A stretch of 56,313 nt of DNA from a virus. The notes below the pieces were generated by a model. It ran no database searches and had not been told where the DNA came from. It saw nothing but the letters and a program-made list of their open reading frames with translations. The DNA lies in IMG/VR virus record IMGVR_UViG_3300031788_000018, positions 1 to 56,313 of that record. The stretch is one strand, 5' to 3'. Shown here in pieces: positions 1-56,313 of the stretch (the stretch's first letter is position 1; every line of letters starts with the position of its first letter). The position numbers were made by a program, and so were the translations under genes.

Positions 1-102
1 AGCCATGTATAGACCTCCACGAGTTCTAAGCATAGTAATCGGTTTATCTTTTAAAGTACCTATTAATTCCTTACTAACTATTTCGTTTGGATGAATATCC
101 AT
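1..102 (-). CDS. Partial hypothetical protein (5' end only)
   Basis: An ATG at 102 on the minus strand opens a frame that runs off the left edge of the window; 34 codons are visible, beginning MDIHPNEIVSKELIG. It has a good ribosome binding site (AAGGAG about 8 bases upstream), and it starts two bases after the stop of the GIY-YIG gene, so it looks like the next gene of the same minus-strand structural block. No motif can be recognised in so short a piece. Confidence 0.6.
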   Translation of the reverse strand, partial: MDIHPNEIVSKELIGTLKDKPITMLRTRGGLYMA

Positions 103-103
103 A

Positions 104-832
104 TTAGCTCTCCTTATCTATACGTTTAAAAGTATAACCCTTTGTATGTTTAAATTCACCTTTTAAAACTCTATATACCGATCTATCATCTAAATGTAAT
201 TCTAAGCACATTTTTGTAATAGAAGAATAAATAATATCGTTTTGAACACACATTATCGGTTTAGAATTTGCAGCAGAAATCTTTGCTTTTTCTTCCTCGG
301 TCCACGCCTTATCGGCATTTTTGGCTGCAAGTTCAGGTTTTTTCTTTCCCCAGCAGCTGTGGTTCATTCCTCGTCTATTCTTACTCCAATTAGCTTTATT
401 TTCATCAGAATGAGTTTTACCATAAAAGGAATTAGTTTTACCGGTTTGTTTTTCAGAGATAGATTTCAATGAAACTGAAGTGTCCTTAGTTAATCCTTTA
501 GCCCAAGAAGGTGTACCTAATTTTCCAGATTCCCCACCAATCGAATGATTGTATCCCATAGTAGAATCAGTGCTGTTATATTGACTGATATAGAATTGTT
601 CTTTATTACCTAGTTCTTTAATATCACAAGATTCTAGAATAGATATTGAAAAATTCTCTATACCACATTTTCTAATAGCTGTATGTAAATGCGTTTTAGT
701 TCCTCTTTTAGCGTCTGATTTATGTTGAATAAAACGTTTTAAATAATTCTGAGTAGTAAGGCCTATGTAGACCTTTCCATTAAGCTCATTCTTTATTATA
801 TATATGGTGCCTGTTTTATTTTTCTCTGTCAT
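104..832 (-). CDS. GIY-YIG homing endonuclease with NUMOD-type DNA-binding repeats
   Basis: The N-terminal domain has the GIY-YIG signature: GTIYIIKNELNGKVYIG near residues 8-25, followed by a conserved arginine (YLKRFIQH) and a catalytic glutamate in GNKEQFYI. The middle holds NUMOD3-like segments (KTNSFYGKTHSDENK, GMNHSCWGKKKPE), and the C-terminus resembles NUMOD1 with a helix-turn-helix (IIYSSITKMCLELHLDDRS). This is the build of free-standing phage homing endonucleases, which nick DNA in or near a target gene and copy themselves there. I start at the ATG at 832 rather than 856 because the conserved domain begins directly after it; both starts overlap the end of the upstream transglycosylase gene. 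The gene interrupts a structural operon. Confidence 0.88.
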   Translation of the reverse strand: MTEKNKTGTIYIIKNELNGKVYIGLTTQNYLKRFIQHKSDAKRGTKTHLHTAIRKCGIENFSISILESCDIKELGNKEQFYISQYNSTDSTMGYNHSIGGESGKLGTPSWAKGLTKDTSVSLKSISEKQTGKTNSFYGKTHSDENKANWSKNRRGMNHSCWGKKKPELAAKNADKAWTEEEKAKISAANSKPIMCVQNDIIYSSITKMCLELHLDDRSVYRVLKGEFKHTKGYTFKRIDKES

Positions 833-2075
833 ATGCCGCTCTGATCTTTTTAACATGAAAATGTTGAGAGATAGGTTTATTTTCTTTTATAGCTTTATGT
901 CCTGCACTTATGCCTTGGAACCATGAAAATCCTATCTTTTCAGGATCTTGACCAAAATGGTGCTCCAAACGTGATAAATAACTATGTGCAATTTTACCTT
1001 CTAAATCAGGATGTTTTTGCATGTAGTTATGAAGTTCAGGTCCCTTCATACCTAGTATCTTAGAATGTTCACGTTTTAATGCAGGATTCATCTTAACTGT
1101 CTCTTGAATAGTTATAGGCATTAATCCATATTGTCCGACAGCACTAGATCCTTGATGCATCCCGCCTTCTACAGGCTTATGATGAGTGTATTTACCTTTG
1201 TTAGATTCAACAGAAGAAATAGCATTCAGCATTTTATTATGATCATAGGATGCTTTTTTTGGTGCTACTTGCTGCTGTTGCACAGCAGGCTTAGGAGCTT
1301 CCGGACTATTAGCTTGATGTTGGCCAATTGAAGCGCCAGCAATACTTAATGCAGTTCCTATGTTTCTAGCAATGGATTTATCTAACTCTTCATCAGTCTT
1401 TTTAACTTTCTCAGGAAGTTTCTTTCCGTGTGTTGCAACGTCCCATTCACGTACGCCAGCTTCGCCGCCAAGTGCTTCTTCGCCAGCAGCTGAATGTCCC
1501 CAGCGTGCTTGAGCTTTCGATTTCCAAGGTTTCATTAAAGGTTTGAATTCAGATTTCTCTATCTTTTTACCATAAGTTCCAAGTATTTTATGACCGCGTT
1601 TTATTGTGGCTGGACCGAATTCTATTCCAGCTTCTTTAGCAGTTTTTGCGCCAGAGTCTTTGATCTTTTTCCAGGACTCATGATCAAGTGAGATGTGAGG
1701 ACTATAATCGTAGGCCTCTTTAGGTCCAAGATGTTTGAAATGATCATTATGATGTTTCATTTGAGTAGCGCCAATACCGTATAGTTTTAAAACATGTACG
1801 TCATTACCGTATCTATCTTTGAATGTATGAGGCTCAATTCCAGTATGTTCAGGTTTTGGTGGTTCTAGATCATGTTTGCTCGCAATTTCATGAGCCTCTT
1901 TGTGATCCTTATGAGGAGTGAGTAATTTAATTGTAGAATGATATGGAATACCATTATCGGATCTAGAATGTTGACCTTTGATAGTTACAGGATGACCAAT
2001 AATGCTTCCGGTCTCGGCTAGCCTTTTGTAAGTTTCAGGATCTTCAGATTTATGAGTTTTATTCTTATCGCTCAC
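816..2075 (-). CDS. Virion protein: 2H phosphoesterase-like domain fused to lytic transglycosylase
   Basis: The first ~190 residues carry the two H-x-[ST] motifs of 2H phosphoesterases: PYHSTIKLL near residue 45 and YSPHISLDH near residue 150, with a downstream G-rich strand (KRGHKILGTY). A linker follows, including SKAQARWGHSAAGEEA and THGKKLPEK, which resembles a short motif I recall from other phage virion proteins. The last ~150 residues look like an SLT-type lytic transglycosylase: NAISSVESNKGKYTH supplies the catalytic glutamate, followed by SSAVGQYGLMPIT. That domain would cut peptidoglycan during DNA entry. The start is GTG with GGAG 11 bases upstream. The phosphoesterase substrate is unknown; cyclic or 2',3'-phosphates are family precedents. 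Confidence 0.75.
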   Translation of the reverse strand: MSDKNKTHKSEDPETYKRLAETGSIIGHPVTIKGQHSRSDNGIPYHSTIKLLTPHKDHKEAHEIASKHDLEPPKPEHTGIEPHTFKDRYGNDVHVLKLYGIGATQMKHHNDHFKHLGPKEAYDYSPHISLDHESWKKIKDSGAKTAKEAGIEFGPATIKRGHKILGTYGKKIEKSEFKPLMKPWKSKAQARWGHSAAGEEALGGEAGVREWDVATHGKKLPEKVKKTDEELDKSIARNIGTALSIAGASIGQHQANSPEAPKPAVQQQQVAPKKASYDHNKMLNAISSVESNKGKYTHHKPVEGGMHQGSSAVGQYGLMPITIQETVKMNPALKREHSKILGMKGPELHNYMQKHPDLEGKIAHSYLSRLEHHFGQDPEKIGFSWFQGISAGHKAIKENKPISQHFHVKKIRAAYDREK

Positions 2076-2078
2076 AGA

Positions 2079-2909
2079 TTAAAAATCTCCAATCTTAAAT
2101 TTGGTACTGAATATACCTTTTATTTTCTTAATATATTCATCGCGTTTTTTAGTAAGTTCAGCTATACGAAGTTCATATATTCTAGGGCCCGGTGACGATG
2201 ACGACTGACTTATACCGTCTTGACTTTGCGACTGACTGATATTAACAAACCAAGGAGCGATCTCGCTCAAGATCGCAATTGCTGCAATGCATCCTACTAA
2301 TTCATTAATTATAGTTGGAACTTCGCCTTCTCTATTTGAAACACCTGCAGTGTATTTAACTTGCCAGTACGCAGGAACAAATCCAAGTCCTTGGTTCAAA
2401 ATAGATAAGAACGCAACACCAGCGGTAGGAGCTGAAGCGGCTATTGTATTAAAACCATAACCGGCTAAAAGCGGAATAATGTTAATTAAGTTCTTACTGA
2501 AGTTGGCCGCCTCAATCCATTGTGGTGGAAGTCTAAATATATCTTCATTGTTAGCACTTACGATTGCTACTTCTTCCACCGATATGATAGGACCATGTTC
2601 AACACGTAAATGAATATAAGAACGGTACAAAGAACTGTCGAAGGGAAGTTTGTCCTTAAATGCTTCTCTGGTAAGAAAGGTGCCGATTTGAATCTCAGCT
2701 TCGTTCATGGCCAAATAGATACGATCCTTAAGCTCAGCATTGGTAAAAGTCGCTCCACTGGAAAACATCAGGTTGATCCCTTTAAGGAATCGACTCACGA
2801 GCTGTTCAGGAGTTAAGAATGGCTCTACACGGCGGAGTAATCCGCTAGTCTGTTCAGCATGTACCGGATAAGCTGAGGTTCCATTGGTCTTTTGGTTCTT
2901 AAAATTCAT
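2079..2909 (-). CDS. Putative structural (neck/connector-type) protein
   Basis: A 276-residue protein of unknown family. It has a hydrophilic N-terminus, a mixed alpha/beta middle, a Ser/Gln-rich linker near residues 225-240 (SQSQSQDGISQSSSSPG) and a basic, helical C-terminus. Its place just upstream of the transglycosylase and downstream of another virion-type protein suggests a head-tail connector, neck or baseplate part, but this is inference from position. A TAGACA-17-TATAAT promoter ends 8 bases before the ATG, so the transcript would have almost no leader. Confidence 0.7.
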   Translation of the reverse strand: MNFKNQKTNGTSAYPVHAEQTSGLLRRVEPFLTPEQLVSRFLKGINLMFSSGATFTNAELKDRIYLAMNEAEIQIGTFLTREAFKDKLPFDSSLYRSYIHLRVEHGPIISVEEVAIVSANNEDIFRLPPQWIEAANFSKNLINIIPLLAGYGFNTIAASAPTAGVAFLSILNQGLGFVPAYWQVKYTAGVSNREGEVPTIINELVGCIAAIAILSEIAPWFVNISQSQSQDGISQSSSSPGPRIYELRIAELTKKRDEYIKKIKGIFSTKFKIGDF

Positions 2910-2917
2910 ATATTCCT

Positions 2918-2946
2918 ATTATACCACAAAGTTATTGGAATGTCTA
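2918..2946 (-). promoter_or_regulatory. Sigma70-type promoter before 2079-2909
   Basis: On the minus strand, TAGACA (2941-2946), a 17-base spacer and TATAAT (2918-2923). The -10 box ends 8 bases before the ATG at 2909, which predicts a leader of only one or two bases. Confidence 0.65.
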
Positions 2947-2969
2947 TCTATTCTATCTTATTGAAATCT

Positions 2970-3488
2970 TTAGTCAAAAAAGTAGTACGTAAAGTTATTT
3001 GGCAAAGTACCGTCTGAACCGTCATTCGTATAAGATACTGCGATCATTTGTAAAACCGAGAAAGTCCAAGTCATTGAGCCTTGTGTTACGCTAAATTGAA
3101 CATCGCCAGACATAGGTGTAATAGTATTTGGAATGTTAAATTGCCAAATCGAAGCATCTGACGGACTAGCTTGAGTACAAGCAATAGTTACTACTTTAGC
3201 ATCGTCAATACTAGGAAAAGTTACTGATACCGAATAGGGTGTTAAGCCAGAAGTAGCTCCAAGGACATAACGCAAAGGGGGGCTTATAGGAGCTAAAGAA
3301 GAAGTGTTGAATAACCCAAAAATCTGAGCACCTGGATTTTGAATCAAAGAGCCCGCAACTTGCTGGTCTAAATCAACTAGTTGAAAATAAAGGGTATTCG
3401 GATTCCCGGCTTGAACCGACCATTGATTACCAATAACATAGGAGTTAACAGTGTTAAAAATTTGTATTACTTGTGCCGAAAGTCTCAA
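2970..3488 (-). CDS. Putative virion protein, beta-rich, unknown function
   Basis: About 172 residues, rich in Ser/Thr/Gln and beta-branched residues, with few charges, as in phage tail or head decoration proteins. No family was recognised. The most likely start is the TTG at 3488, because a strong TTTGGAGG lies five bases upstream of it; a TTG at 3500 would put that ribosome binding site inside the gene. Upstream (3514-3528) is a short palindrome, CCTCTA-TT-TAGAGG. The gene is flanked by structural-type genes. Confidence 0.65.
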   Translation of the reverse strand: MRLSAQVIQIFNTVNSYVIGNQWSVQAGNPNTLYFQLVDLDQQVAGSLIQNPGAQIFGLFNTSSLAPISPPLRYVLGATSGLTPYSVSVTFPSIDDAKVVTIACTQASPSDASIWQFNIPNTITPMSGDVQFSVTQGSMTWTFSVLQMIAVSYTNDGSDGTLPNNFTYYFFD

Positions 3489-3556
3489 GGTAACCTCCAA
3501 AGAACTTGACGTACCTCTAAATAGAGGATATACTATAGTAGTAAGATTGCTATGAA

Positions 3557-4393
3557 TTAGTCTTTATTTTCAGCGCATTGAGATAAGCACTTGATTTTAT
3601 ATTGTTTATTATACCCTAAATCCTTTAGTTTAGGTTCGCTCCACAATTCCGAATTTGGCATCATATGGTGGAACCAATCCCATTTTTCTTCCGCATCTCC
3701 CCAAAATCTACCTTTGATTTCAACCCATTTATTCTCATTTATTAGATATAAATCCGGCCTGTAAGTTCTACTGTCAGGTAGTGTAAATATATTAGTCTGC
3801 CATTTAAAATCTATTTTATTATCATTTAAATAATCAACTATAAAACATTCATAAGTACCTACACATATTAGAGATTCTCCGGTCCTCCAATGGATTTTTG
3901 TAAAAGATCTATTCATAGCTTTCGCTGATTTATCAAAGAATTCTTTTTTATGCATATTATGACTTACTCCATATCTAGAGAGCATAGTTTCAGCTATCTT
4001 CTTCCCTCGGTTCTTAGGATGACCGCACTTCCTGACTAATACATGTCTAGCCAAAGTCCACCATTCTCCTAATTCACGGTCAATAAAGCGAGCTTTTTTA
4101 TTCAATCCTTTGTAAGTGGTAGTATCCATGGTGATTCCGAGAGGTATATTGAGTAGATATTTTTTTAAAGTCCTCTGCATCCTCGTATTAGCTGATTTTA
4201 ACATGCCGCGCCTAGGGTGCTCATGCCCCCTCCTGATGTAATCAGGGTATACCCAAAATTCACCATAAGCAGAGTCAATAAAGAGAGCATTCTTGCGCAT
4301 TCCTTTAAAGGTATCTTCCTTTACTTTGATATGGGCGGGAAGCGACTGTATTAATGCTTTAAAACTTTTGATTGATTTTTGATTATTATTCAT
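3557..4393 (-). CDS. Putative homing endonuclease, PD-(D/E)XK-like
   Basis: The C-terminal half contains TYECFIVDYLNDNKIDFKWQ followed by YRPDLYLINENKWVEIKGR. This is the pattern of a restriction-type nuclease core: an N-terminal acid, D in RPDLY, then E-x-K in VEIKG. The N-terminal half has two related segments (KGMRKNALFIDSAYGEFWV and KGLNKKARFIDRELGEWWT) that look like a duplicated DNA-recognition module, as in other phage homing enzymes, followed by SRYGVSHNM. It probably recognises a site in a phage gene. It is the last minus gene before the divergent dTMP kinase, and the plus-strand promoter at 4372-4400 lies over its 5' end. No strong ribosome binding site is visible. Confidence 0.72.
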   Translation of the reverse strand: MNNNQKSIKSFKALIQSLPAHIKVKEDTFKGMRKNALFIDSAYGEFWVYPDYIRRGHEHPRRGMLKSANTRMQRTLKKYLLNIPLGITMDTTTYKGLNKKARFIDRELGEWWTLARHVLVRKCGHPKNRGKKIAETMLSRYGVSHNMHKKEFFDKSAKAMNRSFTKIHWRTGESLICVGTYECFIVDYLNDNKIDFKWQTNIFTLPDSRTYRPDLYLINENKWVEIKGRFWGDAEEKWDWFHHMMPNSELWSEPKLKDLGYNKQYKIKCLSQCAENKD

Positions 4394-4400
4394 ATATAAT
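4372..4400 (+). promoter_or_regulatory. Sigma70-type promoter for dTMP kinase
   Basis: TTGATT (4372-4377), 17 bases, TATAAT (4395-4400). It overlaps the start codon region of the divergent endonuclease gene, so the two genes probably interfere with each other's transcription. Confidence 0.6.
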
Positions 4401-4447
4401 AAGATTAGGTGCGCATAAGTTAAATGTTCTATCTGAAAGGCAAGTAT

Positions 4448-5059
4448 ATGTATTTATTAGAAATTGAGGGTGTAGATGGATGCGGCAAGTCAACGGCAGT
4501 AAAATATGTAGTGGAACAATTGAGAATTCGAGGTTACAAAACACTAGAGACTAGAGAAGTAGGCAATATACATATACCATTCTGTTCCAAGCTTAGAGAA
4601 TTAATTCTAGATCCCGAATACAAATTATCGGGAGAAGCTATGGAGCTTGCATTCTCATGTATGCGAACAGAAAATCAGAGATTCTATAGATCTGTAGAGA
4701 ATGATTATGATTTTTGCGTAAGCGATCGTGGGTTATTAAGCCATGCTGCCTATGGTGAACATAATGCGACTAGAGAATTTATGGAGGACTTATATTTTAA
4801 TATACTTAATAAGTATACAATACCTCCCGATATGGTCCTTTTTCTAGACGTAAAACCAGAGATGGCTCTAGCTAGAAGACAGAAACGCAATGGTTTCGTA
4901 GATGCTATTGAAGCTAAAGGTCAAGAGTTCCAAGTTAAGGTATTGGATAGCTTTCATAAGTACATTGAACAACTAGACTTACCTGTGACTTTTATTGACG
5001 CAAATCAAGATCTTGATAATGTTAAACGTCAAATAGATGAGTTAATTGAGGCATTATGA
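4448..5059 (+). CDS. tmk: Thymidylate (dTMP) kinase
   Basis: It phosphorylates dTMP to dTDP for phage DNA synthesis. The Walker A loop is GVDGCGKST near residues 8-16, a DR[GH]-type motif appears as SDRGLLSHAAYGE, and a lid-like region MALARRQKRNG lies near residue 140. Length (203 aa) matches bacterial Tmk. I choose the ATG at 4448 because AAAGG sits about 8 bases upstream and the beta strand leading to the P-loop follows at once; the upstream ATG at 4424 lacks a ribosome binding site. The C-terminus ends IDELIEAL, and its codons contain GAGG just before the next gene's ATGA overlap, the same coupling device used by the tail family. Confidence 0.9.
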   Translation: MYLLEIEGVDGCGKSTAVKYVVEQLRIRGYKTLETREVGNIHIPFCSKLRELILDPEYKLSGEAMELAFSCMRTENQRFYRSVENDYDFCVSDRGLLSHAAYGEHNATREFMEDLYFNILNKYTIPPDMVLFLDVKPEMALARRQKRNGFVDAIEAKGQEFQVKVLDSFHKYIEQLDLPVTFIDANQDLDNVKRQIDELIEAL

Positions 5060-5271
5060 GAAATAATATAGACAAAGATAATAAACCTCTCAATGGCGAG
5101 CATATCAAGACAGTGCACTACTATTCGGGAGTCTTCATGGGGTCCCAAGAAGTGCGTATTGCAGAATATAAAGTATGGTATTTAAATAACAAAGAATTAA
5201 CCGAACTAGAATTCAAACAATATCAACGTAATAGACAGTTCAACGACAATATCAATGAGGCTTTAAAATAA
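5056..5271 (+). CDS. Tail-family small protein (one WYLNN unit plus conserved C-tail)
   Basis: 71 residues starting MRNNIDKDNKP, overlapping the dTMP kinase stop by ATGA. It has one repeat-like piece (YKVWYLNNKELTELEF) and the conserved tail QRNRQFNDNINEALK shared with many proteins in this window, but no HREDGPA unit. Here the stop is TAA and no gene follows in the same direction, so the coupling role of the tail is not used. Function unknown. Confidence 0.8.
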   Translation: MRNNIDKDNKPLNGEHIKTVHYYSGVFMGSQEVRIAEYKVWYLNNKELTELEFKQYQRNRQFNDNINEALK

Positions 5272-5274
5272 TTA

Positions 5275-5324
5275 GGGCCGACGTTTTAAGTCAGCCCCCA
5301 ATGGAGAGTGGCGGAGCGTCCGCC
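5275..5324. terminator. Paired hairpins between converging genes
   Basis: Two hairpins lie between the converging genes. GGGCCGAC (5275-5282) pairs with GTCAGCCC (5290-5297) with one G-T mismatch, and GGCGGA (5310-5315) pairs perfectly with TCCGCC (5319-5324). T-rich stretches follow on both sides: GTTCTTTT on plus, TAATTATTTT on minus. They probably terminate transcription from both directions. Confidence 0.6.
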
Positions 5325-5344
5325 GCTAGGATGTTCTTTTGCTA

Positions 5345-7273
5345 TTAGGTTATAGCGTTACTTTGTAAGGTAGCAGCTGTTTGAGCTAAGATACGTCCGC
5401 TTAAAGAAGCACTGGTTACTAAAGCGACGCTTGTTTGCGCTAATACAATACCACTAAATACAGCATTTGCTCCAATGGTTACAGCTCCGGCAACTTGCCA
5501 GAAGATATTGGAAGCAACTACTCCACCACTTAGAATGATACTGGTGGAAGCTGACATTACTAATGTACCGGCGATTTGGAATATGAAAATATCGTTTGGT
5601 CCACCGGAAATTGTCACGTTAGTTGGAATCGTTACGCCACTTGTCCATTTGTATAGACCAGGAGTTAATGTTAATCCGCCAAGATTACCAGAACCTAGAT
5701 TTGTAAAATCAGGAGTTGGTCGGCCAGCCGCGTCCGTATAGGCTGTTCCCATGTCACTTATTGCTGTAGTCAAAGTCGCTGGAGTAGGAGAAGCGTAATC
5801 TGCTGCGAATACATGTCCGCTTACTAATGAAGAGGTAGAGAAGGTTCCACTTCCATCTAATATTAGACCGAAACCGGTTATTGCCGTTGAAGCTATAGGG
5901 CTTACTGCAATAGCGCCAGTGATAAAAGATCCAGCTGTTGTGGAAATGCCAGACTCAGCTAAGATCTTATAGTTAGCAGATGTTCCTAGGTCAACGGTTG
6001 CTAAACTGTTAGCGATATTAAAAGTATCGCTAGCGATTGTGAACGAGACTGTCCCGCCGCCGCCGGTAGTGTCAGCTTTAGTTGCTAATAAAGTTTTATT
6101 ACCGTATAAGTTTATCTTAACCCCTTTACCTACGAAGTCAGCTACACCCGCAACAGCAGCCATGGTTACTGTACCGGATAGAACTCCGGTTCCTGAAAGA
6201 AGTGATAGAGTAATAGAAGCAGTAGCATCTGCACCAGTCGTTACTGTTGCGCCTGAAGCATCTTTAATGGTTACGATAGGTTGAGTAGGAAAAGCGACTC
6301 CAGCTACACCTGCTGAAGGTTGTGTTGAAAACACTAAGTGAGTAGCGACACCTGCTGATCCAGTAATCACGTAAGCTGCACTTGCGATTGCGGAATTAGC
6401 TAGACCTGATTTGGTAGCTAATACCTTAATAGTTTCGCTAGCGCCAACCGAGATCGCTGTTACGTAAGGTGTACTTGAAATCGTAGGAGAGGATCCATCC
6501 AATGTATAGAACATTGACGCACCGGCTGTAGAGCAAGAAAGGGTTACAAATTGTGTCCCAGAATAAGTTCCAGCTGGTAAAGAGAAAGTAGGAGTAGCGA
6601 CTAAAACTACAGTTGCAGTAATGCTGACTACTGATCCGGAAACGGATGTAGATAAAGCTACGGTTCCAGCAGCAATCGCTGTCAGAGTCTTTGTAGCGAC
6701 AGCTGCAGCAGTATCACTGGCGTTTATAATGACTTCGATACCAGTGAACCCGGCTGGAGCTGGATCAACTACGCTGCCACCTAGAACGCTATACCATACA
6801 TAATACTTATTAGCGTCTCCGCCGTTGTACAGTTCAACGTATCCGGCTGTTCCAGTTGTAGGGAAAGAACTTCCTGCTGGAGCGCTTAAACTTACTATTT
6901 GAGCTTGTGTAACTCCGGAATTTGCCACTTCTAATCCGTAAGTTATTGGCATTCCTACTAAAGATGGAGCAGTTATAGCGTTAGATACTGCGTTTGAAGA
7001 TGCGATTGCTGCTACGGCGTCTTGAGCTACTTGAGCATTAGCAAAGCCTTGGCTCATATATTGAATATCTTCTGCTGAAAGAATTCCCTTGTTGATCATA
7101 GCGGCTTGTAGATTTAAAGCAGCTTGTTGACTACCTAAAGCTATGATTAGTCTATCTAAAGTGAATGTTGATAAAACCGATCCATTTTCAAGAGCGCTAA
7201 TCAACTCCAACCCAGCTGCTTGGCTAGTTAAAGCATTGATAAAATAATCATTATCGAATTTAGAAATGGCCAT
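5345..7273 (-). CDS. Modular surface protein with C-terminal ice-binding (DUF3494-type) domain
   Basis: About 642 residues. The N-terminal ~100 are helical and Ala/Gln-rich. A beta region follows, then a chitobiase-C-like module near residues 225-310 (TYSGTQFVTLSCSTAG, MFYTLDGSSPT) and an Ig-like module near 310-425 (LVFSTQPSAGVAGVAFPTQP). The last ~210 residues match the DUF3494 ice-binding fold: LGTSANYKILAESGIST, ITGFGLILDGSGTFSTSS, ADYASPTPATLTTAISDM, LTPGLYKWTSGVTIP, then a Ser/Ala/Val beta solenoid ending GRILAQTAATLQSNAIT. No signal peptide is present, so export as a virion part is likelier than secretion. The start is the ATG at 7273 with AAGGAG upstream. Probably a fibre, adhesin or capsid decoration; ice binding itself is inferred from family. 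Confidence 0.8.
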   Translation of the reverse strand: MAISKFDNDYFINALTSQAAGLELISALENGSVLSTFTLDRLIIALGSQQAALNLQAAMINKGILSAEDIQYMSQGFANAQVAQDAVAAIASSNAVSNAITAPSLVGMPITYGLEVANSGVTQAQIVSLSAPAGSSFPTTGTAGYVELYNGGDANKYYVWYSVLGGSVVDPAPAGFTGIEVIINASDTAAAVATKTLTAIAAGTVALSTSVSGSVVSITATVVLVATPTFSLPAGTYSGTQFVTLSCSTAGASMFYTLDGSSPTISSTPYVTAISVGASETIKVLATKSGLANSAIASAAYVITGSAGVATHLVFSTQPSAGVAGVAFPTQPIVTIKDASGATVTTGADATASITLSLLSGTGVLSGTVTMAAVAGVADFVGKGVKINLYGNKTLLATKADTTGGGGTVSFTIASDTFNIANSLATVDLGTSANYKILAESGISTTAGSFITGAIAVSPIASTAITGFGLILDGSGTFSTSSLVSGHVFAADYASPTPATLTTAISDMGTAYTDAAGRPTPDFTNLGSGNLGGLTLTPGLYKWTSGVTIPTNVTISGGPNDIFIFQIAGTLVMSASTSIILSGGVVASNIFWQVAGAVTIGANAVFSGIVLAQTSVALVTSASLSGRILAQTAATLQSNAIT

Positions 7274-7335
7274 GATAGGATCTCCTTGAAAGATCAAAGT
7301 AAATTATCGCGTGTTCGCTATCCATAAGATTGGGA

Positions 7336-7364
7336 TAGACAAACGCTTGTACGTATGATATACT
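7336..7364 (+). promoter_or_regulatory. Sigma70-type promoter for the 7384-8760 genes
   Basis: TAGACA (7336-7341), 17 bases, TATACT (7359-7364). The -10 lies within the palindrome GATATACTATATC, and AGGAG for the TTG start follows at once, giving a leader of roughly a dozen bases. Confidence 0.65.
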
Positions 7365-7383
7365 ATATCAGGAGATCATACTT

Positions 7384-8025
7384 TTGAAGTTAGTAATAAT
7401 AAGCGATACTCATACTTTGCATGATCAGATTGAATTACCAGAAGGGGATCTACTAATCCACTGTGGCGATTTCTGTTCCCGTGGCTCTGTCAGAGAGTTA
7501 ATCCAGTTTAATCAATGGCTTATGAAGCAAGCTCCTAAGTTTAAACACGGAATTCTTATCTCACCAGGAAATCATGACATCTGTATAGAAGAAGATCCAG
7601 GAATGGCCAAAGCAGTATTAAGTGCCGCTAAGCTATTGATTCATGAGCAAATTGAAATTGAAGGCATCAAATTCTGGCTATCGCCCTTCCAGCCTGAATT
7701 CCACGACTGGAGTTATAACGTGCTCAGAGGTCCTGAGATCGCAAAGAAATGGGCCCAGATACCTGAAGATACCCGGGTCCTTGTAACCCATGGGCCTCCT
7801 TATGGTATCTTAGATCAAGCCTATCCAGAAGCTAATAGCGAATTCCTTGGCTGTGAAGAGCTACTTAAGAGAGTTAAACAGTTACCTAATTTAACACACC
7901 ACTTCTTTGGCCATATCCACGGATCTTTTGGACAAAATTTAATCAATAACATTACTTTTGCAAATGCCTCTCAATTGAACGAGAGATATGAAGTAACTAA
8001 TAAACCCTTGGTTTTTGACATATGA
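7384..8025 (+). CDS. Calcineurin-like metallophosphoesterase
   Basis: The five metal-binding motifs of the family are visible: ISDTH (residue 6), HCGDF (residue 26), PGNHD (residue 60), LVTHGPPYG (near residue 132) and FGHIHGSFG (near residue 178). Length 213. Such proteins are cytosolic phosphatases or phosphodiesterases; the substrate here cannot be told. The start is TTG with AGGAG 8 bases upstream, directly behind a sigma70-type promoter. The stop overlaps the next start (ATGA). It is distinct from the SbcD-like nuclease at 49864-50853. Confidence 0.88.
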   Translation: MKLVIISDTHTLHDQIELPEGDLLIHCGDFCSRGSVRELIQFNQWLMKQAPKFKHGILISPGNHDICIEEDPGMAKAVLSAAKLLIHEQIEIEGIKFWLSPFQPEFHDWSYNVLRGPEIAKKWAQIPEDTRVLVTHGPPYGILDQAYPEANSEFLGCEELLKRVKQLPNLTHHFFGHIHGSFGQNLINNITFANASQLNERYEVTNKPLVFDI

Positions 8026-8318
8026 GGAATAATATTGTGATTACTATTAAAGTAGCAGATAACGGATTTATTCTATCACATACTGTAACGTTCGATAATG
8101 ATCCGCCCGATCATACTGATTATGTATATCAAAACAACGAGGAAGACGATGGCTTATCGGCAATGGCTGATATGTTAAGAACTATCAATGATCTACTTGG
8201 ACCAAGTACTTCTAGATATTCCAAAGAACGAATCTACGTCAATATAGAGCCCGGTGACAAGTACGAAGAAACTGATCGTGAATTGTTTAACAAAAGGATC
8301 GATGGAGCTTTAAAATGA
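8022..8318 (+). CDS. Small acidic protein with divergent conserved tail
   Basis: 98 residues; no known domain. The start MRNNIVITIK resembles the N-terminus of the small protein at 5056, and the C-terminus DRELFNKRIDGALK is a divergent form of the shared tail. The last codons contain GGAG seven bases before the ATGA overlap with the next gene. Probably translated in step with its neighbours. Confidence 0.75.
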   Translation: MRNNIVITIKVADNGFILSHTVTFDNDPPDHTDYVYQNNEEDDGLSAMADMLRTINDLLGPSTSRYSKERIYVNIEPGDKYEETDRELFNKRIDGALK

Positions 8319-8518
8319 AAAACGGTCTACATACCGAATCGGGCTCTAAACGCTGGTACTTAAACGGCAAACTTCATCGTGAAGATGGTCCAGCTATCGA
8401 ATGGAATGACGGTGATAAACGCTGGTACTTAAATGGTATAGCATTAACCGAACTAGAAATCAGACAACTTCAACGCAATAGACAATTCAACGACAATATC
8501 AATGAGGCTCTTAAGTGA
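8315..8518 (+). CDS. HREDGPA-repeat small protein with conserved tail
   Basis: 67 residues: N-terminal NGLHTESGSKRWYLNG, one full unit KLHREDGPAIEWNDG, a second RWYLNG strand pair, then the tail QRNRQFNDNINEALK. The repeat resembles MORN-variant (YwqK-type) beta hairpins. Function is unknown. It overlaps both neighbours by 4 bases (ATGA upstream, GTGA downstream), so all three are translationally coupled. Confidence 0.82.
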   Translation: MKNGLHTESGSKRWYLNGKLHREDGPAIEWNDGDKRWYLNGIALTELEIRQLQRNRQFNDNINEALK

Positions 8519-8760
8519 GAAATGGTCCGGTTTACAATTCTAACGGCAATGTATTCTGGTACTTAAATGGCAAACTTCATCGTGAAGAAGGCCCTGCTAT
8601 AGAATATGTTAAAGGGAATCGTAAATGGTACCTCTATGGCGTTGAATATACTGAAAATGAACATAAAACTAAAATGCGAACCATCATTTTTAATAGAAAC
8701 ATAGAAAACTCGTTAGATAACGTCGAAGACGACACGGTCATCGAATCCACTGATGAATAG
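8515..8760 (+). CDS. HREDGPA-repeat small protein with degenerate tail
   Basis: 81 residues, GTG start overlapping the previous stop. One unit FWYLNGKLHREEGPAIE with a G-to-E change in the core motif, a second KWYLYGVEYTE strand pair, then a diverged tail (MRTIIFNRNIENSLD) and an acidic extension. The gene ends with TAG and is followed by a promoter rather than an overlapping gene, so loss of the coupling tail fits its terminal place in the operon. Confidence 0.78.
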   Translation: MRNGPVYNSNGNVFWYLNGKLHREEGPAIEYVKGNRKWYLYGVEYTENEHKTKMRTIIFNRNIENSLDNVEDDTVIESTDE

Positions 8761-8763
8761 GAT

Positions 8764-8792
8764 TTGACAACCTATTTTACCTATGGTATACT
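8764..8792 (+). promoter_or_regulatory. Consensus sigma70 promoter for the 8829-11328 operon
   Basis: TTGACA (8764-8769), 17 bases, TATACT (8787-8792). The transcribed leader then contains the palindrome GGGATC-ATA-GATCCC (8800-8814), a possible operator around the start site. Confidence 0.8.
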
Positions 8793-8828
8793 TATACCAG
8801 GGATCATAGATCCCAGAAAGTAGTTGTC

Positions 8829-9020
8829 ATGGAAAATGGAGATATCCCACTAGAAATTAATATCAAGAACTTTACAATTACCCTAACTGAAGCTCGTAAA
8901 GTGATGCCAGAAATACAGGCTTATAAGTATTTGATATTAGGGAATGTAATACGCCCTGATACTAATGAATTAGTAGAAGCTCGTTTATTAGTTATTCCAG
9001 ACGAAGGAATTAGTAGCTAA
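8829..9020 (+). CDS. Hypothetical protein, first gene of small-gene operon
   Basis: 63 residues (MENGDIPLEINIKNFTITL), soluble, with no recognisable motif. The ribosome binding site is weak (AGAAAG). It heads a run of eight tightly packed plus-strand genes that follow the promoter at 8764. Typical of phage early operons of host-takeover genes, but no function can be assigned. Confidence 0.7.
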   Translation: MENGDIPLEINIKNFTITLTEARKVMPEIQAYKYLILGNVIRPDTNELVEARLLVIPDEGISS

Positions 9021-9283
9021 TGAAAAAGTCTGTGATTATCATAAAGAAAGCCGAAGAACTTAAAAAGACGACTCCTGTACTGTCTGACACAACTGCTATG
9101 TTAGCCGCTAGGCATCTAGTGGATTCTTTGACCGCCAATGGTAAAATTATACCAGGTCCTTATTTCTACTATTTAACTGAAGAGATCAAAGAAGGTTGGG
9201 AACCTGAAGATAATGCTCCTTTGACTAGAAAAGTAGAATACTATTACCAGAAAGGTAAGTTATGTATAAAGTATTTAACATAA
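9020..9283 (+). CDS. Hypothetical protein
   Basis: 87 residues starting MKKSVIIIKKAEELKK, basic at the N-terminus, with a Tyr-rich stretch (GPYFYYLTEEI) and YYYQKGKL near the end. No family recognised. It overlaps the preceding gene by one base (TAATG) and the following membrane gene by 22 bases. Confidence 0.7.
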   Translation: MKKSVIIIKKAEELKKTTPVLSDTTAMLAARHLVDSLTANGKIIPGPYFYYLTEEIKEGWEPEDNAPLTRKVEYYYQKGKLCIKYLT

Positions 9284-9486
9284 TTGGACTATTGTCCATC
9301 ACCGTCTTAGTTCTAGCTCCAATATTTGCAATCGCTTTAGAGATAAAAAATGAAGTCAGACGCGCTTTAAGTAGAGATAAAAAGGCCGCTAGTCTAATTA
9401 TAAGCTTAACTTTTAATACCCTTTTCCTTATAGGATTCTTTCTGTTCTTGTATGAAGTTTACGAATGGTTAGGACATTATGCTTAA
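9262..9486 (+). CDS. Small membrane protein, two transmembrane helices
   Basis: 74 residues. Two hydrophobic segments, residues ~5-27 (FNIIGLLSITVLVLAPIFAI) and ~43-65 (SLIISLTFNTLFLIGFFLFL), are joined by a basic loop (RRALSRDKK). It has AAAGG upstream. Its stop overlaps the start of the SbmA-like gene, so the two are probably made together, possibly as partners in the inner membrane. Confidence 0.75.
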   Translation: MYKVFNIIGLLSITVLVLAPIFAIALEIKNEVRRALSRDKKAASLIISLTFNTLFLIGFFLFLYEVYEWLGHYA

Positions 9487-10369
9487 GAATTTATTCAAGC
9501 TATTAAAGATGTGTTATAATGCCAAAGGCAGCTATAAGCTTCTGATGGCAATTCTGTTAACTGAGTTATCGATGGTAGCTCTCACGGTCGGTCTAAATCA
9601 ATTTAGACGTATGTTCATGGATTCTTTCCAACAACACAACTTCCAACACTTTTTAGAGGCCATAGCCTTCTTTTCCGCCATGGCAGCAGCTTGGGTTTTG
9701 AGCAAAGGTTATAATTCGTACTTTAAAAGAGGCCTATCGTTCATTTGGCGTGAGGCTTTGTATTTAAAGCTTACTTCTGGAGTCTTAAATGAGACGGGAA
9801 CTAACGAGCAACGATTGACCATGGATTTAGAAGAACTTACAACGATGACCTTGACTTTGGCTACAGCTTGTATCAACGCTTTTATTACCTTACCTATTTT
9901 CATATACCTATTAGTCTCCACAGCTAGTCCTTGGTTTTTATTACCAATAGCCATATGGGTAATTGTTGGCAGCCGAATTGCAAAATGGATCGCTCAACCG
10001 TTAGTTCAACTTTCCTATGAACAAGAAAGCAGAGAATCAACTCTAAGACAAAAGATACTTACTTGGGATAAAAGTTTCACTAAAGCACCAGTCTTAGATG
10101 ATGTTAAACAGAACTGGTCCGCTTTAATGATTCGAGCCAAGAAATTAGGTTTCTTTCAGTCGGGCTATTTACAAGCGGCAGTAGTATTCCCGCATTTGCT
10201 TCTGGCTAGGCAATATTTCTTTGGGACTCTTTCTTTGGGTGTTCTTTTTGCGACTGCAGATGCCATGAAAGTCATTATTGAATGTTCAGAACTCATTATC
10301 GAGAAGCAGGATGATATTTCAAAACTGGAATCAGTGATTAATCGCATAGTCGAAATGGAGACAAAATAA
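9479..10369 (+). CDS. SbmA/ABC-permease-like multispanning membrane protein without ATPase
   Basis: 296 residues with hydrophobic spans near residues 20-40, 58-78, 130-150, 155-175 and 230-260. Between spans 2 and 3, LSFIWREALYLKL followed by TNEQRLTMDLEELTT resembles the conserved W-R-x-x-L-T and NPDQRI-x-D region of SbmA/BacA and related ABC exporter membrane domains. No Walker motifs are present and no ATPase lies next to it. SbmA itself works without an ATPase as a peptide importer, but it is longer (~400 aa). The role in infection is unknown; possibilities are solute or peptide transport or membrane remodelling. The family link is from short motifs only. Confidence 0.5.
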   Translation: MLKNLFKLLKMCYNAKGSYKLLMAILLTELSMVALTVGLNQFRRMFMDSFQQHNFQHFLEAIAFFSAMAAAWVLSKGYNSYFKRGLSFIWREALYLKLTSGVLNETGTNEQRLTMDLEELTTMTLTLATACINAFITLPIFIYLLVSTASPWFLLPIAIWVIVGSRIAKWIAQPLVQLSYEQESRESTLRQKILTWDKSFTKAPVLDDVKQNWSALMIRAKKLGFFQSGYLQAAVVFPHLLLARQYFFGTLSLGVLFATADAMKVIIECSELIIEKQDDISKLESVINRIVEMETK

Positions 10370-10575
10370 TGGCATTAGATAAATTCTTAAAGACACTTCA
10401 ACTACAAATATCAGATATGGAAAAAGATATTGATACAATGATAAAGAAAATCAATAGCTTAGATCTAGATGAAGAATCGTTAAATGAAGTTCTTACTACG
10501 TTAAAACAAACCGCCTCTGATCTTGAAGCTGCAAAATACTTGCATCAAAGACCTCAGTGGCACAAAAGATACTAG
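10369..10575 (+). CDS. Small coiled-coil protein
   Basis: 68 residues, almost wholly helical with heptad-like spacing (LQLQISDMEKDIDTMIKKI, LNEVLTTLKQTASDLEAA). The start overlaps the previous stop (TAATGG) with GGAG upstream. No family recognised. Confidence 0.72.
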   Translation: MALDKFLKTLQLQISDMEKDIDTMIKKINSLDLDEESLNEVLTTLKQTASDLEAAKYLHQRPQWHKRY

Positions 10576-10583
10576 GAGCACAT

Positions 10584-10790
10584 ATGTATAAATTTATGTT
10601 AGCAGCAGTTTTATTAACGTTTACCAGCGCTTGCGCGGTTTCGTATAGTCGCGGATATTCGACTTCTCAATGTTATTACATCTATAAAGATAGCATTAAC
10701 CGTACGTATTATGCTCAAGGTGGCTTTATAACTCAAGAACAACAAGTCGGCATTTATAACCAATATGCCGCTTGCATGAATGGATATTAG
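10584..10790 (+). CDS. Small lipoprotein, Tyr/Gln-rich
   Basis: The ATG at 10584 has AGGAG six bases upstream and opens a classic lipoprotein signal: MYKFMLAAVLLTFTSAC, with the lipobox cysteine at residue 17. The mature part is short and rich in Tyr, Ser and Gln (SYSRGYSTSQCYYIY, YAQGGFITQEQQ) and has two more cysteines that could form a disulfide. Likely a periplasm-facing outer- or inner-membrane lipoprotein. A spanin-like or exclusion role is possible but unsupported. An upstream in-frame ATG at 10557 would spoil the signal peptide. Confidence 0.78.
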   Translation: MYKFMLAAVLLTFTSACAVSYSRGYSTSQCYYIYKDSINRTYYAQGGFITQEQQVGIYNQYAACMNGY

Positions 10791-10798
10791 GAGATAAT

Positions 10799-11020
10799 AT
10801 GATCAGTGTACTTCAAAGGATATTTTACTTAGGCGATGATCGCAGAGGATTAGTGAGTATAACCCCTAGCAAGGAAGATCCGGCTTATTATAAAATCCAG
10901 ATCGGAGAAGATCCGGCATTAATATATTATATAATGGATTTCTCTGATACTTCATTATTCGAAGCATTAGTTGAATTAGATATTGCAATTAGAGCTAAAG
11001 AAAGGTCTATTAAAATATGA
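10799..11020 (+). CDS. Hypothetical protein
   Basis: 74 residues from the ATG at 10799 (MISVLQRIFYLGDDRRG), chosen because AGGAG lies just upstream; the alternative ATG at 10772 lies inside the lipoprotein gene. Acidic C-terminal half, no motif recognised. Confidence 0.7.
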   Translation: MISVLQRIFYLGDDRRGLVSITPSKEDPAYYKIQIGEDPALIYYIMDFSDTSLFEALVELDIAIRAKERSIKI

Positions 11021-11328
11021 AAAAGAACTTAGAAGAATTAAAAGTAACTCTACCAAAAGAGTTAGTCGAACCAGTACTCGTGGCCCGTGATAGGGCGATA
11101 CAAGTGGCCAGTAGTCATTATTTGAGAAATATCCTTATAGGTACAGCGGTAGTAATCGGCGCTAATATGTGGCTGGTTCAATCAGAAGCCTTTGGTTTCA
11201 TAGGCGGAATGGCCACTTTGATAATGTTTAGTGCTGGTTATATAGATTCAGTCAAAAACATAGATGATGAAGCTGCCAAGGCTATAGTGGATATGATTGA
11301 GGAAGAGTTGAAGAAAGATAAGACATGA
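11017..11328 (+). CDS. Small membrane protein, two transmembrane helices
   Basis: 103 residues with an amphipathic N-terminus. Hydrophobic spans lie near residues 40-55 (ILIGTAVVIGANMWLV) and 59-75 (FGFIGGMATLIMFSAGY), followed by a charged, helical tail ending in DMIEEELKKDKT. It overlaps the previous gene by ATGA and closes the operon. Confidence 0.72.
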   Translation: MKKNLEELKVTLPKELVEPVLVARDRAIQVASSHYLRNILIGTAVVIGANMWLVQSEAFGFIGGMATLIMFSAGYIDSVKNIDDEAAKAIVDMIEEELKKDKT

Positions 11329-11378
11329 ATATTGCATAGGAAAATATAAAGCAATCAGTTACTATATTAATAAAATAC

Positions 11379-11407
11379 TTGACAAAATTTAGCTTTTATG
11401 TTATCCT
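11379..11407 (+). promoter_or_regulatory. Sigma70-type promoter for the 11439 endonuclease
   Basis: TTGACA (11379-11384), 17 bases, TATCCT (11402-11407). The palindrome CCTATTTAGG (11421-11430) lies just downstream of the predicted start site and recurs in the 18187-18202 operator. Confidence 0.72.
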
Positions 11408-11438
11408 ATAAATGAGGAGACCTATTTAGGCATATTTT

Positions 11439-12977
11439 ATGAACCGGTCCAATGATAGAGAAGATTTAGTAGTAGTTACAAAAGATAGAGAACGTACTTA
11501 TGAAGGTACGAGATTACAACCAGCACAAATGCTGTGGCAATGCACGACTCAGAATTGCTTAAGTCCAATTAAAATTCGAAGACGTGGACAATATCAAGAT
11601 AAACTAATCTGTAATATTTGCTCCAATAGAATTAAAAGCAAAGACCCTATAGTACTCGCTAATAGGGGTAAGGCTATTTCTAAAGCTATAGCCGAGAGAG
11701 GTGATCAATGGTCTGTTACAGCTACTAAAAACATGTCTGTTCAAGCTACTAGAGATAAGATTTCAGAATCTGTGACTGATTATATAGCTGAAAATCCTGA
11801 AGCAATTGAAATTAGAAGAGAAACTGCATTAAAAAACAACGAAGTTAGCGGTTTTGGGACATCTGAGTTTGGCAAGAATATATGGGATAGCTTGACTGAT
11901 GAGGAGCGTAAAACTAGAGTAAGCAATGCTTTAACTGAACAAGCGATTTCTCTTCATGATAGACATGTTCGATTGGCTAAACTGAGATTTCCAGATTTTA
12001 CTGTGTTAACTTTCAACGATGATGGAGTGTATCAATATATGTGTCCAAAAGAACATATATTTTTACAGCGCAGCAATAATTTTATTAAACGCGGTAACTG
12101 TCCGTTTTGTACTCCTAAAAGTTCAATGGAAATTAAAGTTTATGACTTTATAAAAGATCTTCTACCTAATATAGAGCGGAACCGTCGTGTTTTATATAGG
12201 GACGATACTAAAAATGGGAACAATGCTCTAGAAATAGATTTATACGATGAAGAACGCAAATTCGGAATCGAATTACACGGCCTATATTGGCATCAAGAGG
12301 CAGAATCGGACATTTCTATAGGCGTTGACAGATCAAGTCATAGGCTTAAGGCAGAATTAGCCGACAAACATGATATTAAGTTACTGCAGTTTTTTGAAGA
12401 TGAAATTAATGAACAAACTGATATAGTAGAATCTGTAATAAAAGCTAAATTAGGAATATTTCAACATAAGATATATGCTAGAGAATGTACTTTGAAAGAA
12501 GTTGATTATAAAACGGCCAGTGCTTTTTTAAACGCAAATCACTTGCAAGGTCAATGTCGAGGCACGTTACGCCTAGGTCTATGGTATAAGGACGAATTGG
12601 TATCTCTACTTACTTTTAGAACTCCTAGAGTCAATGAAGACGAAAAAACAGTAGAGATAGCTAGATTCTGTTCCAAACTAAATTGGAGCGTAGGCTCTGG
12701 CTTCGATAGGTTACTGGCCTCAGCTGAGAAAAGTCTAAAAGCTAACGGAATAGATACGATTATGACATATGCAGATAGACGTTATAGTCACGGTGAAGTT
12801 TATGAGAGAAATAAGTTCCAATTTGTAGAATTCACAGAACCCGATATGCACTGGTGTAATAAAGAGTCAAGATTTCCTAGGCAGATCTCATGGAAAAAAG
12901 GTGACGCAGCTATGAAAGAAGAAGGGTACTGGAAAATTTATGGTACGGGAAATTCTAAATGGATAAAGAAAATATAG
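11439..12977 (+). CDS. Large homing-type endonuclease with zinc-binding and acetyltransferase-like regions
   Basis: 512 residues. Two cysteine clusters suggest zinc binding: CTTQNCLSP/LICNICSN near residues 31-63 and MCPKEH/GNCPFCTPK near 200-225. The nuclease core is NALEIDLYDEERKFGIELHGLYWH (in two parts: EIDLY and GIELHGLYW), followed by SHRLKAELADKHDIKLLQ and FEDE, the EDxHD-like restriction fold of phage homing enzymes. The last ~150 residues (HLQGQCRGTLRLGLWYKDEL, ARFCSKLNWSVGSGFDRLL) look like a GNAT-type acyltransferase fold. GAGGAG lies about 19 bases before the ATG, unusually far, and an in-frame TAG rules out earlier starts. A monocistronic unit with its own promoter and terminator, it looks like a mobile gene. 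Confidence 0.75.
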   Translation: MNRSNDREDLVVVTKDRERTYEGTRLQPAQMLWQCTTQNCLSPIKIRRRGQYQDKLICNICSNRIKSKDPIVLANRGKAISKAIAERGDQWSVTATKNMSVQATRDKISESVTDYIAENPEAIEIRRETALKNNEVSGFGTSEFGKNIWDSLTDEERKTRVSNALTEQAISLHDRHVRLAKLRFPDFTVLTFNDDGVYQYMCPKEHIFLQRSNNFIKRGNCPFCTPKSSMEIKVYDFIKDLLPNIERNRRVLYRDDTKNGNNALEIDLYDEERKFGIELHGLYWHQEAESDISIGVDRSSHRLKAELADKHDIKLLQFFEDEINEQTDIVESVIKAKLGIFQHKIYARECTLKEVDYKTASAFLNANHLQGQCRGTLRLGLWYKDELVSLLTFRTPRVNEDEKTVEIARFCSKLNWSVGSGFDRLLASAEKSLKANGIDTIMTYADRRYSHGEVYERNKFQFVEFTEPDMHWCNKESRFPRQISWKKGDAAMKEEGYWKIYGTGNSKWIKKI

Positions 12978-12993
12978 GACACCATAAAACAAA

Positions 12994-13021
12994 AAGCCCA
13001 AGGAAATCAATCCTTGGGCTT
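12994..13021. terminator. Bidirectional intrinsic terminator
   Basis: Perfect 11-bp stem AAGCCCAAGGA (12994-13004) and TCCTTGGGCTT (13011-13021) with a 6-base loop. T-rich runs on both flanks serve the plus endonuclease gene and the minus capsid gene, which converge here. Confidence 0.92.
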
Positions 13022-13048
13022 AATGTTTTTATATTTAACTAACTAAGA

Positions 13049-14455
13049 TTAGTATCCGCCGCCAGTCAATTGTCCTGTAAGATTGTCTAAAAGAACGTTC
13101 TTACGAGGTTGGAAAACTGCTAAAGATAGAAATCTGAAGTGCGCTTCGGGAAGCGACAAATCTGCGACTGCAAGCTTTAATTTGCTATAAGGAGCAAGTT
13201 GAGCAATACCCATTGTGTTCCCTTGAACCAAGAATCCTGTTACGGAACCTGGGGAGCGAGCACCTAAGTCAGTGAAAGTTACGCCTGTTCCATAAGGAGA
13301 AGCGATCTTTCCGATGAATTGAGCACTTGAAGCTGATCCGCCGACTTCTGAACGATAAACGTTGAAGCCCGCTGCCAAAGCTACTGCTGGGATAGCAACA
13401 GTTACTTTGTCACCTGCTGCAGCTACCGCTACGGAAACTGCTGCACTTGGAAGAGATTCACCGCGTATGCTGAAAGCAGTTACGAAGTACCAGTAAGTGC
13501 CAGCTGCTAACATTGAACCTGCTGCACCTGCATCGGATGGAGTGATTGCACCTGGAGCCGCTGGGGATCCGGAGCGAGCACGAGCTGGTTGTGTTTTTCC
13601 AGAAAGGAACCTAGAAGGCTCTAAGGAAACTACAGCTGCTGAAGTCCATTGAGTACGTAAGTGAGCGCCAGTAGCTTCTTGAGCTGAACCAGCAAGCATG
13701 ATACGTTCTTTAGCGTGTGAGATCTTGTTGTAAGCTGATAGAACGATTGGATCTACTAACAATTTGTCAGCGGCACCCATGTTCATTGCACTTCTTACTG
13801 AAGAATCTTCGATGATGGATTGCGTAAGCGTTCCGTCAGCCGAAAGTACTACAGTCAAGCTAGATCCGTATTCAGAGAACATCAAATCTTGGGTGTTTAA
13901 TTCACCGTCTGATTGACGTACTTGAAGATCTAAGCCGATCATGTTAGGCATTTTAGCGATTGCAAGTGGGTTACCATCGAATACGCCTGCGTTTGAGAAG
14001 TCAGATTGTCCACGGAACAAGTCGAATTCTACGTCACCGCAAAGTTTCATTGCAGCGTCAGCAGCTGAACGATCTTCCGCTTTTACGCCATCAAGTGTAG
14101 CTACCATGTTGGAAGCAACAGTTACGCGACGTGTCGTGGAGTAGTAAGCCATAGGCACTACAGCACGGACGAAATTACTTGTATCCTCTTCGCCGATCCC
14201 GCCTTCAAATTGAGCGGATCCACCGAAGATACCATAATCAAGTTGTCTGTCGAATTGATGTAATTGCGACTTAACAGCCTTGCTAGTTAGCATCTTTTGT
14301 AACTTGATGTGTGAATCATCAAAAGTCACATTGTGCATGATTGGGGAAAGATCTTCGATCATCAAGGCAGCGCCTTGTACTAATTGGCCTGGAGCTGCAT
14401 TGTAAGAACCAGCTTCCAAAGCCTTCATCAGTGATTGCATTTGTTCAGTATACAT
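13049..14455 (-). CDS. Major capsid protein with Ig/FN3-like insertion
   Basis: 468 residues. The N-terminal region (LMKALEAGSYNAAPGQLVQG, then LSPIMHNVTFDDSHIKLQK) and the middle (GGIGEEDTSNFVRAVVPMAY, YYSTTRRVTVAS) have the look of HK97-fold capsid proteins of large phages. Residues ~285-405 form an Ala/Gly/Ser-rich beta domain (GTYWYFVTAFSIRGESLPS, AGFNVYRSEVGG) typical of Ig/fibronectin-like surface domains. The chain then returns to the capsid fold. It sits downstream of the scaffold-like and decoration-like genes, with AGGAG before the ATG. Family assignment rests on sequence style and gene order. Confidence 0.82.
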   Translation of the reverse strand: MYTEQMQSLMKALEAGSYNAAPGQLVQGAALMIEDLSPIMHNVTFDDSHIKLQKMLTSKAVKSQLHQFDRQLDYGIFGGSAQFEGGIGEEDTSNFVRAVVPMAYYSTTRRVTVASNMVATLDGVKAEDRSAADAAMKLCGDVEFDLFRGQSDFSNAGVFDGNPLAIAKMPNMIGLDLQVRQSDGELNTQDLMFSEYGSSLTVVLSADGTLTQSIIEDSSVRSAMNMGAADKLLVDPIVLSAYNKISHAKERIMLAGSAQEATGAHLRTQWTSAAVVSLEPSRFLSGKTQPARARSGSPAAPGAITPSDAGAAGSMLAAGTYWYFVTAFSIRGESLPSAAVSVAVAAAGDKVTVAIPAVALAAGFNVYRSEVGGSASSAQFIGKIASPYGTGVTFTDLGARSPGSVTGFLVQGNTMGIAQLAPYSKLKLAVADLSLPEAHFRFLSLAVFQPRKNVLLDNLTGQLTGGGY

Positions 14456-14482
14456 AAGGTATTATCTCCTAGTTAAAGTCTC

Positions 14483-15391
14483 TTACTTGAGTAAGTGACT
14501 GATACTTGTTAAGCTTGCACCGTCAAGGTAGTAAGCGTTGATTAATTCTCTATCAGACTTCGATAAACTTGGTTCTGAAGATTTTTTGGTTAATATGGTC
14601 GTAATTTCTGTTTTGGATAAGGTAGCTACTTCTTTAGTTTCTTCACTTTTGGTGATAGAATCCAATCGAGTAATGGCCTTACTTTGAGGGGCTGCCTTGG
14701 AAGCTTGTCCCTTTAACCATTCAGTTATTACATCCAAGTTCTTCTTAAGTCCATCTCTTTCAGCTTTAAGGGCTGCGATTTCAGACTTTTGAATTTCAGG
14801 CTCGGAACCAATATCCTTAGACTTTTCATGCAACTCTTTGTGGGAGATTTCATGTTTATCATGAGGCTTGAGTTCGGTCGGTTTTTCAACCTTCTCCATC
14901 TCTTTTGGTTCTTTTAAAGCACCTTTGATAGCTTCTTTCTTCTCGTGGTGCGCCTTAGTTTCTTCTTCTTCTTTGCCGTGATGATGTTCTTCTTCAGCTT
15001 CTTCTTTGCCGTGATGATGTTCTTCTTCAGCTTCTTCTTTGCCGTGATGCTCTTTTTCTTCTTCGAGATCATGGCAAGTAAGTCCATGGTGTTCCATGGC
15101 TTTCTTTAAAGCGTGATGGTGAGCGTGGATCTCACCTTTATGCATGCTCATATACATTTTATGCATATGTTCCATGTCTTCATCATCATAGTCATGCTCT
15201 GGGCTTTCTTTATGCTCTTCAGATTCCTTTTCTTCATGATGAGCTTTTTTGTGCTCTTCATGATGCTTAGGTTCTTCTTTAGCATCTTTATGCTCAGGTT
15301 CAAAGTGTTCCTCAGCCTTAGCGAGGTGGGCGGTGAATTCCGCTTCCACACTTTGAATTAGCTTTGCTAGTTCAGTCTCAGTGTAATGCAT
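14483..15391 (-). CDS. Capsid scaffold-like protein, His/Glu-rich
   Basis: 302 residues directly upstream of the capsid gene, the usual place of a scaffold. The N-terminal half is extremely rich in His, Glu and Lys with three tandem copies of an 11-residue unit (HHGKEEAEEEH). The C-terminal half is Lys/Glu/Ser-rich and helical, with a coiled-coil stretch (EIAALKAERDGLKKNLDVI) near residue 210. No membrane segment. A removable internal scaffold fits the composition; metal binding by the His clusters is possible. GGAG precedes the ATG. Confidence 0.65.
   Translation of the reverse strand: MHYTETELAKLIQSVEAEFTAHLAKAEEHFEPEHKDAKEEPKHHEEHKKAHHEEKESEEHKESPEHDYDDEDMEHMHKMYMSMHKGEIHAHHHALKKAMEHHGLTCHDLEEEKEHHGKEEAEEEHHHGKEEAEEEHHHGKEEEETKAHHEKKEAIKGALKEPKEMEKVEKPTELKPHDKHEISHKELHEKSKDIGSEPEIQKSEIAALKAERDGLKKNLDVITEWLKGQASKAAPQSKAITRLDSITKSEETKEVATLSKTEITTILTKKSSEPSLSKSDRELINAYYLDGASLTSISHLLK
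14975..15060 (-). repeat. Tandem 33-bp coding repeat in the scaffold-like gene
   Basis: Three copies of a 33-base unit begin at 14975, 15008 and 15041 (plus-strand start of unit GCCGTGATGATG), the last diverging after ~10 bases. Each encodes 11 residues (HHGKEEAEEEH type). The near-identity of the copies suggests recent slippage expansion. Confidence 0.88.
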
Positions 15392-15418
15392 GGTTTATAC
15401 TCCTTCCAAGTGTTAAAA

Positions 15419-15898
15419 TTAAACGCCCTTGGTTGGGAAATATAGCTCGTCAATGTCTGCAGCAGGAGCGCCAGCAGCAACTGCAGCGTTAAGAGAAGCT
15501 TCAGTTACAGCGGTTCCGCTAGCGATTTCAAACAATTCAAATTCAACACCAGTCTTGATTGATTCAGCTGAAGCGATTGCGATATCCGAAAGTAAAGGCC
15601 ATGGCTTGTTAGCTGTAGCTGTTAATTCGAAAGCGAATTGTAATAGATGAGGAGCATATGCGAAAGTGCTACTTCCGAAAATGTCTGGAGAACCAGCATC
15701 TACACCGATAATTCTGATAAGAATAACTGGTGAACCTTCAGATTCAGTTCCTGCATGGCTTAAGAAAAGCATTGGCCAGCCAGCGCTGTCGAAAGAGTGA
15801 CGAACGAATGAAAGACCAGCTGCGGCTGCTGGAAAACGGATTGCTAATTTATCGCCTAGATCTCTTGCTAGAGCTATGGCTTTTGCTGTACTCTTCAT
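15419..15898 (-). CDS. Putative capsid decoration/structural protein
   Basis: 159 residues, Ala-rich and low in charge (RFPAAAAGLSFVRHSFDSAG, LLQFAFELTATANKPWPLL), the first gene of the capsid cluster on the minus strand. It has no known domain. Position and composition suggest a head decoration or minor capsid protein. A TATACT box lies upstream (about 15912-15917) but without a good -35, as may be the case for late promoters. Confidence 0.6.
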   Translation of the reverse strand: MKSTAKAIALARDLGDKLAIRFPAAAAGLSFVRHSFDSAGWPMLFLSHAGTESEGSPVILIRIIGVDAGSPDIFGSSTFAYAPHLLQFAFELTATANKPWPLLSDIAIASAESIKTGVEFELFEIASGTAVTEASLNAAVAAGAPAADIDELYFPTKGV

Positions 15899-16123
15899 AT
15901 AAATACCTCTAAGTATAGGGTTTATGGTTAATCTGTGTACATTTTCAATACTACTAATGTACTATAATCAATGTTTGGAACATGTTAGAAGATCCTGTGT
16001 TATTTCAAAGAATTACAATGATTATCAATATGAGTTTTAACCTTATATAATCCACTACAAGTCAGTGATATAGTTATGTAAGAGTTTTATACAAAGCAAT
16101 CTTAATGCTGAGGATTATACAAA
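15899..16123. other. Divergent intergenic region, 225 bp
   Basis: This AT-rich gap separates the minus capsid block from the plus protease gene. I see TATACT on minus and TATATAATCC (about 16044) on plus as possible -10 elements without good -35 boxes, consistent with two late promoters facing away from each other. No RNA gene or convincing small open frame is visible. Confidence 0.5.
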
Positions 16124-17629
16124 ATGGCTACTAAAATTCAAGGCATTGCGGCCAGTGAGAACATCGATAGTTCAGGAGAAGTGCTCTTAATGTCCGGATT
16201 GGATATTACATCTTTGGATAAAGATGGTACTTTAAACTTTGAACACAAATCCGATCTTCCTGGGCAAACTGTAGGTAAAATCCTAACTGCTAAGAAAATA
16301 ATGACCGAAGACGAATGCTCCTCAGATAATGAGAAATTCTTCTGGTCCCAATGTCAAGTTCCCTTTCTTTATATTACTGGCGAATTATTTGACGATTATA
16401 ATGAATCAGCAAAAGATATTGCCGGTCTATTTATGTACTCTGCCGCTAATTCCCATGAACATGATATCGTTGGCTTTTCAATCGAGGGAGCTAAGATAGA
16501 TAAGAATGGAATGTACATCACAAAATCTATCGCTCGCAAAGTCACTATCACTGTAACTCCTTGTAATAAAGCAGCTATTGCTAAATTAATGCCAGAAAAT
16601 AAACCTGTAAAAGATTCTATGAATGATCTTTTTGATCAAGATATCTTTAAATCCGAATCTTCGATTGCCATCCAATTACTTAACGCAGGAACTACCATGG
16701 AAAAAGCCGACAAATTCAGTAAACGTCCCTACGACCATACTTCCACTGGCAAACCGATCCATATCAATTTTGAGCATCCTGCTCACAAAGATTTCACTCC
16801 AGCTGAACATCATGAAGCTGCAGCAATGCACGCCGATTACGCTAGCGGACATGGAGTCGCCCACTTAGCTCCGGCCTCTCATATCTCCGATATGCACACT
16901 GCTGAAGGTAAAAAACATACCGAAGCTGCTAATATGAAGAAAGCTGAACCAGCAGCACCAAAAGCTCCTAAGCCGGTCGGCACTCCTATACCTTTTAATA
17001 CTGAAACAAGACAAAAGATCAAAGCTCCAGAAGGCTGGCAAGGCACTTTGGTGCAAACTAAAGGCGGCAATGCTGCAGCTCATTATGAGCACCCAATGAT
17101 GGGGACTGTTTCAGTTATGAAAAATCCTGAAACTAATAAGTTTGACGTTAAACATGCCGGTAACTATGCTGGAGTCGGCGGAGTTTCTGGTCATGGACAC
17201 GCAGATGCGAAAAGTGCTAGCGCTCATGCTCATAAATACCTAAGCGGTTTAAACGCCGGTACTACTGGCGGCAACAGATCGTTTAACATGCCTTCTCAAG
17301 GAGCTTCCGGAGCCCCTAAGGCTGGCCAGAAAGAGATCAAGAAAGCTTTGACTGCCGGATCTGGAAACGTCGCTCCTTCTCAATTAGCTGGCGGTGCCGC
17401 ATTAGTGAAGGAAAGTTTGGATAGTGGTAAGAAAAAATGGTCCAAACGTGCCAAGGAAGAATACAAGGTTTGGGGCAAGAAAGAAGAATTCCGAGATTTC
17501 ATGCACAAAAGAATGCCTAACTTAACTTTAGGCGAGATCGATTCTATTGGTTCAGTTATTGCTATGAATAAATCCTTAAAAGCAGAAAAGATCCTAGCAA
17601 AAAGTATGCCTAAGAAACCTAAGAAATAG
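16124..17629 (+). CDS. Putative prohead protease fused to a long structural extension
   Basis: 501 residues. The first ~175 resemble phage prohead proteases: GEVLLMSGLDITSLDKDG, LNFEHKSDLPGQTVGKIL with the conserved histidine, and IVGFSIEGAKI with the likely catalytic serine. A His/Ala-rich region follows (residues ~200-265), then a domain with GWQGTLVQTKGGNAAAHYEH. Residues ~406-430 (KKALTAGSGNVAPSQLAGGA) closely match the N-terminus of the major capsid protein, and the end is strongly basic. The protease would process capsid and scaffold during head maturation; the extension may target it to the prohead. It is unusual that it lies on the opposite strand to the capsid gene. GAGGA precedes the ATG. 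Confidence 0.68.
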   Translation: MATKIQGIAASENIDSSGEVLLMSGLDITSLDKDGTLNFEHKSDLPGQTVGKILTAKKIMTEDECSSDNEKFFWSQCQVPFLYITGELFDDYNESAKDIAGLFMYSAANSHEHDIVGFSIEGAKIDKNGMYITKSIARKVTITVTPCNKAAIAKLMPENKPVKDSMNDLFDQDIFKSESSIAIQLLNAGTTMEKADKFSKRPYDHTSTGKPIHINFEHPAHKDFTPAEHHEAAAMHADYASGHGVAHLAPASHISDMHTAEGKKHTEAANMKKAEPAAPKAPKPVGTPIPFNTETRQKIKAPEGWQGTLVQTKGGNAAAHYEHPMMGTVSVMKNPETNKFDVKHAGNYAGVGGVSGHGHADAKSASAHAHKYLSGLNAGTTGGNRSFNMPSQGASGAPKAGQKEIKKALTAGSGNVAPSQLAGGAALVKESLDSGKKKWSKRAKEEYKVWGKKEEFRDFMHKRMPNLTLGEIDSIGSVIAMNKSLKAEKILAKSMPKKPKK

Positions 17630-17647
17630 TCCATGATATAGTATAGT

Positions 17648-18094
17648 ATGATAACTATAGCGTGTAGACCTGTATTGGACCGAGTTTATCGTGTTTTAGA
17701 ATGGGATGGACGCTTTAAAGATCGTACATTTAGTGAAGAAGAAATCAAAGATACTTTTGTTTTAAACACAATGCGCTCTGGCGGCTTTTTTACTGTGACT
17801 ATTGATTACTATGACTGCCAGTTTGTAACTAGTTTTATTGAACATAAAATCATACAGGTGCAAGAACAGTTTAAAATTCCAGCTAGCATCATAATGGATT
17901 ACCGGACTCATTTGAGACTTAGTGCTTATTGCTCTTTTCTGGCCAATAAAGATAGCATTGAATTATTGGATATCTATGAAGATTTACCTATTCACGTTAT
18001 AGATAAAAGCTCAGTCCGTGGTAAGGATGCCACTGATTTCATTGCCATCGGTTTAGATTTTGATAGTAGTAATATCTATGCTAATTATGTTTAA
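17648..18094 (+). CDS. Hypothetical protein, possibly leaderless transcript
   Basis: 148 residues (MITIACRPVLDRVYRVLEWD), soluble, mixed alpha/beta, unknown family. There is no ribosome binding site; instead TATAGT (17637-17642) ends five bases before the ATG, so if that is a -10 box the mRNA would begin at the start codon. No good -35 is visible. It may otherwise be read through from the protease gene. Confidence 0.7.
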   Translation: MITIACRPVLDRVYRVLEWDGRFKDRTFSEEEIKDTFVLNTMRSGGFFTVTIDYYDCQFVTSFIEHKIIQVQEQFKIPASIIMDYRTHLRLSAYCSFLANKDSIELLDIYEDLPIHVIDKSSVRGKDATDFIAIGLDFDSSNIYANYV

Positions 18095-18145
18095 GTCTCT
18101 GCCGGAAACTATCAAATAGTGACAGTATGTGGCTTTTCTTGTAAA

Positions 18146-18202
18146 TGTCCTAAATAGATATTTTAATGTCCTATTTATGTCTTTAGTGTCCTATTTAGGA
18201 CA
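18146..18202 (+). promoter_or_regulatory. Phased TGTCCTA operator array
   Basis: TGTCCTA occurs at 18146-18152, 18167-18173 and 18187-18193, spaced 21 and 20 bases (two helical turns). The third is part of a perfect palindrome TGTCCTA-TT-TAGGACA (18187-18202). The array ends 24 bases before the -35 of the promoter for 18262. It looks like a set of regulator binding sites on one face of the helix; the regulator is unknown. Confidence 0.65.
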
Positions 18203-18226
18203 CATGTGTTTCGTGTAAAATAACCA

Positions 18227-18254
18227 TTGACATATTACTTAGCTATGTTATACT
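18227..18254 (+). promoter_or_regulatory. Sigma70 promoter giving a leaderless transcript
   Basis: TTGACA (18227-18232), 16 bases, TATACT (18249-18254). The ATG at 18262 lies 7 bases after the -10, at the expected start of transcription, and no Shine-Dalgarno can exist in the leader. Confidence 0.75.
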
Positions 18255-18261
18255 GATACTG

Positions 18262-18474
18262 ATGGAAAAAATAACTAAAGTAGATACCTATAGAGTGGAT
18301 TTAAAATGTACTGTCTGCTTAGAAGGCGATATGCAGTATCTAAAAGAGAGTTGGGGTGATGTAAATCTGACTTATCTGCATGCCTGCGATAGATGCCATG
18401 AGACCGGTTTATCAGATAGAGCTTATCCTTATATCGAACATATAAACCAATATTCCGCTTCCGGTGTAGAATGA
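18262..18474 (+). CDS. Small zinc-ribbon-like protein
   Basis: 70 residues with two CxxC knuckles (KCTVCLEGD near residue 14 and CDRCHETG near residue 46), the spacing of a zinc ribbon. Such small phage proteins often bind nucleic acid or host RNA polymerase, but no specific family is recognised. The promoter is positioned so that the mRNA is predicted to be leaderless, and an operator array lies upstream, so this gene is probably tightly regulated. Confidence 0.75.
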   Translation: MEKITKVDTYRVDLKCTVCLEGDMQYLKESWGDVNLTYLHACDRCHETGLSDRAYPYIEHINQYSASGVE

Positions 18475-18519
18475 TATGGAACTGTTAATGATTAAAAGAC
18501 TATTAGAAGGGACTGACAT

Positions 18520-18951
18520 ATGGAAGAAATGAAGTTATTTAAAGTATCCTATGCTGATGGTAGTGAACTTTTTATAGTTGAGAAAACCTCTAACTTAGCT
18601 CTATCCCATGGCGATAGCAAGGAATTAGAAGTTATCCACGAAACTACTCGGATATCAGTAGAGCAGATATGTACAATGGATTCCATTTTTAACATGAAGA
18701 TCTTTATAGATAAAGAAAATGCTAAGTTTATCATACCACGTCCTAAAGGGCGAGATTTGAGCAAAGTAACTGACGAACCTCTGTATGGAGAATTTCTCAC
18801 CCTCATAGGACCAAACGAGCACGGTGGATATCGAACCTCATCCGGTAATACTAAAGAATTCGTAAGCAGTACATATTTTAAATACTCACCAATGACTGAT
18901 GAAGATCTCGAAGACTTATTGGGCTACGAAGTATTGTCTGTCAAGGAATAA
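18520..18951 (+). CDS. Hypothetical protein
   Basis: 143 residues (MEEMKLFKVSYADGSELFIV), acidic, mixed alpha/beta, no motif recognised. It follows the zinc-ribbon gene in the same direction and its 3' end overlaps the 3' end of the convergent endolysin gene by 11 bases. Confidence 0.75.
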   Translation: MEEMKLFKVSYADGSELFIVEKTSNLALSHGDSKELEVIHETTRISVEQICTMDSIFNMKIFIDKENAKFIIPRPKGRDLSKVTDEPLYGEFLTLIGPNEHGGYRTSSGNTKEFVSSTYFKYSPMTDEDLEDLLGYEVLSVKE

Positions 18952-19384
18952 AGTACCTATGTCCGCCAGCGGGCACCTCTTTGCAATCTAAATGGACCCA
19001 ATGACTACCGGGCGGATTGTCCTCCATGCGCATGTCCCATGCGACTAACATGCTAGAGTCCATAATCATTTTCCTGGCTGTATCACAGTCTACTGAGACT
19101 ATGTTGAAGTCCATCGCGGAACCGACTGAGTGCATTGAATGAAGAGCTCCTCCTATCTCTTGATTATACTTCAATGGCCTATAAGTAACGTGAACATTAA
19201 CAGATTGTCCAAACCAAGCTCTAACTTGATCCATTTTATTACATAAAGCTACTAGATTAGCTTTTATCTCATCTGTTAACCCGTCGGCTTCTGTGGCCAT
19301 GCGTCCCCATGTTGGAAGCCACAAACATTCGCGTACGCTAAAAAAGGAACTAACCATACATTTTTCATCTTCCCAATTAATCAT
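18941..19384 (-). CDS. M15-family peptidase, likely endolysin
   Basis: 147 residues. The zinc-peptidase signature is clear: VTYRPLKYNQ, then HSMHSVGSAMDFN giving a His and the Asp ligand, and SHWVHLDCK giving the C-terminal His-x-His/Asp ligand. M15A enzymes (L-Ala-D-Glu or DD-peptidases) cleave peptidoglycan stem peptides, as phage endolysins do. No signal peptide or cell-wall-binding domain is visible, so a holin or spanin elsewhere would be needed. The gene is a single minus cistron between two plus blocks. Confidence 0.85.
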   Translation of the reverse strand: MINWEDEKCMVSSFFSVRECLWLPTWGRMATEADGLTDEIKANLVALCNKMDQVRAWFGQSVNVHVTYRPLKYNQEIGGALHSMHSVGSAMDFNIVSVDCDTARKMIMDSSMLVAWDMRMEDNPPGSHWVHLDCKEVPAGGHRYFIP

Positions 19385-19406
19385 AGAACCTCTCTATACT
19401 ATATCA

Positions 19407-19435
19407 TTGACCTGAGACCTAAAGTGTGATATAGT
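19407..19435 (+). promoter_or_regulatory. Sigma70-type promoter for 19453-20811
   Basis: TTGACC (19407-19412), 17 bases, TATAGT (19430-19435). The short leader reads ATTGAGGCTCTAAAATGA, which looks like a remnant of the tail-coding sequence (I-E-A-L-K) reused as a ribosome binding site. On the other strand a TATAGT near 19395 may serve the endolysin gene. Confidence 0.7.
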
Positions 19436-19452
19436 ATAATTGAGGCTCTAAA

Positions 19453-19680
19453 ATGAAAGAAAGCTTTTTCACCGAAAACGGACTTCATATTGATGAACAC
19501 GACGTTAGAACCTGGTACTTAAACGGCGAACTTCACCGCGAAGATGGTCCAGCGGTAGAGTTTCCCGATGGTGAGACATTCTGGTGGGTAAACGGCTATC
19601 CTTACACCGAAGAAGAATTCAAACAATATCAACGTACTAAACAGTTCAACGAGAACATGAGCAAAATTCTAGAGGAATAA
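19453..19680 (+). CDS. HREDGPA-repeat small protein with conserved tail
   Basis: 75 residues: NGLHIDEHDVRTWYLNGE, one unit LHREDGPAVEFPDG, then WWVNGYPYTEEEF and the tail YQRTKQFNENMSKILEE. It is the first gene behind its own promoter. GAGGA in its last codons serves the next small gene at 19684. Confidence 0.82.
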   Translation: MKESFFTENGLHIDEHDVRTWYLNGELHREDGPAVEFPDGETFWWVNGYPYTEEEFKQYQRTKQFNENMSKILEE

Positions 19681-19683
19681 ATT

Positions 19684-19830
19684 TATGCTAACAGCAATTG
19701 GCGATGTAATGAGAAAATGTCATGAATTAGGCTATACTAAAGTAGATGACGTTTTATATTCCGAAGCAGAATATGTTCAATATTTAAGAAATAAACAGTT
19801 CAATCAATCAATTGAGGAAGCTCTAAAATG
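19684..19830 (+). CDS. Tail-only small protein (48 aa)
   Basis: A 48-residue frame starting MLTAIGDVMRKCHELGY and ending EYVQYLRNKQFNQSIEEALK, so it keeps the conserved tail but has no repeat. It has GAGGA upstream. Its own last codons carry GAGG and an ATGA overlap with the aminotransferase start at 19828. It appears to be a minimal coupling cassette in front of that enzyme. Confidence 0.8.
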
Positions 19831-20811
19831 AAAAACACTCTACTCGATCTAAGAATTGGGAATCCCACATTCCTAGAAGCTTATTGGGTAAATCGTTTCG
19901 ACATCACCTTCTCTTCCGGTGAATTCATGTCGTATCCAAAGTCAGCTATAACAGCTTCATTGATTGAGCCAATTAAAGAACTACATAGGAAAATAGGCAA
20001 TGCCAAAATTACTTCAGATACTAGATTGGTAGTCGGCAATGGCGCAACTCAAATCCTACAAGCCGCTATGTATGCAATGGGTAAAACTCATAGTAGGATA
20101 TATTTTGAGCCACCACATTTCCATAAATTCCCCCATTTTGTAGATCTATCAACTTGCGGATTGAAAAATACAGATATAGACAATATTAGCTCCAAGGATT
20201 CAGAATTAGTGGAACTCATTACAATTCCAGGGAATCCAGATGGAAATTGTGAAGTTAGACCAGTGTCCATTAACTCGGCTAAGATATTTGATTTATGTTA
20301 TAATTGGCCTACTTACGTTAATGAGGTAATGGAATTTGACGAAGATATAATGGTATTCAGCTTATCTAAAGCTACTGGACACGCTGGAACTCGTATAGGT
20401 TGGGCTTTAGTCAAAGATCCTATCATAGCAGCTAATATGGCTTTTTTCGTAGAACATCAAACATCAGGCGTAAGTAAGGATTCTCAAAACAAAGCTGCTA
20501 AAGTTATTCAATATCTATTAGATCTGCCAGCTGGAATCGAATCTTGCTTTGAATTTGGCAATAAAGTATTAACAGAACGCCGCAATCAATTAGATTCTGT
20601 TTTCTTTGACACAGATATCCAATCTATTGCTAAAAACGGTATGTTTGCTTATATTAAAGGCGAAAATCTAGAGGAAAGATTACTTGAGATGGACATCTTA
20701 GGTAGTAGTGGAACTCAATTTGGTGGTGATGAATCTTGTAGGCGGTTGAATTTAGCTTGCTCTGATAAGGAATTCGAAGAACTTATCTACAGATTGAGAA
20801 AGAATCTATAA
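19828..20811 (+). CDS. PLP-dependent aminotransferase of the alliinase/tryptophan-aminotransferase type
   Basis: 327 residues of a fold-type I PLP enzyme. Conserved parts: DLRIGNPTF at the start, LVVGNGATQILQAA (cofactor phosphate loop) near residue 70, FDLCYNWPTY (Asp and Tyr contacts), FSLSKATGHAGTRIGWA with the Schiff-base lysine near residue 185, and CRRLNLACS with the carboxylate-binding arginine near the end. The SLSKxTGHAGxRxGWA stretch is characteristic of the alliinase C-terminal family, which includes plant alliinases and TAA1-like aminotransferases. The reaction is either amino-acid transamination or beta-elimination at C-S bonds; substrate unknown. It is translationally coupled to a 48-aa tail protein and abuts the convergent IscA-like gene. 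Confidence 0.8.
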   Translation: MKNTLLDLRIGNPTFLEAYWVNRFDITFSSGEFMSYPKSAITASLIEPIKELHRKIGNAKITSDTRLVVGNGATQILQAAMYAMGKTHSRIYFEPPHFHKFPHFVDLSTCGLKNTDIDNISSKDSELVELITIPGNPDGNCEVRPVSINSAKIFDLCYNWPTYVNEVMEFDEDIMVFSLSKATGHAGTRIGWALVKDPIIAANMAFFVEHQTSGVSKDSQNKAAKVIQYLLDLPAGIESCFEFGNKVLTERRNQLDSVFFDTDIQSIAKNGMFAYIKGENLEERLLEMDILGSSGTQFGGDESCRRLNLACSDKEFEELIYRLRKNL

Positions 20812-21129
20812 CTAGCAGGCGCTCTTACCACAGCCGCAAGTTCGTTTAGCGTTTGGATTTGAATAACTAAAACCGTGTCCATTTAAGCCGTCAGAGAAAT
20901 CTACAGTTGTTCCTTGTAGGAATTCCAGACTTTTGTAATCAACGACTAGTTTAAAGCTATCAATAAACTCTAAAGTGAAATCTTCAAGCCCGAAATCTTC
21001 ATCTGGTACTATTGCCATTTGATAATTCATTCCTGAGCATCCACCACCGATCATGGACATCCTTAGACAGTATCCCTCGAATATCATACTAGCTATTTTA
21101 TTTCCAGCTGTTTCTGTGAAATAGATCAT
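20812..21129 (-). CDS. A-type Fe-S cluster carrier (IscA/ErpA/HesB-like)
   Basis: 105 residues. The family hallmarks are present: GGGCSGMNYQM with the first cysteine, SLEFLQGTTVDFSDGL, and FSYSNPNAKRTCGCGKS with the C-x-C pair. These three cysteines bind a [2Fe-2S] or [4Fe-4S] cluster or iron for transfer to apoproteins. Length is standard. It is coupled by an ATGA overlap to the HREDGPA gene upstream (GAGGCCTTGAAATGA). It ends base-to-base with the convergent aminotransferase. A target Fe-S protein is not obvious in this window. Confidence 0.88.
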   Translation of the reverse strand: MIYFTETAGNKIASMIFEGYCLRMSMIGGGCSGMNYQMAIVPDEDFGLEDFTLEFIDSFKLVVDYKSLEFLQGTTVDFSDGLNGHGFSYSNPNAKRTCGCGKSAC

Positions 21130-21614
21130 TTCAAGGCCTCATTGATATTGTCGTTGAATTGTTTAGTACGTTGAAGTTGATTGAATTCTTCTTCGGTAAC
21201 TTCTTCACCGTGAAGGGACCATACTTTTTCACCATTAGAATACTCTATAGCGGGACCGTCTTCGCGATGAAGTTTGCCTTCTAAGTACCAGAAGTTAGAA
21301 CCATCGTAACGTTCAATGGCTGGACCGTCCTTGCGATGTAATTTATCGTATTGACGCCATTCTTTGTTACCATTGTCACCCCGTTCGACAGCTGGACCGT
21401 CTTCGCGGTGAAGTTTGTCGTTTAAATACCATTCTTTAGTTCCGTTAGCCCATTCGATAGCTGGACCATCTTCGCGGTGGTATTTACCATTTAAACACCA
21501 GTGTTTAGAGCCGCCGTCAGCCCATTCTCCGGCTGGACCATCTTCACGGTGAGAAACATTATTCTTGTACCAGAATTTATTACCGTATTCATCGATAGTT
21601 AATCCGTCTTTCAT
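21126..21614 (-). CDS. HREDGPA-repeat protein, five units plus conserved tail
   Basis: 162 residues, the longest member here. After NGLTIDEYG come repeated hairpin units each ending in xHREDGPA (one reads HRKDGPA), spaced ~22-25 residues, with alternating W-Y-L-N-G/K strands, then GEEVTEEEFNQLQRTKQFND and INEALK. This would form an extended MORN-like beta sheet. The last codons provide GAGG and the start overlap for the IscA-like gene. Confidence 0.85.
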   Translation of the reverse strand: MKDGLTIDEYGNKFWYKNNVSHREDGPAGEWADGGSKHWCLNGKYHREDGPAIEWANGTKEWYLNDKLHREDGPAVERGDNGNKEWRQYDKLHRKDGPAIERYDGSNFWYLEGKLHREDGPAIEYSNGEKVWSLHGEEVTEEEFNQLQRTKQFNDNINEALK

Positions 21615-21886
21615 TTTAAAGTCTCGTTAATACTGTCGTTGAACTGTTTATTTCTTAAATATCCAGAGAATTCTTCTTCGGTAAGCTCTCGGTTGTTTAA
21701 AAACCAAACATTGTTGCCATCCAGTCTGACTATAGCAGGTCCATCTTCGCGGTGAAAGCCACCGTTCAAATACCACCACAATTCTCCATCATTCCACTCA
21801 ACAGCCGGTCCGTCTTCGCGGTGAAGCTTATTGTCGAGATACCAGTATTTAGTACCTGATTTGTCAGTATGTAGACCGTTTTTCAC
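21611..21886 (-). CDS. HREDGPA-repeat small protein with conserved tail
   Basis: The likely start is the GTG at 21886 (VKNGLHTDKSGTKYWYLDNK), with GGAG five bases upstream. Two units (LHREDGPAVEWNDG and FHREDGPAIVRLDG) are followed by the tail YLRNKQFNDSINETLK. It overlaps the next member by ATGA. Confidence 0.82.
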   Translation of the reverse strand: MKNGLHTDKSGTKYWYLDNKLHREDGPAVEWNDGELWWYLNGGFHREDGPAIVRLDGNNVWFLNNRELTEEEFSGYLRNKQFNDSINETLK

Positions 21887-21887
21887 G

Positions 21888-22496
21888 CTATCTCCTATAA
21901 GATTCAAAAAGAGATTTGCGCACGCGCCTATTTGGCTTAATGTTCATGTCAGCAAGTAAACCTTCATATTTAGCAATAATTACAAACGCTTCTGCTTCTG
22001 TTAGACTTGATATGTTTTCTTCTGAAACTTCTATTTCTACAAAGCTATCACGTCTTTTCTTAGCACCGTCTGTTGTATCTATCACAGTATAGAACACCAA
22101 AGTAGCGTCATTAAATCTATATATATGACAAGCTTTCCATATGGCGAAATTAAACTTATAACCTAATGCTAATAAGGCCTCTGAAATCTCAGCTTCAGAA
22201 GTACCTGCGATTTGCCAATTGAATTCGCTGCGTACAATATTATTCTTAGCACCTTGAGGTTTCACTTTTACTGTAACTTCGCTTTTGACACCTCTAAAAG
22301 CGGGCATGCGGTGTCTTATGAAGGATTCACCTTCTCCAAGATAGTATTTATCAGTGCCTTCTACGTATAAGAACTCGTTTAAGTTGGGGAATTTCTCTAC
22401 TGCTAATTTGAATGAGAACAACTGCTCTTCATCGACATAGTACTTAGTCTCAAATTCGATGAACTTAGGCATCGTGACTCTATGTTTTTCTGTCAT
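21888..22496 (-). CDS. CYTH-domain protein (triphosphate tunnel enzyme-like)
   Basis: About 202 residues from the ATG at 22496, which directly follows the ClpP-like stop and has GAAGGG upstream. The N-terminus has the ExExK signature (IEFETKYYV), followed by FLYVEGTDKYYLGEGESFIRHR (in two parts: DKYYLGEG and ESFIRHR), then alternating charged strands (EVTVKVKPQ, VRSEFNWQIA, DSFVEIEVS) that would line the tunnel. Known CYTH enzymes hydrolyse triphosphates (thiamine triphosphate, inorganic triphosphate, RNA 5' ends) or act as class IV adenylyl cyclases. The substrate here is unknown. Confidence 0.72.
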   Translation of the reverse strand: MTEKHRVTMPKFIEFETKYYVDEEQLFSFKLAVEKFPNLNEFLYVEGTDKYYLGEGESFIRHRMPAFRGVKSEVTVKVKPQGAKNNIVRSEFNWQIAGTSEAEISEALLALGYKFNFAIWKACHIYRFNDATLVFYTVIDTTDGAKKRRDSFVEIEVSEENISSLTEAEAFVIIAKYEGLLADMNIKPNRRVRKSLFESYRR

Positions 22497-22497
22497 T

Positions 22498-23109
22498 TTA
22501 CCCTTCTTCTTCTTCACCGAGCACTTTATCGGCCAAGCCAAGCTCAACTGCTTCATGGGCATTTAGAATCGTATCAAAGCTTAGCATTTTTCGTAGTTTA
22601 GATAACTTAAAACTAGGATGTTTAGTTCGTATATGTTCCAGATACATATGTTCTAACCATAAAGCGTCTTTTCTGCCATCTTCAACCCACTTCTCTACCT
22701 CTTTAGCGTGACCGCCTAACTCAGTGCTTCCGTAATGGATCAATTGCTTAGACATTGGCGCCATAATACGGACGTCAGCGGCTTGAAGTATAACTGAACC
22801 CATACTAGCTGCAAAACCAAAGACTTTAATGGTGATGTGGGACTTACAATCTCTTATAGCATCATATATAGCTAATCCGTCCACTACGATACCGCCTAAA
22901 TTGTTCATTAGGATAGTGATTGGTTCTTGAGACATTGATTCTAATATCATTAAATTCTTAATAGTTCTTGCGGCCATTAGACCGTCTGTTCCAGATTCAC
23001 CCAGAGCTATATCGAATAGTTGTGAACCGATATAAATCGTTCGGTTAGGAATGTAGATACCATATTCGTGCATGTAGTAAGCGTCGTCTCTGTTAACACG
23101 TTTAGCCAT
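22498..23109 (-). CDS. ClpP-like serine protease
   Basis: 203 residues with the ClpP fold markers: ITILMNNLGGIVVDGLAIYD, VFGFAASMGSVILQAAD with the nucleophilic serine near residue 105, QLIHYGSTELGGHAKE with the catalytic histidine near residue 130, and LSFDTILNAHEAVELGLAD containing the acidic residue. The order and spacing match ClpP. No ClpX-like partner lies beside it, so it may use a host unfoldase or act alone (for example in head maturation). It overlaps the primase stop by 8 bases. Confidence 0.85.
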   Translation of the reverse strand: MAKRVNRDDAYYMHEYGIYIPNRTIYIGSQLFDIALGESGTDGLMAARTIKNLMILESMSQEPITILMNNLGGIVVDGLAIYDAIRDCKSHITIKVFGFAASMGSVILQAADVRIMAPMSKQLIHYGSTELGGHAKEVEKWVEDGRKDALWLEHMYLEHIRTKHPSFKLSKLRKMLSFDTILNAHEAVELGLADKVLGEEEEG

Positions 23110-23989
23110 TTGGTCCTCTATTCCTCTGTATGTGCTTCACGGCACTGTCTATGATAGTTAGCCACTCAGATTCTCTGAAGTCCCGCTCTTCTTGGAAAAA
23201 GCGACCTATCTCTCTTATTATATCATCTTTTAAGAAACCTGCAAGAGCAAACTCACATGACACAGTAAACCAGGCCGAGTTTCTACCTTTGGAGGTATCC
23301 AGACCGCTTTCAAGCGCTTTGTAAACCCATCTAGGTACTAGAGAAATGTTAGGGCTGTCTGAAAGTATTATAGATTTAACCTGATCCTTAGGCTTTAAAT
23401 CCGGACGTTTAGATAACCACGCTGTTAGTGTCTCTTTAGATATAGGTCCATGGAATTCATTGGGAAGTAATATTTGCTTCTTACCCGGTTCTCTAAGAGC
23501 TCCCGGTATACGAATGCTTCTAGATGGATTCTTAGTATTCTGATCCGCTGCTCTTACAGTATTGAGTATGTAATTGGCCATAAACTTATAAGATCTCTCA
23601 TTGGCACAGTCTCGGTCTATGGATATCAGAAAGTGTAAGCTTTTATTGCCAGAGAATATAACTGCGCTATAAGGCATTCCTAGACGTTTTACATAAGCTA
23701 ATTGATCTTTAGGCATCATGATATCTAATTCGACCAGAAAGTTCCTTAAGCCTGTACAATTTGCATCTCTACGGTAGCCCTTTATAGGGTTAAGGGCTAC
23801 CATTAATAAATCCTTCGTTTGAACTATAGTATCCGGGATCTCTGGATTAGTAGCTATCAAAGTGACTGAGTCTTCTAATAAGTTAGATAAAGGAACGCTG
23901 GCGTAGCCATACTTGTTATGGCTTACACAGACTTCCTCACCTTCCCTGAACATCAGGTTTAATAGTTTAATACCCGTTTGATCCATCAT
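23102..23989 (-). CDS. DNA primase, archaeo-eukaryotic primase (AEP) type
   Basis: 295 residues. Characteristic elements: LRNFLVELDIM with an acidic metal ligand near residue 85, GMPYSAVIFSGNKSLHFLIS containing the S-G-x-K-S-x-H motif near residue 113, and SRSIRIPGALREPGKKQILL near residue 160. A helical C-terminal part (SCEFALAGFLKDDIIREI) resembles the helical domain following AEP domains. There is no zinc-finger TOPRIM signature. It primes DNA synthesis with the DnaB-like helicase encoded nearby. Confidence 0.75.
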   Translation of the reverse strand: MMDQTGIKLLNLMFREGEEVCVSHNKYGYASVPLSNLLEDSVTLIATNPEIPDTIVQTKDLLMVALNPIKGYRRDANCTGLRNFLVELDIMMPKDQLAYVKRLGMPYSAVIFSGNKSLHFLISIDRDCANERSYKFMANYILNTVRAADQNTKNPSRSIRIPGALREPGKKQILLPNEFHGPISKETLTAWLSKRPDLKPKDQVKSIILSDSPNISLVPRWVYKALESGLDTSKGRNSAWFTVSCEFALAGFLKDDIIREIGRFFQEERDFRESEWLTIIDSAVKHIQRNRGPNG

Positions 23990-24369
23990 ACAGCACTGCC
24001 GCTTATTTCTTTTAGAGATGAATCTAAAGCTTCTTTGTCAGCTTTCTTTTGAGCTTCTTCAGCTTGCAATTTACGATATTCTGCGAAGAACTTCTCTTTT
24101 TGTTCAATGAAATCAAGCATAAACGCTTTAAGCGAATCTACCGTGAAGCGACGAGTTGTCATGACTTTTGAATTACCCATCATGGACGGAGCTTTAACCG
24201 TTTGAACAGTAGGTTCAGCGCCGTCAATACCTGGAACTATTTCTTCCTTTTCAACTACTACTGGTACTTTTTGTCCATCTTCCAATAGTTTACGCCATTT
24301 ACTTGATACACCAAACGCTTTCAAAGAAAGATCATTCAATTCTTGTCTTAGGGTAAAAGGGATATTCAT
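23986..24369 (-). CDS. Hypothetical replication-cluster protein
   Basis: 127 residues, unknown family. It has a charged helical C-terminus (FIEQKEKFFAEYRKLQAEEA) and a middle rich in Val/Pro. It overlaps both the primase and the gene before it by ATGA junctions, so its dose is tied to the primase. It may be a primase partner. Confidence 0.75.
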   Translation of the reverse strand: MNIPFTLRQELNDLSLKAFGVSSKWRKLLEDGQKVPVVVEKEEIVPGIDGAEPTVQTVKAPSMMGNSKVMTTRRFTVDSLKAFMLDFIEQKEKFFAEYRKLQAEEAQKKADKEALDSSLKEISGSAV

Positions 24370-24590
24370 ATTACGGCTCCTTGTTTAATGATATCAAAAG
24401 AGATATCGTGTGTTGTGTTCATGGAAAATACTACTACTTTATTATCGGGGAATAATTCTTTAAACATTGCTTTAAGACTATCTATAGTCTCTGAATGATC
24501 AAAATCTTCACCTTTAACTTTAATCAATAAGACATCATTCGGACTTAAATATATAGAACCTATTTCTAAATCTTTATATTGCGCTGTCAT
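24366..24590 (-). CDS. Hypothetical protein
   Basis: 74 residues (MTAQYKDLEIGSIYLSPND), small alpha/beta protein with no recognised motif. It is coupled to the upstream HREDGPA gene by GAGGCTTTAAAATGA. Confidence 0.72.
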   Translation of the reverse strand: MTAQYKDLEIGSIYLSPNDVLLIKVKGEDFDHSETIDSLKAMFKELFPDNKVVVFSMNTTHDISFDIIKQGAVI

Positions 24591-24793
24591 TTTAAAGCCT
24601 CGTTAATATTTTCATTGAACTGTTTATTACGTTGAAGTTGTTGAATTTCTAGTTTAGTTAATTCTTTGCCGTTTAAGAACCAGTGTTTATTGCCGTCAGC
24701 CCATTCGATAGCGGGACCATCTTCGCGGTGGTATTTACCATTTAAGAACCAGCATTTAGTACCATATTCGTCAATATGTAGACCATCTTTCAT
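24587..24793 (-). CDS. HREDGPA-repeat small protein with conserved tail
   Basis: 68 residues, nearly the type form: MKDGLHIDEYGTKCWFLNGK, YHREDGPAIEWADG, KHWFLNGKELTKLEIQQL and the tail QRNKQFNENINEALK. It sits between the helicase gene and 24366-24590, coupled to both. The helicase itself ends GEPLK with GGAG before this gene's ATG. Confidence 0.85.
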   Translation of the reverse strand: MKDGLHIDEYGTKCWFLNGKYHREDGPAIEWADGNKHWFLNGKELTKLEIQQLQRNKQFNENINEALK

Positions 24794-25944
24794 TTTAACG
24801 GTTCTCCTGGGGCTGGGTGATCTTTTTTATCAAACACATTGCCAAATTCTTCCGCTTTGTTCTCTCGTTCTTCTTTTATATCAGCTTGATGTTTAAATTC
24901 TTCTGTATATTCTACGAACTTACCTTTCTCGTATCCAGTCGTAAGTTTTTTCCCAATGAACTCGGCGCCAAAACGTGCTTTATGGATAACCCACTCAGTT
25001 TTGCTACTCTTATGCTTTGGTATAATTTCCATGGCAAAAGTACACTTATCATATATAATACGACGACCTTTGATGCGTTCCGCAAATGCAACTGATTCGT
25101 CATCTTTATTATTATGTAATTGAGTCATAACGACTATCGGTGCAGGATATTCGTTCTTATAATGATCTAACATGCTGCATATTAATTCCTGAACCAATAT
25201 TGAGGACATGTTAGGGTTTTTCTTGCTAGATGTAATATTTTGATAATAATCAATAATTACAGCGCTATAGAAGTCTTTGTTTTCTATTAACTTATCGAAT
25301 ATAGTTTCGATGCCTTCAACTGAAGTTGTTAACCTGTCAACGCCTGGTAAAAAACCAGAGTCTACAGCCAGGATTTTGCCCGATCTAATCATGGGGCCTA
25401 AAGTTTTACTTAGTACCGCGCGCTGTTCATCTGACATATCGCTGTGATTACTATAAGACCAGCCATGATTAAGACAGGTAACACGATGAAATACGTCTTC
25501 TGGCTTCTCTTCATTGGTTATAACTAACACCCTACCAGGCTTGCCAGTATTCGGATCATGGTAAGGTAGTAATCCATTTATGATATTTGCGACAGCGGTA
25601 CTTTTTCCATGACCACTTTCGGCGCCTATCAATATTAGATTCTTCCTAAAGAATGGAACTTTCTTATCAAAACAAGCATTGATAAATGGTATTGGGGTTT
25701 TAGAAGCTTCGATATAATCGTCACTGTCTCTTTGTAATCGGTCAACATAAGCTTCGGTATAGGAACCAAAAGAAGCGTTAGTTAGAGCAATGGCTTCTTC
25801 TTCTAGCTTTTTAAGTCTGTCAAATTCTATGGAAGTCTTCTTGTCCTCAATGACTTGTTTTCTTTCATAGATTTCGCTTTGCTTTATACGTTGATCTATG
25901 GCGGATTGCTGTAACTCTAAGAAGGGATCGTTTTCGTTGCTCAT
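24790..25944 (-). CDS. Replicative DNA helicase, DnaB/gp41-like RecA-fold ATPase
   Basis: 384 residues. Walker A is LILIGAESGHGKSTAVANI near residue 105, and the Walker B region is SAVIIDYYQNITSS near residue 230. A Gln-containing motif III (PIVVMTQLHNN) and an arginine-rich strand (FAERIKGRRIIYDKCTFAME) follow, as in DnaB-type helicases. The N-terminal ~90 residues are helical and charged. It probably forms the hexameric helicase that works with the AEP primase and DnaE. The acidic/helical end (KEERENKAEEF) is typical of tails that bind partners. Confidence 0.82.
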   Translation of the reverse strand: MSNENDPFLELQQSAIDQRIKQSEIYERKQVIEDKKTSIEFDRLKKLEEEAIALTNASFGSYTEAYVDRLQRDSDDYIEASKTPIPFINACFDKKVPFFRKNLILIGAESGHGKSTAVANIINGLLPYHDPNTGKPGRVLVITNEEKPEDVFHRVTCLNHGWSYSNHSDMSDEQRAVLSKTLGPMIRSGKILAVDSGFLPGVDRLTTSVEGIETIFDKLIENKDFYSAVIIDYYQNITSSKKNPNMSSILVQELICSMLDHYKNEYPAPIVVMTQLHNNKDDESVAFAERIKGRRIIYDKCTFAMEIIPKHKSSKTEWVIHKARFGAEFIGKKLTTGYEKGKFVEYTEEFKHQADIKEERENKAEEFGNVFDKKDHPAPGEPLK

Positions 25945-26618
25945 ACGTCTCCTCCTTTGATTTCAATCGCATAACCTTGTTCATCGTAACCGTCAGGAAT
26001 GGGCATGAACAAGATGTTTCTATAAAAATCAACATCTATTCTTGAACGATTAGGGATATGTAAAGTTTGCGAATTTGGCGACATTTCAGACTCAGTTTCC
26101 TTGGATTCCAATTTAACTATCTCAGTTTCAATTGTAACAGGAGTCTCTATGATTGGCAAGGTATTTTTAGGTTCAGGTAAAATCTCTTTCTTTGGAGCAT
26201 CTTCGGACTGTGTCTTTTTAGACTTACTACCCTTGTTATACTTATTATCAAAATACTCTTGCTTCTTCGCTACATGATCGTAGGGAAAGATTTCAGCTAG
26301 CACATGATGTAGGTCTTTTGTAATACCATCTATTACTTGATTTTTAGTCTCTTTATCAGTAGTGGACTGAACCATGATCCGGAGTAGTTTATCTAAAAAT
26401 ATCTTATCACCAAGATACTCATAAGGGTATCCTCTATTCTTTAACATTGGGATCAAATCGAATAGCTTTTCCCTACGTATTTCTTTGGGAACTTTATAGA
26501 ACGTTCTGGACTTTCCCTTGGGCATTCCCCTACGTTTTTCTACTAAAACGCCATTGGAATCATTCCATTCTTGCAATATACTATTTATACTTAGATTGTA
26601 TTGTAAGAAATCGCTCAT
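25941..26618 (-). CDS. Hypothetical replication-cluster protein, possible helicase loader or partner
   Basis: 225 residues. The N-terminal ~110 are folded and basic (VLVEKRRGMPKGKSRTFYKV), and the rest is low-complexity and charged (KGSKSKKTQSEDAPKKE, Pro-rich) with a short conserved-looking C-terminus (MPIPDGYDEQGYAIEIKGGD). Its place between the sigma-like gene and the helicase, with ATGA overlap to the helicase, suggests a replisome accessory protein. The loader role is inference from position only. Confidence 0.7.
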   Translation of the reverse strand: MSDFLQYNLSINSILQEWNDSNGVLVEKRRGMPKGKSRTFYKVPKEIRREKLFDLIPMLKNRGYPYEYLGDKIFLDKLLRIMVQSTTDKETKNQVIDGITKDLHHVLAEIFPYDHVAKKQEYFDNKYNKGSKSKKTQSEDAPKKEILPEPKNTLPIIETPVTIETEIVKLESKETESEMSPNSQTLHIPNRSRIDVDFYRNILFMPIPDGYDEQGYAIEIKGGDV

Positions 26619-26620
26619 TG

Positions 26621-27541
26621 TTAGCCACCTAAACTTTTCAATAGTTTATGAGCTAAAACGATCTCCTCTTGGTAATACTGATTACCCTTGTTGTTGACTA
26701 TAAAAGTAGTTAGAACTTCTTTTTTCTTTCTATCTGAATAGTTTTTGAACATTTCTTTATTACTAAGAAACTGATCTTCACATTGTAATTCACTGAATAT
26801 TGATTCTGGATCCTTACAGTGTACATTACTATGTGTATCCATAGGAGATCCTGTAAGATCTTGATAAGTTAAGAACTTTTGCTCTATCAATACACGGACA
26901 TACCAATTATCATTTAACTGGAATACGTCCTGGAAGTCGCCCTTCATTTGCTTTCTAATGGCCCTAAAAAGGGTAGGACTCAATTTCTTAAATCCAAACT
27001 TCTCATGGTGCTCTACTAGGTCTTGTAGGTTCTCAGGAGGAACTTTAGGACCGTAGTACATTACGTAGGATTCATTCAATACGCCTTTGATGTTCTTGAA
27101 TTTCTGTTTACAAATTCTAACCAAGTCGTCCATGCGTTGTTTGAGGAATAAAGTGAAGTTAGCCTTGTTCTTATCTAAGATATCGCTAGCTTTAGGATTA
27201 TGACCCTTGTGCTTGAATTTAAAGAGACTTACAAAAGCCGCGTATTTCTCTGGGATAGTTTCAATTGAAAATAACCCAAGATAGCTGACTAGATGTACGT
27301 TGGCAATGCTGACAATATCTTCTCGCTCAAAGCCGGTAGCTCTGAACAGATTCCAGTAATAGTAGTAAGTAGAGGAGGTTACGTGACCAATAATGCCAGA
27401 GTATAGGGCTAGTTCTTCTTTGGAAGGATTAACATCCGTCTTTCTGAAGTACATATGCCTTATATAACACAACTCAAACTCGTCTTTAGTTGAGACTCTG
27501 TCTGAGCCCGCTTGTGGGCGTGTAACTTTTATGTTGCTCAT
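26621..27541 (-). CDS. Hypothetical protein; candidate divergent sigma-like factor
   Basis: 306 residues. The segment ATGFEREDIVSIANVHLVSY (about residues 68-87), followed by LGLFSIE, resembles sigma70 region 2 (G-x-E-x-x-D-L-x-x-x-A-N-x-x-L...F). The C-terminus (SDRKKKEVLTTFIVNNKGNQ) could be a small DNA-binding helix pair. The rest is not recognised. Large phages often carry such divergent sigma factors for late transcription, and the late region here lacks good -35 boxes. The assignment is weak. AAGGA precedes the ATG. Confidence 0.7.
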   Translation of the reverse strand: MSNIKVTRPQAGSDRVSTKDEFELCYIRHMYFRKTDVNPSKEELALYSGIIGHVTSSTYYYYWNLFRATGFEREDIVSIANVHLVSYLGLFSIETIPEKYAAFVSLFKFKHKGHNPKASDILDKNKANFTLFLKQRMDDLVRICKQKFKNIKGVLNESYVMYYGPKVPPENLQDLVEHHEKFGFKKLSPTLFRAIRKQMKGDFQDVFQLNDNWYVRVLIEQKFLTYQDLTGSPMDTHSNVHCKDPESIFSELQCEDQFLSNKEMFKNYSDRKKKEVLTTFIVNNKGNQYYQEEIVLAHKLLKSLGG

Positions 27542-27557
27542 ACAGAATCCTTAGGAC

Positions 27558-28601
27558 TTAAGCGTCCAGTTTAATAATCTCTTTCAAAATCGCATCAGCA
27601 AGTTTCTGATCGGTTTTGATAGCGTTGGCACATTCCATTTTGGACGACCATTTATGATCGCCAAAGAAATAGTTTCTCATGCCTTCTTTCTTAATTATAC
27701 CAGTGTTTGTTCCTAAAGTAAAGAGTTCTTCATGAGTATTAATAATTCCGTCTTTATAATCTAAAGTAAACACTCCCGCTCGACCGGCTGAGCCGATGGA
27801 GCTTTCCTCTAGTTTAACAAATATTTTATGACCTGTCAACAGTTTGTTTCCACGAGCATCTTTTATATCGTCTTCAAAAGAAATACCTTCCAAGTCTTTG
27901 CGATCTTCTGCGGCTCCTGCACGTTTGAGGCTGACGAAGTATTCAAAAGCATGCTTGGTAGCAAAAGACGATTGCATCTTCTCTTTTGGACCGTATGGTC
28001 CGGCGTCCATATTGGCGGTCATCTGCGCTGTACCTATGAGTAAAATACCATTACGTTTACAAAAAGGAACTAATTTAGAAAGACCATTTTTCAATGTAAG
28101 AGCCGCATCGCCCATTAAATGGGAAGTAACAGATTCTGCGCTTTCCCTTTTAACTCCAATAATATTGGAAATGGAGTCGATAATTATCATTTTCAGTGGC
28201 ATACCTTCTTCAACCCAAGATTTTATCGTGCCATCAATTCTGTCGAATATATCTGCCGGGCTATTGGTATCGTAAACAAAAAGGCGATCTTTATCTATGC
28301 TAGAGAAAACATTGGATTGCAAAGCCCCCCTGAGTTCGGTATTGAAGTAAATAGCGATTCCTTCGGGGTCTCTTTTTTGCATCTCTGCCACTAAAGCATA
28401 ACAAGACAGAGATTTTCCCGCTTTAGGGCTTGAGAAAAATAAAACTGACGCATTTTTTGGGATTCCATTAGATTTATTGGCGAAAATCCAATTGAAGAAC
28501 GGCGATGGAGTGTACATACAATTATCTGGAGCAAATGAGTCCGCTTCTAAATCTACTGAATCCTCAAAAGATCTTAATTGTTTCATCCATTTATTACTCA
28601 T
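27558..28601 (-). CDS. uvsX: RecA-like recombinase (UvsX type)
   Basis: About 347 residues from the ATG at 28601 (AAGGAAG upstream). Walker A is VLFFSSPKAGKSLSCYALV near residue 58; Walker B is LKMIIIDSISNIIG near residue 135; and the nearby GILLIGTAQMTANM is the Q-loop, followed by a disordered L2-like stretch. This is the layout of phage UvsX/RecA strand-exchange proteins. It drives recombination and recombination-dependent replication with the neighbouring UvsY-like and gp32-like proteins. Its start overlaps the end of an intruding GIY-YIG gene. Confidence 0.85.
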   Translation of the reverse strand: MSNKWMKQLRSFEDSVDLEADSFAPDNCMYTPSPFFNWIFANKSNGIPKNASVLFFSSPKAGKSLSCYALVAEMQKRDPEGIAIYFNTELRGALQSNVFSSIDKDRLFVYDTNSPADIFDRIDGTIKSWVEEGMPLKMIIIDSISNIIGVKRESAESVTSHLMGDAALTLKNGLSKLVPFCKRNGILLIGTAQMTANMDAGPYGPKEKMQSSFATKHAFEYFVSLKRAGAAEDRKDLEGISFEDDIKDARGNKLLTGHKIFVKLEESSIGSAGRAGVFTLDYKDGIINTHEELFTLGTNTGIIKKEGMRNYFFGDHKWSSKMECANAIKTDQKLADAILKEIIKLDA

Positions 28602-29574
28602 AGTTTTCTTCCTTTTTAGTATAGTAAGCAAAAGTCATACCACCAGCGGTTTTGGCGTACCCTCTTATTACTCTAGATATTGAACTACCATCTATATTAA
28701 GAGTCAAAGCCGCTTCCTTAATACTACCATATAATATATTAGTAGTCAAGCATATTACTGGCTTTCTATTTATTGTACCCATATTTATAGCTGAACTGAG
28801 TCTTTGACTATTAGTCTTTTTTTGTCTAACATCTGAGATATTGTCTGCTTTACATTTTCTTTTTGAATCTATAAATTCAAATTTCATACCTTTAGCTATA
28901 TTCGTATAGCCATTGCAAACGCAGTGGATAGATTGAACAGAAATATTCATGATTTTTGATGCCTCTATTAAACTTTCGAATATCTGTCCAGTATTTACAC
29001 ATTTAATCTTCAACGCTTTAGTTTTATTTAGCTTTAACATTGCTATTTTTACATTATTATTTCTAGTATTTATTCTATCATTCTTACGTTTTTCACTAGC
29101 TTCTCTAAGAGATTTATCTACATATTCAAAACTAAGACCACCAGCAGTATCGGTTAAACCTCTACAAACAGCAGATATATTCGTTCTATTAAGACTTAAC
29201 TTATCAGCAGCATCTTGTACGCTGCTGTACGATTCTCTAGTATTTTTACATATGACAGCTCTCATTCTTAGTTTTATAGCTTCATTTATTCCGCCAGTAC
29301 CACCTTTATGTTTATTATACCCATTTGGGCGAATAGTGTTCAGCTTATCTATCCAATATCTTTCTTTTTCTACTAATTCCTTTTTATCATTGACTATTTC
29401 TAAAGTAATATATGTAAAATTTTCTTTACTATACTGTTTTATAGCTTTTGTTAGAAAACTGTTGTTATTTCTATTAGCTGTTGTATGTTGTAAAAATCTA
29501 GCTTCCACTGTTCTTTTGGTAATTCCTACGTATTGTTTCTTATCTATTTTATTAGTTATACAATAAACGAACAT
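28594..29574 (-). CDS. GIY-YIG homing endonuclease with three NUMOD1-like modules
   Basis: About 326 residues from the ATG at 29574. GIY-YIG core: MFVYCITNKIDKKQYVGI, R/H in VEARFLQHT, and the catalytic Glu in ELVEKERYWIDKLN. Three DNA-binding modules follow, each with a small beta/helix-turn-helix pattern: RESYSSVQDAADKLSLNRTN, GQIFESLIEASKIMNISVQS and NILYGSIKEAALTLNIDGSS, each ending in a GG-x-x-FE/Y strand. It lies between the uvsY-like and uvsX genes and overlaps both, which suggests insertion with little polar damage. Confidence 0.9.
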   Translation of the reverse strand: MFVYCITNKIDKKQYVGITKRTVEARFLQHTTANRNNNSFLTKAIKQYSKENFTYITLEIVNDKKELVEKERYWIDKLNTIRPNGYNKHKGGTGGINEAIKLRMRAVICKNTRESYSSVQDAADKLSLNRTNISAVCRGLTDTAGGLSFEYVDKSLREASEKRKNDRINTRNNNVKIAMLKLNKTKALKIKCVNTGQIFESLIEASKIMNISVQSIHCVCNGYTNIAKGMKFEFIDSKRKCKADNISDVRQKKTNSQRLSSAINMGTINRKPVICLTTNILYGSIKEAALTLNIDGSSISRVIRGYAKTAGGMTFAYYTKKEENYE

Positions 29575-29575
29575 A

Positions 29576-30127
29576 TTAATATTTTCCACCACTCGTCACA
29601 TATAAGTTACGGTCAGTCAGACCGCTTCGAATAATCATATCCATTTGTTTACGCATGTATCTTGTTACGTTTTCAATGACCTTAATTCTATTTTCTACAA
29701 AACTTTCAGTGGCATTCAATCGATCGAACAACTCTAAAGCTTCAATATATTCAGGATCTTTCATCAAGAAAGCGTTACGTAAGTCCGCATTATCCTGAGA
29801 CTTGGGTCTATCTTTCATGAATTCTGGATACTTATTGATCACGATCTCAGCTTTAATCAAATCTATCTGGCGCTGTACTTGTACTTTGCGATATCCTAAA
29901 GTGGTATGATGTCTCTTTAATTCGCGATATGACTCGTTGAAGGTGTGTTCTAAATCCGCATAAGTTATTGGATTAACGGTCTTAGCTTCTATAAATCTTG
30001 ACTCCGACTCCCTGGTCTTCGATAGATCCAATGAGAGGGCTGGCAAATTCCTGAAAGCAGGAATTGCCAGCGCCATTGAATCGCCTTGAGCTATAACCGG
30101 GCTGATTTTATTATCTTGCTCGCTCAT
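29576..30127 (-). CDS. Putative UvsY-like recombination mediator
   Basis: 183 residues, mainly helical. The central region SYRELKRHHTTLGYRKVQVQ and RQIDLIKAEIVI, followed by a C-terminal helix (NRIKVIENVTRYMRKQMDMI), resembles UvsY-type mediators in length and character. It lies directly between the gp32-like and UvsX genes. A mediator would load UvsX on gp32-coated ssDNA. Sequence similarity alone is weak, so the call rests mostly on context. Confidence 0.55.
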   Translation of the reverse strand: MSEQDNKISPVIAQGDSMALAIPAFRNLPALSLDLSKTRESESRFIEAKTVNPITYADLEHTFNESYRELKRHHTTLGYRKVQVQRQIDLIKAEIVINKYPEFMKDRPKSQDNADLRNAFLMKDPEYIEALELFDRLNATESFVENRIKVIENVTRYMRKQMDMIIRSGLTDRNLYVTSGGKY

Positions 30128-30139
30128 GGCGTCCCTTTC

Positions 30140-31105
30140 TTACAATCCTAAAGAAGCGAGGAAATCCTCGTCGCTTTGTTCAGCTGCAGCAGCTACTGGA
30201 GTAGCTTTTGGAGCGACCTTCGTCACCTTAGGAGCTACTGGAGTAACTGTTACTGTAGTAGATTCTGATTCCGAATCCAATGAATCTTCGAAATCTTCCG
30301 ATGATTCTACAGATGAAGTTGCACTGGCGGTAGCGGTTTTAGATTTAGTTTCCAAAAGTTCATCTACGGCTTTTGCACCTTCAGTTACAATACGTTGAAC
30401 ATTTTCTGCGCTGATGGTCTTGAAAAGCTTCTCTAATTGAGCCGCTTCAGTACCAAGACGCGAGATGATTTCAGGAGTTAAAGTGTGAATCATTTCACGT
30501 TCAACCGTTCCGATGCCCTCAACCTTGATCTTTTCCTTAAGTACTTCCACTTGGAATGAAGTATCTAAACCATTTCCGGTACGTCGGAATACGAAGAAAC
30601 GACCGTTATCAGCACTTAAAGGGTCAACGCCTTCTTTTTCTAAACGCTTGATAGCTGAATCGAGCACTAATTTAGCTCGGTGGCGAAGACGTAGAATGCC
30701 GATGTTACCATGTTGGTCCATGGCATTTACGTAATGGTTAGAATCTAAATTGAAGTTTTTAAGCAACTTGCCGATTTTATCAACTGATGCTGTATCATTA
30801 GACTTTTTAGCCTTTTCGAATTCCGCTTTCAAAGTTTCGATACGCTCTAAAGCTGCATCTGGAACTTCTACCATCTTAGTAGCGCGATTAACTACTAATG
30901 GACTTTGGAATACACGCATCTTGCCAGCTGTATTCTTATAGCCGTAGTGAATCTTGTAGAACATGGACCATTTGCCTGATTCAGCTAAATCACCCATTGG
31001 AGGGAGAATACGGAAGACTTGTTCACCGTCTCGTAATTTCCACCAGTTACGTTTAATGAATTCAACGTTATTACTATATTTTGCTTTACCAATTTTCATT
31101 GTCAT
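30140..31105 (-). CDS. Single-stranded DNA-binding protein, gp32-like
   Basis: 321 residues. The N-terminal region FIKRNWWKLRDGEQVFRILP is characteristic of gp32-type phage SSBs. It is followed by an OB-fold-like domain (MFYKIHYGYKNTAGKMRVFQ) and NGRFFVFRRTGNGLDTSFQV. The C-terminal ~80 residues are Ser/Thr/Ala-rich and end in an acidic tip (EQSDEDFLASLGL), the usual protein-docking tail of SSBs. A sigma70 promoter flanked by a 9-bp inverted repeat precedes it, suggesting its level is controlled at the promoter. AAGGA lies upstream of the ATG. Confidence 0.82.
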   Translation of the reverse strand: MTMKIGKAKYSNNVEFIKRNWWKLRDGEQVFRILPPMGDLAESGKWSMFYKIHYGYKNTAGKMRVFQSPLVVNRATKMVEVPDAALERIETLKAEFEKAKKSNDTASVDKIGKLLKNFNLDSNHYVNAMDQHGNIGILRLRHRAKLVLDSAIKRLEKEGVDPLSADNGRFFVFRRTGNGLDTSFQVEVLKEKIKVEGIGTVEREMIHTLTPEIISRLGTEAAQLEKLFKTISAENVQRIVTEGAKAVDELLETKSKTATASATSSVESSEDFEDSLDSESESTTVTVTPVAPKVTKVAPKATPVAAAAEQSDEDFLASLGL

Positions 31106-31134
31106 ATTATTTTTCCTTTGTTAGTTAGGCGATT

Positions 31135-31180
31135 AAATGCCCTATGGTTAAATAATACCACAGGGCATTTCATTAGTCAA
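31135..31180 (-). promoter_or_regulatory. Promoter and operator-like inverted repeat for the SSB gene
   Basis: On minus, TTGACT (31175-31180), 17 bases, TATTAT (31152-31157). A perfect 9-bp inverted repeat, AAATGCCCT (31135-31143) and AGGGCATTT (31162-31170), brackets the -10 box, with one arm in the spacer and one at the start site. Only one arm would be in the transcript, so it fits an operator better than a hairpin in the mRNA. Confidence 0.68.
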
Positions 31181-31183
31181 CTA

Positions 31184-31951
31184 TTATTTAATTGAATTTC
31201 TGATAGTACCTAGAGCTGTCTCGACAGACTCAGGTCCACCGTCTTTAGCTTGAATCGCTCCGGTAACTTTCATACCTTTGAAAGGTTTACCAGTATGAAC
31301 TAAGAATACAGTAGGAGTCAATCGTTTTAAGGCAGGAATCAGAGTTGAAGCCAATTGGTCATCTTCTAGTCCGATAACCATTGGAGTTAGATTCAAAGCA
31401 TGCCCACGAGCAATTGCTTGAGGGACAATAGCTCTCATACCGTTAATCCCAATGATTTCAGGTCCAATTTGTTCCATAATGATTTCTCTAAGAAATGTCA
31501 CCAAATCATCCTTAGATGTAAGGCGCCGTTGATATTTGTTCTTGAAGATTAACATCGGATAACTATTAATGCCGATTTGCATAGCTTTATCTTCTAGATG
31601 TCTACCTACTACTTCCAATAGGTTTTGGTTAGCAGGTTTATTGACATATAGTTGCGGATTGATTCTAGATGCTAAATCATCGAAGAAGGCATTAAGTTCT
31701 GTTGAAAAGCAAGAGTATTTATCTTTAGCGGTTTCAACAAAAGTATCACGATGAGCACCGGTAACTACAACGAAAACACCGGTCTTTAGGAGTTCTCGTG
31801 AATATTGCTCTGTAAGTTCTTCTACTTTTACGATCGCGTTTCTTTTACGGTTACGTCGACTATTGAGTGTTTCAATAGCTCCCGCAGAGACATCTTCATC
31901 GGCGAAGACTTTTGCAGCCTTAAGATCTGCTAGTATTTTAGTTAATGACAT
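31184..31951 (-). CDS. Hypothetical protein in the recombination cluster
   Basis: 255 residues, unknown family. N-terminal helices (MSLTKILADLKAAKVFADED, RRNRKRNAIVKVEELTEQYS) are followed by a mixed alpha/beta body with VFVVVTGAHRDTFVETAK and LTPTVFLVHTGKPFKGMKV. It ends 4 bases before the SSB promoter. GGAG within the tail of the preceding small gene serves as its ribosome binding site. Confidence 0.75.
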   Translation of the reverse strand: MSLTKILADLKAAKVFADEDVSAGAIETLNSRRNRKRNAIVKVEELTEQYSRELLKTGVFVVVTGAHRDTFVETAKDKYSCFSTELNAFFDDLASRINPQLYVNKPANQNLLEVVGRHLEDKAMQIGINSYPMLIFKNKYQRRLTSKDDLVTFLREIIMEQIGPEIIGINGMRAIVPQAIARGHALNLTPMVIGLEDDQLASTLIPALKRLTPTVFLVHTGKPFKGMKVTGAIQAKDGGPESVETALGTIRNSIK

Positions 31952-31954
31952 ATA

Positions 31955-32227
31955 TTACTCCTTTAAGCTCCCGCTTATTGCTTGGTTAAACTCAGATAAT
32001 CGTTTTTGATGTTCGAAAATCTGTTTACGTTCTTCAAATTCTTCTTTAGTTATTTCTACTTCAAAATACCCATGAATTACTTCCGTGTTCGATCGTCCTG
32101 AAGGGACAACAAAATATCTTACATCTCCATTAGGCCAATCCCTATAGTCCGCTGACCAGAAATCTTTGCCTTCTAGCGTAAAGCAATCCATATCGTATCT
32201 ATTTCTGTATTCGTAACTTTCGACCAT
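31955..32227 (-). CDS. Tail-only member of the small-protein family
   Basis: 90 residues. No HREDGPA unit, but a W-rich strand region (FTLEGKDFWSADYRDWPNG), the typical EITKEEFEERKQ lead-in and a divergent tail QKRLSEFNQAISGSLKE. Its final codons (GGAG before TAA) supply the ribosome binding site of 31184-31951. Confidence 0.75.
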   Translation of the reverse strand: MVESYEYRNRYDMDCFTLEGKDFWSADYRDWPNGDVRYFVVPSGRSNTEVIHGYFEVEITKEEFEERKQIFEHQKRLSEFNQAISGSLKE

Positions 32228-32240
32228 ATTATCTTTCCGT

Positions 32241-32301
32241 TCGAATAGATTTTGACCTAAAAGACAAGTTAAACTTGCTATTTAGCCACTTTTCTATTCG
32301 A
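32241..32301. repeat. 61-bp nested dyad centred on 32271
   Basis: Three paired arms share one centre: TCGAATAG (32241-32248) with CTATTCGA (32294-32301), CTAAA (32257-32261) with TTTAG (32281-32285), and CAAGTT-A-AACTTG (32265-32277). It fills the gap between two minus genes. It could be an RNA hairpin with internal loops, a cruciform or a regulator site. No T-run follows, so it is not a standard terminator. Confidence 0.72.
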
Positions 32302-32306
32302 TCGCA

Positions 32307-32543
32307 TTAGTTTATACCCAAGTAGGTTTTGAACTCTTTAATGGATTTAAACTTGCCTTCAAATGCAGCAAGTTCTTTTTTACCCATGTGGGTATTTTGG
32401 AAGCTCTTCTGTACGACTAATTTACCGTCAGCGCTAGAGAACTCAACGAATACTCTGCCATTGATCTCATTTTGAATCACCTTTAATGTCAATTCTTTGT
32501 CGATCTTCTTAGTTTTAGTTACTTTGCCGTAATCTGTTTTCAT
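32307..32543 (-). CDS. Hypothetical small basic protein
   Basis: 78 residues (MKTDYGKVTKTKKIDKELTL), basic, with beta strands (KVIQNEINGRVFVEFSSADG) and an end (FKSIKEFKTYLGIN). No family recognised. It has its own sigma70-type promoter and AGGAG, and is followed by the nested dyad. Confidence 0.75.
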   Translation of the reverse strand: MKTDYGKVTKTKKIDKELTLKVIQNEINGRVFVEFSSADGKLVVQKSFQNTHMGKKELAAFEGKFKSIKEFKTYLGIN

Positions 32544-32564
32544 TAGGTCTCCTAGGGTTATTTC

Positions 32565-32593
32565 AGTTTATCACATTTTATAATAGAAGTCAA
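32565..32593 (-). promoter_or_regulatory. Sigma70-type promoter for 32307-32543
   Basis: On minus, TTGACT (32588-32593), 17 bases, TAAACT (32565-32570). It overlaps the last codons of the dnaE C-terminal gene, with a ~15-base leader. Confidence 0.6.
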
Positions 32594-33702
32594 TTAGTTT
32601 CAATCACTACATTCATTAAAGAGAGCTCTTGCCTGCCAACTCGTTTCTTCAGGAATAAAGTAGCTATGACGCCCTTTTTTAGTGCTTCAGGATAGTTCAA
32701 CTCACCGGAATTATAGTCGGGCCAAATGACGCGCTCGGATACATGTCCGTCAGCGTCTATGATAAGTTTTAAAGCTTTCTTGAGTCCTTTGGCGTAGGTA
32801 AATTCTTTAGCATCCGTAATGAAAGCGGTAACGGCCACGTACTTATCCTTTTGAATATCTTCCCCCGGTTGTTCGTCTAGCGCTTTTAGTTCGGCTCCAG
32901 TGAGCAAAATAGAACCATATCCATTTGCGCTTTGAACTCTAGGTACTTCGGCATGAGGCAAAATTACCTTAGAATGCTTTCTAGCTAAACTATGGAGATC
33001 AATAGGAAAACTAGGTAGAACAGCTTTCTTTAGAGCAGCATCCTGAATCGGGCTTAAGTTCAAGTATTCTTCTGGAATCTGGCCCTTTTTAGGTCCCGTA
33101 GCCCTTAGTTTTTTGCCATCTATACGTGCTTCTTCTTTCTTGACTTCGAACTTCTTTAATTCCAAAGCATCCTCATAGGCCTGAATTCTATCCAAGAACG
33201 TAAACTCTACAGGGAATAAGCTATCTAGAACTCCTACATGGATCAGACGTCTGGTAACACTATATCCTGCAACGTCTTTCTCAATGAATTCATGGATATC
33301 CTTATAAGGACGACCTTCGACTATTGGAGTAATAGTGGCTTCGCCGATCCCTCTTATTATTCCAAGCTTGGATCTGATCTTCTTAGATCTATAATCCACA
33401 ACCATGACGTCGGTAGACAGATTGATATCCGGTGGCAAAAGCATGTCTTTTACATAAGGCCAAAATTGGCCTGAGATCTCAGTTTCAGTCGCATTGGTCA
33501 GAATCGCAGTCCACCATTCTAGGGGATAAAAATGCTTTAAGAACATGCAAGCATAAGTGATGTAACTGTAACCTATTGAATGGATGCAATTATGAGCAAC
33601 AACGCCATTACTTAGTAAGAAGTTGTTTTTACTAGGCATTTCAATGTCATAAACATTCTGTAAGCCTATAGATTTTATGGATTTAATCTTTAATTTTCGC
33701 AT
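32590..33702 (-). CDS. dnaE: Split-intein C-fragment fused to the C-terminal part of DNA polymerase III alpha (DnaE-C)
   Basis: From the ATG at 33702 the first 38 residues are an intein C-fragment: MRKLKIKSIKSIGLQNVYDI, then the block F/G end FLLSNGVVAHN followed by the +1 cysteine. The rest (332 residues, CIHSIGYSYITYACMFLKHF onward) continues the DnaE palm/fingers with RGIGEATITPIVEGRPYKD (the helix-hairpin-helix/tudor side) and ends in an OB-fold region. An ATG at 33729 would add nine residues; I prefer 33702 because the fragment then matches the ~36-aa length of DnaE IntC pieces. The protein must be trans-spliced to the N-half at 33934 to make an active replicase. Confidence 0.88.
   Translation of the reverse strand: MRKLKIKSIKSIGLQNVYDIEMPSKNNFLLSNGVVAHNCIHSIGYSYITYACMFLKHFYPLEWWTAILTNATETEISGQFWPYVKDMLLPPDINLSTDVMVVDYRSKKIRSKLGIIRGIGEATITPIVEGRPYKDIHEFIEKDVAGYSVTRRLIHVGVLDSLFPVEFTFLDRIQAYEDALELKKFEVKKEEARIDGKKLRATGPKKGQIPEEYLNLSPIQDAALKKAVLPSFPIDLHSLARKHSKVILPHAEVPRVQSANGYGSILLTGAELKALDEQPGEDIQKDKYVAVTAFITDAKEFTYAKGLKKALKLIIDADGHVSERVIWPDYNSGELNYPEALKKGVIATLFLKKRVGRQELSLMNVVIETN
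33589..33702 (-). other. Intein C-fragment (IntC)
   Basis: 38 residues; NVYDIEMPSKNNFLLSNG is the block F-like segment and VVAHN the C-terminal His-Asn pair that cyclises, followed by extein Cys+1. It strongly resembles the C-fragments of cyanobacterial DnaE split inteins (NVYDI...NFxLxNGxxAxN). Confidence 0.9.
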
Positions 33703-33947
33703 ATAAAACTTTCTAATATCTCTGGCCATTTATCTTCATCTAAATCCCAGAATATCCACAACCGATATCCCAGTTCTTCAGCTATACTTTGTTTAATGAT
33801 ATCATTTTGTATATTTTTGTCAACCATTTTAATCAATTTATCACTATTAGACAAGGTGCACTTCAAGGCAATATGCTGTTTAAGGGTATTGGCAGTCACT
33901 TTTCTACCGCATTTGCAAATTACTGGTGGCTTATTATTCTTGGCCAT
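33690..33947 (-). CDS. Small zinc-finger protein between the split-intein halves, possible endonuclease remnant
   Basis: 85 residues, lying in a different frame exactly between the two intein halves and overlapping both (14 bases with the N-part, 13 with the C-part). Residues 9-31 have a C-x-C...H-x4-C zinc-finger pattern (VICKCGRKVTANTLKQHIAL, then KC). The end, IAEELGYRLWIFWDLDEDKW, resembles the last strand and helix of VSR/EDxHD-type homing endonucleases (x-GY-x-V-x-x-I-W-x-x-D). A full catalytic core is absent. It may be the worn-down homing gene that split dnaE, or a small DNA-binding protein. GGATTC lies upstream. Confidence 0.7.
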   Translation of the reverse strand: MAKNNKPPVICKCGRKVTANTLKQHIALKCTLSNSDKLIKMVDKNIQNDIIKQSIAEELGYRLWIFWDLDEDKWPEILESFICEN

Positions 33948-36771
33948 AAAAGAATCCTAACTCTACCATCTCTTTAGCTGTCTTCCACAGCCCATTTTCA
34001 TCCATAAAAAGATGATCACTTGTGCATTTTATTAGACTTCCGTCTTCTAATTCTATTTCAAATACTTCTTTAATTCCCTGATCAAACCAATGTGAGGGGG
34101 ATTCGTATTTTACTTTATTATCATCGAGGTAGGCGATTTCCATTTTAGTTTCATAAGCTTCTTTGATAGTTCTAACACCTAATTTAGTCTGGATCAATTG
34201 ATCCTCGGTAAAACAACTGAATCCATATCTACCGAATGTAACCATCTGTTCCCAGATCAGTTCAGCGGTCTCCAACGACGTATTCTTCGAAGCTCCCTCA
34301 AGAAATGCTGGCTTAATTTTCATTAATTCAGTCATCTTCTTTTTAGCCATATTCTCGCGCAGTAACTCGGCTGCCTCATTGGTAAATCCAGCTAAGACTT
34401 TTGCAATTGTAGACAACTGTTCTTGGAACACAATAACTGAATGAGTTTCAGGTAGAATATCTGCTAGTTCTTTTATCTTAGGAGTAGTGTTGCCTTTACG
34501 TAGCTCCACGTATTCTTCAGCCATGTTTCTACCGGTATCGGCGTCAACGAAGTCCAATGGGCCTGGACGAACCAGGGCAAGTATGAGTCCTAAATCATAG
34601 ATGCTATCCGGTAGAATCTCCATAACAAAAGGAGTCATACTTCTAGAGTTGATCTGGAATAGAGTTTCCGTAGCGCCGCCCCAAATACTCCTAAAGACTT
34701 CTGGTAGTTCTGGAAGATCCCAGATATATAGCTGTTTATCTTTGTGGATAAACTGCCCTACTTCTAGGGAGGAATCGCTTCGTTTATTGATTAGATCTAG
34801 GCAGATTCGGATGTCTTTTAACTGGCTTACAACCAGGAAGTCGTATTTAATGAGTCCGGCGGCTTCCGATTCTTTGGCCTCATATTGAGTTATATGACCT
34901 TCTTTGGTAGGTATAGTATCTTTGATAGGGATATCTGAGAGCAAAAAAGCGCTTGCGTGAGTGGAGAATGCACGAGTTAGGCCCATAGCTTTGGTTACTA
35001 TATTCCAGTCCTTAGGATGTTTTTTTACATAGTCTTTCAGATCATCAGACCCTTCGATTAGACCTGGAACATGTCCTTCATCTTTATCTTCGAAACCAAA
35101 GACGAAGTCTCTATCGGAAATTCCTTGTGGAGGCGGAGGTAGACCTTTAGTGAGGGTTTCGATATAAGGTTCAACTTTACCGTTATTTAAATATCGATGA
35201 ACATCTTTAATAGCTGATTTAAGTCTTATAGTAGTTCTGGTACTAATTTGAGCAGCTTTATCGCTCCAAGTATTATATAGGTATCCGGATTTATTGTCTT
35301 TACCTACTAGTAATTCACGATGTTCAAGGTCAACATCGACATCAGGAAGCTTCCCCATCATAATCCGCTCCATAGAGAAGAAACGGTTGAATGGCAAATC
35401 CCATTTGATTGGATCTAACTGCGTGATTCCAAGTAGATAACAGAACAGCGATCCACCAGCAGACCCACGGCTCGGCCCAGTTAGCTGACCATTTTCCTTA
35501 TAATGATTCAATACATCTCTAATAGGTAAAAAGTAAGCTGTGAGATCTTTTTTGCCGTTTTTAGCTATAACATTGAGTTCGTACCTTAATCTCTCAACAT
35601 AGGTAGAATCATCCCACCTCATTCTCCCATTTTCACGAATAATGACCATAGCTTGCTTTAAGGGATCTCCGCCGCTATCAGCGAGGCGCCATTCATAAGT
35701 TAAAGTTAAATTGTCGAACAAGGAGGCCCATTTAGTATTGTTCTCTAGAACAGCTTCGGCCTGAAGGACTGTCAAATTCATTTGTTTAGTGAGATAGCTT
35801 ACGATCTCGTCTTGGTTCTTCATGTGGAAGTTCGGTTGAAGTTTTGTGTCGCCTTCTAGGCGCATAGCTTGGACTATCTTGTCCTCTTTGTTTGAGTAGT
35901 AAGCGTAATCAGTCGCAAGTATTGGCAAGTTATACTTATTTGCCAAAGCACGCAGGAATTTATTGACTCTTAGTGTTACATCGCCTCCTGGAAGGGGAAT
36001 AAAACCTTTATGTTCAACTACTTCTTTAATAGCCTTATCTATCGGATAGTAAATCAGATTATCTGACTTATTTTTGATTCTGGTATGCAAATTGCCGAAT
36101 AGAAGGTTAGAAGCCTTGATTCTTCTGGCTTTATCTGTAGTTACCCAATCAGTTGATTTTAATATATCTTTAGAACCGTCTTGATATCTGATTTCAACTA
36201 AGGAACACCACATCTTAGTCCAAGGTTCACAAAGCATAGAAACACGAATTCGGTTACCGAATATCTTGATTAACTTAGATAGCACTTGATTCCCAATAGT
36301 GGCCTGCTCGGCCAACATCGGTTTGGAGACCAAGCAATGGATGCCGCCTAGGACTATATTAGTATTGAATTTAGAGATAGCGTCAAGATCAGCCCAGGTC
36401 CATAATTGGTGAGCTTCGCCTTGAACTGTAACGTAATCTGAATCAGTCTTACTAGCGATCCTACAAAGCGCTTGATAAGCTTCTTGATCTTCGCAATAGA
36501 CTGTAGTTGTGAAATACTTAGCTTTCGCAATATTGCCTTGTGTCAATAAGGTACAAGTAGGATCTTTGAAATAGATCTCCATACCAGGGATAAATTTCAA
36601 GCCTGCTTTCTTAGTTAGACCGTACGCTTTTAATGCTGAGGACAGATGTCCAAGGTCAGTATAGGCAAAGTATTCTCTACCAAGCTCTTTAGCTCTGTCG
36701 ATCATATGAGCCAGCGTGCTGCCTGTTAAAGGGGATTCGGGATGTGTGTGCGGTGAAACCAGGAAAGACAT
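33934..36771 (-). CDS. dnaE: DNA polymerase III alpha N-terminal part (DnaE-N) fused to split-intein N-fragment
   Basis: 945 residues. Residues ~1-260 are a PHP domain (FLVSPHTHPESPLTGSTLAH, YFAYTDLGHLSSALKAYG). The polymerase core includes TGPSRGSAGGSLFCYLLGIT and the catalytic MMGKLPDVDVDLEH near residue 475, then NIVLALVRPG-like ILALVRPGPLDFVDADTG. It ends VTFGRYGFS before the intein Cys at residue 853. The 93-residue IntN follows to the stop. Exteins total about 1,184 residues after splicing, normal for DnaE. It is part of an operon with the AAA ATPase and DnaQ-like exonuclease upstream. GAGGAATAAGAA precedes the ATG. Confidence 0.92.
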   Translation of the reverse strand: MSFLVSPHTHPESPLTGSTLAHMIDRAKELGREYFAYTDLGHLSSALKAYGLTKKAGLKFIPGMEIYFKDPTCTLLTQGNIAKAKYFTTTVYCEDQEAYQALCRIASKTDSDYVTVQGEAHQLWTWADLDAISKFNTNIVLGGIHCLVSKPMLAEQATIGNQVLSKLIKIFGNRIRVSMLCEPWTKMWCSLVEIRYQDGSKDILKSTDWVTTDKARRIKASNLLFGNLHTRIKNKSDNLIYYPIDKAIKEVVEHKGFIPLPGGDVTLRVNKFLRALANKYNLPILATDYAYYSNKEDKIVQAMRLEGDTKLQPNFHMKNQDEIVSYLTKQMNLTVLQAEAVLENNTKWASLFDNLTLTYEWRLADSGGDPLKQAMVIIRENGRMRWDDSTYVERLRYELNVIAKNGKKDLTAYFLPIRDVLNHYKENGQLTGPSRGSAGGSLFCYLLGITQLDPIKWDLPFNRFFSMERIMMGKLPDVDVDLEHRELLVGKDNKSGYLYNTWSDKAAQISTRTTIRLKSAIKDVHRYLNNGKVEPYIETLTKGLPPPPQGISDRDFVFGFEDKDEGHVPGLIEGSDDLKDYVKKHPKDWNIVTKAMGLTRAFSTHASAFLLSDIPIKDTIPTKEGHITQYEAKESEAAGLIKYDFLVVSQLKDIRICLDLINKRSDSSLEVGQFIHKDKQLYIWDLPELPEVFRSIWGGATETLFQINSRSMTPFVMEILPDSIYDLGLILALVRPGPLDFVDADTGRNMAEEYVELRKGNTTPKIKELADILPETHSVIVFQEQLSTIAKVLAGFTNEAAELLRENMAKKKMTELMKIKPAFLEGASKNTSLETAELIWEQMVTFGRYGFSCFTEDQLIQTKLGVRTIKEAYETKMEIAYLDDNKVKYESPSHWFDQGIKEVFEIELEDGSLIKCTSDHLFMDENGLWKTAKEMVELGFFYGQE
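33937..34215 (-). other. Intein N-fragment (IntN)
   Basis: 93 residues starting CFTEDQLIQTK (block A) with block B EDGSLIKCTSDHLFM carrying the conserved T-x-x-H-type pair. HWFDQGIKEVFEIELEDGSL closely resembles the corresponding part of cyanobacterial DnaE-N inteins (W-x-D-x-G-x-x-EVFE-x-x-LEDGSLI). No endonuclease domain is attached. Confidence 0.92.
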
Positions 36772-36774
36772 TTC

Positions 36775-37815
36775 TTATTCCTCTCCAAATCCGATGTTTC
36801 TGCCTTTGGCAAAATTCTCCAGGATCAGCTTTTCTTGATCCTTTAAATCTGCAAGAGCCCGTTCCAAGGTAATTCCATGTAATTTATGGTATATGAACAG
36901 TTCTTTAAGATAAGCAATTGAGTAATCTTTGGTAGCCTTGAATATCTTTTCAGAAGGTTCAGTACCTAGCCAATGAGTTAACAGGGTCTTACGTTCGGAA
37001 TCGGTAGGATTATTAAATAAGTACTTGGAATCAAAACGGGAATGTCTGACTATATTGCCCGGTAAGTCTTCCGGATAGTTAGTACATCCGATGAATATCG
37101 CCCTGCTTGGAGAAAGTTCGCCATCTAGGAAGTTTAATAATTCATCTAAATCGCCCATACTTTCACTGGAACGTACGATTTCAGTCATTTCTTCAAGAAT
37201 AAACACTTTCAATCTATCACCAAGCGTATGGCTCATATGTTGCAAAAAATGAAGCTCCGGCATATGTTTCAAGAAAATAATTATAGCATCTTTAGGAAAT
37301 ACAGAATTAACTAATTCACGTATAGTGGTGGACTTAGAATTGCCCGGAGGTCCATAGAACAAGAATCCTCTTTTATAGATAACTCCAGTGCTTTTATATA
37401 AATCTTCATTAGACAGAAAAGCCTCTATATCTTTAGATACTTTTTCTACTACATTACTAATCCGTATAACGGTCTCTTTTCTGAGTTGCATAGGAATTAG
37501 ATGCTCAGGCGTCTCCATAGCTGCTCTACTATACTGATAGCATCCAGCTGGAAGTTCCGTTAAGGATTCCGGGTTAGGCTCTATGCAACGTTTGAAAATC
37601 GGTACCCCACCATTATTAGTGTGAAAAGACAAACCTTCATCATTAAACTTCTCATTCAATTGTTGAGCTTCTAGACCGGGAAAGGCTATGAAAGTTGTAG
37701 TAAGTTCTGGAATAGAGTAAAATCCTTCCTGAACAGAATAGTGCCACAGTTTAGTTCGTTTGATCTTTATTAAAAACTCTGCTTGCAATTTATCAAAATC
37801 ACTATGATAATTCAT
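36775..37815 (-). CDS. AAA+ ATPase next to dnaE
   Basis: 346 residues. N-terminal ~120 residues of unknown fold, then an AAA core: Walker A GFLFYGPPGNSKSTTIRELV near residue 150, Walker B KVFILEEMTEIVRS near residue 205, sensor-1 AIFIGCTNYPEDLPGN near 240, arginine-finger-like VRHSRFDSKYLF near 255. The style (GPPGNSKST, TNYPEDLP, SRFD) is closer to BCS1-like AAA ATPases than to clamp loaders. It lies in the polymerase operon, so a remodelling or loading role at the replisome is plausible but unproven. Confidence 0.8.
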   Translation of the reverse strand: MNYHSDFDKLQAEFLIKIKRTKLWHYSVQEGFYSIPELTTTFIAFPGLEAQQLNEKFNDEGLSFHTNNGGVPIFKRCIEPNPESLTELPAGCYQYSRAAMETPEHLIPMQLRKETVIRISNVVEKVSKDIEAFLSNEDLYKSTGVIYKRGFLFYGPPGNSKSTTIRELVNSVFPKDAIIIFLKHMPELHFLQHMSHTLGDRLKVFILEEMTEIVRSSESMGDLDELLNFLDGELSPSRAIFIGCTNYPEDLPGNIVRHSRFDSKYLFNNPTDSERKTLLTHWLGTEPSEKIFKATKDYSIAYLKELFIYHKLHGITLERALADLKDQEKLILENFAKGRNIGFGEE

Positions 37816-37827
37816 GTTTCGCCTTTC

Positions 37828-38145
37828 TTAGAACTGTTGAATAAACATTGTATCTTTATATACGCCGGTTTGTTTTGGATCAAATACTTTAGCTTCTTCT
37901 TCGCATATCTTTACGGACTTGTCTTTATTAACGCCGACTAGTTTTAAGTTATTTATAATACTTTCAACACAACCAACGTAATAGGTGATTCTAAGCAAAG
38001 CTTTCAAAGCATCCGTAGCAGCTTTTTGATCTGCTATGCTTGCTGTCTCTTTTACTGGAATGGAACCTGGATCTAACTTATCTCTTTCGATAGGCGGCGG
38101 AATAGAAGCGCAGGCTGTAAGTAGCAGAATTAATAGATATTTCAT
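37828..38145 (-). CDS. Small lipoprotein
   Basis: 105 residues with a short lipoprotein signal MKYLLILLLTACASIPPP; the lipobox is LTAC with Cys at residue 12. The mature part is mostly helical (IADQKAATDALKALLRITYY) with two further cysteines. It sits oddly within a replication operon. It might act in superinfection exclusion or lysis, but nothing in the sequence decides. Confidence 0.78.
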   Translation of the reverse strand: MKYLLILLLTACASIPPPIERDKLDPGSIPVKETASIADQKAATDALKALLRITYYVGCVESIINNLKLVGVNKDKSVKICEEEAKVFDPKQTGVYKDTMFIQQF

Positions 38146-38146
38146 A

Positions 38147-38776
38147 TCATTCGCTTTCCAGCAAGCTGATTAAATCTTGCTTTGCAGAGTTTTCTTTCTT
38201 AGATTCCATGAGCTTAATAAAAGCCCGATAAACATCAACTGTCATTAGAACGTCAGCGCGAGCTTCATGAGCTTCGCGTTTTGGCAGACCGAAGTAATCA
38301 ACCAAGATACTTAGCTTTCCAACATCTTGCGGTAACCATGTGGAATCCTTGAGGAATTGACAAATGAGCATTGTGTCAATTACGGCATAGTCAATATAAA
38401 CATCCCACTCAGATTTAGTCAATAAATGTTTCCATATAAAGAACAGATCGAAATACACATTTTGTCCAAGAGGTCTTAGATTGCGTTTTTTGTCCGAGTA
38501 TTTACTAATCATTGTCAAAAGTTTAACTTTAGCCTCTGAATAAGTAATAGTATCTGGATCTTCAAGATGTGTTTTTAGATCGATTTTATTGACTTCCAAA
38601 GCTCCGGCTTCAGCGATAGGGATACCAGAGTCTGGTTTTAGTTTCAAATTAAGTTCTTCTACAACTCTTAATTCACTATCCAAGATAGTGAAGTAAGCCG
38701 TTAGAATATCGCACGAATCGGGATTCATTCCGCCGGTTTCGGTATCGAATGCTAGAATATAATTAGCTTTACTCAC
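38147..38776 (-). CDS. DnaQ-like 3'-5' exonuclease (proofreading)
   Basis: 209 residues of the DEDDh family: Exo I AFDTETGGMNPDS near residue 9, Exo II RPLGQNVYFDLFFIWKH near residue 103, Exo III REAHEARADVLMTVDVYRAF near residue 172. It would supply proofreading for the DnaE replicase encoded downstream in the same operon. The start is GTG behind a TTGCCT-17-TATACT promoter with a ~15-base leader. Confidence 0.9.
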   Translation of the reverse strand: MSKANYILAFDTETGGMNPDSCDILTAYFTILDSELRVVEELNLKLKPDSGIPIAEAGALEVNKIDLKTHLEDPDTITYSEAKVKLLTMISKYSDKKRNLRPLGQNVYFDLFFIWKHLLTKSEWDVYIDYAVIDTMLICQFLKDSTWLPQDVGKLSILVDYFGLPKREAHEARADVLMTVDVYRAFIKLMESKKENSAKQDLISLLESE

Positions 38777-38797
38777 GAAGACCTACTTTCTCTTTCC

Positions 38798-38826
38798 AGT
38801 ATAACACATAAGAAAATAGAAGGCAA
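38798..38826 (-). promoter_or_regulatory. Sigma70-type promoter for the polymerase operon
   Basis: On minus, TTGCCT (38821-38826), 17 bases, TATACT (38798-38803). It lies just upstream of the exonuclease GTG and would transcribe exonuclease, lipoprotein, AAA ATPase and the split dnaE genes. Confidence 0.7.
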
Positions 38827-38827
38827 G

Positions 38828-39043
38828 CTATTTCTTATTCATCCTACTTCTTAGGATTTCGATAGTCTCTTCATAGATTTCATGGACTTCCCGTTCGGTC
38901 AATAATAAGAGTTTAGCTATAGCTTCTTCTTTGACACCTTCGGGATTCTTGGCAGTGAACTTATTCAATGAATTAGAGAACTTAGGCGATCTAATGTAAT
39001 CGTCCTCAGTCAAGATCTTGTTTTTAATATCATTCTTATCCAT
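38828..39043 (-). CDS. Hypothetical small protein
   Basis: 71 residues from the ATG at 39043 (MDKNDIKNKILTEDDYIRSP), which directly follows the previous stop with AAAGAGAA upstream. The helical C-terminus (EREVHEIYEETIEILRSRMN) is charged. No family recognised. Confidence 0.72.
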   Translation of the reverse strand: MDKNDIKNKILTEDDYIRSPKFSNSLNKFTAKNPEGVKEEAIAKLLLLTEREVHEIYEETIEILRSRMNKK

Positions 39044-39044
39044 A

Positions 39045-39422
39045 TTATTCTCTTTTGAAGTTGACATAAATTACATTGCCAGCTTCTTGTATTTTAACCG
39101 CATCGGCATATTGACTTAGGGCTTTTTCCATAACAAGCACTACTGCTGATAAAGATCCAATGAACATGTTCTTGGCTTCATATAGCTCAGATAGCCGTTT
39201 CGTTACGGCTTGCTTTTCAATATTTGCTTTCTTATATTCTGGAATAGACGCAATAGTATCTGATTGTTTTAAGACGGACAAGTTCTCATCTAAGACATCT
39301 TTTAAAGTAACGTACATATCTATATCGTATTGTAATTTATCGATATTAGTCTGACATAGATCCGCTCTAGCTTGTGCTTCTTTTATGATTCTATCTAAAG
39401 TTTCTATAGTGTTATTGCTCAT
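39045..39422 (-). CDS. Hypothetical coiled-coil protein
   Basis: 125 residues, almost all helical with heptad character (LDRIIKEAQARADLCQTNID, KANIEKQAVTKRLSELYEAK). Its ribosome binding site GGAGCCCTCAAATG is formed by the end of the broken tail-family gene upstream. No known family. Confidence 0.75.
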   Translation of the reverse strand: MSNNTIETLDRIIKEAQARADLCQTNIDKLQYDIDMYVTLKDVLDENLSVLKQSDTIASIPEYKKANIEKQAVTKRLSELYEAKNMFIGSLSAVVLVMEKALSQYADAVKIQEAGNVIYVNFKRE

Positions 39423-39772
39423 TTGAGGGCTCCAATTATGTTCTTATTGAACTATTTATTACGAATCCATTCATTGTATTGCTGTTCAGTTACGTCATCA
39501 TGGCCGGGCTTGTATTCTATTATTTCCGGAGGCATTCCCTGCTCTACTCACAGAGCGTGATCTTCTTCGGAAACCGATTTAGCATGTATCCATTCATCAA
39601 AACCTGGATAAGGACCTTTGGTCCACCAACTTTTGCCTTGCAATATCCCATGGATCCACCATTCCATCGCACCAGTAGTCATGATAACTGCGGGATTATT
39701 TTCGCAATGTAATTTATCGTTTAAATAAACGAATTTATTACCATCTTTATCTATAATTAAACCATTCTTCAT
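39419..39772 (-). pseudogene. Broken HREDGPA/tail-family gene with two in-frame stops
   Basis: The frame starts MKNGLIIDKDGNKFVYLNDK with a decayed unit LHCENNPAVIM, then runs to a TGA at 39548-39550. The same frame continues through EYKPGHDDVTEQQYNEWIRN to a TAG at 39452-39454, then FNKNIIGALK and the TGA overlapping the next start. In intact copies the TAG position is CAG (RNKQFN), so it is a single C-to-T change. The terminal GGAG and start overlap for 39045-39422 remain intact. Standard stops are used elsewhere, so decay is likelier than recoding. Confidence 0.8.
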
Positions 39773-41367
39773 TTTAATCTCCATTTACCATTGATACAAT
39801 TAATCATTTGACGACTTCCATTTTCATAAACTAAACACGAAGTATTAAACCAAGATGAGGCGCCTTGAGTATAGTTTAGTCTTAAGTGAGTGCTAGTCCC
39901 GACTTGCCAGAAACCTCTTAAAATCTTTGGCGTATGACTGTGTCCTACCACACAGTTCAAATGAGCCCGTTCTAGAGTATTAGCTGAACCTCTGGATCCG
40001 TTAGCTCCCTTATGTCCGTGAGTACCTAATTCTATTCCGCTTACCGTATAGGACTCGTCCATCTTGAGCCATTTGATACGCTCTGGATGTTTTAGGCCTA
40101 TTATCTTCTCTAAAGCATATTGTAGCGGACTTTCGCCATTGACCATTGCTCCGACTAATCTTGAAGCAAATTCCACATTTAAAGGATCCATAGCGAATTT
40201 CATCTTTGCTAAGAAGTGCTTGCTAAGAAAATCATGATGGTTTGAATCTACGATAACTACGGTTTTAGCTTTTTCTGTCTCTTGATTCAATATCTTAGCG
40301 CATTCACGAAGTTCTTTCTCAAGACTAAGCTTATCGCCTTTAGATAATTGAGCTTTACGTAGTATATCTTGTTCTTCATGATGATTAATTGATACGCCGC
40401 TAAAGAAGTCGTGGTGAATTCTGACCGGATTACCTAAAGCGGAAGTGACTTCATCCCAAGCTTTTGCAACTACTGGATTAGTCTCAGTTACATGATAATC
40501 GCCAATTACGAAATGCGTTGGATTCATCTTGATGATTTTTTTAGACGTATACTGAAATCCTAAATCTACGAAGCCTTTATCTATGAATTGTACTTGTCTA
40601 AAGTGATAAATCTCATCATTTTCTATTTCAACCACGACGGCGCCGAATACATGATCGCTTTCGGCAATACTAGACGATCTATCTTGATTACCGTTTTTAT
40701 CAAAGTAATTAGGCTTAGTCACAGCTCCTGTAGACATAATGGCATGAGGTAAACTGCTGTTCCCGGTCGCAATGAACTCTAGAGATTGCTTTGGACTAGC
40801 TATGATCGTAGAACCATTACGTTGTCCAAGGCGGGCTAGGCTAGTTAAAGGATTGCTATTTTTAGCAGGAACTTTAATATTACTTAAACATAAGTTAGAA
40901 TTCAGATTAAGTTTTCCGAATACCCAGTTCTCGCCTGATAGTTTTGGATCCGCATCTTTCATTACATGATCCGTCGGCATGAGTAATAGCAAAGCTTTAT
41001 TACTTTTACAGTAATTATGAAGACTAGCTAGGAAATCTACATGTGCCGGAGCGCCACTTACTGCTGAAGTGATTATAAATCGTTTGAAATTCTTAACTTG
41101 TTTTTGCAATTCATCTGAAGAATCCGATTCCCTTATAATATTGGAAATTATAGATCCCTTAATCTTAGGTGAATGGATCAAAGCTGTTTCTTTTAATTTA
41201 GTTAAACTTCCAAAATGATATCGGATACTATCTTTATTAAAACCTGAATTAAACATGTCTGTAGAACTAGGATATCTTTTATTCTTCTTTGTAAACGCTA
41301 AATAACTTTTAAGAATATTCTTTGCATCATCACTTTTAAGGAAATTCTTAGGATTAACTTTATGCAT
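39769..41367 (-). CDS. Metallophosphoesterase-like protein with N-terminal helix-turn-helix
   Basis: 532 residues. The first ~65 look like a small DNA-binding helical domain (RYPSSTDMFNSGFNKDSIRY). The C-terminal half shows metallophosphoesterase-style motifs in order: FVIGDYHVTE near residue 290, VRIHHDFFSG near 320, VVIVDSNHHDF near 375, GTHGHKGANGSRGS near 460, NCVVGHSHTPKIL near 480. The middle carries TDHVMKDADPKLSGENWVFG. Phage T5 A1-type pre-early nucleases were considered because of size and fold, but I cannot confirm. A nuclease acting on host or phage DNA is a reasonable hypothesis. Its end (WRLK, GGAG) is coupled to the broken tail-family gene. Confidence 0.68.
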   Translation of the reverse strand: MHKVNPKNFLKSDDAKNILKSYLAFTKKNKRYPSSTDMFNSGFNKDSIRYHFGSLTKLKETALIHSPKIKGSIISNIIRESDSSDELQKQVKNFKRFIITSAVSGAPAHVDFLASLHNYCKSNKALLLLMPTDHVMKDADPKLSGENWVFGKLNLNSNLCLSNIKVPAKNSNPLTSLARLGQRNGSTIIASPKQSLEFIATGNSSLPHAIMSTGAVTKPNYFDKNGNQDRSSSIAESDHVFGAVVVEIENDEIYHFRQVQFIDKGFVDLGFQYTSKKIIKMNPTHFVIGDYHVTETNPVVAKAWDEVTSALGNPVRIHHDFFSGVSINHHEEQDILRKAQLSKGDKLSLEKELRECAKILNQETEKAKTVVIVDSNHHDFLSKHFLAKMKFAMDPLNVEFASRLVGAMVNGESPLQYALEKIIGLKHPERIKWLKMDESYTVSGIELGTHGHKGANGSRGSANTLERAHLNCVVGHSHTPKILRGFWQVGTSTHLRLNYTQGASSWFNTSCLVYENGSRQMINCINGKWRLK

Positions 41368-41443
41368 TGTATAGAACCTTTCTATTAACTAAACACTATA
41401 TAAGCCAATACAGCTGTAAACGCTGCGGCAACTGAAACGGCTA

Positions 41444-41767
41444 TTATGAACTTTTTCTATTAGAAACTGGAATAGGTGTTTCGTGTTGCTGTAATAGTTT
41501 ATTAATAAAAGCATCTAATTCCAGCATTTGATCTTTAAACGATTCTTCCCTATGGGTTTTAATCTGTTCAGGAGTTGGCCAATTCTTGCGATTCTCCGCC
41601 ATTTGTGGAGCTAAAGCATTGGTTCTTTTGACTTTAAAAGCTTCATATTCTTCTGTTTTCTTCTTATCGAAAGCTACAAGTTGCTCATCGGTCCAATGGG
41701 CATTTTCTTTATCCCATTTAGCGAGAGCAGCTTTAACTAACATTTCGTCGAAATCTTCTTTACTCAT
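41444..41767 (-). CDS. Hypothetical charged helical protein
   Basis: 107 residues from the ATG at 41767 (MSKEDFDEMLVKAALAKWDK), chosen for its position after the terminator hairpin and its GGGA ribosome binding site. An upstream ATG at 41830 would read through the hairpin. Rich in Lys/Glu; no motif. It follows a terminator and so may have its own weak promoter or be reached by read-through. Confidence 0.72.
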   Translation of the reverse strand: MSKEDFDEMLVKAALAKWDKENAHWTDEQLVAFDKKKTEEYEAFKVKRTNALAPQMAENRKNWPTPEQIKTHREESFKDQMLELDAFINKLLQQHETPIPVSNRKSS

Positions 41768-41788
41768 ATGAAGTCCCTTCAAAGAAAA

Positions 41789-41810
41789 CCCGCCCCGTAA
41801 TTGGGGCGGG
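41789..41810 (-). terminator. Intrinsic terminator after 41827-42396
   Basis: 8-bp GC stem CCCGCCCC (41789-41796) and GGGGCGGG (41803-41810), 6-base loop, followed on minus by TTTTCTTTG. It is a strong terminator for the minus-strand gene upstream. Confidence 0.9.
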
Positions 41811-41826
41811 TATAAATACGAATAGA

Positions 41827-42396
41827 TCACTCAGCGGCTGGAGCTAAAACTTCCGCTTCTAAAGCAGGAGCGGTAGCTTCAACAGCTGTAGCTGATTCAG
41901 CTGAAGGAGCATCAGGTTGAACGATAGAAAAAGTTTCCATCAATTCTAATTTCAACTTGCCTTCTTCGATTTCAATAAGATCGCCCACTTTTGCACCAAT
42001 AAGTTTTGCTTTAGCAAGTTCAGTTAAAGCGGAAAATACAACTTGTAAACGTGGATTTACAACTTGGCCAGTACTATCGATTTCTCGACCGACAATAAAT
42101 GAATTGTCAGTTACTGTATCTCCAGGCGATAGGATACCTTGTGCAACAAGGCTATCGACTTTAGCTTTTAATTCAGCGACATTATTAGCAATCATATGAG
42201 CGCCTATATTGTCTTCAGATAATTCAAGTCCACTTTTTGAAGTCTTAACAACTGCATCAAGTTTATTGTTTAATAATTTGACAGCATCTTTAAGTGTCAA
42301 AATATCTTTAGTCATCATTTCAACGACTTGAAAAGTGCTCATTAAGCCTTTTTCTAAGTCCTCGATTCTTTGTGTGGCGGTTTTATTACTTTCCAT
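41827..42396 (-). CDS. Hypothetical coiled-coil protein with Ala/Glu tail
   Basis: 189 residues. Residues ~8-90 form a coiled coil (TFQVVEMMTKDILTLKDAVK, LNNKLDAVV), then a small folded part (VGREIDSTGQVVNPRLQVVF, VGDLIEIEEGKLKLEL). The end is low-complexity Ala/Glu/Pro. It has its own promoter and a strong terminator, so it is a monocistronic unit and probably abundant. No family recognised. Confidence 0.75.
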   Translation of the reverse strand: MESNKTATQRIEDLEKGLMSTFQVVEMMTKDILTLKDAVKLLNNKLDAVVKTSKSGLELSEDNIGAHMIANNVAELKAKVDSLVAQGILSPGDTVTDNSFIVGREIDSTGQVVNPRLQVVFSALTELAKAKLIGAKVGDLIEIEEGKLKLELMETFSIVQPDAPSAESATAVEATAPALEAEVLAPAAE

Positions 42397-42416
42397 TTGG
42401 GTACTCCTTATTGATT

Positions 42417-42445
42417 AGTATATCACGATTGTGTCGTAATAGCAA
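42417..42445 (-). promoter_or_regulatory. Sigma70-type promoter for 41827-42396
   Basis: On minus, TTGCTA (42440-42445), 17 bases, TATACT (42417-42422), with AAGGAG and a ~14-base leader before the ATG at 42396. Confidence 0.68.
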
Positions 42446-42458
42446 GGTTAATAATGAC

Positions 42459-43397
42459 CTACTTCTTAAAGTAGTCCATTAAGTTAGACATGTTTAAATT
42501 TCTTACTGCCGGATGTGTCCCTAGGGAAGCGGACATAGTCGCTGCCGCTTGTTGAGTGGCCATTTGATTTCTTTGATCTAGAGACGGCATAGGTTTCGCA
42601 TCTTTTGGCCTCTTAGGTTTCCTGGACTTTTGAGTTTCAGTTACCAAAGCATTGCGTTCCTGAAGAGTCATATTAGTAGTATCCACTTCCTCATTCGAAG
42701 TAACAGGTGTCGCAGCTTTAGGTTTAGCTTCTCGTCTAATGGGAGTTCCTTTAGAAGGCATCGGTGCAGATTTAGGAACTTGAACTTGCTTAGGCGGCAA
42801 AGTAGAAGCGGGCACTGCTAACGTACTGAGAGTCGGCTTGGACTTAAGTTCAATAGGATTCAAAGCTATTGGTTTAACAGCCATTTGCGTCACAGGCGCG
42901 GCAGTAATAGCAGGCTTGTTCTGAGTCATATTGCGAAGTACGGCCTTAAGAGTCATTATTTCCATCTCACTAAAATGAGCGGATAACGGATCTACTTTTT
43001 GAACTTCCTGCCTCATACCAAGCATAATTTCCATGCGTTCTTTAGCGAAACGGCGAATTTCTCTTTGGACGTTTCTTGCGGCCTTAGATTCGGAGCCTCC
43101 AAAAAGATCGCTATTCATTATAAGTTCGTAAAGACTGCCTTGTTCTAATCTTAGACGAGCATCTGATAGTACGTCAGTAAAATCATCATCCGTATCTTCT
43201 ATTGTAAGCTCTTCAGATGATTCGAATACTTGATGTATTTCTTCCGCTTGCTGTACGACTGGAGCCGCTTGCTGGACAGGTTGAATAGTCTTTATATTCA
43301 AAGGTGCATTTCCCCATTGATCGGGAGTGTCACGGAACGTACTGTCATCTTCATATCGGTTTGGATCTTGATTTTGGGACCAGAAATTCGTACTCAT
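42459..43397 (-). CDS. Hypothetical protein, disordered, with clamp-binding-like C-terminus
   Basis: 312 residues. Only the middle (~75-155) looks folded (RLRLEQGSLYELIMNSDLFG, REIRRFAKERMEIMLGMRQE). The rest is Pro/Gln/Ala/Lys-rich linker. The extreme C-terminus, MSNLMDYFKK, resembles a PCNA/clamp-binding peptide (L-x-D-Y-F-K-K) seen at the ends of replication or late-transcription proteins. It overlaps the RuvC-like gene by ATGA. Function unknown; no sliding clamp is recognised in the window. Confidence 0.7.
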   Translation of the reverse strand: MSTNFWSQNQDPNRYEDDSTFRDTPDQWGNAPLNIKTIQPVQQAAPVVQQAEEIHQVFESSEELTIEDTDDDFTDVLSDARLRLEQGSLYELIMNSDLFGGSESKAARNVQREIRRFAKERMEIMLGMRQEVQKVDPLSAHFSEMEIMTLKAVLRNMTQNKPAITAAPVTQMAVKPIALNPIELKSKPTLSTLAVPASTLPPKQVQVPKSAPMPSKGTPIRREAKPKAATPVTSNEEVDTTNMTLQERNALVTETQKSRKPKRPKDAKPMPSLDQRNQMATQQAAATMSASLGTHPAVRNLNMSNLMDYFKK

Positions 43398-44017
43398 AAT
43401 TTAACTCCAGTTATCTTTACATGTCCTGCAATTGCCAAAAGCAAACTTTCGGAAGCATCTTCATCTTTTCGTCTTAACGGTTCTTTTAGCTGAGAGCCAA
43501 AGATCTCATTAGCTCTTCTAATGCTAACATGCTTTTTACCTATGATGCCGATACGTTTTCCTTGCGCATCTTTAGCTACTTTAGTCTTATTCTTTTTCTT
43601 AAAAGTCCTAGCTTCCTTATTACGGGCTTTTTCTTCCAAACTCATACTGCAACCAGTCGCTCGGCGCCATTCACCGGTCATCAAATAATGAGATTCAATT
43701 CCAGTTTCTTTTATATACGAAGCCAATAGATAATGAGTAAACTCCAAGATCTTTTGAGAGAGGGCATTTTTGGAACCTTTAGAGGTTTCTTCCACTATAA
43801 GAATATCGGGATGAGTTTCCTCAATAATCTGAGCTATAGGAAGATAGCAATCATAGGCCCAATCTACAAAAACGCCCGGATACTCGCCCTCGGGCATTGG
43901 TACCTTAGGTACCTGTCCGTAAGTCTCTAACTCATAAGTACCATCTGAATGGCTTATAATTAGAGACCAGCCCGTTTTTGTGCTTACATCCAACGCAAGC
44001 AGGCGTTTAGAAGTCAT
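43394..44017 (-). CDS. RuvC-like Holliday junction resolvase
   Basis: 207 residues with RNase H/RuvC-fold acids: RLLALDVSTKTGWSL near residue 9, DILIVEETSKGSKNALS near residue 68, and RRKDEDASESLLLAI near residue 185 holding the last Asp pair. A basic insertion (RTFKKKNKTKVAKDAQGK) lies before the final motif. It probably resolves recombination branches before packaging, as phage resolvases do. Overlaps both neighbours by ATGA. Confidence 0.8.
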   Translation of the reverse strand: MTSKRLLALDVSTKTGWSLIISHSDGTYELETYGQVPKVPMPEGEYPGVFVDWAYDCYLPIAQIIEETHPDILIVEETSKGSKNALSQKILEFTHYLLASYIKETGIESHYLMTGEWRRATGCSMSLEEKARNKEARTFKKKNKTKVAKDAQGKRIGIIGKKHVSIRRANEIFGSQLKEPLRRKDEDASESLLLAIAGHVKITGVKL

Positions 44018-44295
44018 TTTCCGCCAGCATCTTTAATTGCAGCAATGATAAAACGCATCTTTAAACGGATAGCTTTCTTAGCATCTCCATAAGGGGCGTT
44101 TAGCTCCTTAAGCAATTCTTTGGTATCAGATAATTTCGTGTCTTCTTCTTGACTTACGATGATCTCTTCTTGAGATTTAGCGTAGGTCGAAAGCTTAAGT
44201 TCAAGATCTTCTACTGATAAACCGGCTGTGGCTTCAATGAAATCTGGATAAAGCTTTTCTACTTGTTCTTGGATACTTTTCTTTGGACGGGCCAT
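44014..44295 (-). CDS. Hypothetical small helical protein
   Basis: 93 residues (MARPKKSIQEQVEKLYPDFI), a basic N-terminus followed by acidic helices (VEDLELKLSTYAKSQEEIIV) and a basic end. No family recognised. GGCGGAAAATG at its end serves the resolvase start. Confidence 0.72.
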   Translation of the reverse strand: MARPKKSIQEQVEKLYPDFIEATAGLSVEDLELKLSTYAKSQEEIIVSQEEDTKLSDTKELLKELNAPYGDAKKAIRLKMRFIIAAIKDAGGK

Positions 44296-44299
44296 TTTA

Positions 44300-44638
44300 T
44301 TACTCCTTAGTATATTCCAATTTAATGGATTTGTTTAATAAACCTTTGTTATTCAGATATCCTAAAGTCGCCTCAATAACAGCTACGGCAACTAATTCGG
44401 AAGTATCAACCTTCTTATGGGAAATGAACATAGGAACTGTCTGAGTTGAAAAGATAGATTTAGACCTGCTTACCATTTGCAGCATATCCATACGGTTAAC
44501 TATATGGCCTAATTTCATTAATTGAGATTGCTTATCGAAAATCGCCCGCAAATACTTTCTTTGATCTTCGTGTGATAGATTGTCAGATTTCTCTAAGTAT
44601 TCAGTTATTTCTCGTTCAATCAGTTCTAAGTCGCTCAT
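44300..44638 (-). CDS. Hypothetical helical protein
   Basis: 112 residues (MSDLELIEREITEYLEKSDN), helical, unknown family. It has a consensus promoter (TTGACA-17-TATAAT) that leaves a leader of about 8 bases containing GAGG. It heads the 44638-to-41827 direction gene set with the resolvase. Confidence 0.74.
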   Translation of the reverse strand: MSDLELIEREITEYLEKSDNLSHEDQRKYLRAIFDKQSQLMKLGHIVNRMDMLQMVSRSKSIFSTQTVPMFISHKKVDTSELVAVAVIEATLGYLNNKGLLNKSIKLEYTKE

Positions 44639-44652
44639 AATACCTCTCCTAA

Positions 44653-44681
44653 ATTATAACACTAACTTCTAAGACTGTCAA
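44653..44681 (-). promoter_or_regulatory. Consensus sigma70 promoter for 44300-44638 and the resolvase
   Basis: On minus, TTGACA (44676-44681), 17 bases, TATAAT (44653-44658): a perfect match to consensus. It overlaps the stop codon of the SbcC-like gene. Confidence 0.85.
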
Positions 44682-46744
44682 GTAATTTTACTTGTAGCCC
44701 CATCGCGCGCTACCGTGATACGATCGTCTAGAAAGCCTTTGATGATCGGATTATGATCGATCAAAAGTACTCGTTTGGATATGTTGGCATTCTTTATAAC
44801 TTCTAAGGCCATTTCAATTGAAGCAGCATCAAGGCCGTTGAACGGTTCATCTAAGCACATGAAATCGCAACCTTTTCCTGTCTGAGTCTCTAGGAAATCA
44901 ACTACAGCCAAATCCACGGCTAAGTCTACAGAAGACCGTTCTCCGCCAGATAGACTCTTAATTGGGATCGCTAATTCGCCGTCCATTGAAATCTCAGCGG
45001 ATACTTCTTCTTTAATCTTACCGTCTTTTCGTTCGGTAATACCATACAATTGTATGGTAGCACCGTACATATTTGGAATCCCTCTTATGATCGTCGTAGC
45101 TCCATCGCTTATAGCTTCTAGGGCTGAATCGAATGAACAGGAGATATAGCTCTTTATGGCCCGTTTAAGTTCGCTAACCAATTGAAATTCTTTGTCTAAG
45201 GCATTTAGATTTAGAATCAGAGTACTCGCTAAGCCTTTGTAAATGGAGATTCTTTCATTGAAGGAAGTGTGCTGTATAGAGTACTTAACCATGGCCGATT
45301 GGTAGGCAGTGATTTTAGCTTGAGATGTGTCATAGATACTCTTCTCTAACTGTATCTGCCCCCTGAGCTGTTCCAGCTCCCTACCCTGTAAGTCTTTTAA
45401 GATGCTTAAACCTCTATGATAACTCTCCGACGAAGCGATTGCCCGCGATTGTTCCAAACGACTATGCTCGCGTTCTTTCTGTTCAGCTTCCTGTACGAGC
45501 TGCTTCAATCTGACTTCTTCAGTTTCTAGCTCTTCTAGTATATTAGCTCTCTCTGGAGTATTAAACTCTTTCTCATCCAGTAAAGGTTTTAACAAGGGTA
45601 CTTTTTCATCAAATAAGCTGGAAGCTCTCAGGGATTCTTCTACGGTTAAGTTAAGTCTTTCTATCTCCAAATGTATAGTTTCGGCCCTCTTTGCTGAATT
45701 TATAAGTGGCCAAATCTGGGTACAAGTAGGGCACGTTTGGCCGTTTATAATTTGGAGTTCTTCAGTGAGCTGTAAGATCTTGTTTTTAGCCAAGTTTCCG
45801 TTCTCTTTAGAGCGCTTTAATTCGATAAGCTCTGACTTTAATAAATGAGCCTCAGATTGTGCTTTTCTGACTCTTTCGTGTTCGTTGGAATAGATAGCCT
45901 TAGTTCGTAGATTATGAACGGTTAATTGTTCCTTAAGTTCCGATAGACCAGAACGATCGAAAGGGGTAGGCTTGAAATCAATTTTATTAACCAGATCATA
46001 ATATGATAGAGCTTGGGAATGTTTTTGGGATAGTTCCTTAGCTTTTGCTATGCTTTGGTCTAGGCGATCTTTTTGAACCAGAAGGAATCTGGGATCAATT
46101 TCTTCAATTGGAGGTTCGCCTAAAGTGATAAGACTAAGTTCGGTAGCTTGCAAAGAGGCATTTAGATGCCCAAGTTCGTTAGTAAGCTTGGCTTTTTCAT
46201 TAGTTAGTTCTTTGATTTTAAGATCTAAGATTTCAGATTTATCTCTATAGGAAGTTAATCCAAGGCAATCGGTGAGGAATTCATGCGTTTCCTTAGGGGT
46301 GAAATTGAGGAAAAAGCCGCCTTCTTTTTGGCGTTTATGGATCATTGGGCGGAATAGATGTCTTGGAATGGCAATGATTTCATCTAGTTTTTCTTCGGCA
46401 AGTTTTGAACTGCCACTTATAACGTTGCCATAAGTGGCAAGTGAAAGTCCTTTGGCTTTGGAACGGGAGATCGTGAGTTCTTGGCCGTCCCAATCAAAAG
46501 TGCCTGAAACTTCGATAGTCTCTTTGGTTAGTCGGGACTGAAGAACAGTATTTGCTATGTCATTTAAACCAAAAAGATAGTCGATGGAATTGAAGACAGA
46601 ACTTTTACCAGCACCAGAAGAACCACCAGTGTTATTATTTTGCCCATCCACTTGTACTAGAGTTCCAAGTGATTGGAAATCAATAACCTGCTCTTCTGTG
46701 AATCTGCCTATGTTTTTAAATCTTAATTCCTTAAGCTTTAACAT
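44678..46744 (-). CDS. SbcC/Rad50-like recombination nuclease subunit (gp46 type)
   Basis: 688 residues. Walker A: NNNTGGSSGAGKSSVFNSID near residue 38. Two long coiled-coil arms flank a zinc hook TCPTCTQIW near residue 345. ABC signature IKSLSGGERSSVDLAVDLA near residue 590; Walker B FMCLDEPFNGLD near 625; switch histidine LLIDHNPIIKGF near 660. It forms the ATPase/tether half of the end-processing nuclease with the SbcD-like protein at 49864. The two genes are separated by six others, including a membrane protease, which is less usual than the adjacent gp46/gp47 order. Confidence 0.9.
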   Translation of the reverse strand: MLKLKELRFKNIGRFTEEQVIDFQSLGTLVQVDGQNNNTGGSSGAGKSSVFNSIDYLFGLNDIANTVLQSRLTKETIEVSGTFDWDGQELTISRSKAKGLSLATYGNVISGSSKLAEEKLDEIIAIPRHLFRPMIHKRQKEGGFFLNFTPKETHEFLTDCLGLTSYRDKSEILDLKIKELTNEKAKLTNELGHLNASLQATELSLITLGEPPIEEIDPRFLLVQKDRLDQSIAKAKELSQKHSQALSYYDLVNKIDFKPTPFDRSGLSELKEQLTVHNLRTKAIYSNEHERVRKAQSEAHLLKSELIELKRSKENGNLAKNKILQLTEELQIINGQTCPTCTQIWPLINSAKRAETIHLEIERLNLTVEESLRASSLFDEKVPLLKPLLDEKEFNTPERANILEELETEEVRLKQLVQEAEQKEREHSRLEQSRAIASSESYHRGLSILKDLQGRELEQLRGQIQLEKSIYDTSQAKITAYQSAMVKYSIQHTSFNERISIYKGLASTLILNLNALDKEFQLVSELKRAIKSYISCSFDSALEAISDGATTIIRGIPNMYGATIQLYGITERKDGKIKEEVSAEISMDGELAIPIKSLSGGERSSVDLAVDLAVVDFLETQTGKGCDFMCLDEPFNGLDAASIEMALEVIKNANISKRVLLIDHNPIIKGFLDDRITVARDGATSKIT

Positions 46745-46760
46745 TTAAACTACTTTCTGT

Positions 46761-47009
46761 CTATTCTTTCGTAAAGTCTTTTTCGGACTTAGCTTGATTA
46801 ATCTCAAGGATACTAGGAATAATTTCTACACTTCTGGCCATCACACCGTTATCGATGGTCACTTTGGAGACATAATTAGGACCGGACAACTTCTTTAAGG
46901 CTGTCCGGTCACACTTTGCGCAAGTACTCTCGGACGGCGCATCCTTGGCCGACCGAAAGAACTTGCTAACTGAATGCTTGTTTTCACAAGTATATACGAT
47001 CATAGGCAT
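46761..47009 (-). CDS. Small zinc-ribbon protein (FmdB-like)
   Basis: 82 residues. VYTCENKHSVSKFFRSAKD followed by STCAKCDRTALKKLSG has the first Cys, the Phe-rich strand and the CxxC of FmdB-type zinc ribbons (here one ligand is His in place of Cys). Function of the family is unclear; it may bind nucleic acid or protein. It overlaps the membrane protease stop (TAATG). Confidence 0.7.
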   Translation of the reverse strand: MPMIVYTCENKHSVSKFFRSAKDAPSESTCAKCDRTALKKLSGPNYVSKVTIDNGVMARSVEIIPSILEINQAKSEKDFTKE

Positions 47010-47989
47010 TAGAAAAGAAATCCTTGTGTCAAATCACCGGCGGTAGACAGTGATTCAATAGCTGCTTTTTTGACCTTTTCAATGGTAGTTAAAGTCATTG
47101 TAGGATCTGACGCACAAAGTCTATCTTTATTAGATAAACAATCAGCGCCGAAACCGCCACCGGAAGCTAAGAATTCGCTTACAAGCATTTTACCCTTAGT
47201 GGTAGAGAGTATTTGTACAGCGTCCAGGATTCCAATGTTTACTGGACATTTATCTACAGTTACTTGAAAACTAAAACCCATAGCGGACACTTCTGTTGTA
47301 GTAGTGCCAGTCAAGGAATCGTCACATTTTACTTTCATGATCTTATCTGCATAGCCACCTTCAACTGCTGTTGTGCCGGTCAGCCAAAGTTCATTAGAAT
47401 AAGCTTTAGTATAACTATCTAGTGTCTGTCTTCCATTGGTCCTTTTTACAGTTAATGAATCCATTTCGAAAATAAGTTGCTTATTAAAAGCTAAACGGTT
47501 TTCAAGTTGACTCGGTGTTTGTCCGCCAAATGAACCTTCTACTCCACCGGTAGCTCTATGAGACATAAGCTTAGCGCTCTTTAAGATATACCGTTCGCCA
47601 AGTCCCTGTACGGTCTGAAATCCCATGCTAGCTGCGAATACGGTAACAGTATGAACCGGCCTGCCTAGGCTGTTCAAATTATCAATAAATCTAAGACCAG
47701 CTTCAACTTCGCCACCTGGAGTACTTAAGATTAAAAAGATAGGCGGTTTGGACTTAGGGAATTTACTGTCCAATGCACGATCTAGTTCCCTGGCTTCTAC
47801 TGATAATTTAGACAAATAGCCACTCATCATAGGTTTGTTTAGTATCAATGAATTAGACGAAGTAAGTACGATTGTATCCGGATCAGCTACCGTAACGGGA
47901 CGGTCAATAGCGCCTAACAAGCTAATGCCGCCTATTAATATAGTTAGAGCTGAAGCAGCACTAACCCACACGATTTTAAAACTATTCAT
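47009..47989 (-). CDS. Membrane-anchored ClpP/SppA-like serine protease
   Basis: About 326 residues from the ATG at 47989 (GGGGAAG upstream). One N-terminal membrane span (VWVSAASALTILIGGISLLG). Protease core: PIFLILSTPGGEVEAGLRFI with the oxyanion-loop glycines, VTVFAASMGFQTVQGLGER with the likely catalytic Ser, and KLMSHRATGGVEGSFGGQ with the likely His. A C-terminal domain contains four cysteines (VKCDDSL, DKCPV, ADCLSNKDRLC). It probably acts on membrane or periplasmic proteins; no signal-peptidase site is needed if it stays anchored. It is the second ClpP-fold protease in the window. Confidence 0.78.
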   Translation of the reverse strand: MNSFKIVWVSAASALTILIGGISLLGAIDRPVTVADPDTIVLTSSNSLILNKPMMSGYLSKLSVEARELDRALDSKFPKSKPPIFLILSTPGGEVEAGLRFIDNLNSLGRPVHTVTVFAASMGFQTVQGLGERYILKSAKLMSHRATGGVEGSFGGQTPSQLENRLAFNKQLIFEMDSLTVKRTNGRQTLDSYTKAYSNELWLTGTTAVEGGYADKIMKVKCDDSLTGTTTTEVSAMGFSFQVTVDKCPVNIGILDAVQILSTTKGKMLVSEFLASGGGFGADCLSNKDRLCASDPTMTLTTIEKVKKAAIESLSTAGDLTQGFLF

Positions 47990-48710
47990 TATCTTCCCCT
48001 TCGGTTTCATCCTTAGGATTATTCCTATGGATTTTGTGTTTGTTCTCTTGTCCACGTCTAAACTCAGCCATATTCTGGAGCTGTTGACTATGGAAATTTT
48101 GTCTTGGACTGGAAATATCTATGGTTTCATCTGAATTCTTGATATTTATACCGGAATTACCCATGTTAATATTGACGGTAGGAGCTTTAGGAGCAGCTTT
48201 TGGCTCAGCTGTTAATCTTGAATGAGCTTCCGTCACTTTTAAATAAGTATCAATATCCTTGAAATTCAGATCTTGCAACATAGAATCGTCGCCTGTAGCT
48301 ATCCATTTGTTGATTGGCTTCTTCATTTTAGCTCTCAAAGCATGATTTAACTGTTGCGTAAAGTCCATGTTGGTTAACTTCTCTTCTAAGACTTTTGCTT
48401 GAGCGTTTTGTTGAATCTCAGACAAATGTTCCCATTTAGCTTCATGCCATTTGAATTTATGGGACAAAAACATCACCAAATCCTGTTTAACTCTAAGTGC
48501 TTGTGAAATCTGTTTATAGGTTTTACCGTCTAGGTATAATTCCATGATCTGATGTAAAGTAGTATCTTTTAAAGCCGCCACACCAGGCATTCCATCTTCT
48601 ATGAATTTATGAACGCGGTTCAACTGTGCCGGTAATAAATCAGTAGGTGGAGCTATTATCTCCACGGACGTTTCAGATGTTGGGAAAAGCGGTGTTTTAA
48701 ATCTACTCAT
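47982..48710 (-). CDS. Helix-turn-helix protein, possible small terminase-like
   Basis: 242 residues. An N-terminal helix-turn-helix is suggested by HQIMELYLDGKTYKQISQAL followed by RVKQDLVMFLSHKFKWHEAK, a pattern seen in small terminase and packaging-type DNA-binding proteins. A helical middle (NFKDIDTYLKVTEAHSRLTA) and a low-complexity charged tail follow. No large terminase gene is in this window to support a packaging role. Confidence 0.7.
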   Translation of the reverse strand: MSRFKTPLFPTSETSVEIIAPPTDLLPAQLNRVHKFIEDGMPGVAALKDTTLHQIMELYLDGKTYKQISQALRVKQDLVMFLSHKFKWHEAKWEHLSEIQQNAQAKVLEEKLTNMDFTQQLNHALRAKMKKPINKWIATGDDSMLQDLNFKDIDTYLKVTEAHSRLTAEPKAAPKAPTVNINMGNSGINIKNSDETIDISSPRQNFHSQQLQNMAEFRRGQENKHKIHRNNPKDETEGEDNE

Positions 48711-49060
48711 TTTGCACTCTTATACATAATTATATCATTAATGATAATTTCAACTGTTAAATCTTTCCAAAATAATCCTCTTAAGGCAGATTCTAAAGCA
48801 GCGTAACGCTTTTCGATTTGGTCATTAATAGCATCTTCAGCAATTACAAGACTATAAGTAACAATAGCATTGCTGCGAGACTCTATGCTATAAGCTATTT
48901 GTTTATGGGAAAGGTCATAGTCTATATGACACGATTGAATACCTTCAAAAAATACATATGGATACATTTTCATGTTTTTCTCATGAAGTTCTGTAATTTT
49001 ACCACTGAAAATGACCAATTTGGCCATTTCTTGTAATGATTTTGAAAGTTCTTCGCTCAT
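48707..49060 (-). CDS. Hypothetical protein
   Basis: 117 residues (MSEELSKSLQEMAKLVIFSG), a small alpha/beta protein with a duplicated-looking strand-helix pattern (YSIESRSNAIVTYSLVIAED, VEIIINDIIMYKSAK). It is coupled to the upstream HREDGPA gene by GAGGCTTTAAAATGA. Unknown family. Confidence 0.72.
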   Translation of the reverse strand: MSEELSKSLQEMAKLVIFSGKITELHEKNMKMYPYVFFEGIQSCHIDYDLSHKQIAYSIESRSNAIVTYSLVIAEDAINDQIEKRYAALESALRGLFWKDLTVEIIINDIIMYKSAK

Positions 49061-49515
49061 TTTAAAGCCTCAATTATATTCTTATTGAACTGGGCAGTAT
49101 GCTTTATATGTTCCGCCTGTTCTTCGGTACAGAGTGTATTGTTTAACCAGTAACTGCCAGTGCCGTCGATATATTCTATTGCAGGACCGTCTTCGCGGTG
49201 AAGATCACCGTGGTTATACCACAATTTAAGTCCATTAGCATTGTCAATAGCGGGGCCATTTTCTCTATGTAACTTACCTTCAAAGTACCATTGCAATACG
49301 CCAGAACCGGTGATAGCAGGACCGTCTTCGCGATGGAGCTTACCGTTTAAGAACCATTCTTCTGAACCATCATTGTACATTATCGCCGGTCCGTCTTCAC
49401 GATGGACTTCAAAATATGCTGATGAAACTAAGCCATTACTGTGCAACGGTTCTGGTTTGACAAGTTTAAACCAGGTCCGATTGCCTTCTCTGTCGTATTC
49501 AATTTTAGTCTTCAT
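49057..49515 (-). CDS. HREDGPA-repeat protein, four units plus conserved tail
   Basis: 152 residues. Units: VHREDGPAIMYNDG, LHREDGPAITGSG, LHRENGPAIDNANG, LHREDGPAIEYIDG, each preceded by a W/Y-rich strand, then SYWLNNTLCTEEQAEHIKHT and the tail AQFNKNIIEALK. The start region (KIEYDREGNRTWFKLV) differs from the usual NGLHxD. It is coupled downstream to 48707-49060. Confidence 0.85.
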   Translation of the reverse strand: MKTKIEYDREGNRTWFKLVKPEPLHSNGLVSSAYFEVHREDGPAIMYNDGSEEWFLNGKLHREDGPAITGSGVLQWYFEGKLHRENGPAIDNANGLKLWYNHGDLHREDGPAIEYIDGTGSYWLNNTLCTEEQAEHIKHTAQFNKNIIEALK

Positions 49516-49862
49516 CTACTCAATTCCTTACTTACTTCAGGACAAACCATGACTGAAGATGTTAAATATGGAACGCTAAATTGATCTAATGCTTCAATCG
49601 TTATTCCAGCTCTTTCCATATGACATCGATTACCGATACAATGATAAAATCCTACAACCCCATACTTTTCTCTAGTTAAATCTATATTTATTATTCTAAT
49701 CACCACATTGATTTTATTGTCATCAATATTTCTGAGTACAACACAATCTCCAATCTTATACTTTGGAGTGGGGTGCGAAACGATCATAATTTCAAGGAAA
49801 ATAACACTGCACACGATTATCCAGAGTAAGCAATTCATTAATATAAATGTTGATTTTTTCAT
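49512..49862 (-). CDS. Small membrane-anchored protein
   Basis: 116 residues with one N-terminal membrane span (FILMNCLLWIIVCSVIFLEI) and a beta-rich soluble domain (YKIGDCVVLRNIDDNKINVV, VGFYHCIGNRCHMERAG) containing several cysteines. It starts directly after the SbcD-like stop with GGGG in the last codons. No family recognised. Confidence 0.74.
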   Translation of the reverse strand: MKKSTFILMNCLLWIIVCSVIFLEIMIVSHPTPKYKIGDCVVLRNIDDNKINVVIRIINIDLTREKYGVVGFYHCIGNRCHMERAGITIEALDQFSVPYLTSSVMVCPEVSKELSR

Positions 49863-49863
49863 T

Positions 49864-50853
49864 TTAAAACCCCAGTTCCTTCATATATTGTACCAGGTCT
49901 TCTTTGGAAAGTCCAGTAGAAATATCAAAAGTATTATTAATAAAATCCGCTAATGAAGTTCCGGGCTTACGGTTTGCGGATTTAAGATGATCAGTGATTT
50001 TAGTCTTTATGGATACTTTACCCTTGAGCTTCGTTTTACTTCGTTTGATCCATTCCGAAGTTCCAATCATTTCAACAGTTGTCCTAGAATTTGGAGCAAT
50101 TTCAGGCATTTCCTCGCCTTCTCTCCAAGTAACGGACCGTACCGGTTGACACACATGGGCTGTGGAAATAAACTCTTCTTCAATAATATGCCCTAGAATG
50201 TCATCGTGCTCTACTAGCCATAGACCTTTGTCTTCATTGGCATCTGAAGCTGTCAGCCATCTGGCTGTCCCAGGGTATATGACTTTACCAAATCTCTGCC
50301 TTCTATGGATATGTCCAGAAATAATGGCGCCTACATTCAATTTATCTGGGTCAACTCCATCAGGAGCATAGAAGCCGTTCTCAAATTGAGAACCAGCGTA
50401 AGTCTGATGGGATACAAGTACTCTAGAATCATTCTCTTCTAGAATTTGATTAGCTTTATATATGAATTCATTAGAATCATGAATATAAGCAGCATATAGA
50501 AATGGCCCTAAAGCTTTAAATGTCTCTACAATATGGAGACTTTTGTTGAGTTCAGCCTTATCCTTAAACACGGACATAGCATTGCTCGTAGAGCCTTTTA
50601 GGCCAGTCATATCATGATTGCCGACTAGAGCTACGGTTTCAACTGTATCGCTTAGTTTCTTTAACCATTTAGACCAGAATTCAAGGACTTCTAATCGTAC
50701 ATTAGCGTGAGTATGAAATTGATCTCCCAATAGGACTATACGGTCTATAGATCTTTCTTGGATTAACTGGACTATGAATGATAGAAGGGAATCTAATTCC
50801 GTTAGATTCCCAGGAGTTGCGTGAGGATCTCCGATGTAGAGTACGCGAATCAT
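49864..50853 (-). CDS. SbcD/Mre11-like nuclease subunit (gp47 type)
   Basis: 329 residues. Phosphoesterase motifs in order: LYIGDPHATPGN (residue 5), VLLGDQFHTHANV (residue 42), VALVGNHDMTGL (residue 76), VLVSHQTYAGSQF (near 148) and AIISGHIHRRQRFGKVIYPG (near 178). This matches the Mre11/gp47 nuclease that pairs with the SbcC-like ATPase at 44678 to resect DNA ends. The C-terminal part (TSLADFINNTFDIS) is the capping/ATPase-binding region. Its start is coupled to the HREDGPA gene upstream. Confidence 0.9.
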   Translation of the reverse strand: MIRVLYIGDPHATPGNLTELDSLLSFIVQLIQERSIDRIVLLGDQFHTHANVRLEVLEFWSKWLKKLSDTVETVALVGNHDMTGLKGSTSNAMSVFKDKAELNKSLHIVETFKALGPFLYAAYIHDSNEFIYKANQILEENDSRVLVSHQTYAGSQFENGFYAPDGVDPDKLNVGAIISGHIHRRQRFGKVIYPGTARWLTASDANEDKGLWLVEHDDILGHIIEEEFISTAHVCQPVRSVTWREGEEMPEIAPNSRTTVEMIGTSEWIKRSKTKLKGKVSIKTKITDHLKSANRKPGTSLADFINNTFDISTGLSKEDLVQYMKELGF

Positions 50854-51056
50854 TTTAAAGCCTCGTTAATATTGTCGTTGAATTGTTTATTGCGTTGAAG
50901 TTGTTTGAATTCTAGTTCGGTTAATGCTATACCATTTAAGTACCAAGCTTTGGCACCGTCAGCCCATTCTCCGGCTGGACCGTCTTCACGGTGGAGTTTG
51001 CCTTTTAAGAACCAGCGTTTAGTGCCATATTCGTCAATATGTAGACCGTCTTTCAT
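50850..51056 (-). CDS. HREDGPA-repeat small protein with conserved tail
   Basis: 68 residues, nearly identical in plan to 24587-24793: MKDGLHIDEYGTKRWFLKGK, LHREDGPAGEWADG, AWYLNGIALTELEFKQL and the tail QRNKQFNDNINEALK. The likeness between distant copies suggests recent duplication or gene conversion. Coupled to the SbcD-like gene by GAGGCTTTAAAATGA. Confidence 0.85.
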   Translation of the reverse strand: MKDGLHIDEYGTKRWFLKGKLHREDGPAGEWADGAKAWYLNGIALTELEFKQLQRNKQFNDNINEALK

Positions 51057-51268
51057 TTTAGAGCCTTTTCTATCATTTTATTAAACTGGGCCAATCTCAT
51101 AAGTTCAAGTCTTTGCTTGAACTCTTCCTCAGTTAATTGAACACCCTCTAAGTACCACCATTGAGCTCCATCCACATGAACTATAGCTGGTCCATCTTCA
51201 CAGTGCAGTTTTCCATCTTTATAAATAAACTTACAGCCGCACTGATCAAATACTACGACTTTACTCAT
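51053..51268 (-). CDS. HCEDGPA-variant small protein with conserved tail
   Basis: 71 residues: MSKVVVFDQCGCKFIYKDGK, a unit LHCEDGPAIVHVDG with Cys replacing Arg, WWYLEGVQLTEEEFKQRLEL and the tail MRLAQFNKMIEKALK. It is coupled to the next member by AAGGCTCTAAAATGA. Confidence 0.8.
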   Translation of the reverse strand: MSKVVVFDQCGCKFIYKDGKLHCEDGPAIVHVDGAQWWYLEGVQLTEEEFKQRLELMRLAQFNKMIEKALK

Positions 51269-51288
51269 AGAGAATCCTTCTATGGCAA

Positions 51289-52380
51289 TTAACTTGAGCT
51301 AGAACTAGAGCTTTTAGCTTCACTCGTCATATACTTAACGGCCGGTCTGATGATGTCCTTTAAAAAAGGAAAGTCTTTAAGCAGTTTAGTACTAATAGTA
51401 TAATCCTTAGTTTTATCTTCCAAAGCCTTTAAAAGGCCCAAGGATTGATCGGCAGGAATTACACGCAATACTTCAGCTAAATGTTTGTCCGGTACAGATT
51501 CTTGATCCAATAAATCTGTAATAAAGATGTGAAGCTTTTGACTTTCCATATTCTCTACATTTGAAAAAGCTTTAAGTTTAGCTAGAGCTTCTTTCTTATT
51601 GGCCAAGAAATCTTTGTAGAGAAGAATCGTGTGATCATTCTCAAAGTCACTGAAATCCTTGGCGACACTTACGCCTAAGATGGACGTATAGAATGTTTGC
51701 TTGAACTTTTCGTCTGATTTAGATTCAAGATAATCATTGAACCGAGATAAAGTACGAGGACTGATATATTTGGAACCTGGAATATTGCCTACGGATTCGG
51801 GATCAATGAACTTCCAGATACCGGATTCAATAAACCTGATTAAAGTCTTATTCCAACCGGCAGCTTTGATGAATGATACAAAGCTATCTTTATGAAATTC
51901 CACGTTAAAGAATTCCAGTCGGTCTTTTAATGCCGGATCCAATGAGGCTGTTTCGTACACAGAATCTTCTGCATTGATATTTGCAACGACAATCCAACCT
52001 TCTGGTAGTGTATAGTTATCGAAACCACGTCTAATATCGGTTAGAGATAATACGCACTGCATAATGGAAGAAGGAGATCTGTTAAGTTCTTCTAAAAGAA
52101 TAATACCTTTTCCGGAACTTGGCCAGAAAATAGGGGTGGCGAAATCTAATCTGGCTTTACCGTCGACTTCGATCTTATCTGGGAAGCCTCGAAAATCTGG
52201 CGGCTCTAAAGTTGAGCAAGAAAGAATCACTAATCCTAACCCGTTATCTTGGGCAAACTTTTTGACACTGAAAGTCTTTGCAAGTCCAGGAGCACTTACA
52301 AAACAAGGATAAAGCATTCCACCTTTATCTCTGATATCAAAAGCGGTCTTCAAAATCTCGGGAATATGTTCTGTTCTCAT
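51289..52380 (-). CDS. MoxR-type AAA+ ATPase
   Basis: 363 residues. Walker A FVSAPGLAKTFSVKKFA near residue 27, the MoxR-specific loop ILSCSTLEPPDFRGFPDKIE near 52, Walker B GKGIILLEELNRSPSSIMQ near 90, sensor 1 WIVVANINAEDSVYE near 128, and arginine finger LDPALKDRLEFF near 148. The C-terminus ends in a run of serines. MoxR ATPases usually remodel proteins with a VWA-domain partner; none is recognised here. It has its own TTGACA-17-TATAAT promoter. Confidence 0.85.
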   Translation of the reverse strand: MRTEHIPEILKTAFDIRDKGGMLYPCFVSAPGLAKTFSVKKFAQDNGLGLVILSCSTLEPPDFRGFPDKIEVDGKARLDFATPIFWPSSGKGIILLEELNRSPSSIMQCVLSLTDIRRGFDNYTLPEGWIVVANINAEDSVYETASLDPALKDRLEFFNVEFHKDSFVSFIKAAGWNKTLIRFIESGIWKFIDPESVGNIPGSKYISPRTLSRFNDYLESKSDEKFKQTFYTSILGVSVAKDFSDFENDHTILLYKDFLANKKEALAKLKAFSNVENMESQKLHIFITDLLDQESVPDKHLAEVLRVIPADQSLGLLKALEDKTKDYTISTKLLKDFPFLKDIIRPAVKYMTSEAKSSSSSSS

Positions 52381-52416
52381 TTCTAAGTCACTTTCTGTGC
52401 ATTTAGCACTAACTAA

Positions 52417-52445
52417 ATTATATATTATACAGCTTTATTTGTCAA
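52417..52445 (-). promoter_or_regulatory. Consensus sigma70 promoter for the MoxR gene
   Basis: On minus, TTGACA (52440-52445), 17 bases, TATAAT (52417-52422), with a second TATAAT overlapping the spacer (52424-52429). Confidence 0.82.
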
Positions 52446-52475
52446 GCAAGTTATTTTAGCGTGTCTATTAAGAAT

Positions 52476-52883
52476 CTAAAGTCCTGTGCTACCGAATCCG
52501 GCTTCATTTCTGTCACCCTTATCTTCAGTTTCCTGATAGATACGCATAAAGACTATTTGAGCGATTCTATCTCCAGCTTTAAAAGATAACGGTGCCGGAC
52601 CTACATTGTGAAGAATAATCTTTATTTCACCTCCGTAGCCTGAATCCACAACTCCTCCAAGTACTTGCACGCCTTTTGTAGCTAAACCAGACCTGCCTTT
52701 TATAATTCCTACTAAATCAGAACGTTTCATTGAAACGCCAATGCCGGTAGAGACAATTTGCAGTTCATCTTTATATAGTACGAAAGAGTTTAAGGCTTTT
52801 AAATCATATCCCGCATCGCCATTATAGCTTTTTACAGGTAGGATTCCATTGTCATCTATCTTGAAAAACTCTAATTCTTTCAT
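52476..52883 (-). CDS. dut: dUTPase (deoxyuridine triphosphatase)
   Basis: 135 residues from the ATG at 52883, which has AAGGAG upstream; the open frame reaches back to 52997 inside nrdB but that part is not conserved. Five trimeric dUTPase motifs: NGDAGYDLKALN, IIKGRSGLATKGVQVLGGVV (RSGLA), GVVDSGYGGEIK (D-x-GY-x-G), KAGDRIAQIVF and the C-terminal GDRNEAGFGSTG. It hydrolyses dUTP to dUMP, protecting DNA from uracil and feeding dTMP synthesis. Last gene of the nucleotide cluster. Confidence 0.95.
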   Translation of the reverse strand: MKELEFFKIDDNGILPVKSYNGDAGYDLKALNSFVLYKDELQIVSTGIGVSMKRSDLVGIIKGRSGLATKGVQVLGGVVDSGYGGEIKIILHNVGPAPLSFKAGDRIAQIVFMRIYQETEDKGDRNEAGFGSTGL

Positions 52884-52896
52884 ATATTTACTCCTT

Positions 52897-53856
52897 CTAT
52901 TCCCATATGTTACTGAAATCAATTTGTCCCTTTGAATACTCAGATACGCGACTTGCGAAGAAATCCGAATGACTTGCTCCGCCCGATAGAATATCAAACC
53001 AGCTCATGCGTTCTAAGGCGGTCTTATCTATGTTTTTCCAATTAGCTTTTAATCCTAGATCGGTCAGTTTGGTATTAGTTCTAAATCTAATGAATGTTTT
53101 TAAATCTGCTTTAGTCAATCCTTCTATACTGCCAAGCTTGAAAGCTTTATCAATAAAAGTGTCTTCCAATTCAACAGTGAGACGTGCGGCATCGTATATC
53201 TTTTTCTTCAAATCATCAGTCCATAATTCTGGAAACTCTTTTATAAAAGTCCTAAAGAGCCAGCATCCGGCTTCGGAATGAAGTGATTCATCTTTTATAC
53301 TGAAAGCAATGATTTGTCCAACACCTTTTAACTTGTTGAATCTACTGAAATTAAGTAAAACAGCGAAGGAGCTAAATAGATTAACGCCTTCATTGAAGGC
53401 TGAGAATATAGCTAAACTTAATGCTATATCTTCTTTAGACTTACCCCTTGTTTCAATAAGCCTATCTATCTTAGCTTTAGCGCTTGGTTCATGTAGGAAA
53501 TCGTCGAAATCTTCTAGGCCCAGTGTTTGATTTAGGTAAGCGTAAGCAACGGCATGTATGCTTTCCATAGAAGCGAAAGAAGAAGCCATCATTTGTATTT
53601 CTGGTTTTTTAAACCATCTAAATACTTTTGTGGCCCAATAGTCTTGTATAAAAATCTCCGTAGATACGAAACCTTTTAAAATACTACCGATTACATGTTT
53701 TTCTGTTGGAGATAAATTGAGTTTCCAGTCATTTACATCGGAAGACATAGCTATTTCATAATGAAGCCAATGGCTTTTCTGTTGTAATTCCCAGAAGTTG
53801 AAAGCTTGGTCATATTCAAAAGGACTGTAGGTAATTCTAGGTGTCAATATACTCAT
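52897..53856 (-). CDS. nrdB: Ribonucleotide reductase small subunit (class I beta)
   Basis: 319 residues. Di-metal ligands appear as MASSFASMESIHAVAYAYLN (E-x-x-H plus the likely radical Tyr four residues later), FSAFNEGVNLFSSFAVL and FSIKDESLHSEAGCWLFR (E-x-x-H), with an earlier acidic ligand near residue 20-45. It supplies the tyrosyl radical to NrdA. A consensus promoter lies just upstream with a ~10-base leader containing GAGGG, in addition to transcription from nrdA. Confidence 0.93.
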   Translation of the reverse strand: MSILTPRITYSPFEYDQAFNFWELQQKSHWLHYEIAMSSDVNDWKLNLSPTEKHVIGSILKGFVSTEIFIQDYWATKVFRWFKKPEIQMMASSFASMESIHAVAYAYLNQTLGLEDFDDFLHEPSAKAKIDRLIETRGKSKEDIALSLAIFSAFNEGVNLFSSFAVLLNFSRFNKLKGVGQIIAFSIKDESLHSEAGCWLFRTFIKEFPELWTDDLKKKIYDAARLTVELEDTFIDKAFKLGSIEGLTKADLKTFIRFRTNTKLTDLGLKANWKNIDKTALERMSWFDILSGGASHSDFFASRVSEYSKGQIDFSNIWE

Positions 53857-53872
53857 GTTAACCCTCTAAGAT

Positions 53873-53901
53873 ATTATAGCATAATTCTAAATTAATGTCA
53901 A
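53873..53901 (-). promoter_or_regulatory. Consensus sigma70 promoter for nrdB and dut
   Basis: On minus, TTGACA (53896-53901), 17 bases, TATAAT (53873-53878). It overlaps the last codons of nrdA, so nrdB can be made independently of nrdA. Confidence 0.85.
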
Positions 53902-55607
53902 GCTTCGCAAGCAACACACTCTTCTTTGGTCCTAGAAGCCAGGTCCCCTTGTATAACACCTTCAGATCTGCAATAATAAAGAGCTTTTAGACCTTTTTCC
54001 CATGCTGCCATATGGACTTCATGGATATACTTTGGATCGCTATTTGCAGCGAAAAAGAGATTGATTGACTGACCTTGGTCAATGAACTTCTGTCTTTGAG
54101 CCGCCTGATTGACGATGGCATGCTGATTGATTTCTCTAGCTGTTAAAAAGATCTCTTTTTGCTTTTTAGTTAAGAAATCAAAATGTTGTACACTACCCTG
54201 TTTACTATTGATAGATTTCCAAACTTCTGGAGTATTTTGATCAATAGATATCAATAGTTTTTCTAATTCAGCGTTCTTTTTAATGAAAGTACCCTTAGCG
54301 GATCGTTGGTTAAAGATGTTAGCAGCCCAAGGCTCAATTCCAGGGCTATGACCTCCTGAGATTATGGAGTTACTTACCGTAGGAGCTACGGCACATAGAT
54401 GTGTATTTCTTCTACCGAAACCTCGACACCATTCCGGTTCGCCTAATTCTTTGGCCATTATGGCTGTTTCTTTCTCAGCTCCGTCTCTGATCGTTTTGAA
54501 GATTTGAGCATTCAACATCATGGATTCGAAACTATCAAAAGGTAAACCTTTACTTTGCAATAGAGAATGCCATCCTAAAACCCCGATACCAACTGCTCGG
54601 CCTTTTATAGCTGATCTTCTGGATGCTTCGAGACCTGGTAAACCTGATGATTTGACTATGTATTCTTCTAACACGGCATCTAGGAATCTGGTAGCTATCT
54701 GTGGTAGATCTGTGTCTTTCCATTCGTCCCACCTCATCAGATTTAGTGAAGAAAGGCAGCATACAAAAGTATGTTCTGGATCGGTATACAGCATAATTTC
54801 ACTACATAGATTTGAGGTTACTACTTGTAGCTGATTATCAGTATAACACTCCGGATTTTGATTATTAACATTATCGGTAAAGAATAAGTATGGTTCGCCA
54901 GTTTCTACCCTAGTTTGAAGTATTTTTTGATAAGTTTGACGTTTTTCTACGTCTCCCTTTACCATCTCTTCCATCCAGTCATTTGTGATACAAACTGCGT
55001 GGTTTAGATTCAAACAACGCCTATTGATATCTCCGGTGGCTCTTCTGATATCCAGAAATTCGTCGATGTCCGCATGAACTACAGGTAAATACAAAGCGGC
55101 GCTGCCTCTTCTTACGTTTCCTTGGCTAATAGCTATTATTGTGCTATCAAATACTTTAGCCCAAGGAATGATGCCTTCGGAAGTTCCGTTACCGGAAATT
55201 AATGCACCTCGACCTCGAACATCACCCATATAGATGCCAACTCCGGCACCATGTTTTGACAGCATGGCTAGTTCATGTACTTTATCAAAAATTGAATCGA
55301 CACTATCATCTAAATGAAGTGTATCGCAAGAAATCGGTAATCCACGAGCAGTACCCATATTAGACATAACTGGAGAAGCTGGACATAGCCAGCCTTTCCA
55401 CATAACTTCGAAGAATCTATTTTCCCAATAGGGTGCGTTTTCACCATAATAGGATGCGGCAGCTTTTGAAACTCTGGCGTAAGCGCCACGGGGCGTTTCG
55501 CCTTTTAATAGATAACCTTTTGAAAGTGTAGAGAATCCTTCTATATCTAAGAAATCTGGGGCTTCACCTAAAGTTTTTAGTTCCATTAATTCTTCATGCT
55601 TAGTCAT
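53898..55607 (-). CDS. nrdA: Ribonucleotide reductase large subunit (class I alpha), short form
   Basis: About 569 residues from the ATG at 55607 (AAGGA seven bases upstream). It lacks an ATP-cone domain, so allosteric activity control is probably missing. Active-site parts: PISCDTLHLDDSVDS, AGVGIYMGDVRGRGALISGN, the finger-loop VTSNLCSEIMLYTD with N-x-C-x-E, CAVAPTVSNSIISGGHSPGI, and the C-terminal redox pair ECVACEA. It reduces ribonucleoside diphosphates. Shorter than typical 700-800-aa NrdA but complete for the core barrel. Confidence 0.94.
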   Translation of the reverse strand: MTKHEELMELKTLGEAPDFLDIEGFSTLSKGYLLKGETPRGAYARVSKAAASYYGENAPYWENRFFEVMWKGWLCPASPVMSNMGTARGLPISCDTLHLDDSVDSIFDKVHELAMLSKHGAGVGIYMGDVRGRGALISGNGTSEGIIPWAKVFDSTIIAISQGNVRRGSAALYLPVVHADIDEFLDIRRATGDINRRCLNLNHAVCITNDWMEEMVKGDVEKRQTYQKILQTRVETGEPYLFFTDNVNNQNPECYTDNQLQVVTSNLCSEIMLYTDPEHTFVCCLSSLNLMRWDEWKDTDLPQIATRFLDAVLEEYIVKSSGLPGLEASRRSAIKGRAVGIGVLGWHSLLQSKGLPFDSFESMMLNAQIFKTIRDGAEKETAIMAKELGEPEWCRGFGRRNTHLCAVAPTVSNSIISGGHSPGIEPWAANIFNQRSAKGTFIKKNAELEKLLISIDQNTPEVWKSINSKQGSVQHFDFLTKKQKEIFLTAREINQHAIVNQAAQRQKFIDQGQSINLFFAANSDPKYIHEVHMAAWEKGLKALYYCRSEGVIQGDLASRTKEECVACEA

Positions 55608-55625
55608 TTGCATATCCTTAATTGG

Positions 55626-55919
55626 TCATTCTAGAGCGTCTGTGATATTTTTATTGAACTGACGTCTACGTTTTTCGGTTAACCACATCTCATGGAGATC
55701 TTTTATGGATAAATCTTTATTATTTTCCAGTAGTGTCCATATGAAATTGTGACGTTCCAACGATTCTATTTCTTCTGCTACAGCTAAAGGATCCTCCTGG
55801 TCTACAGTCTCGATATCTGCAAAGTCGCCATTAGGATTATTGAATGTGTTCGGATAATTATCGGCTATATATTTATTAAACTTATCAAACATATCATTTA
55901 GTGCATCATTCGGTTTCAT
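55626..55919 (-). CDS. Tail-only member of the small-protein family
   Basis: 97 residues without HREDGPA units: an acidic N-terminal region (MKPNDALNDMFDKFNKYIAD, VDQEDPLAVAEEIESLERHN) and a tail EKRRRQFNKNITDALE. It lies just before nrdA; its last codons (GACGCTCTAGAATGA) keep the shape of the coupling tail, but nrdA starts 12 bases beyond the stop with its own AAGGA. Confidence 0.78.
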   Translation of the reverse strand: MKPNDALNDMFDKFNKYIADNYPNTFNNPNGDFADIETVDQEDPLAVAEEIESLERHNFIWTLLENNKDLSIKDLHEMWLTEKRRRQFNKNITDALE

Positions 55920-56313
55920 TTAGAATATCCCCTAAATCTTTTAAACCTTCCATGATATTATCATTGAATTGACGGTTTCTAAGTTCTTGATTGTATGCTT
56001 CTTCTGTATATTCTACTCCATCTAGATAATATTCTTTAGTCCCATAGGGAGAGATGATCGCTGGACCGTCTTCACGGTGGAATTTATATAATTCTGACAT
56101 ATTATTATATGAGTCTAATTCCAAATCATATCCATACTCCCGCATGAAAGGTATTGGATCTTTAATCCATACTTTAACCCCGTGCGCATCGGTAAATGGG
56201 GTAAATTTATTTAATCTGTTCATAATAGCTTGATTTGAACCAAAGGCGGTGTTAAATATCTTGTCGTGAGCATCAACGAGCTCTGCAATGGCCGACGAAG
56301 CATCTAGATCCTG
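55906..56313 (-). CDS. HREDGPA-family protein, 5' end outside or near window edge
   Basis: An ATG at 56223 opens a 105-residue frame (MNRLNKFTPFTDAHGVKVWI, FHREDGPAIISPYG, YYLDGVEYTEEAYNQELRNR, QFNDNIMEGLKDL). However, no ribosome binding site precedes that ATG, and the same frame stays open to the window edge (QDLDASSAIAELVDAHDKIF upstream), so the true start may lie outside. The tail is extended by ~10 residues (GDILNETE) and overlaps the next gene by 14 bases. Confidence 0.75.
   Translation of the reverse strand, partial: QDLDASSAIAELVDAHDKIFNTAFGSNQAIMNRLNKFTPFTDAHGVKVWIKDPIPFMREYGYDLELDSYNNMSELYKFHREDGPAIISPYGTKEYYLDGVEYTEEAYNQELRNRQFNDNIMEGLKDLGDILNETE

What the first reader, a model, noticed from the sequence alone, without database searches (positions are those of the whole stretch)
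32590..36771. DnaE replicase fractured by a split intein
Seen: the DnaE N-part ends in a 93-aa intein N-fragment (CFTEDQLIQ..., EDGSLIKCTSDHLFM) and the C-part begins with a 38-aa intein C-fragment (NVYDI...NGVVAHN) before extein Cys+1. Known: the fragments resemble cyanobacterial DnaE split inteins, and fractured phage genes with split inteins have been reported from metagenomes. The insertion point, FGRYGFS | CIHS, appears to lie about three residues downstream of the cyanobacterial DnaE site (EY | CFNKSHS), so this may be a separate allele. The phage replicase would be active only after trans-splicing, which could be a useful new split-intein pair.
Basis: partly seen in the sequence, partly recalled or inferred. 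Interest (0 to 1): 0.9.

Follow-up and report, generated by a model that had tools for sequence, protein, structure and literature searches.

The report
Split-intein phage replicase with dead endonuclease
A phage DNA-copying enzyme is encoded as two separate pieces carrying the halves of a protein-splicing element (a split intein) that probably stitch it together, and a wrecked DNA-cutting gene between them, intact in related phages, shows that the element was once a mobile 'homing' parasite.

Summary
In this 56.3-kb virus record, dnaE is cut into DnaE-N + 93-aa IntN (33934-36771, minus) and 38-aa IntC + DnaE-C (32590-33702, minus). Both intein halves pass curated NCBIfam cut-offs. The joined intein is closest among solved inteins to cyanobacterial Npu DnaE (E 3e-18, about 34% identity), with Cys1, TxxH and HN|C all present. 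It is an internally deleted remnant of a Vsr-like homing endonuclease: full-length 355-358-aa versions sit in the same place in two related phages (L002, L064), and their catalytic core is predicted to fold like Vsr and I-Bth0305I.

Five phages carry this split intein at the same site (YGF[N/S]|[K to C]), three residues downstream of the cyanobacterial site. They show the endonuclease intact (two), as a remnant (window, L068) or deleted (L030), and are scattered among intein-free relatives. A related split cassette sits four residues further on (L107, L184).

This is the known 'fractured gene' arrangement in a phage replicase, at a distinct insertion site, seen at successive stages of endonuclease decay. 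Trans-splicing is strongly expected but not shown.

The parts
34216..36771 (-). DnaE N-extein (852 aa): PHP, palm, finger; catalytic motifs PDVDVD (residue 476 on) and IKYDFL (residue 641 on)
   Evidence: Pfam PF02811, PF07733, PF17657; aligned to E. coli PolIII-alpha; positions
33937..34215 (-). IntN, 93 aa: Cys1, block B TSDH; stop codon at 33934-33936
   Evidence: TIGR01445 over cut-off; PDB match Npu DnaE; alignment with four sister inteins and Npu
33690..33947 (-). 85-aa ORF: remnant of a Vsr-like homing endonuclease, keeping the N-terminal CxCG finger and the C-terminal ~50 residues, catalytic core deleted; overlaps IntN by 14 nt and IntC (ATG 33702) by 13 nt
   Evidence: profile of three intact relatives, E 1.9e-8 among 42,990 frames; alignment; BLASTP to the L002 ORF 5e-9
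33589..33702 (-). IntC, 38 aa (alternative upstream ATG at 33729): block F VYDI, block G VVAHN
   Evidence: TIGR01443 over cut-off; same length and start MKKL/MRKL in L002, L030, L064
33586..33588 (-). Cys+1 codon, first C-extein residue, at the position of E. coli K758 of YGFNKSHS
32590..33588 (-). DnaE C-extein (332 aa), HhH domain and later regions
   Evidence: Pfam PF14579 HHH_6; 56-60% identity to intein-free relatives

Best explanation
It is a fractured phage dnaE. Two separately started genes make DnaE-N-IntN and IntC-DnaE-C. The intein halves associate and, through Cys1, the terminal Asn and Cys+1, splice the exteins into one replicase of about 1184 aa (inferred: class-1 trans-splicing). 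The element reached dnaE by homing: a Vsr-like endonuclease gene that overlaps both halves cut intein-free dnaE alleles at the conserved YGFN|KSHS codons, and repair copied the cassette in (inferred from intact relatives, scatter and divergence pattern). In this phage the nuclease has lost about 270 codons including its active site, so the element is probably immobile but retained, because dnaE is restored only by exact removal. The 85-aa remnant may persist merely because its ends overlap the signals of the neighbouring genes.
For: Intein halves over curated cut-offs with all splice residues kept in five divergent copies. Intact 355- and 358-aa ORFs in the same overlapping position in L002 and L064, of which the window ORF is a remnant. 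Catalytic core model pLDDT 87, best PDB match Vsr 1vsr (prob 0.99), I-Bth0305I 3r3p also listed, viral homing and Vsr endonucleases at E 3e-4 to 1e-3. Carriers scattered among intein-free dnaE genes, at least 7 changes over both sites; the window's sister L018 is intein-free. L030 against L064: intein synonymous divergence 33/81 versus 461/618 in exteins, p 3e-9, and intein dN/dS 0.07 although L030 has lost the nuclease. No other DnaE finger domain in the record.
Against: No splicing or cleavage was measured. The intein tree is too poorly resolved to show transfer on its own. Foldseek E-values against PDB are weak (0.03 for Vsr, 0.8 for I-Bth0305I), and the nuclease has no sequence match in PDB or Pfam. 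The record is a fragment, so another polymerase could lie outside it.
Confidence: 0.88

Rival explanations
1. Assembly or sequencing error: the true gene is one ORF with a contiguous intein, broken artificially by frameshifts.
For: Single contig; N- and C-part are in the same frame.
Against: Fifteen stops lie in that frame between the halves. L002, L064, L107 and L184 show the same overlapping three-ORF layout and L030 the two-ORF layout.
Confidence: 0.02
2. The three frames are expressed as one polyprotein by programmed frameshifting, so the intein works in cis with an embedded nuclease.
For: Short overlaps of 13-56 nt at both joints.
Against: The relative frames differ between loci, each ORF has its own start codon, often with a purine-rich stretch upstream, and L030 has no middle ORF at all.
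Confidence: 0.03
3. A decayed split intein that no longer splices; the two DnaE fragments either assemble non-covalently or the gene is dead and the phage uses another polymerase.
For: The window DnaE-N holds the catalytic aspartates; the record is only a genome fragment.
Against: All splice residues are kept although the intein is only 42-53% identical to its sisters; exteins are intact and colinear with relatives; the intein is under purifying selection in the L030/L064 pair.
Confidence: 0.06
4. The 85-aa ORF is a retained functional small protein (for example a DNA-binding regulator or a translational coupler for IntC-DnaE-C) rather than a mere remnant.
For: It is in frame over 85 codons while the other two frames hold many stops, and it overlaps both neighbours. 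L068, in a distant phage, keeps the same two ends.
Against: The L068 counterpart is broken by stops, and L030 does without the ORF. A recent in-frame deletion would look the same.
Confidence: 0.15

Closest known systems
'Fractured genes' (Dassa et al. 2009, NAR 37:2560; known to me from memory, paper not held)
   Same: Conserved enzyme gene interrupted by a split intein, with a free-standing endonuclease gene between the halves, in phage-like metagenomic DNA; nuclease of Vsr-like fold
   Different: Here the host gene is dnaE at the YGFN|K site and the nuclease is deleted to a remnant; intact forms are in relatives. Whether this dnaE site is among the published loci could not be checked
Pseudomonas phage MIJ3 split PolB intein with HNH ORF (PMC6892783)
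   Same: Phage DNA polymerase split by an intein with a homing-endonuclease ORF between the two halves
   Different: B-family polymerase and HNH nuclease; here C-family DnaE and Vsr-like nuclease
Cyanobacterial split DnaE intein (Npu, Ssp)
   Same: Closest solved inteins, same gene, similar split position (IntN about 100 aa, IntC about 36 aa), no active nuclease
   Different: Inserted three residues upstream (Y|CFNKSHS); about 33% identity; genes not overlapping and in a bacterial chromosome (own knowledge)
Contiguous mini-inteins in DnaE of Rhodococcus phages NiceHouse, Trina, Weasels2, Francesca
   Same: Phage DnaE, same conserved motif
   Different: One residue downstream (YSFNK|SH), Ser+1, contiguous, 19-22% identity to the window intein
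I-Bth0305I / EDxHD homing endonucleases and Vsr
   Same: Predicted fold of the intact relatives' catalytic core; a recognised phage homing-endonuclease family (PMC3943268)
   Different: No significant sequence match in PDB; the window copy lacks the core

Membership tests
Split intein (class 1) | N- and C-splicing domains on separate ORFs fused to complementary exteins of one protein | tested here: met
Split intein (class 1) | Cys1, block B TxxH, penultimate His plus terminal Asn, Cys/Ser/Thr+1 | tested here: met
   C1, TSDH, HN|C in the window; the same residues in four sisters
Split intein (class 1) | Trans-splicing activity | not testable with these tools
   needs expression of both halves
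Fractured gene with free-standing homing endonuclease | Endonuclease ORF between the intein halves | tested here: inconclusive
   Window: remnant only. Intact in L002 and L064, and at site B in L107 and L184
Fractured gene with free-standing homing endonuclease | Intein-free alleles exist at the same site | tested here: met
   most of 80 viral dnaE loci are empty at this site
Vsr-like / EDxHD homing endonuclease (intact relatives) | Vsr-like fold of the catalytic core | tested here: met
   AF2 pLDDT 87; best PDB match 1vsr, prob 0.99; 3r3p also listed
Vsr-like / EDxHD homing endonuclease (intact relatives) | Conserved acidic and His active-site residues | tested here: inconclusive
   YDI, LIEMHG, H and ND invariant in three intact ORFs, but not mapped residue by residue onto I-Bth0305I
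Vsr-like / EDxHD homing endonuclease (window ORF) | Catalytic core present | tested here: not met
   core deleted
Cyanobacterial DnaE split-intein allele | Insertion at Y|CFNKSHS of DnaE | tested here: not met
   window site is YGFS|CIHS, three residues downstream

The most novel reading that the evidence does not exclude
The nuclease-less split DnaE intein of cyanobacteria descends from a phage 'fractured dnaE' cassette of this kind: such cassettes invade the YGFNKSHS motif at adjacent codons, lose their Vsr-like nuclease as in the window and L030, and stay split. The window's intein is nearest Npu DnaE among solved inteins, but the intein tree does not resolve the point.
Probability: 0.15. 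Interest if true: 0.75.

Novelty: new member of a known kind. Interest (0 to 1): 0.55.

Why it matters
Fractured genes raised the question of how a split intein stays mobile and what is left when its nuclease dies. These loci show, in one gene and at one insertion site, an intact nuclease, two remnants and a near-clean deletion, with the intein still split each time. They also show one ten-residue DnaE motif invaded at adjacent codons by different inteins. This gives a testable model for how orphan split inteins, such as the widely used cyanobacterial DnaE pair, could arise, and several untested split-intein pairs.

Tried and rejected
A scan for close relatives of the 85-aa ORF found none. Pfam, PHROGs and PDB sequence searches did not classify the ORF or the intact nucleases with confidence. 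A full-length AF2 model of the nuclease was poor (pLDDT 44), so the core alone was modelled. A genome-contig scan gave only two intein-free phage-like dnaE loci in MAGs. The intein tree has too little signal to place the window intein or Npu, so discordant phylogenies are not claimed from it. Cultured phages hold no homologue of the nuclease by tblastn. The 2009 and 2012 key papers on metagenomic split inteins were not in the library. Sequencing error and programmed frameshifting were considered and rejected.

Full report
Observation. On the minus strand dnaE lies in two ORFs, 33934-36771 (945 aa) and 32590-33729 (379 aa). The first ends with a 93-aa IntN; the second begins with a 38-aa IntC if started at the ATG at 33702. 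Both halves pass the NCBIfam intein cut-offs and Pfam Intein_splicing spans them at 4e-14. Among solved proteins the joined intein is nearest Npu DnaE, 3e-18. The record is a virus contig of 56,313 bases; several relatives' contigs are about 170 kb.

Insertion site. Joined DnaE aligns without a gap to intein-free relatives: window RYGFS|CIHS, L003 RYGFS|IIHA, L007 RYSFN|KSHG, E. coli GYGFN|KSHS (chain positions N757|K758). The cyanobacterial element sits after the Y (KFAEY|CFN, PMC7851486). The allele is therefore three residues downstream. Rhodococcus phages carry contiguous mini-inteins one residue further on, YSFNK|SH, and L075 has an intein in the same stretch, with its C-junction before SHAV.

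The third ORF. Between the halves, and overlapping both, is an 85-aa ORF (33690-33947). In L002 and L064 the same place holds 355- and 358-aa ORFs, 46% identical to each other. A profile of three such ORFs finds the window ORF at 1.9e-8 and an L068 fragment at 2.5e-8 among 42,990 frames. The window ORF keeps the N-terminal CxCG...H finger and about 50 residues from the C-terminal region; the part between is gone. The missing core, modelled from L064 with four relatives, has pLDDT 87. It matches E. coli Vsr best and lists I-Bth0305I, and matches phage homing and Vsr endonucleases in the viral library. EDxHD is a recognised phage homing-endonuclease family with I-Bth0305I as example (PMC3943268).

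The family. Of 80 viral dnaE loci inspected at the junction, this site is occupied in L002/L025, L030, L064 and L068; all others are empty except L075. The stages are intact nuclease (L002, L064), remnant (window in frame, L068 broken) and deleted (L030, 81-nt gap). A second site four residues downstream (FNRSHS|CAY) has split inteins with related nucleases in L107 and L184. On a tree of 62 DnaE proteins the split carriers are scattered: the window is sister to intein-free L018 (96), L030 and L064 group with intein-free L035, and L068 is remote; at least 7 changes of state are needed over both sites. L068 and the window share 53% of the intein but 30% of DnaE, whereas L002 and the window share 46% and 54%, which fits lateral movement.

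Mobility and constraint. Between L030 and L064 the intein differs at 33 of 81 synonymous sites against 461 of 618 in the exteins (p 3e-9), and intein dN/dS is 0.07. This fits recent co-conversion of the cassette with splicing function kept. Caveat: IntC overlaps the nuclease frame in L064 by 56 nt, which restrains its synonymous sites; IntN alone (29 of 59.5) still differs from its extein (p 5e-5).

Mechanism. Shown: anatomy, homology, decay series, scatter, and selection in one pair. Inferred: trans-splicing, nuclease cleavage of empty dnaE, and immobility of the window's copy. Programmed frameshifting is unlikely, because the frame relations differ among loci and L030 has no middle ORF.

Known versus new. 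The arrangement matches 'fractured genes' (Dassa 2009, from my own knowledge; paper not held) and the published MIJ3 PolB case. A cultured example with a different nuclease is the helicase of Pectobacterium phage Amona. I file the window as a new member of that kind: a distinct dnaE site and an explicit nuclease-decay series. Whether this site was catalogued before could not be checked, and metagenome contigs could not be scanned.

Noticed in passing
L107 (IMGVR_UViG_3300032265_001778) and L184 (IMGVR_UViG_3300047562_005130): Split DnaE inteins with intact related nucleases at a second site, FNRSHS|CAY, four residues downstream of the window's site; the intein and nuclease are far more alike between the two phages than their exteins.
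   Followed up: partly
L185 3575-6685 (Pectobacterium phage Amona) and L186 (phage Ymer): Cultured phages whose DNA helicase is fractured: IntN ORF ending after LIDE|C, overlapping LAGLIDADG endonuclease ORF, then IntC-helicase (...VAHN|CQH). Annotated only as hypothetical protein, homing endonuclease and helicase.
   Followed up: partly
L011, L013, L014, L017 (Rhodococcus phages NiceHouse, Trina, Weasels2, Francesca); L012 (fecal phage): Unannotated contiguous mini-inteins of 142-156 aa in DnaE at YSFNK|SH, one residue downstream of the window's site.
   Followed up: partly
L075 about 4750-6000 (IMGVR_UViG_3300050138_000621): DnaE with IntC-like end ...GVVTSN|SHAV in one long open frame, while another frame carries a 353-aa ORF with zinc-finger repeats and a Vsr-like core: nuclease and intein frame overlap extensively.
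   Followed up: no
L068 2687-5678 (IMGVR_UViG_3300032053_016284): DnaE appears to be in three pieces: PHP-like N-terminal ORF (341 aa), polymerase-IntN ORF (595 aa) and IntC-C-part, with a 60-aa ORF between the first two.
   Followed up: no
window 28594-29592 (-): GIY-YIG homing endonuclease with NUMOD repeats among the replication genes.
   Followed up: no
L002-L008 just downstream of dnaE (e.g. L002 7148-7954): A subtilisin-like protease gene follows dnaE in these relatives but is not seen directly downstream of dnaE in the window.
   Followed up: no
L180 and L181 (Saccharibacteria and Elusimicrobia MAG contigs): Contigs filed under bacterial MAGs carry the same phage dnaE neighbourhood (phosphoesterase and small ORFs upstream, in L181 an SSB-like ORF downstream), so they are probably phage contigs binned with bacteria.
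   Followed up: no
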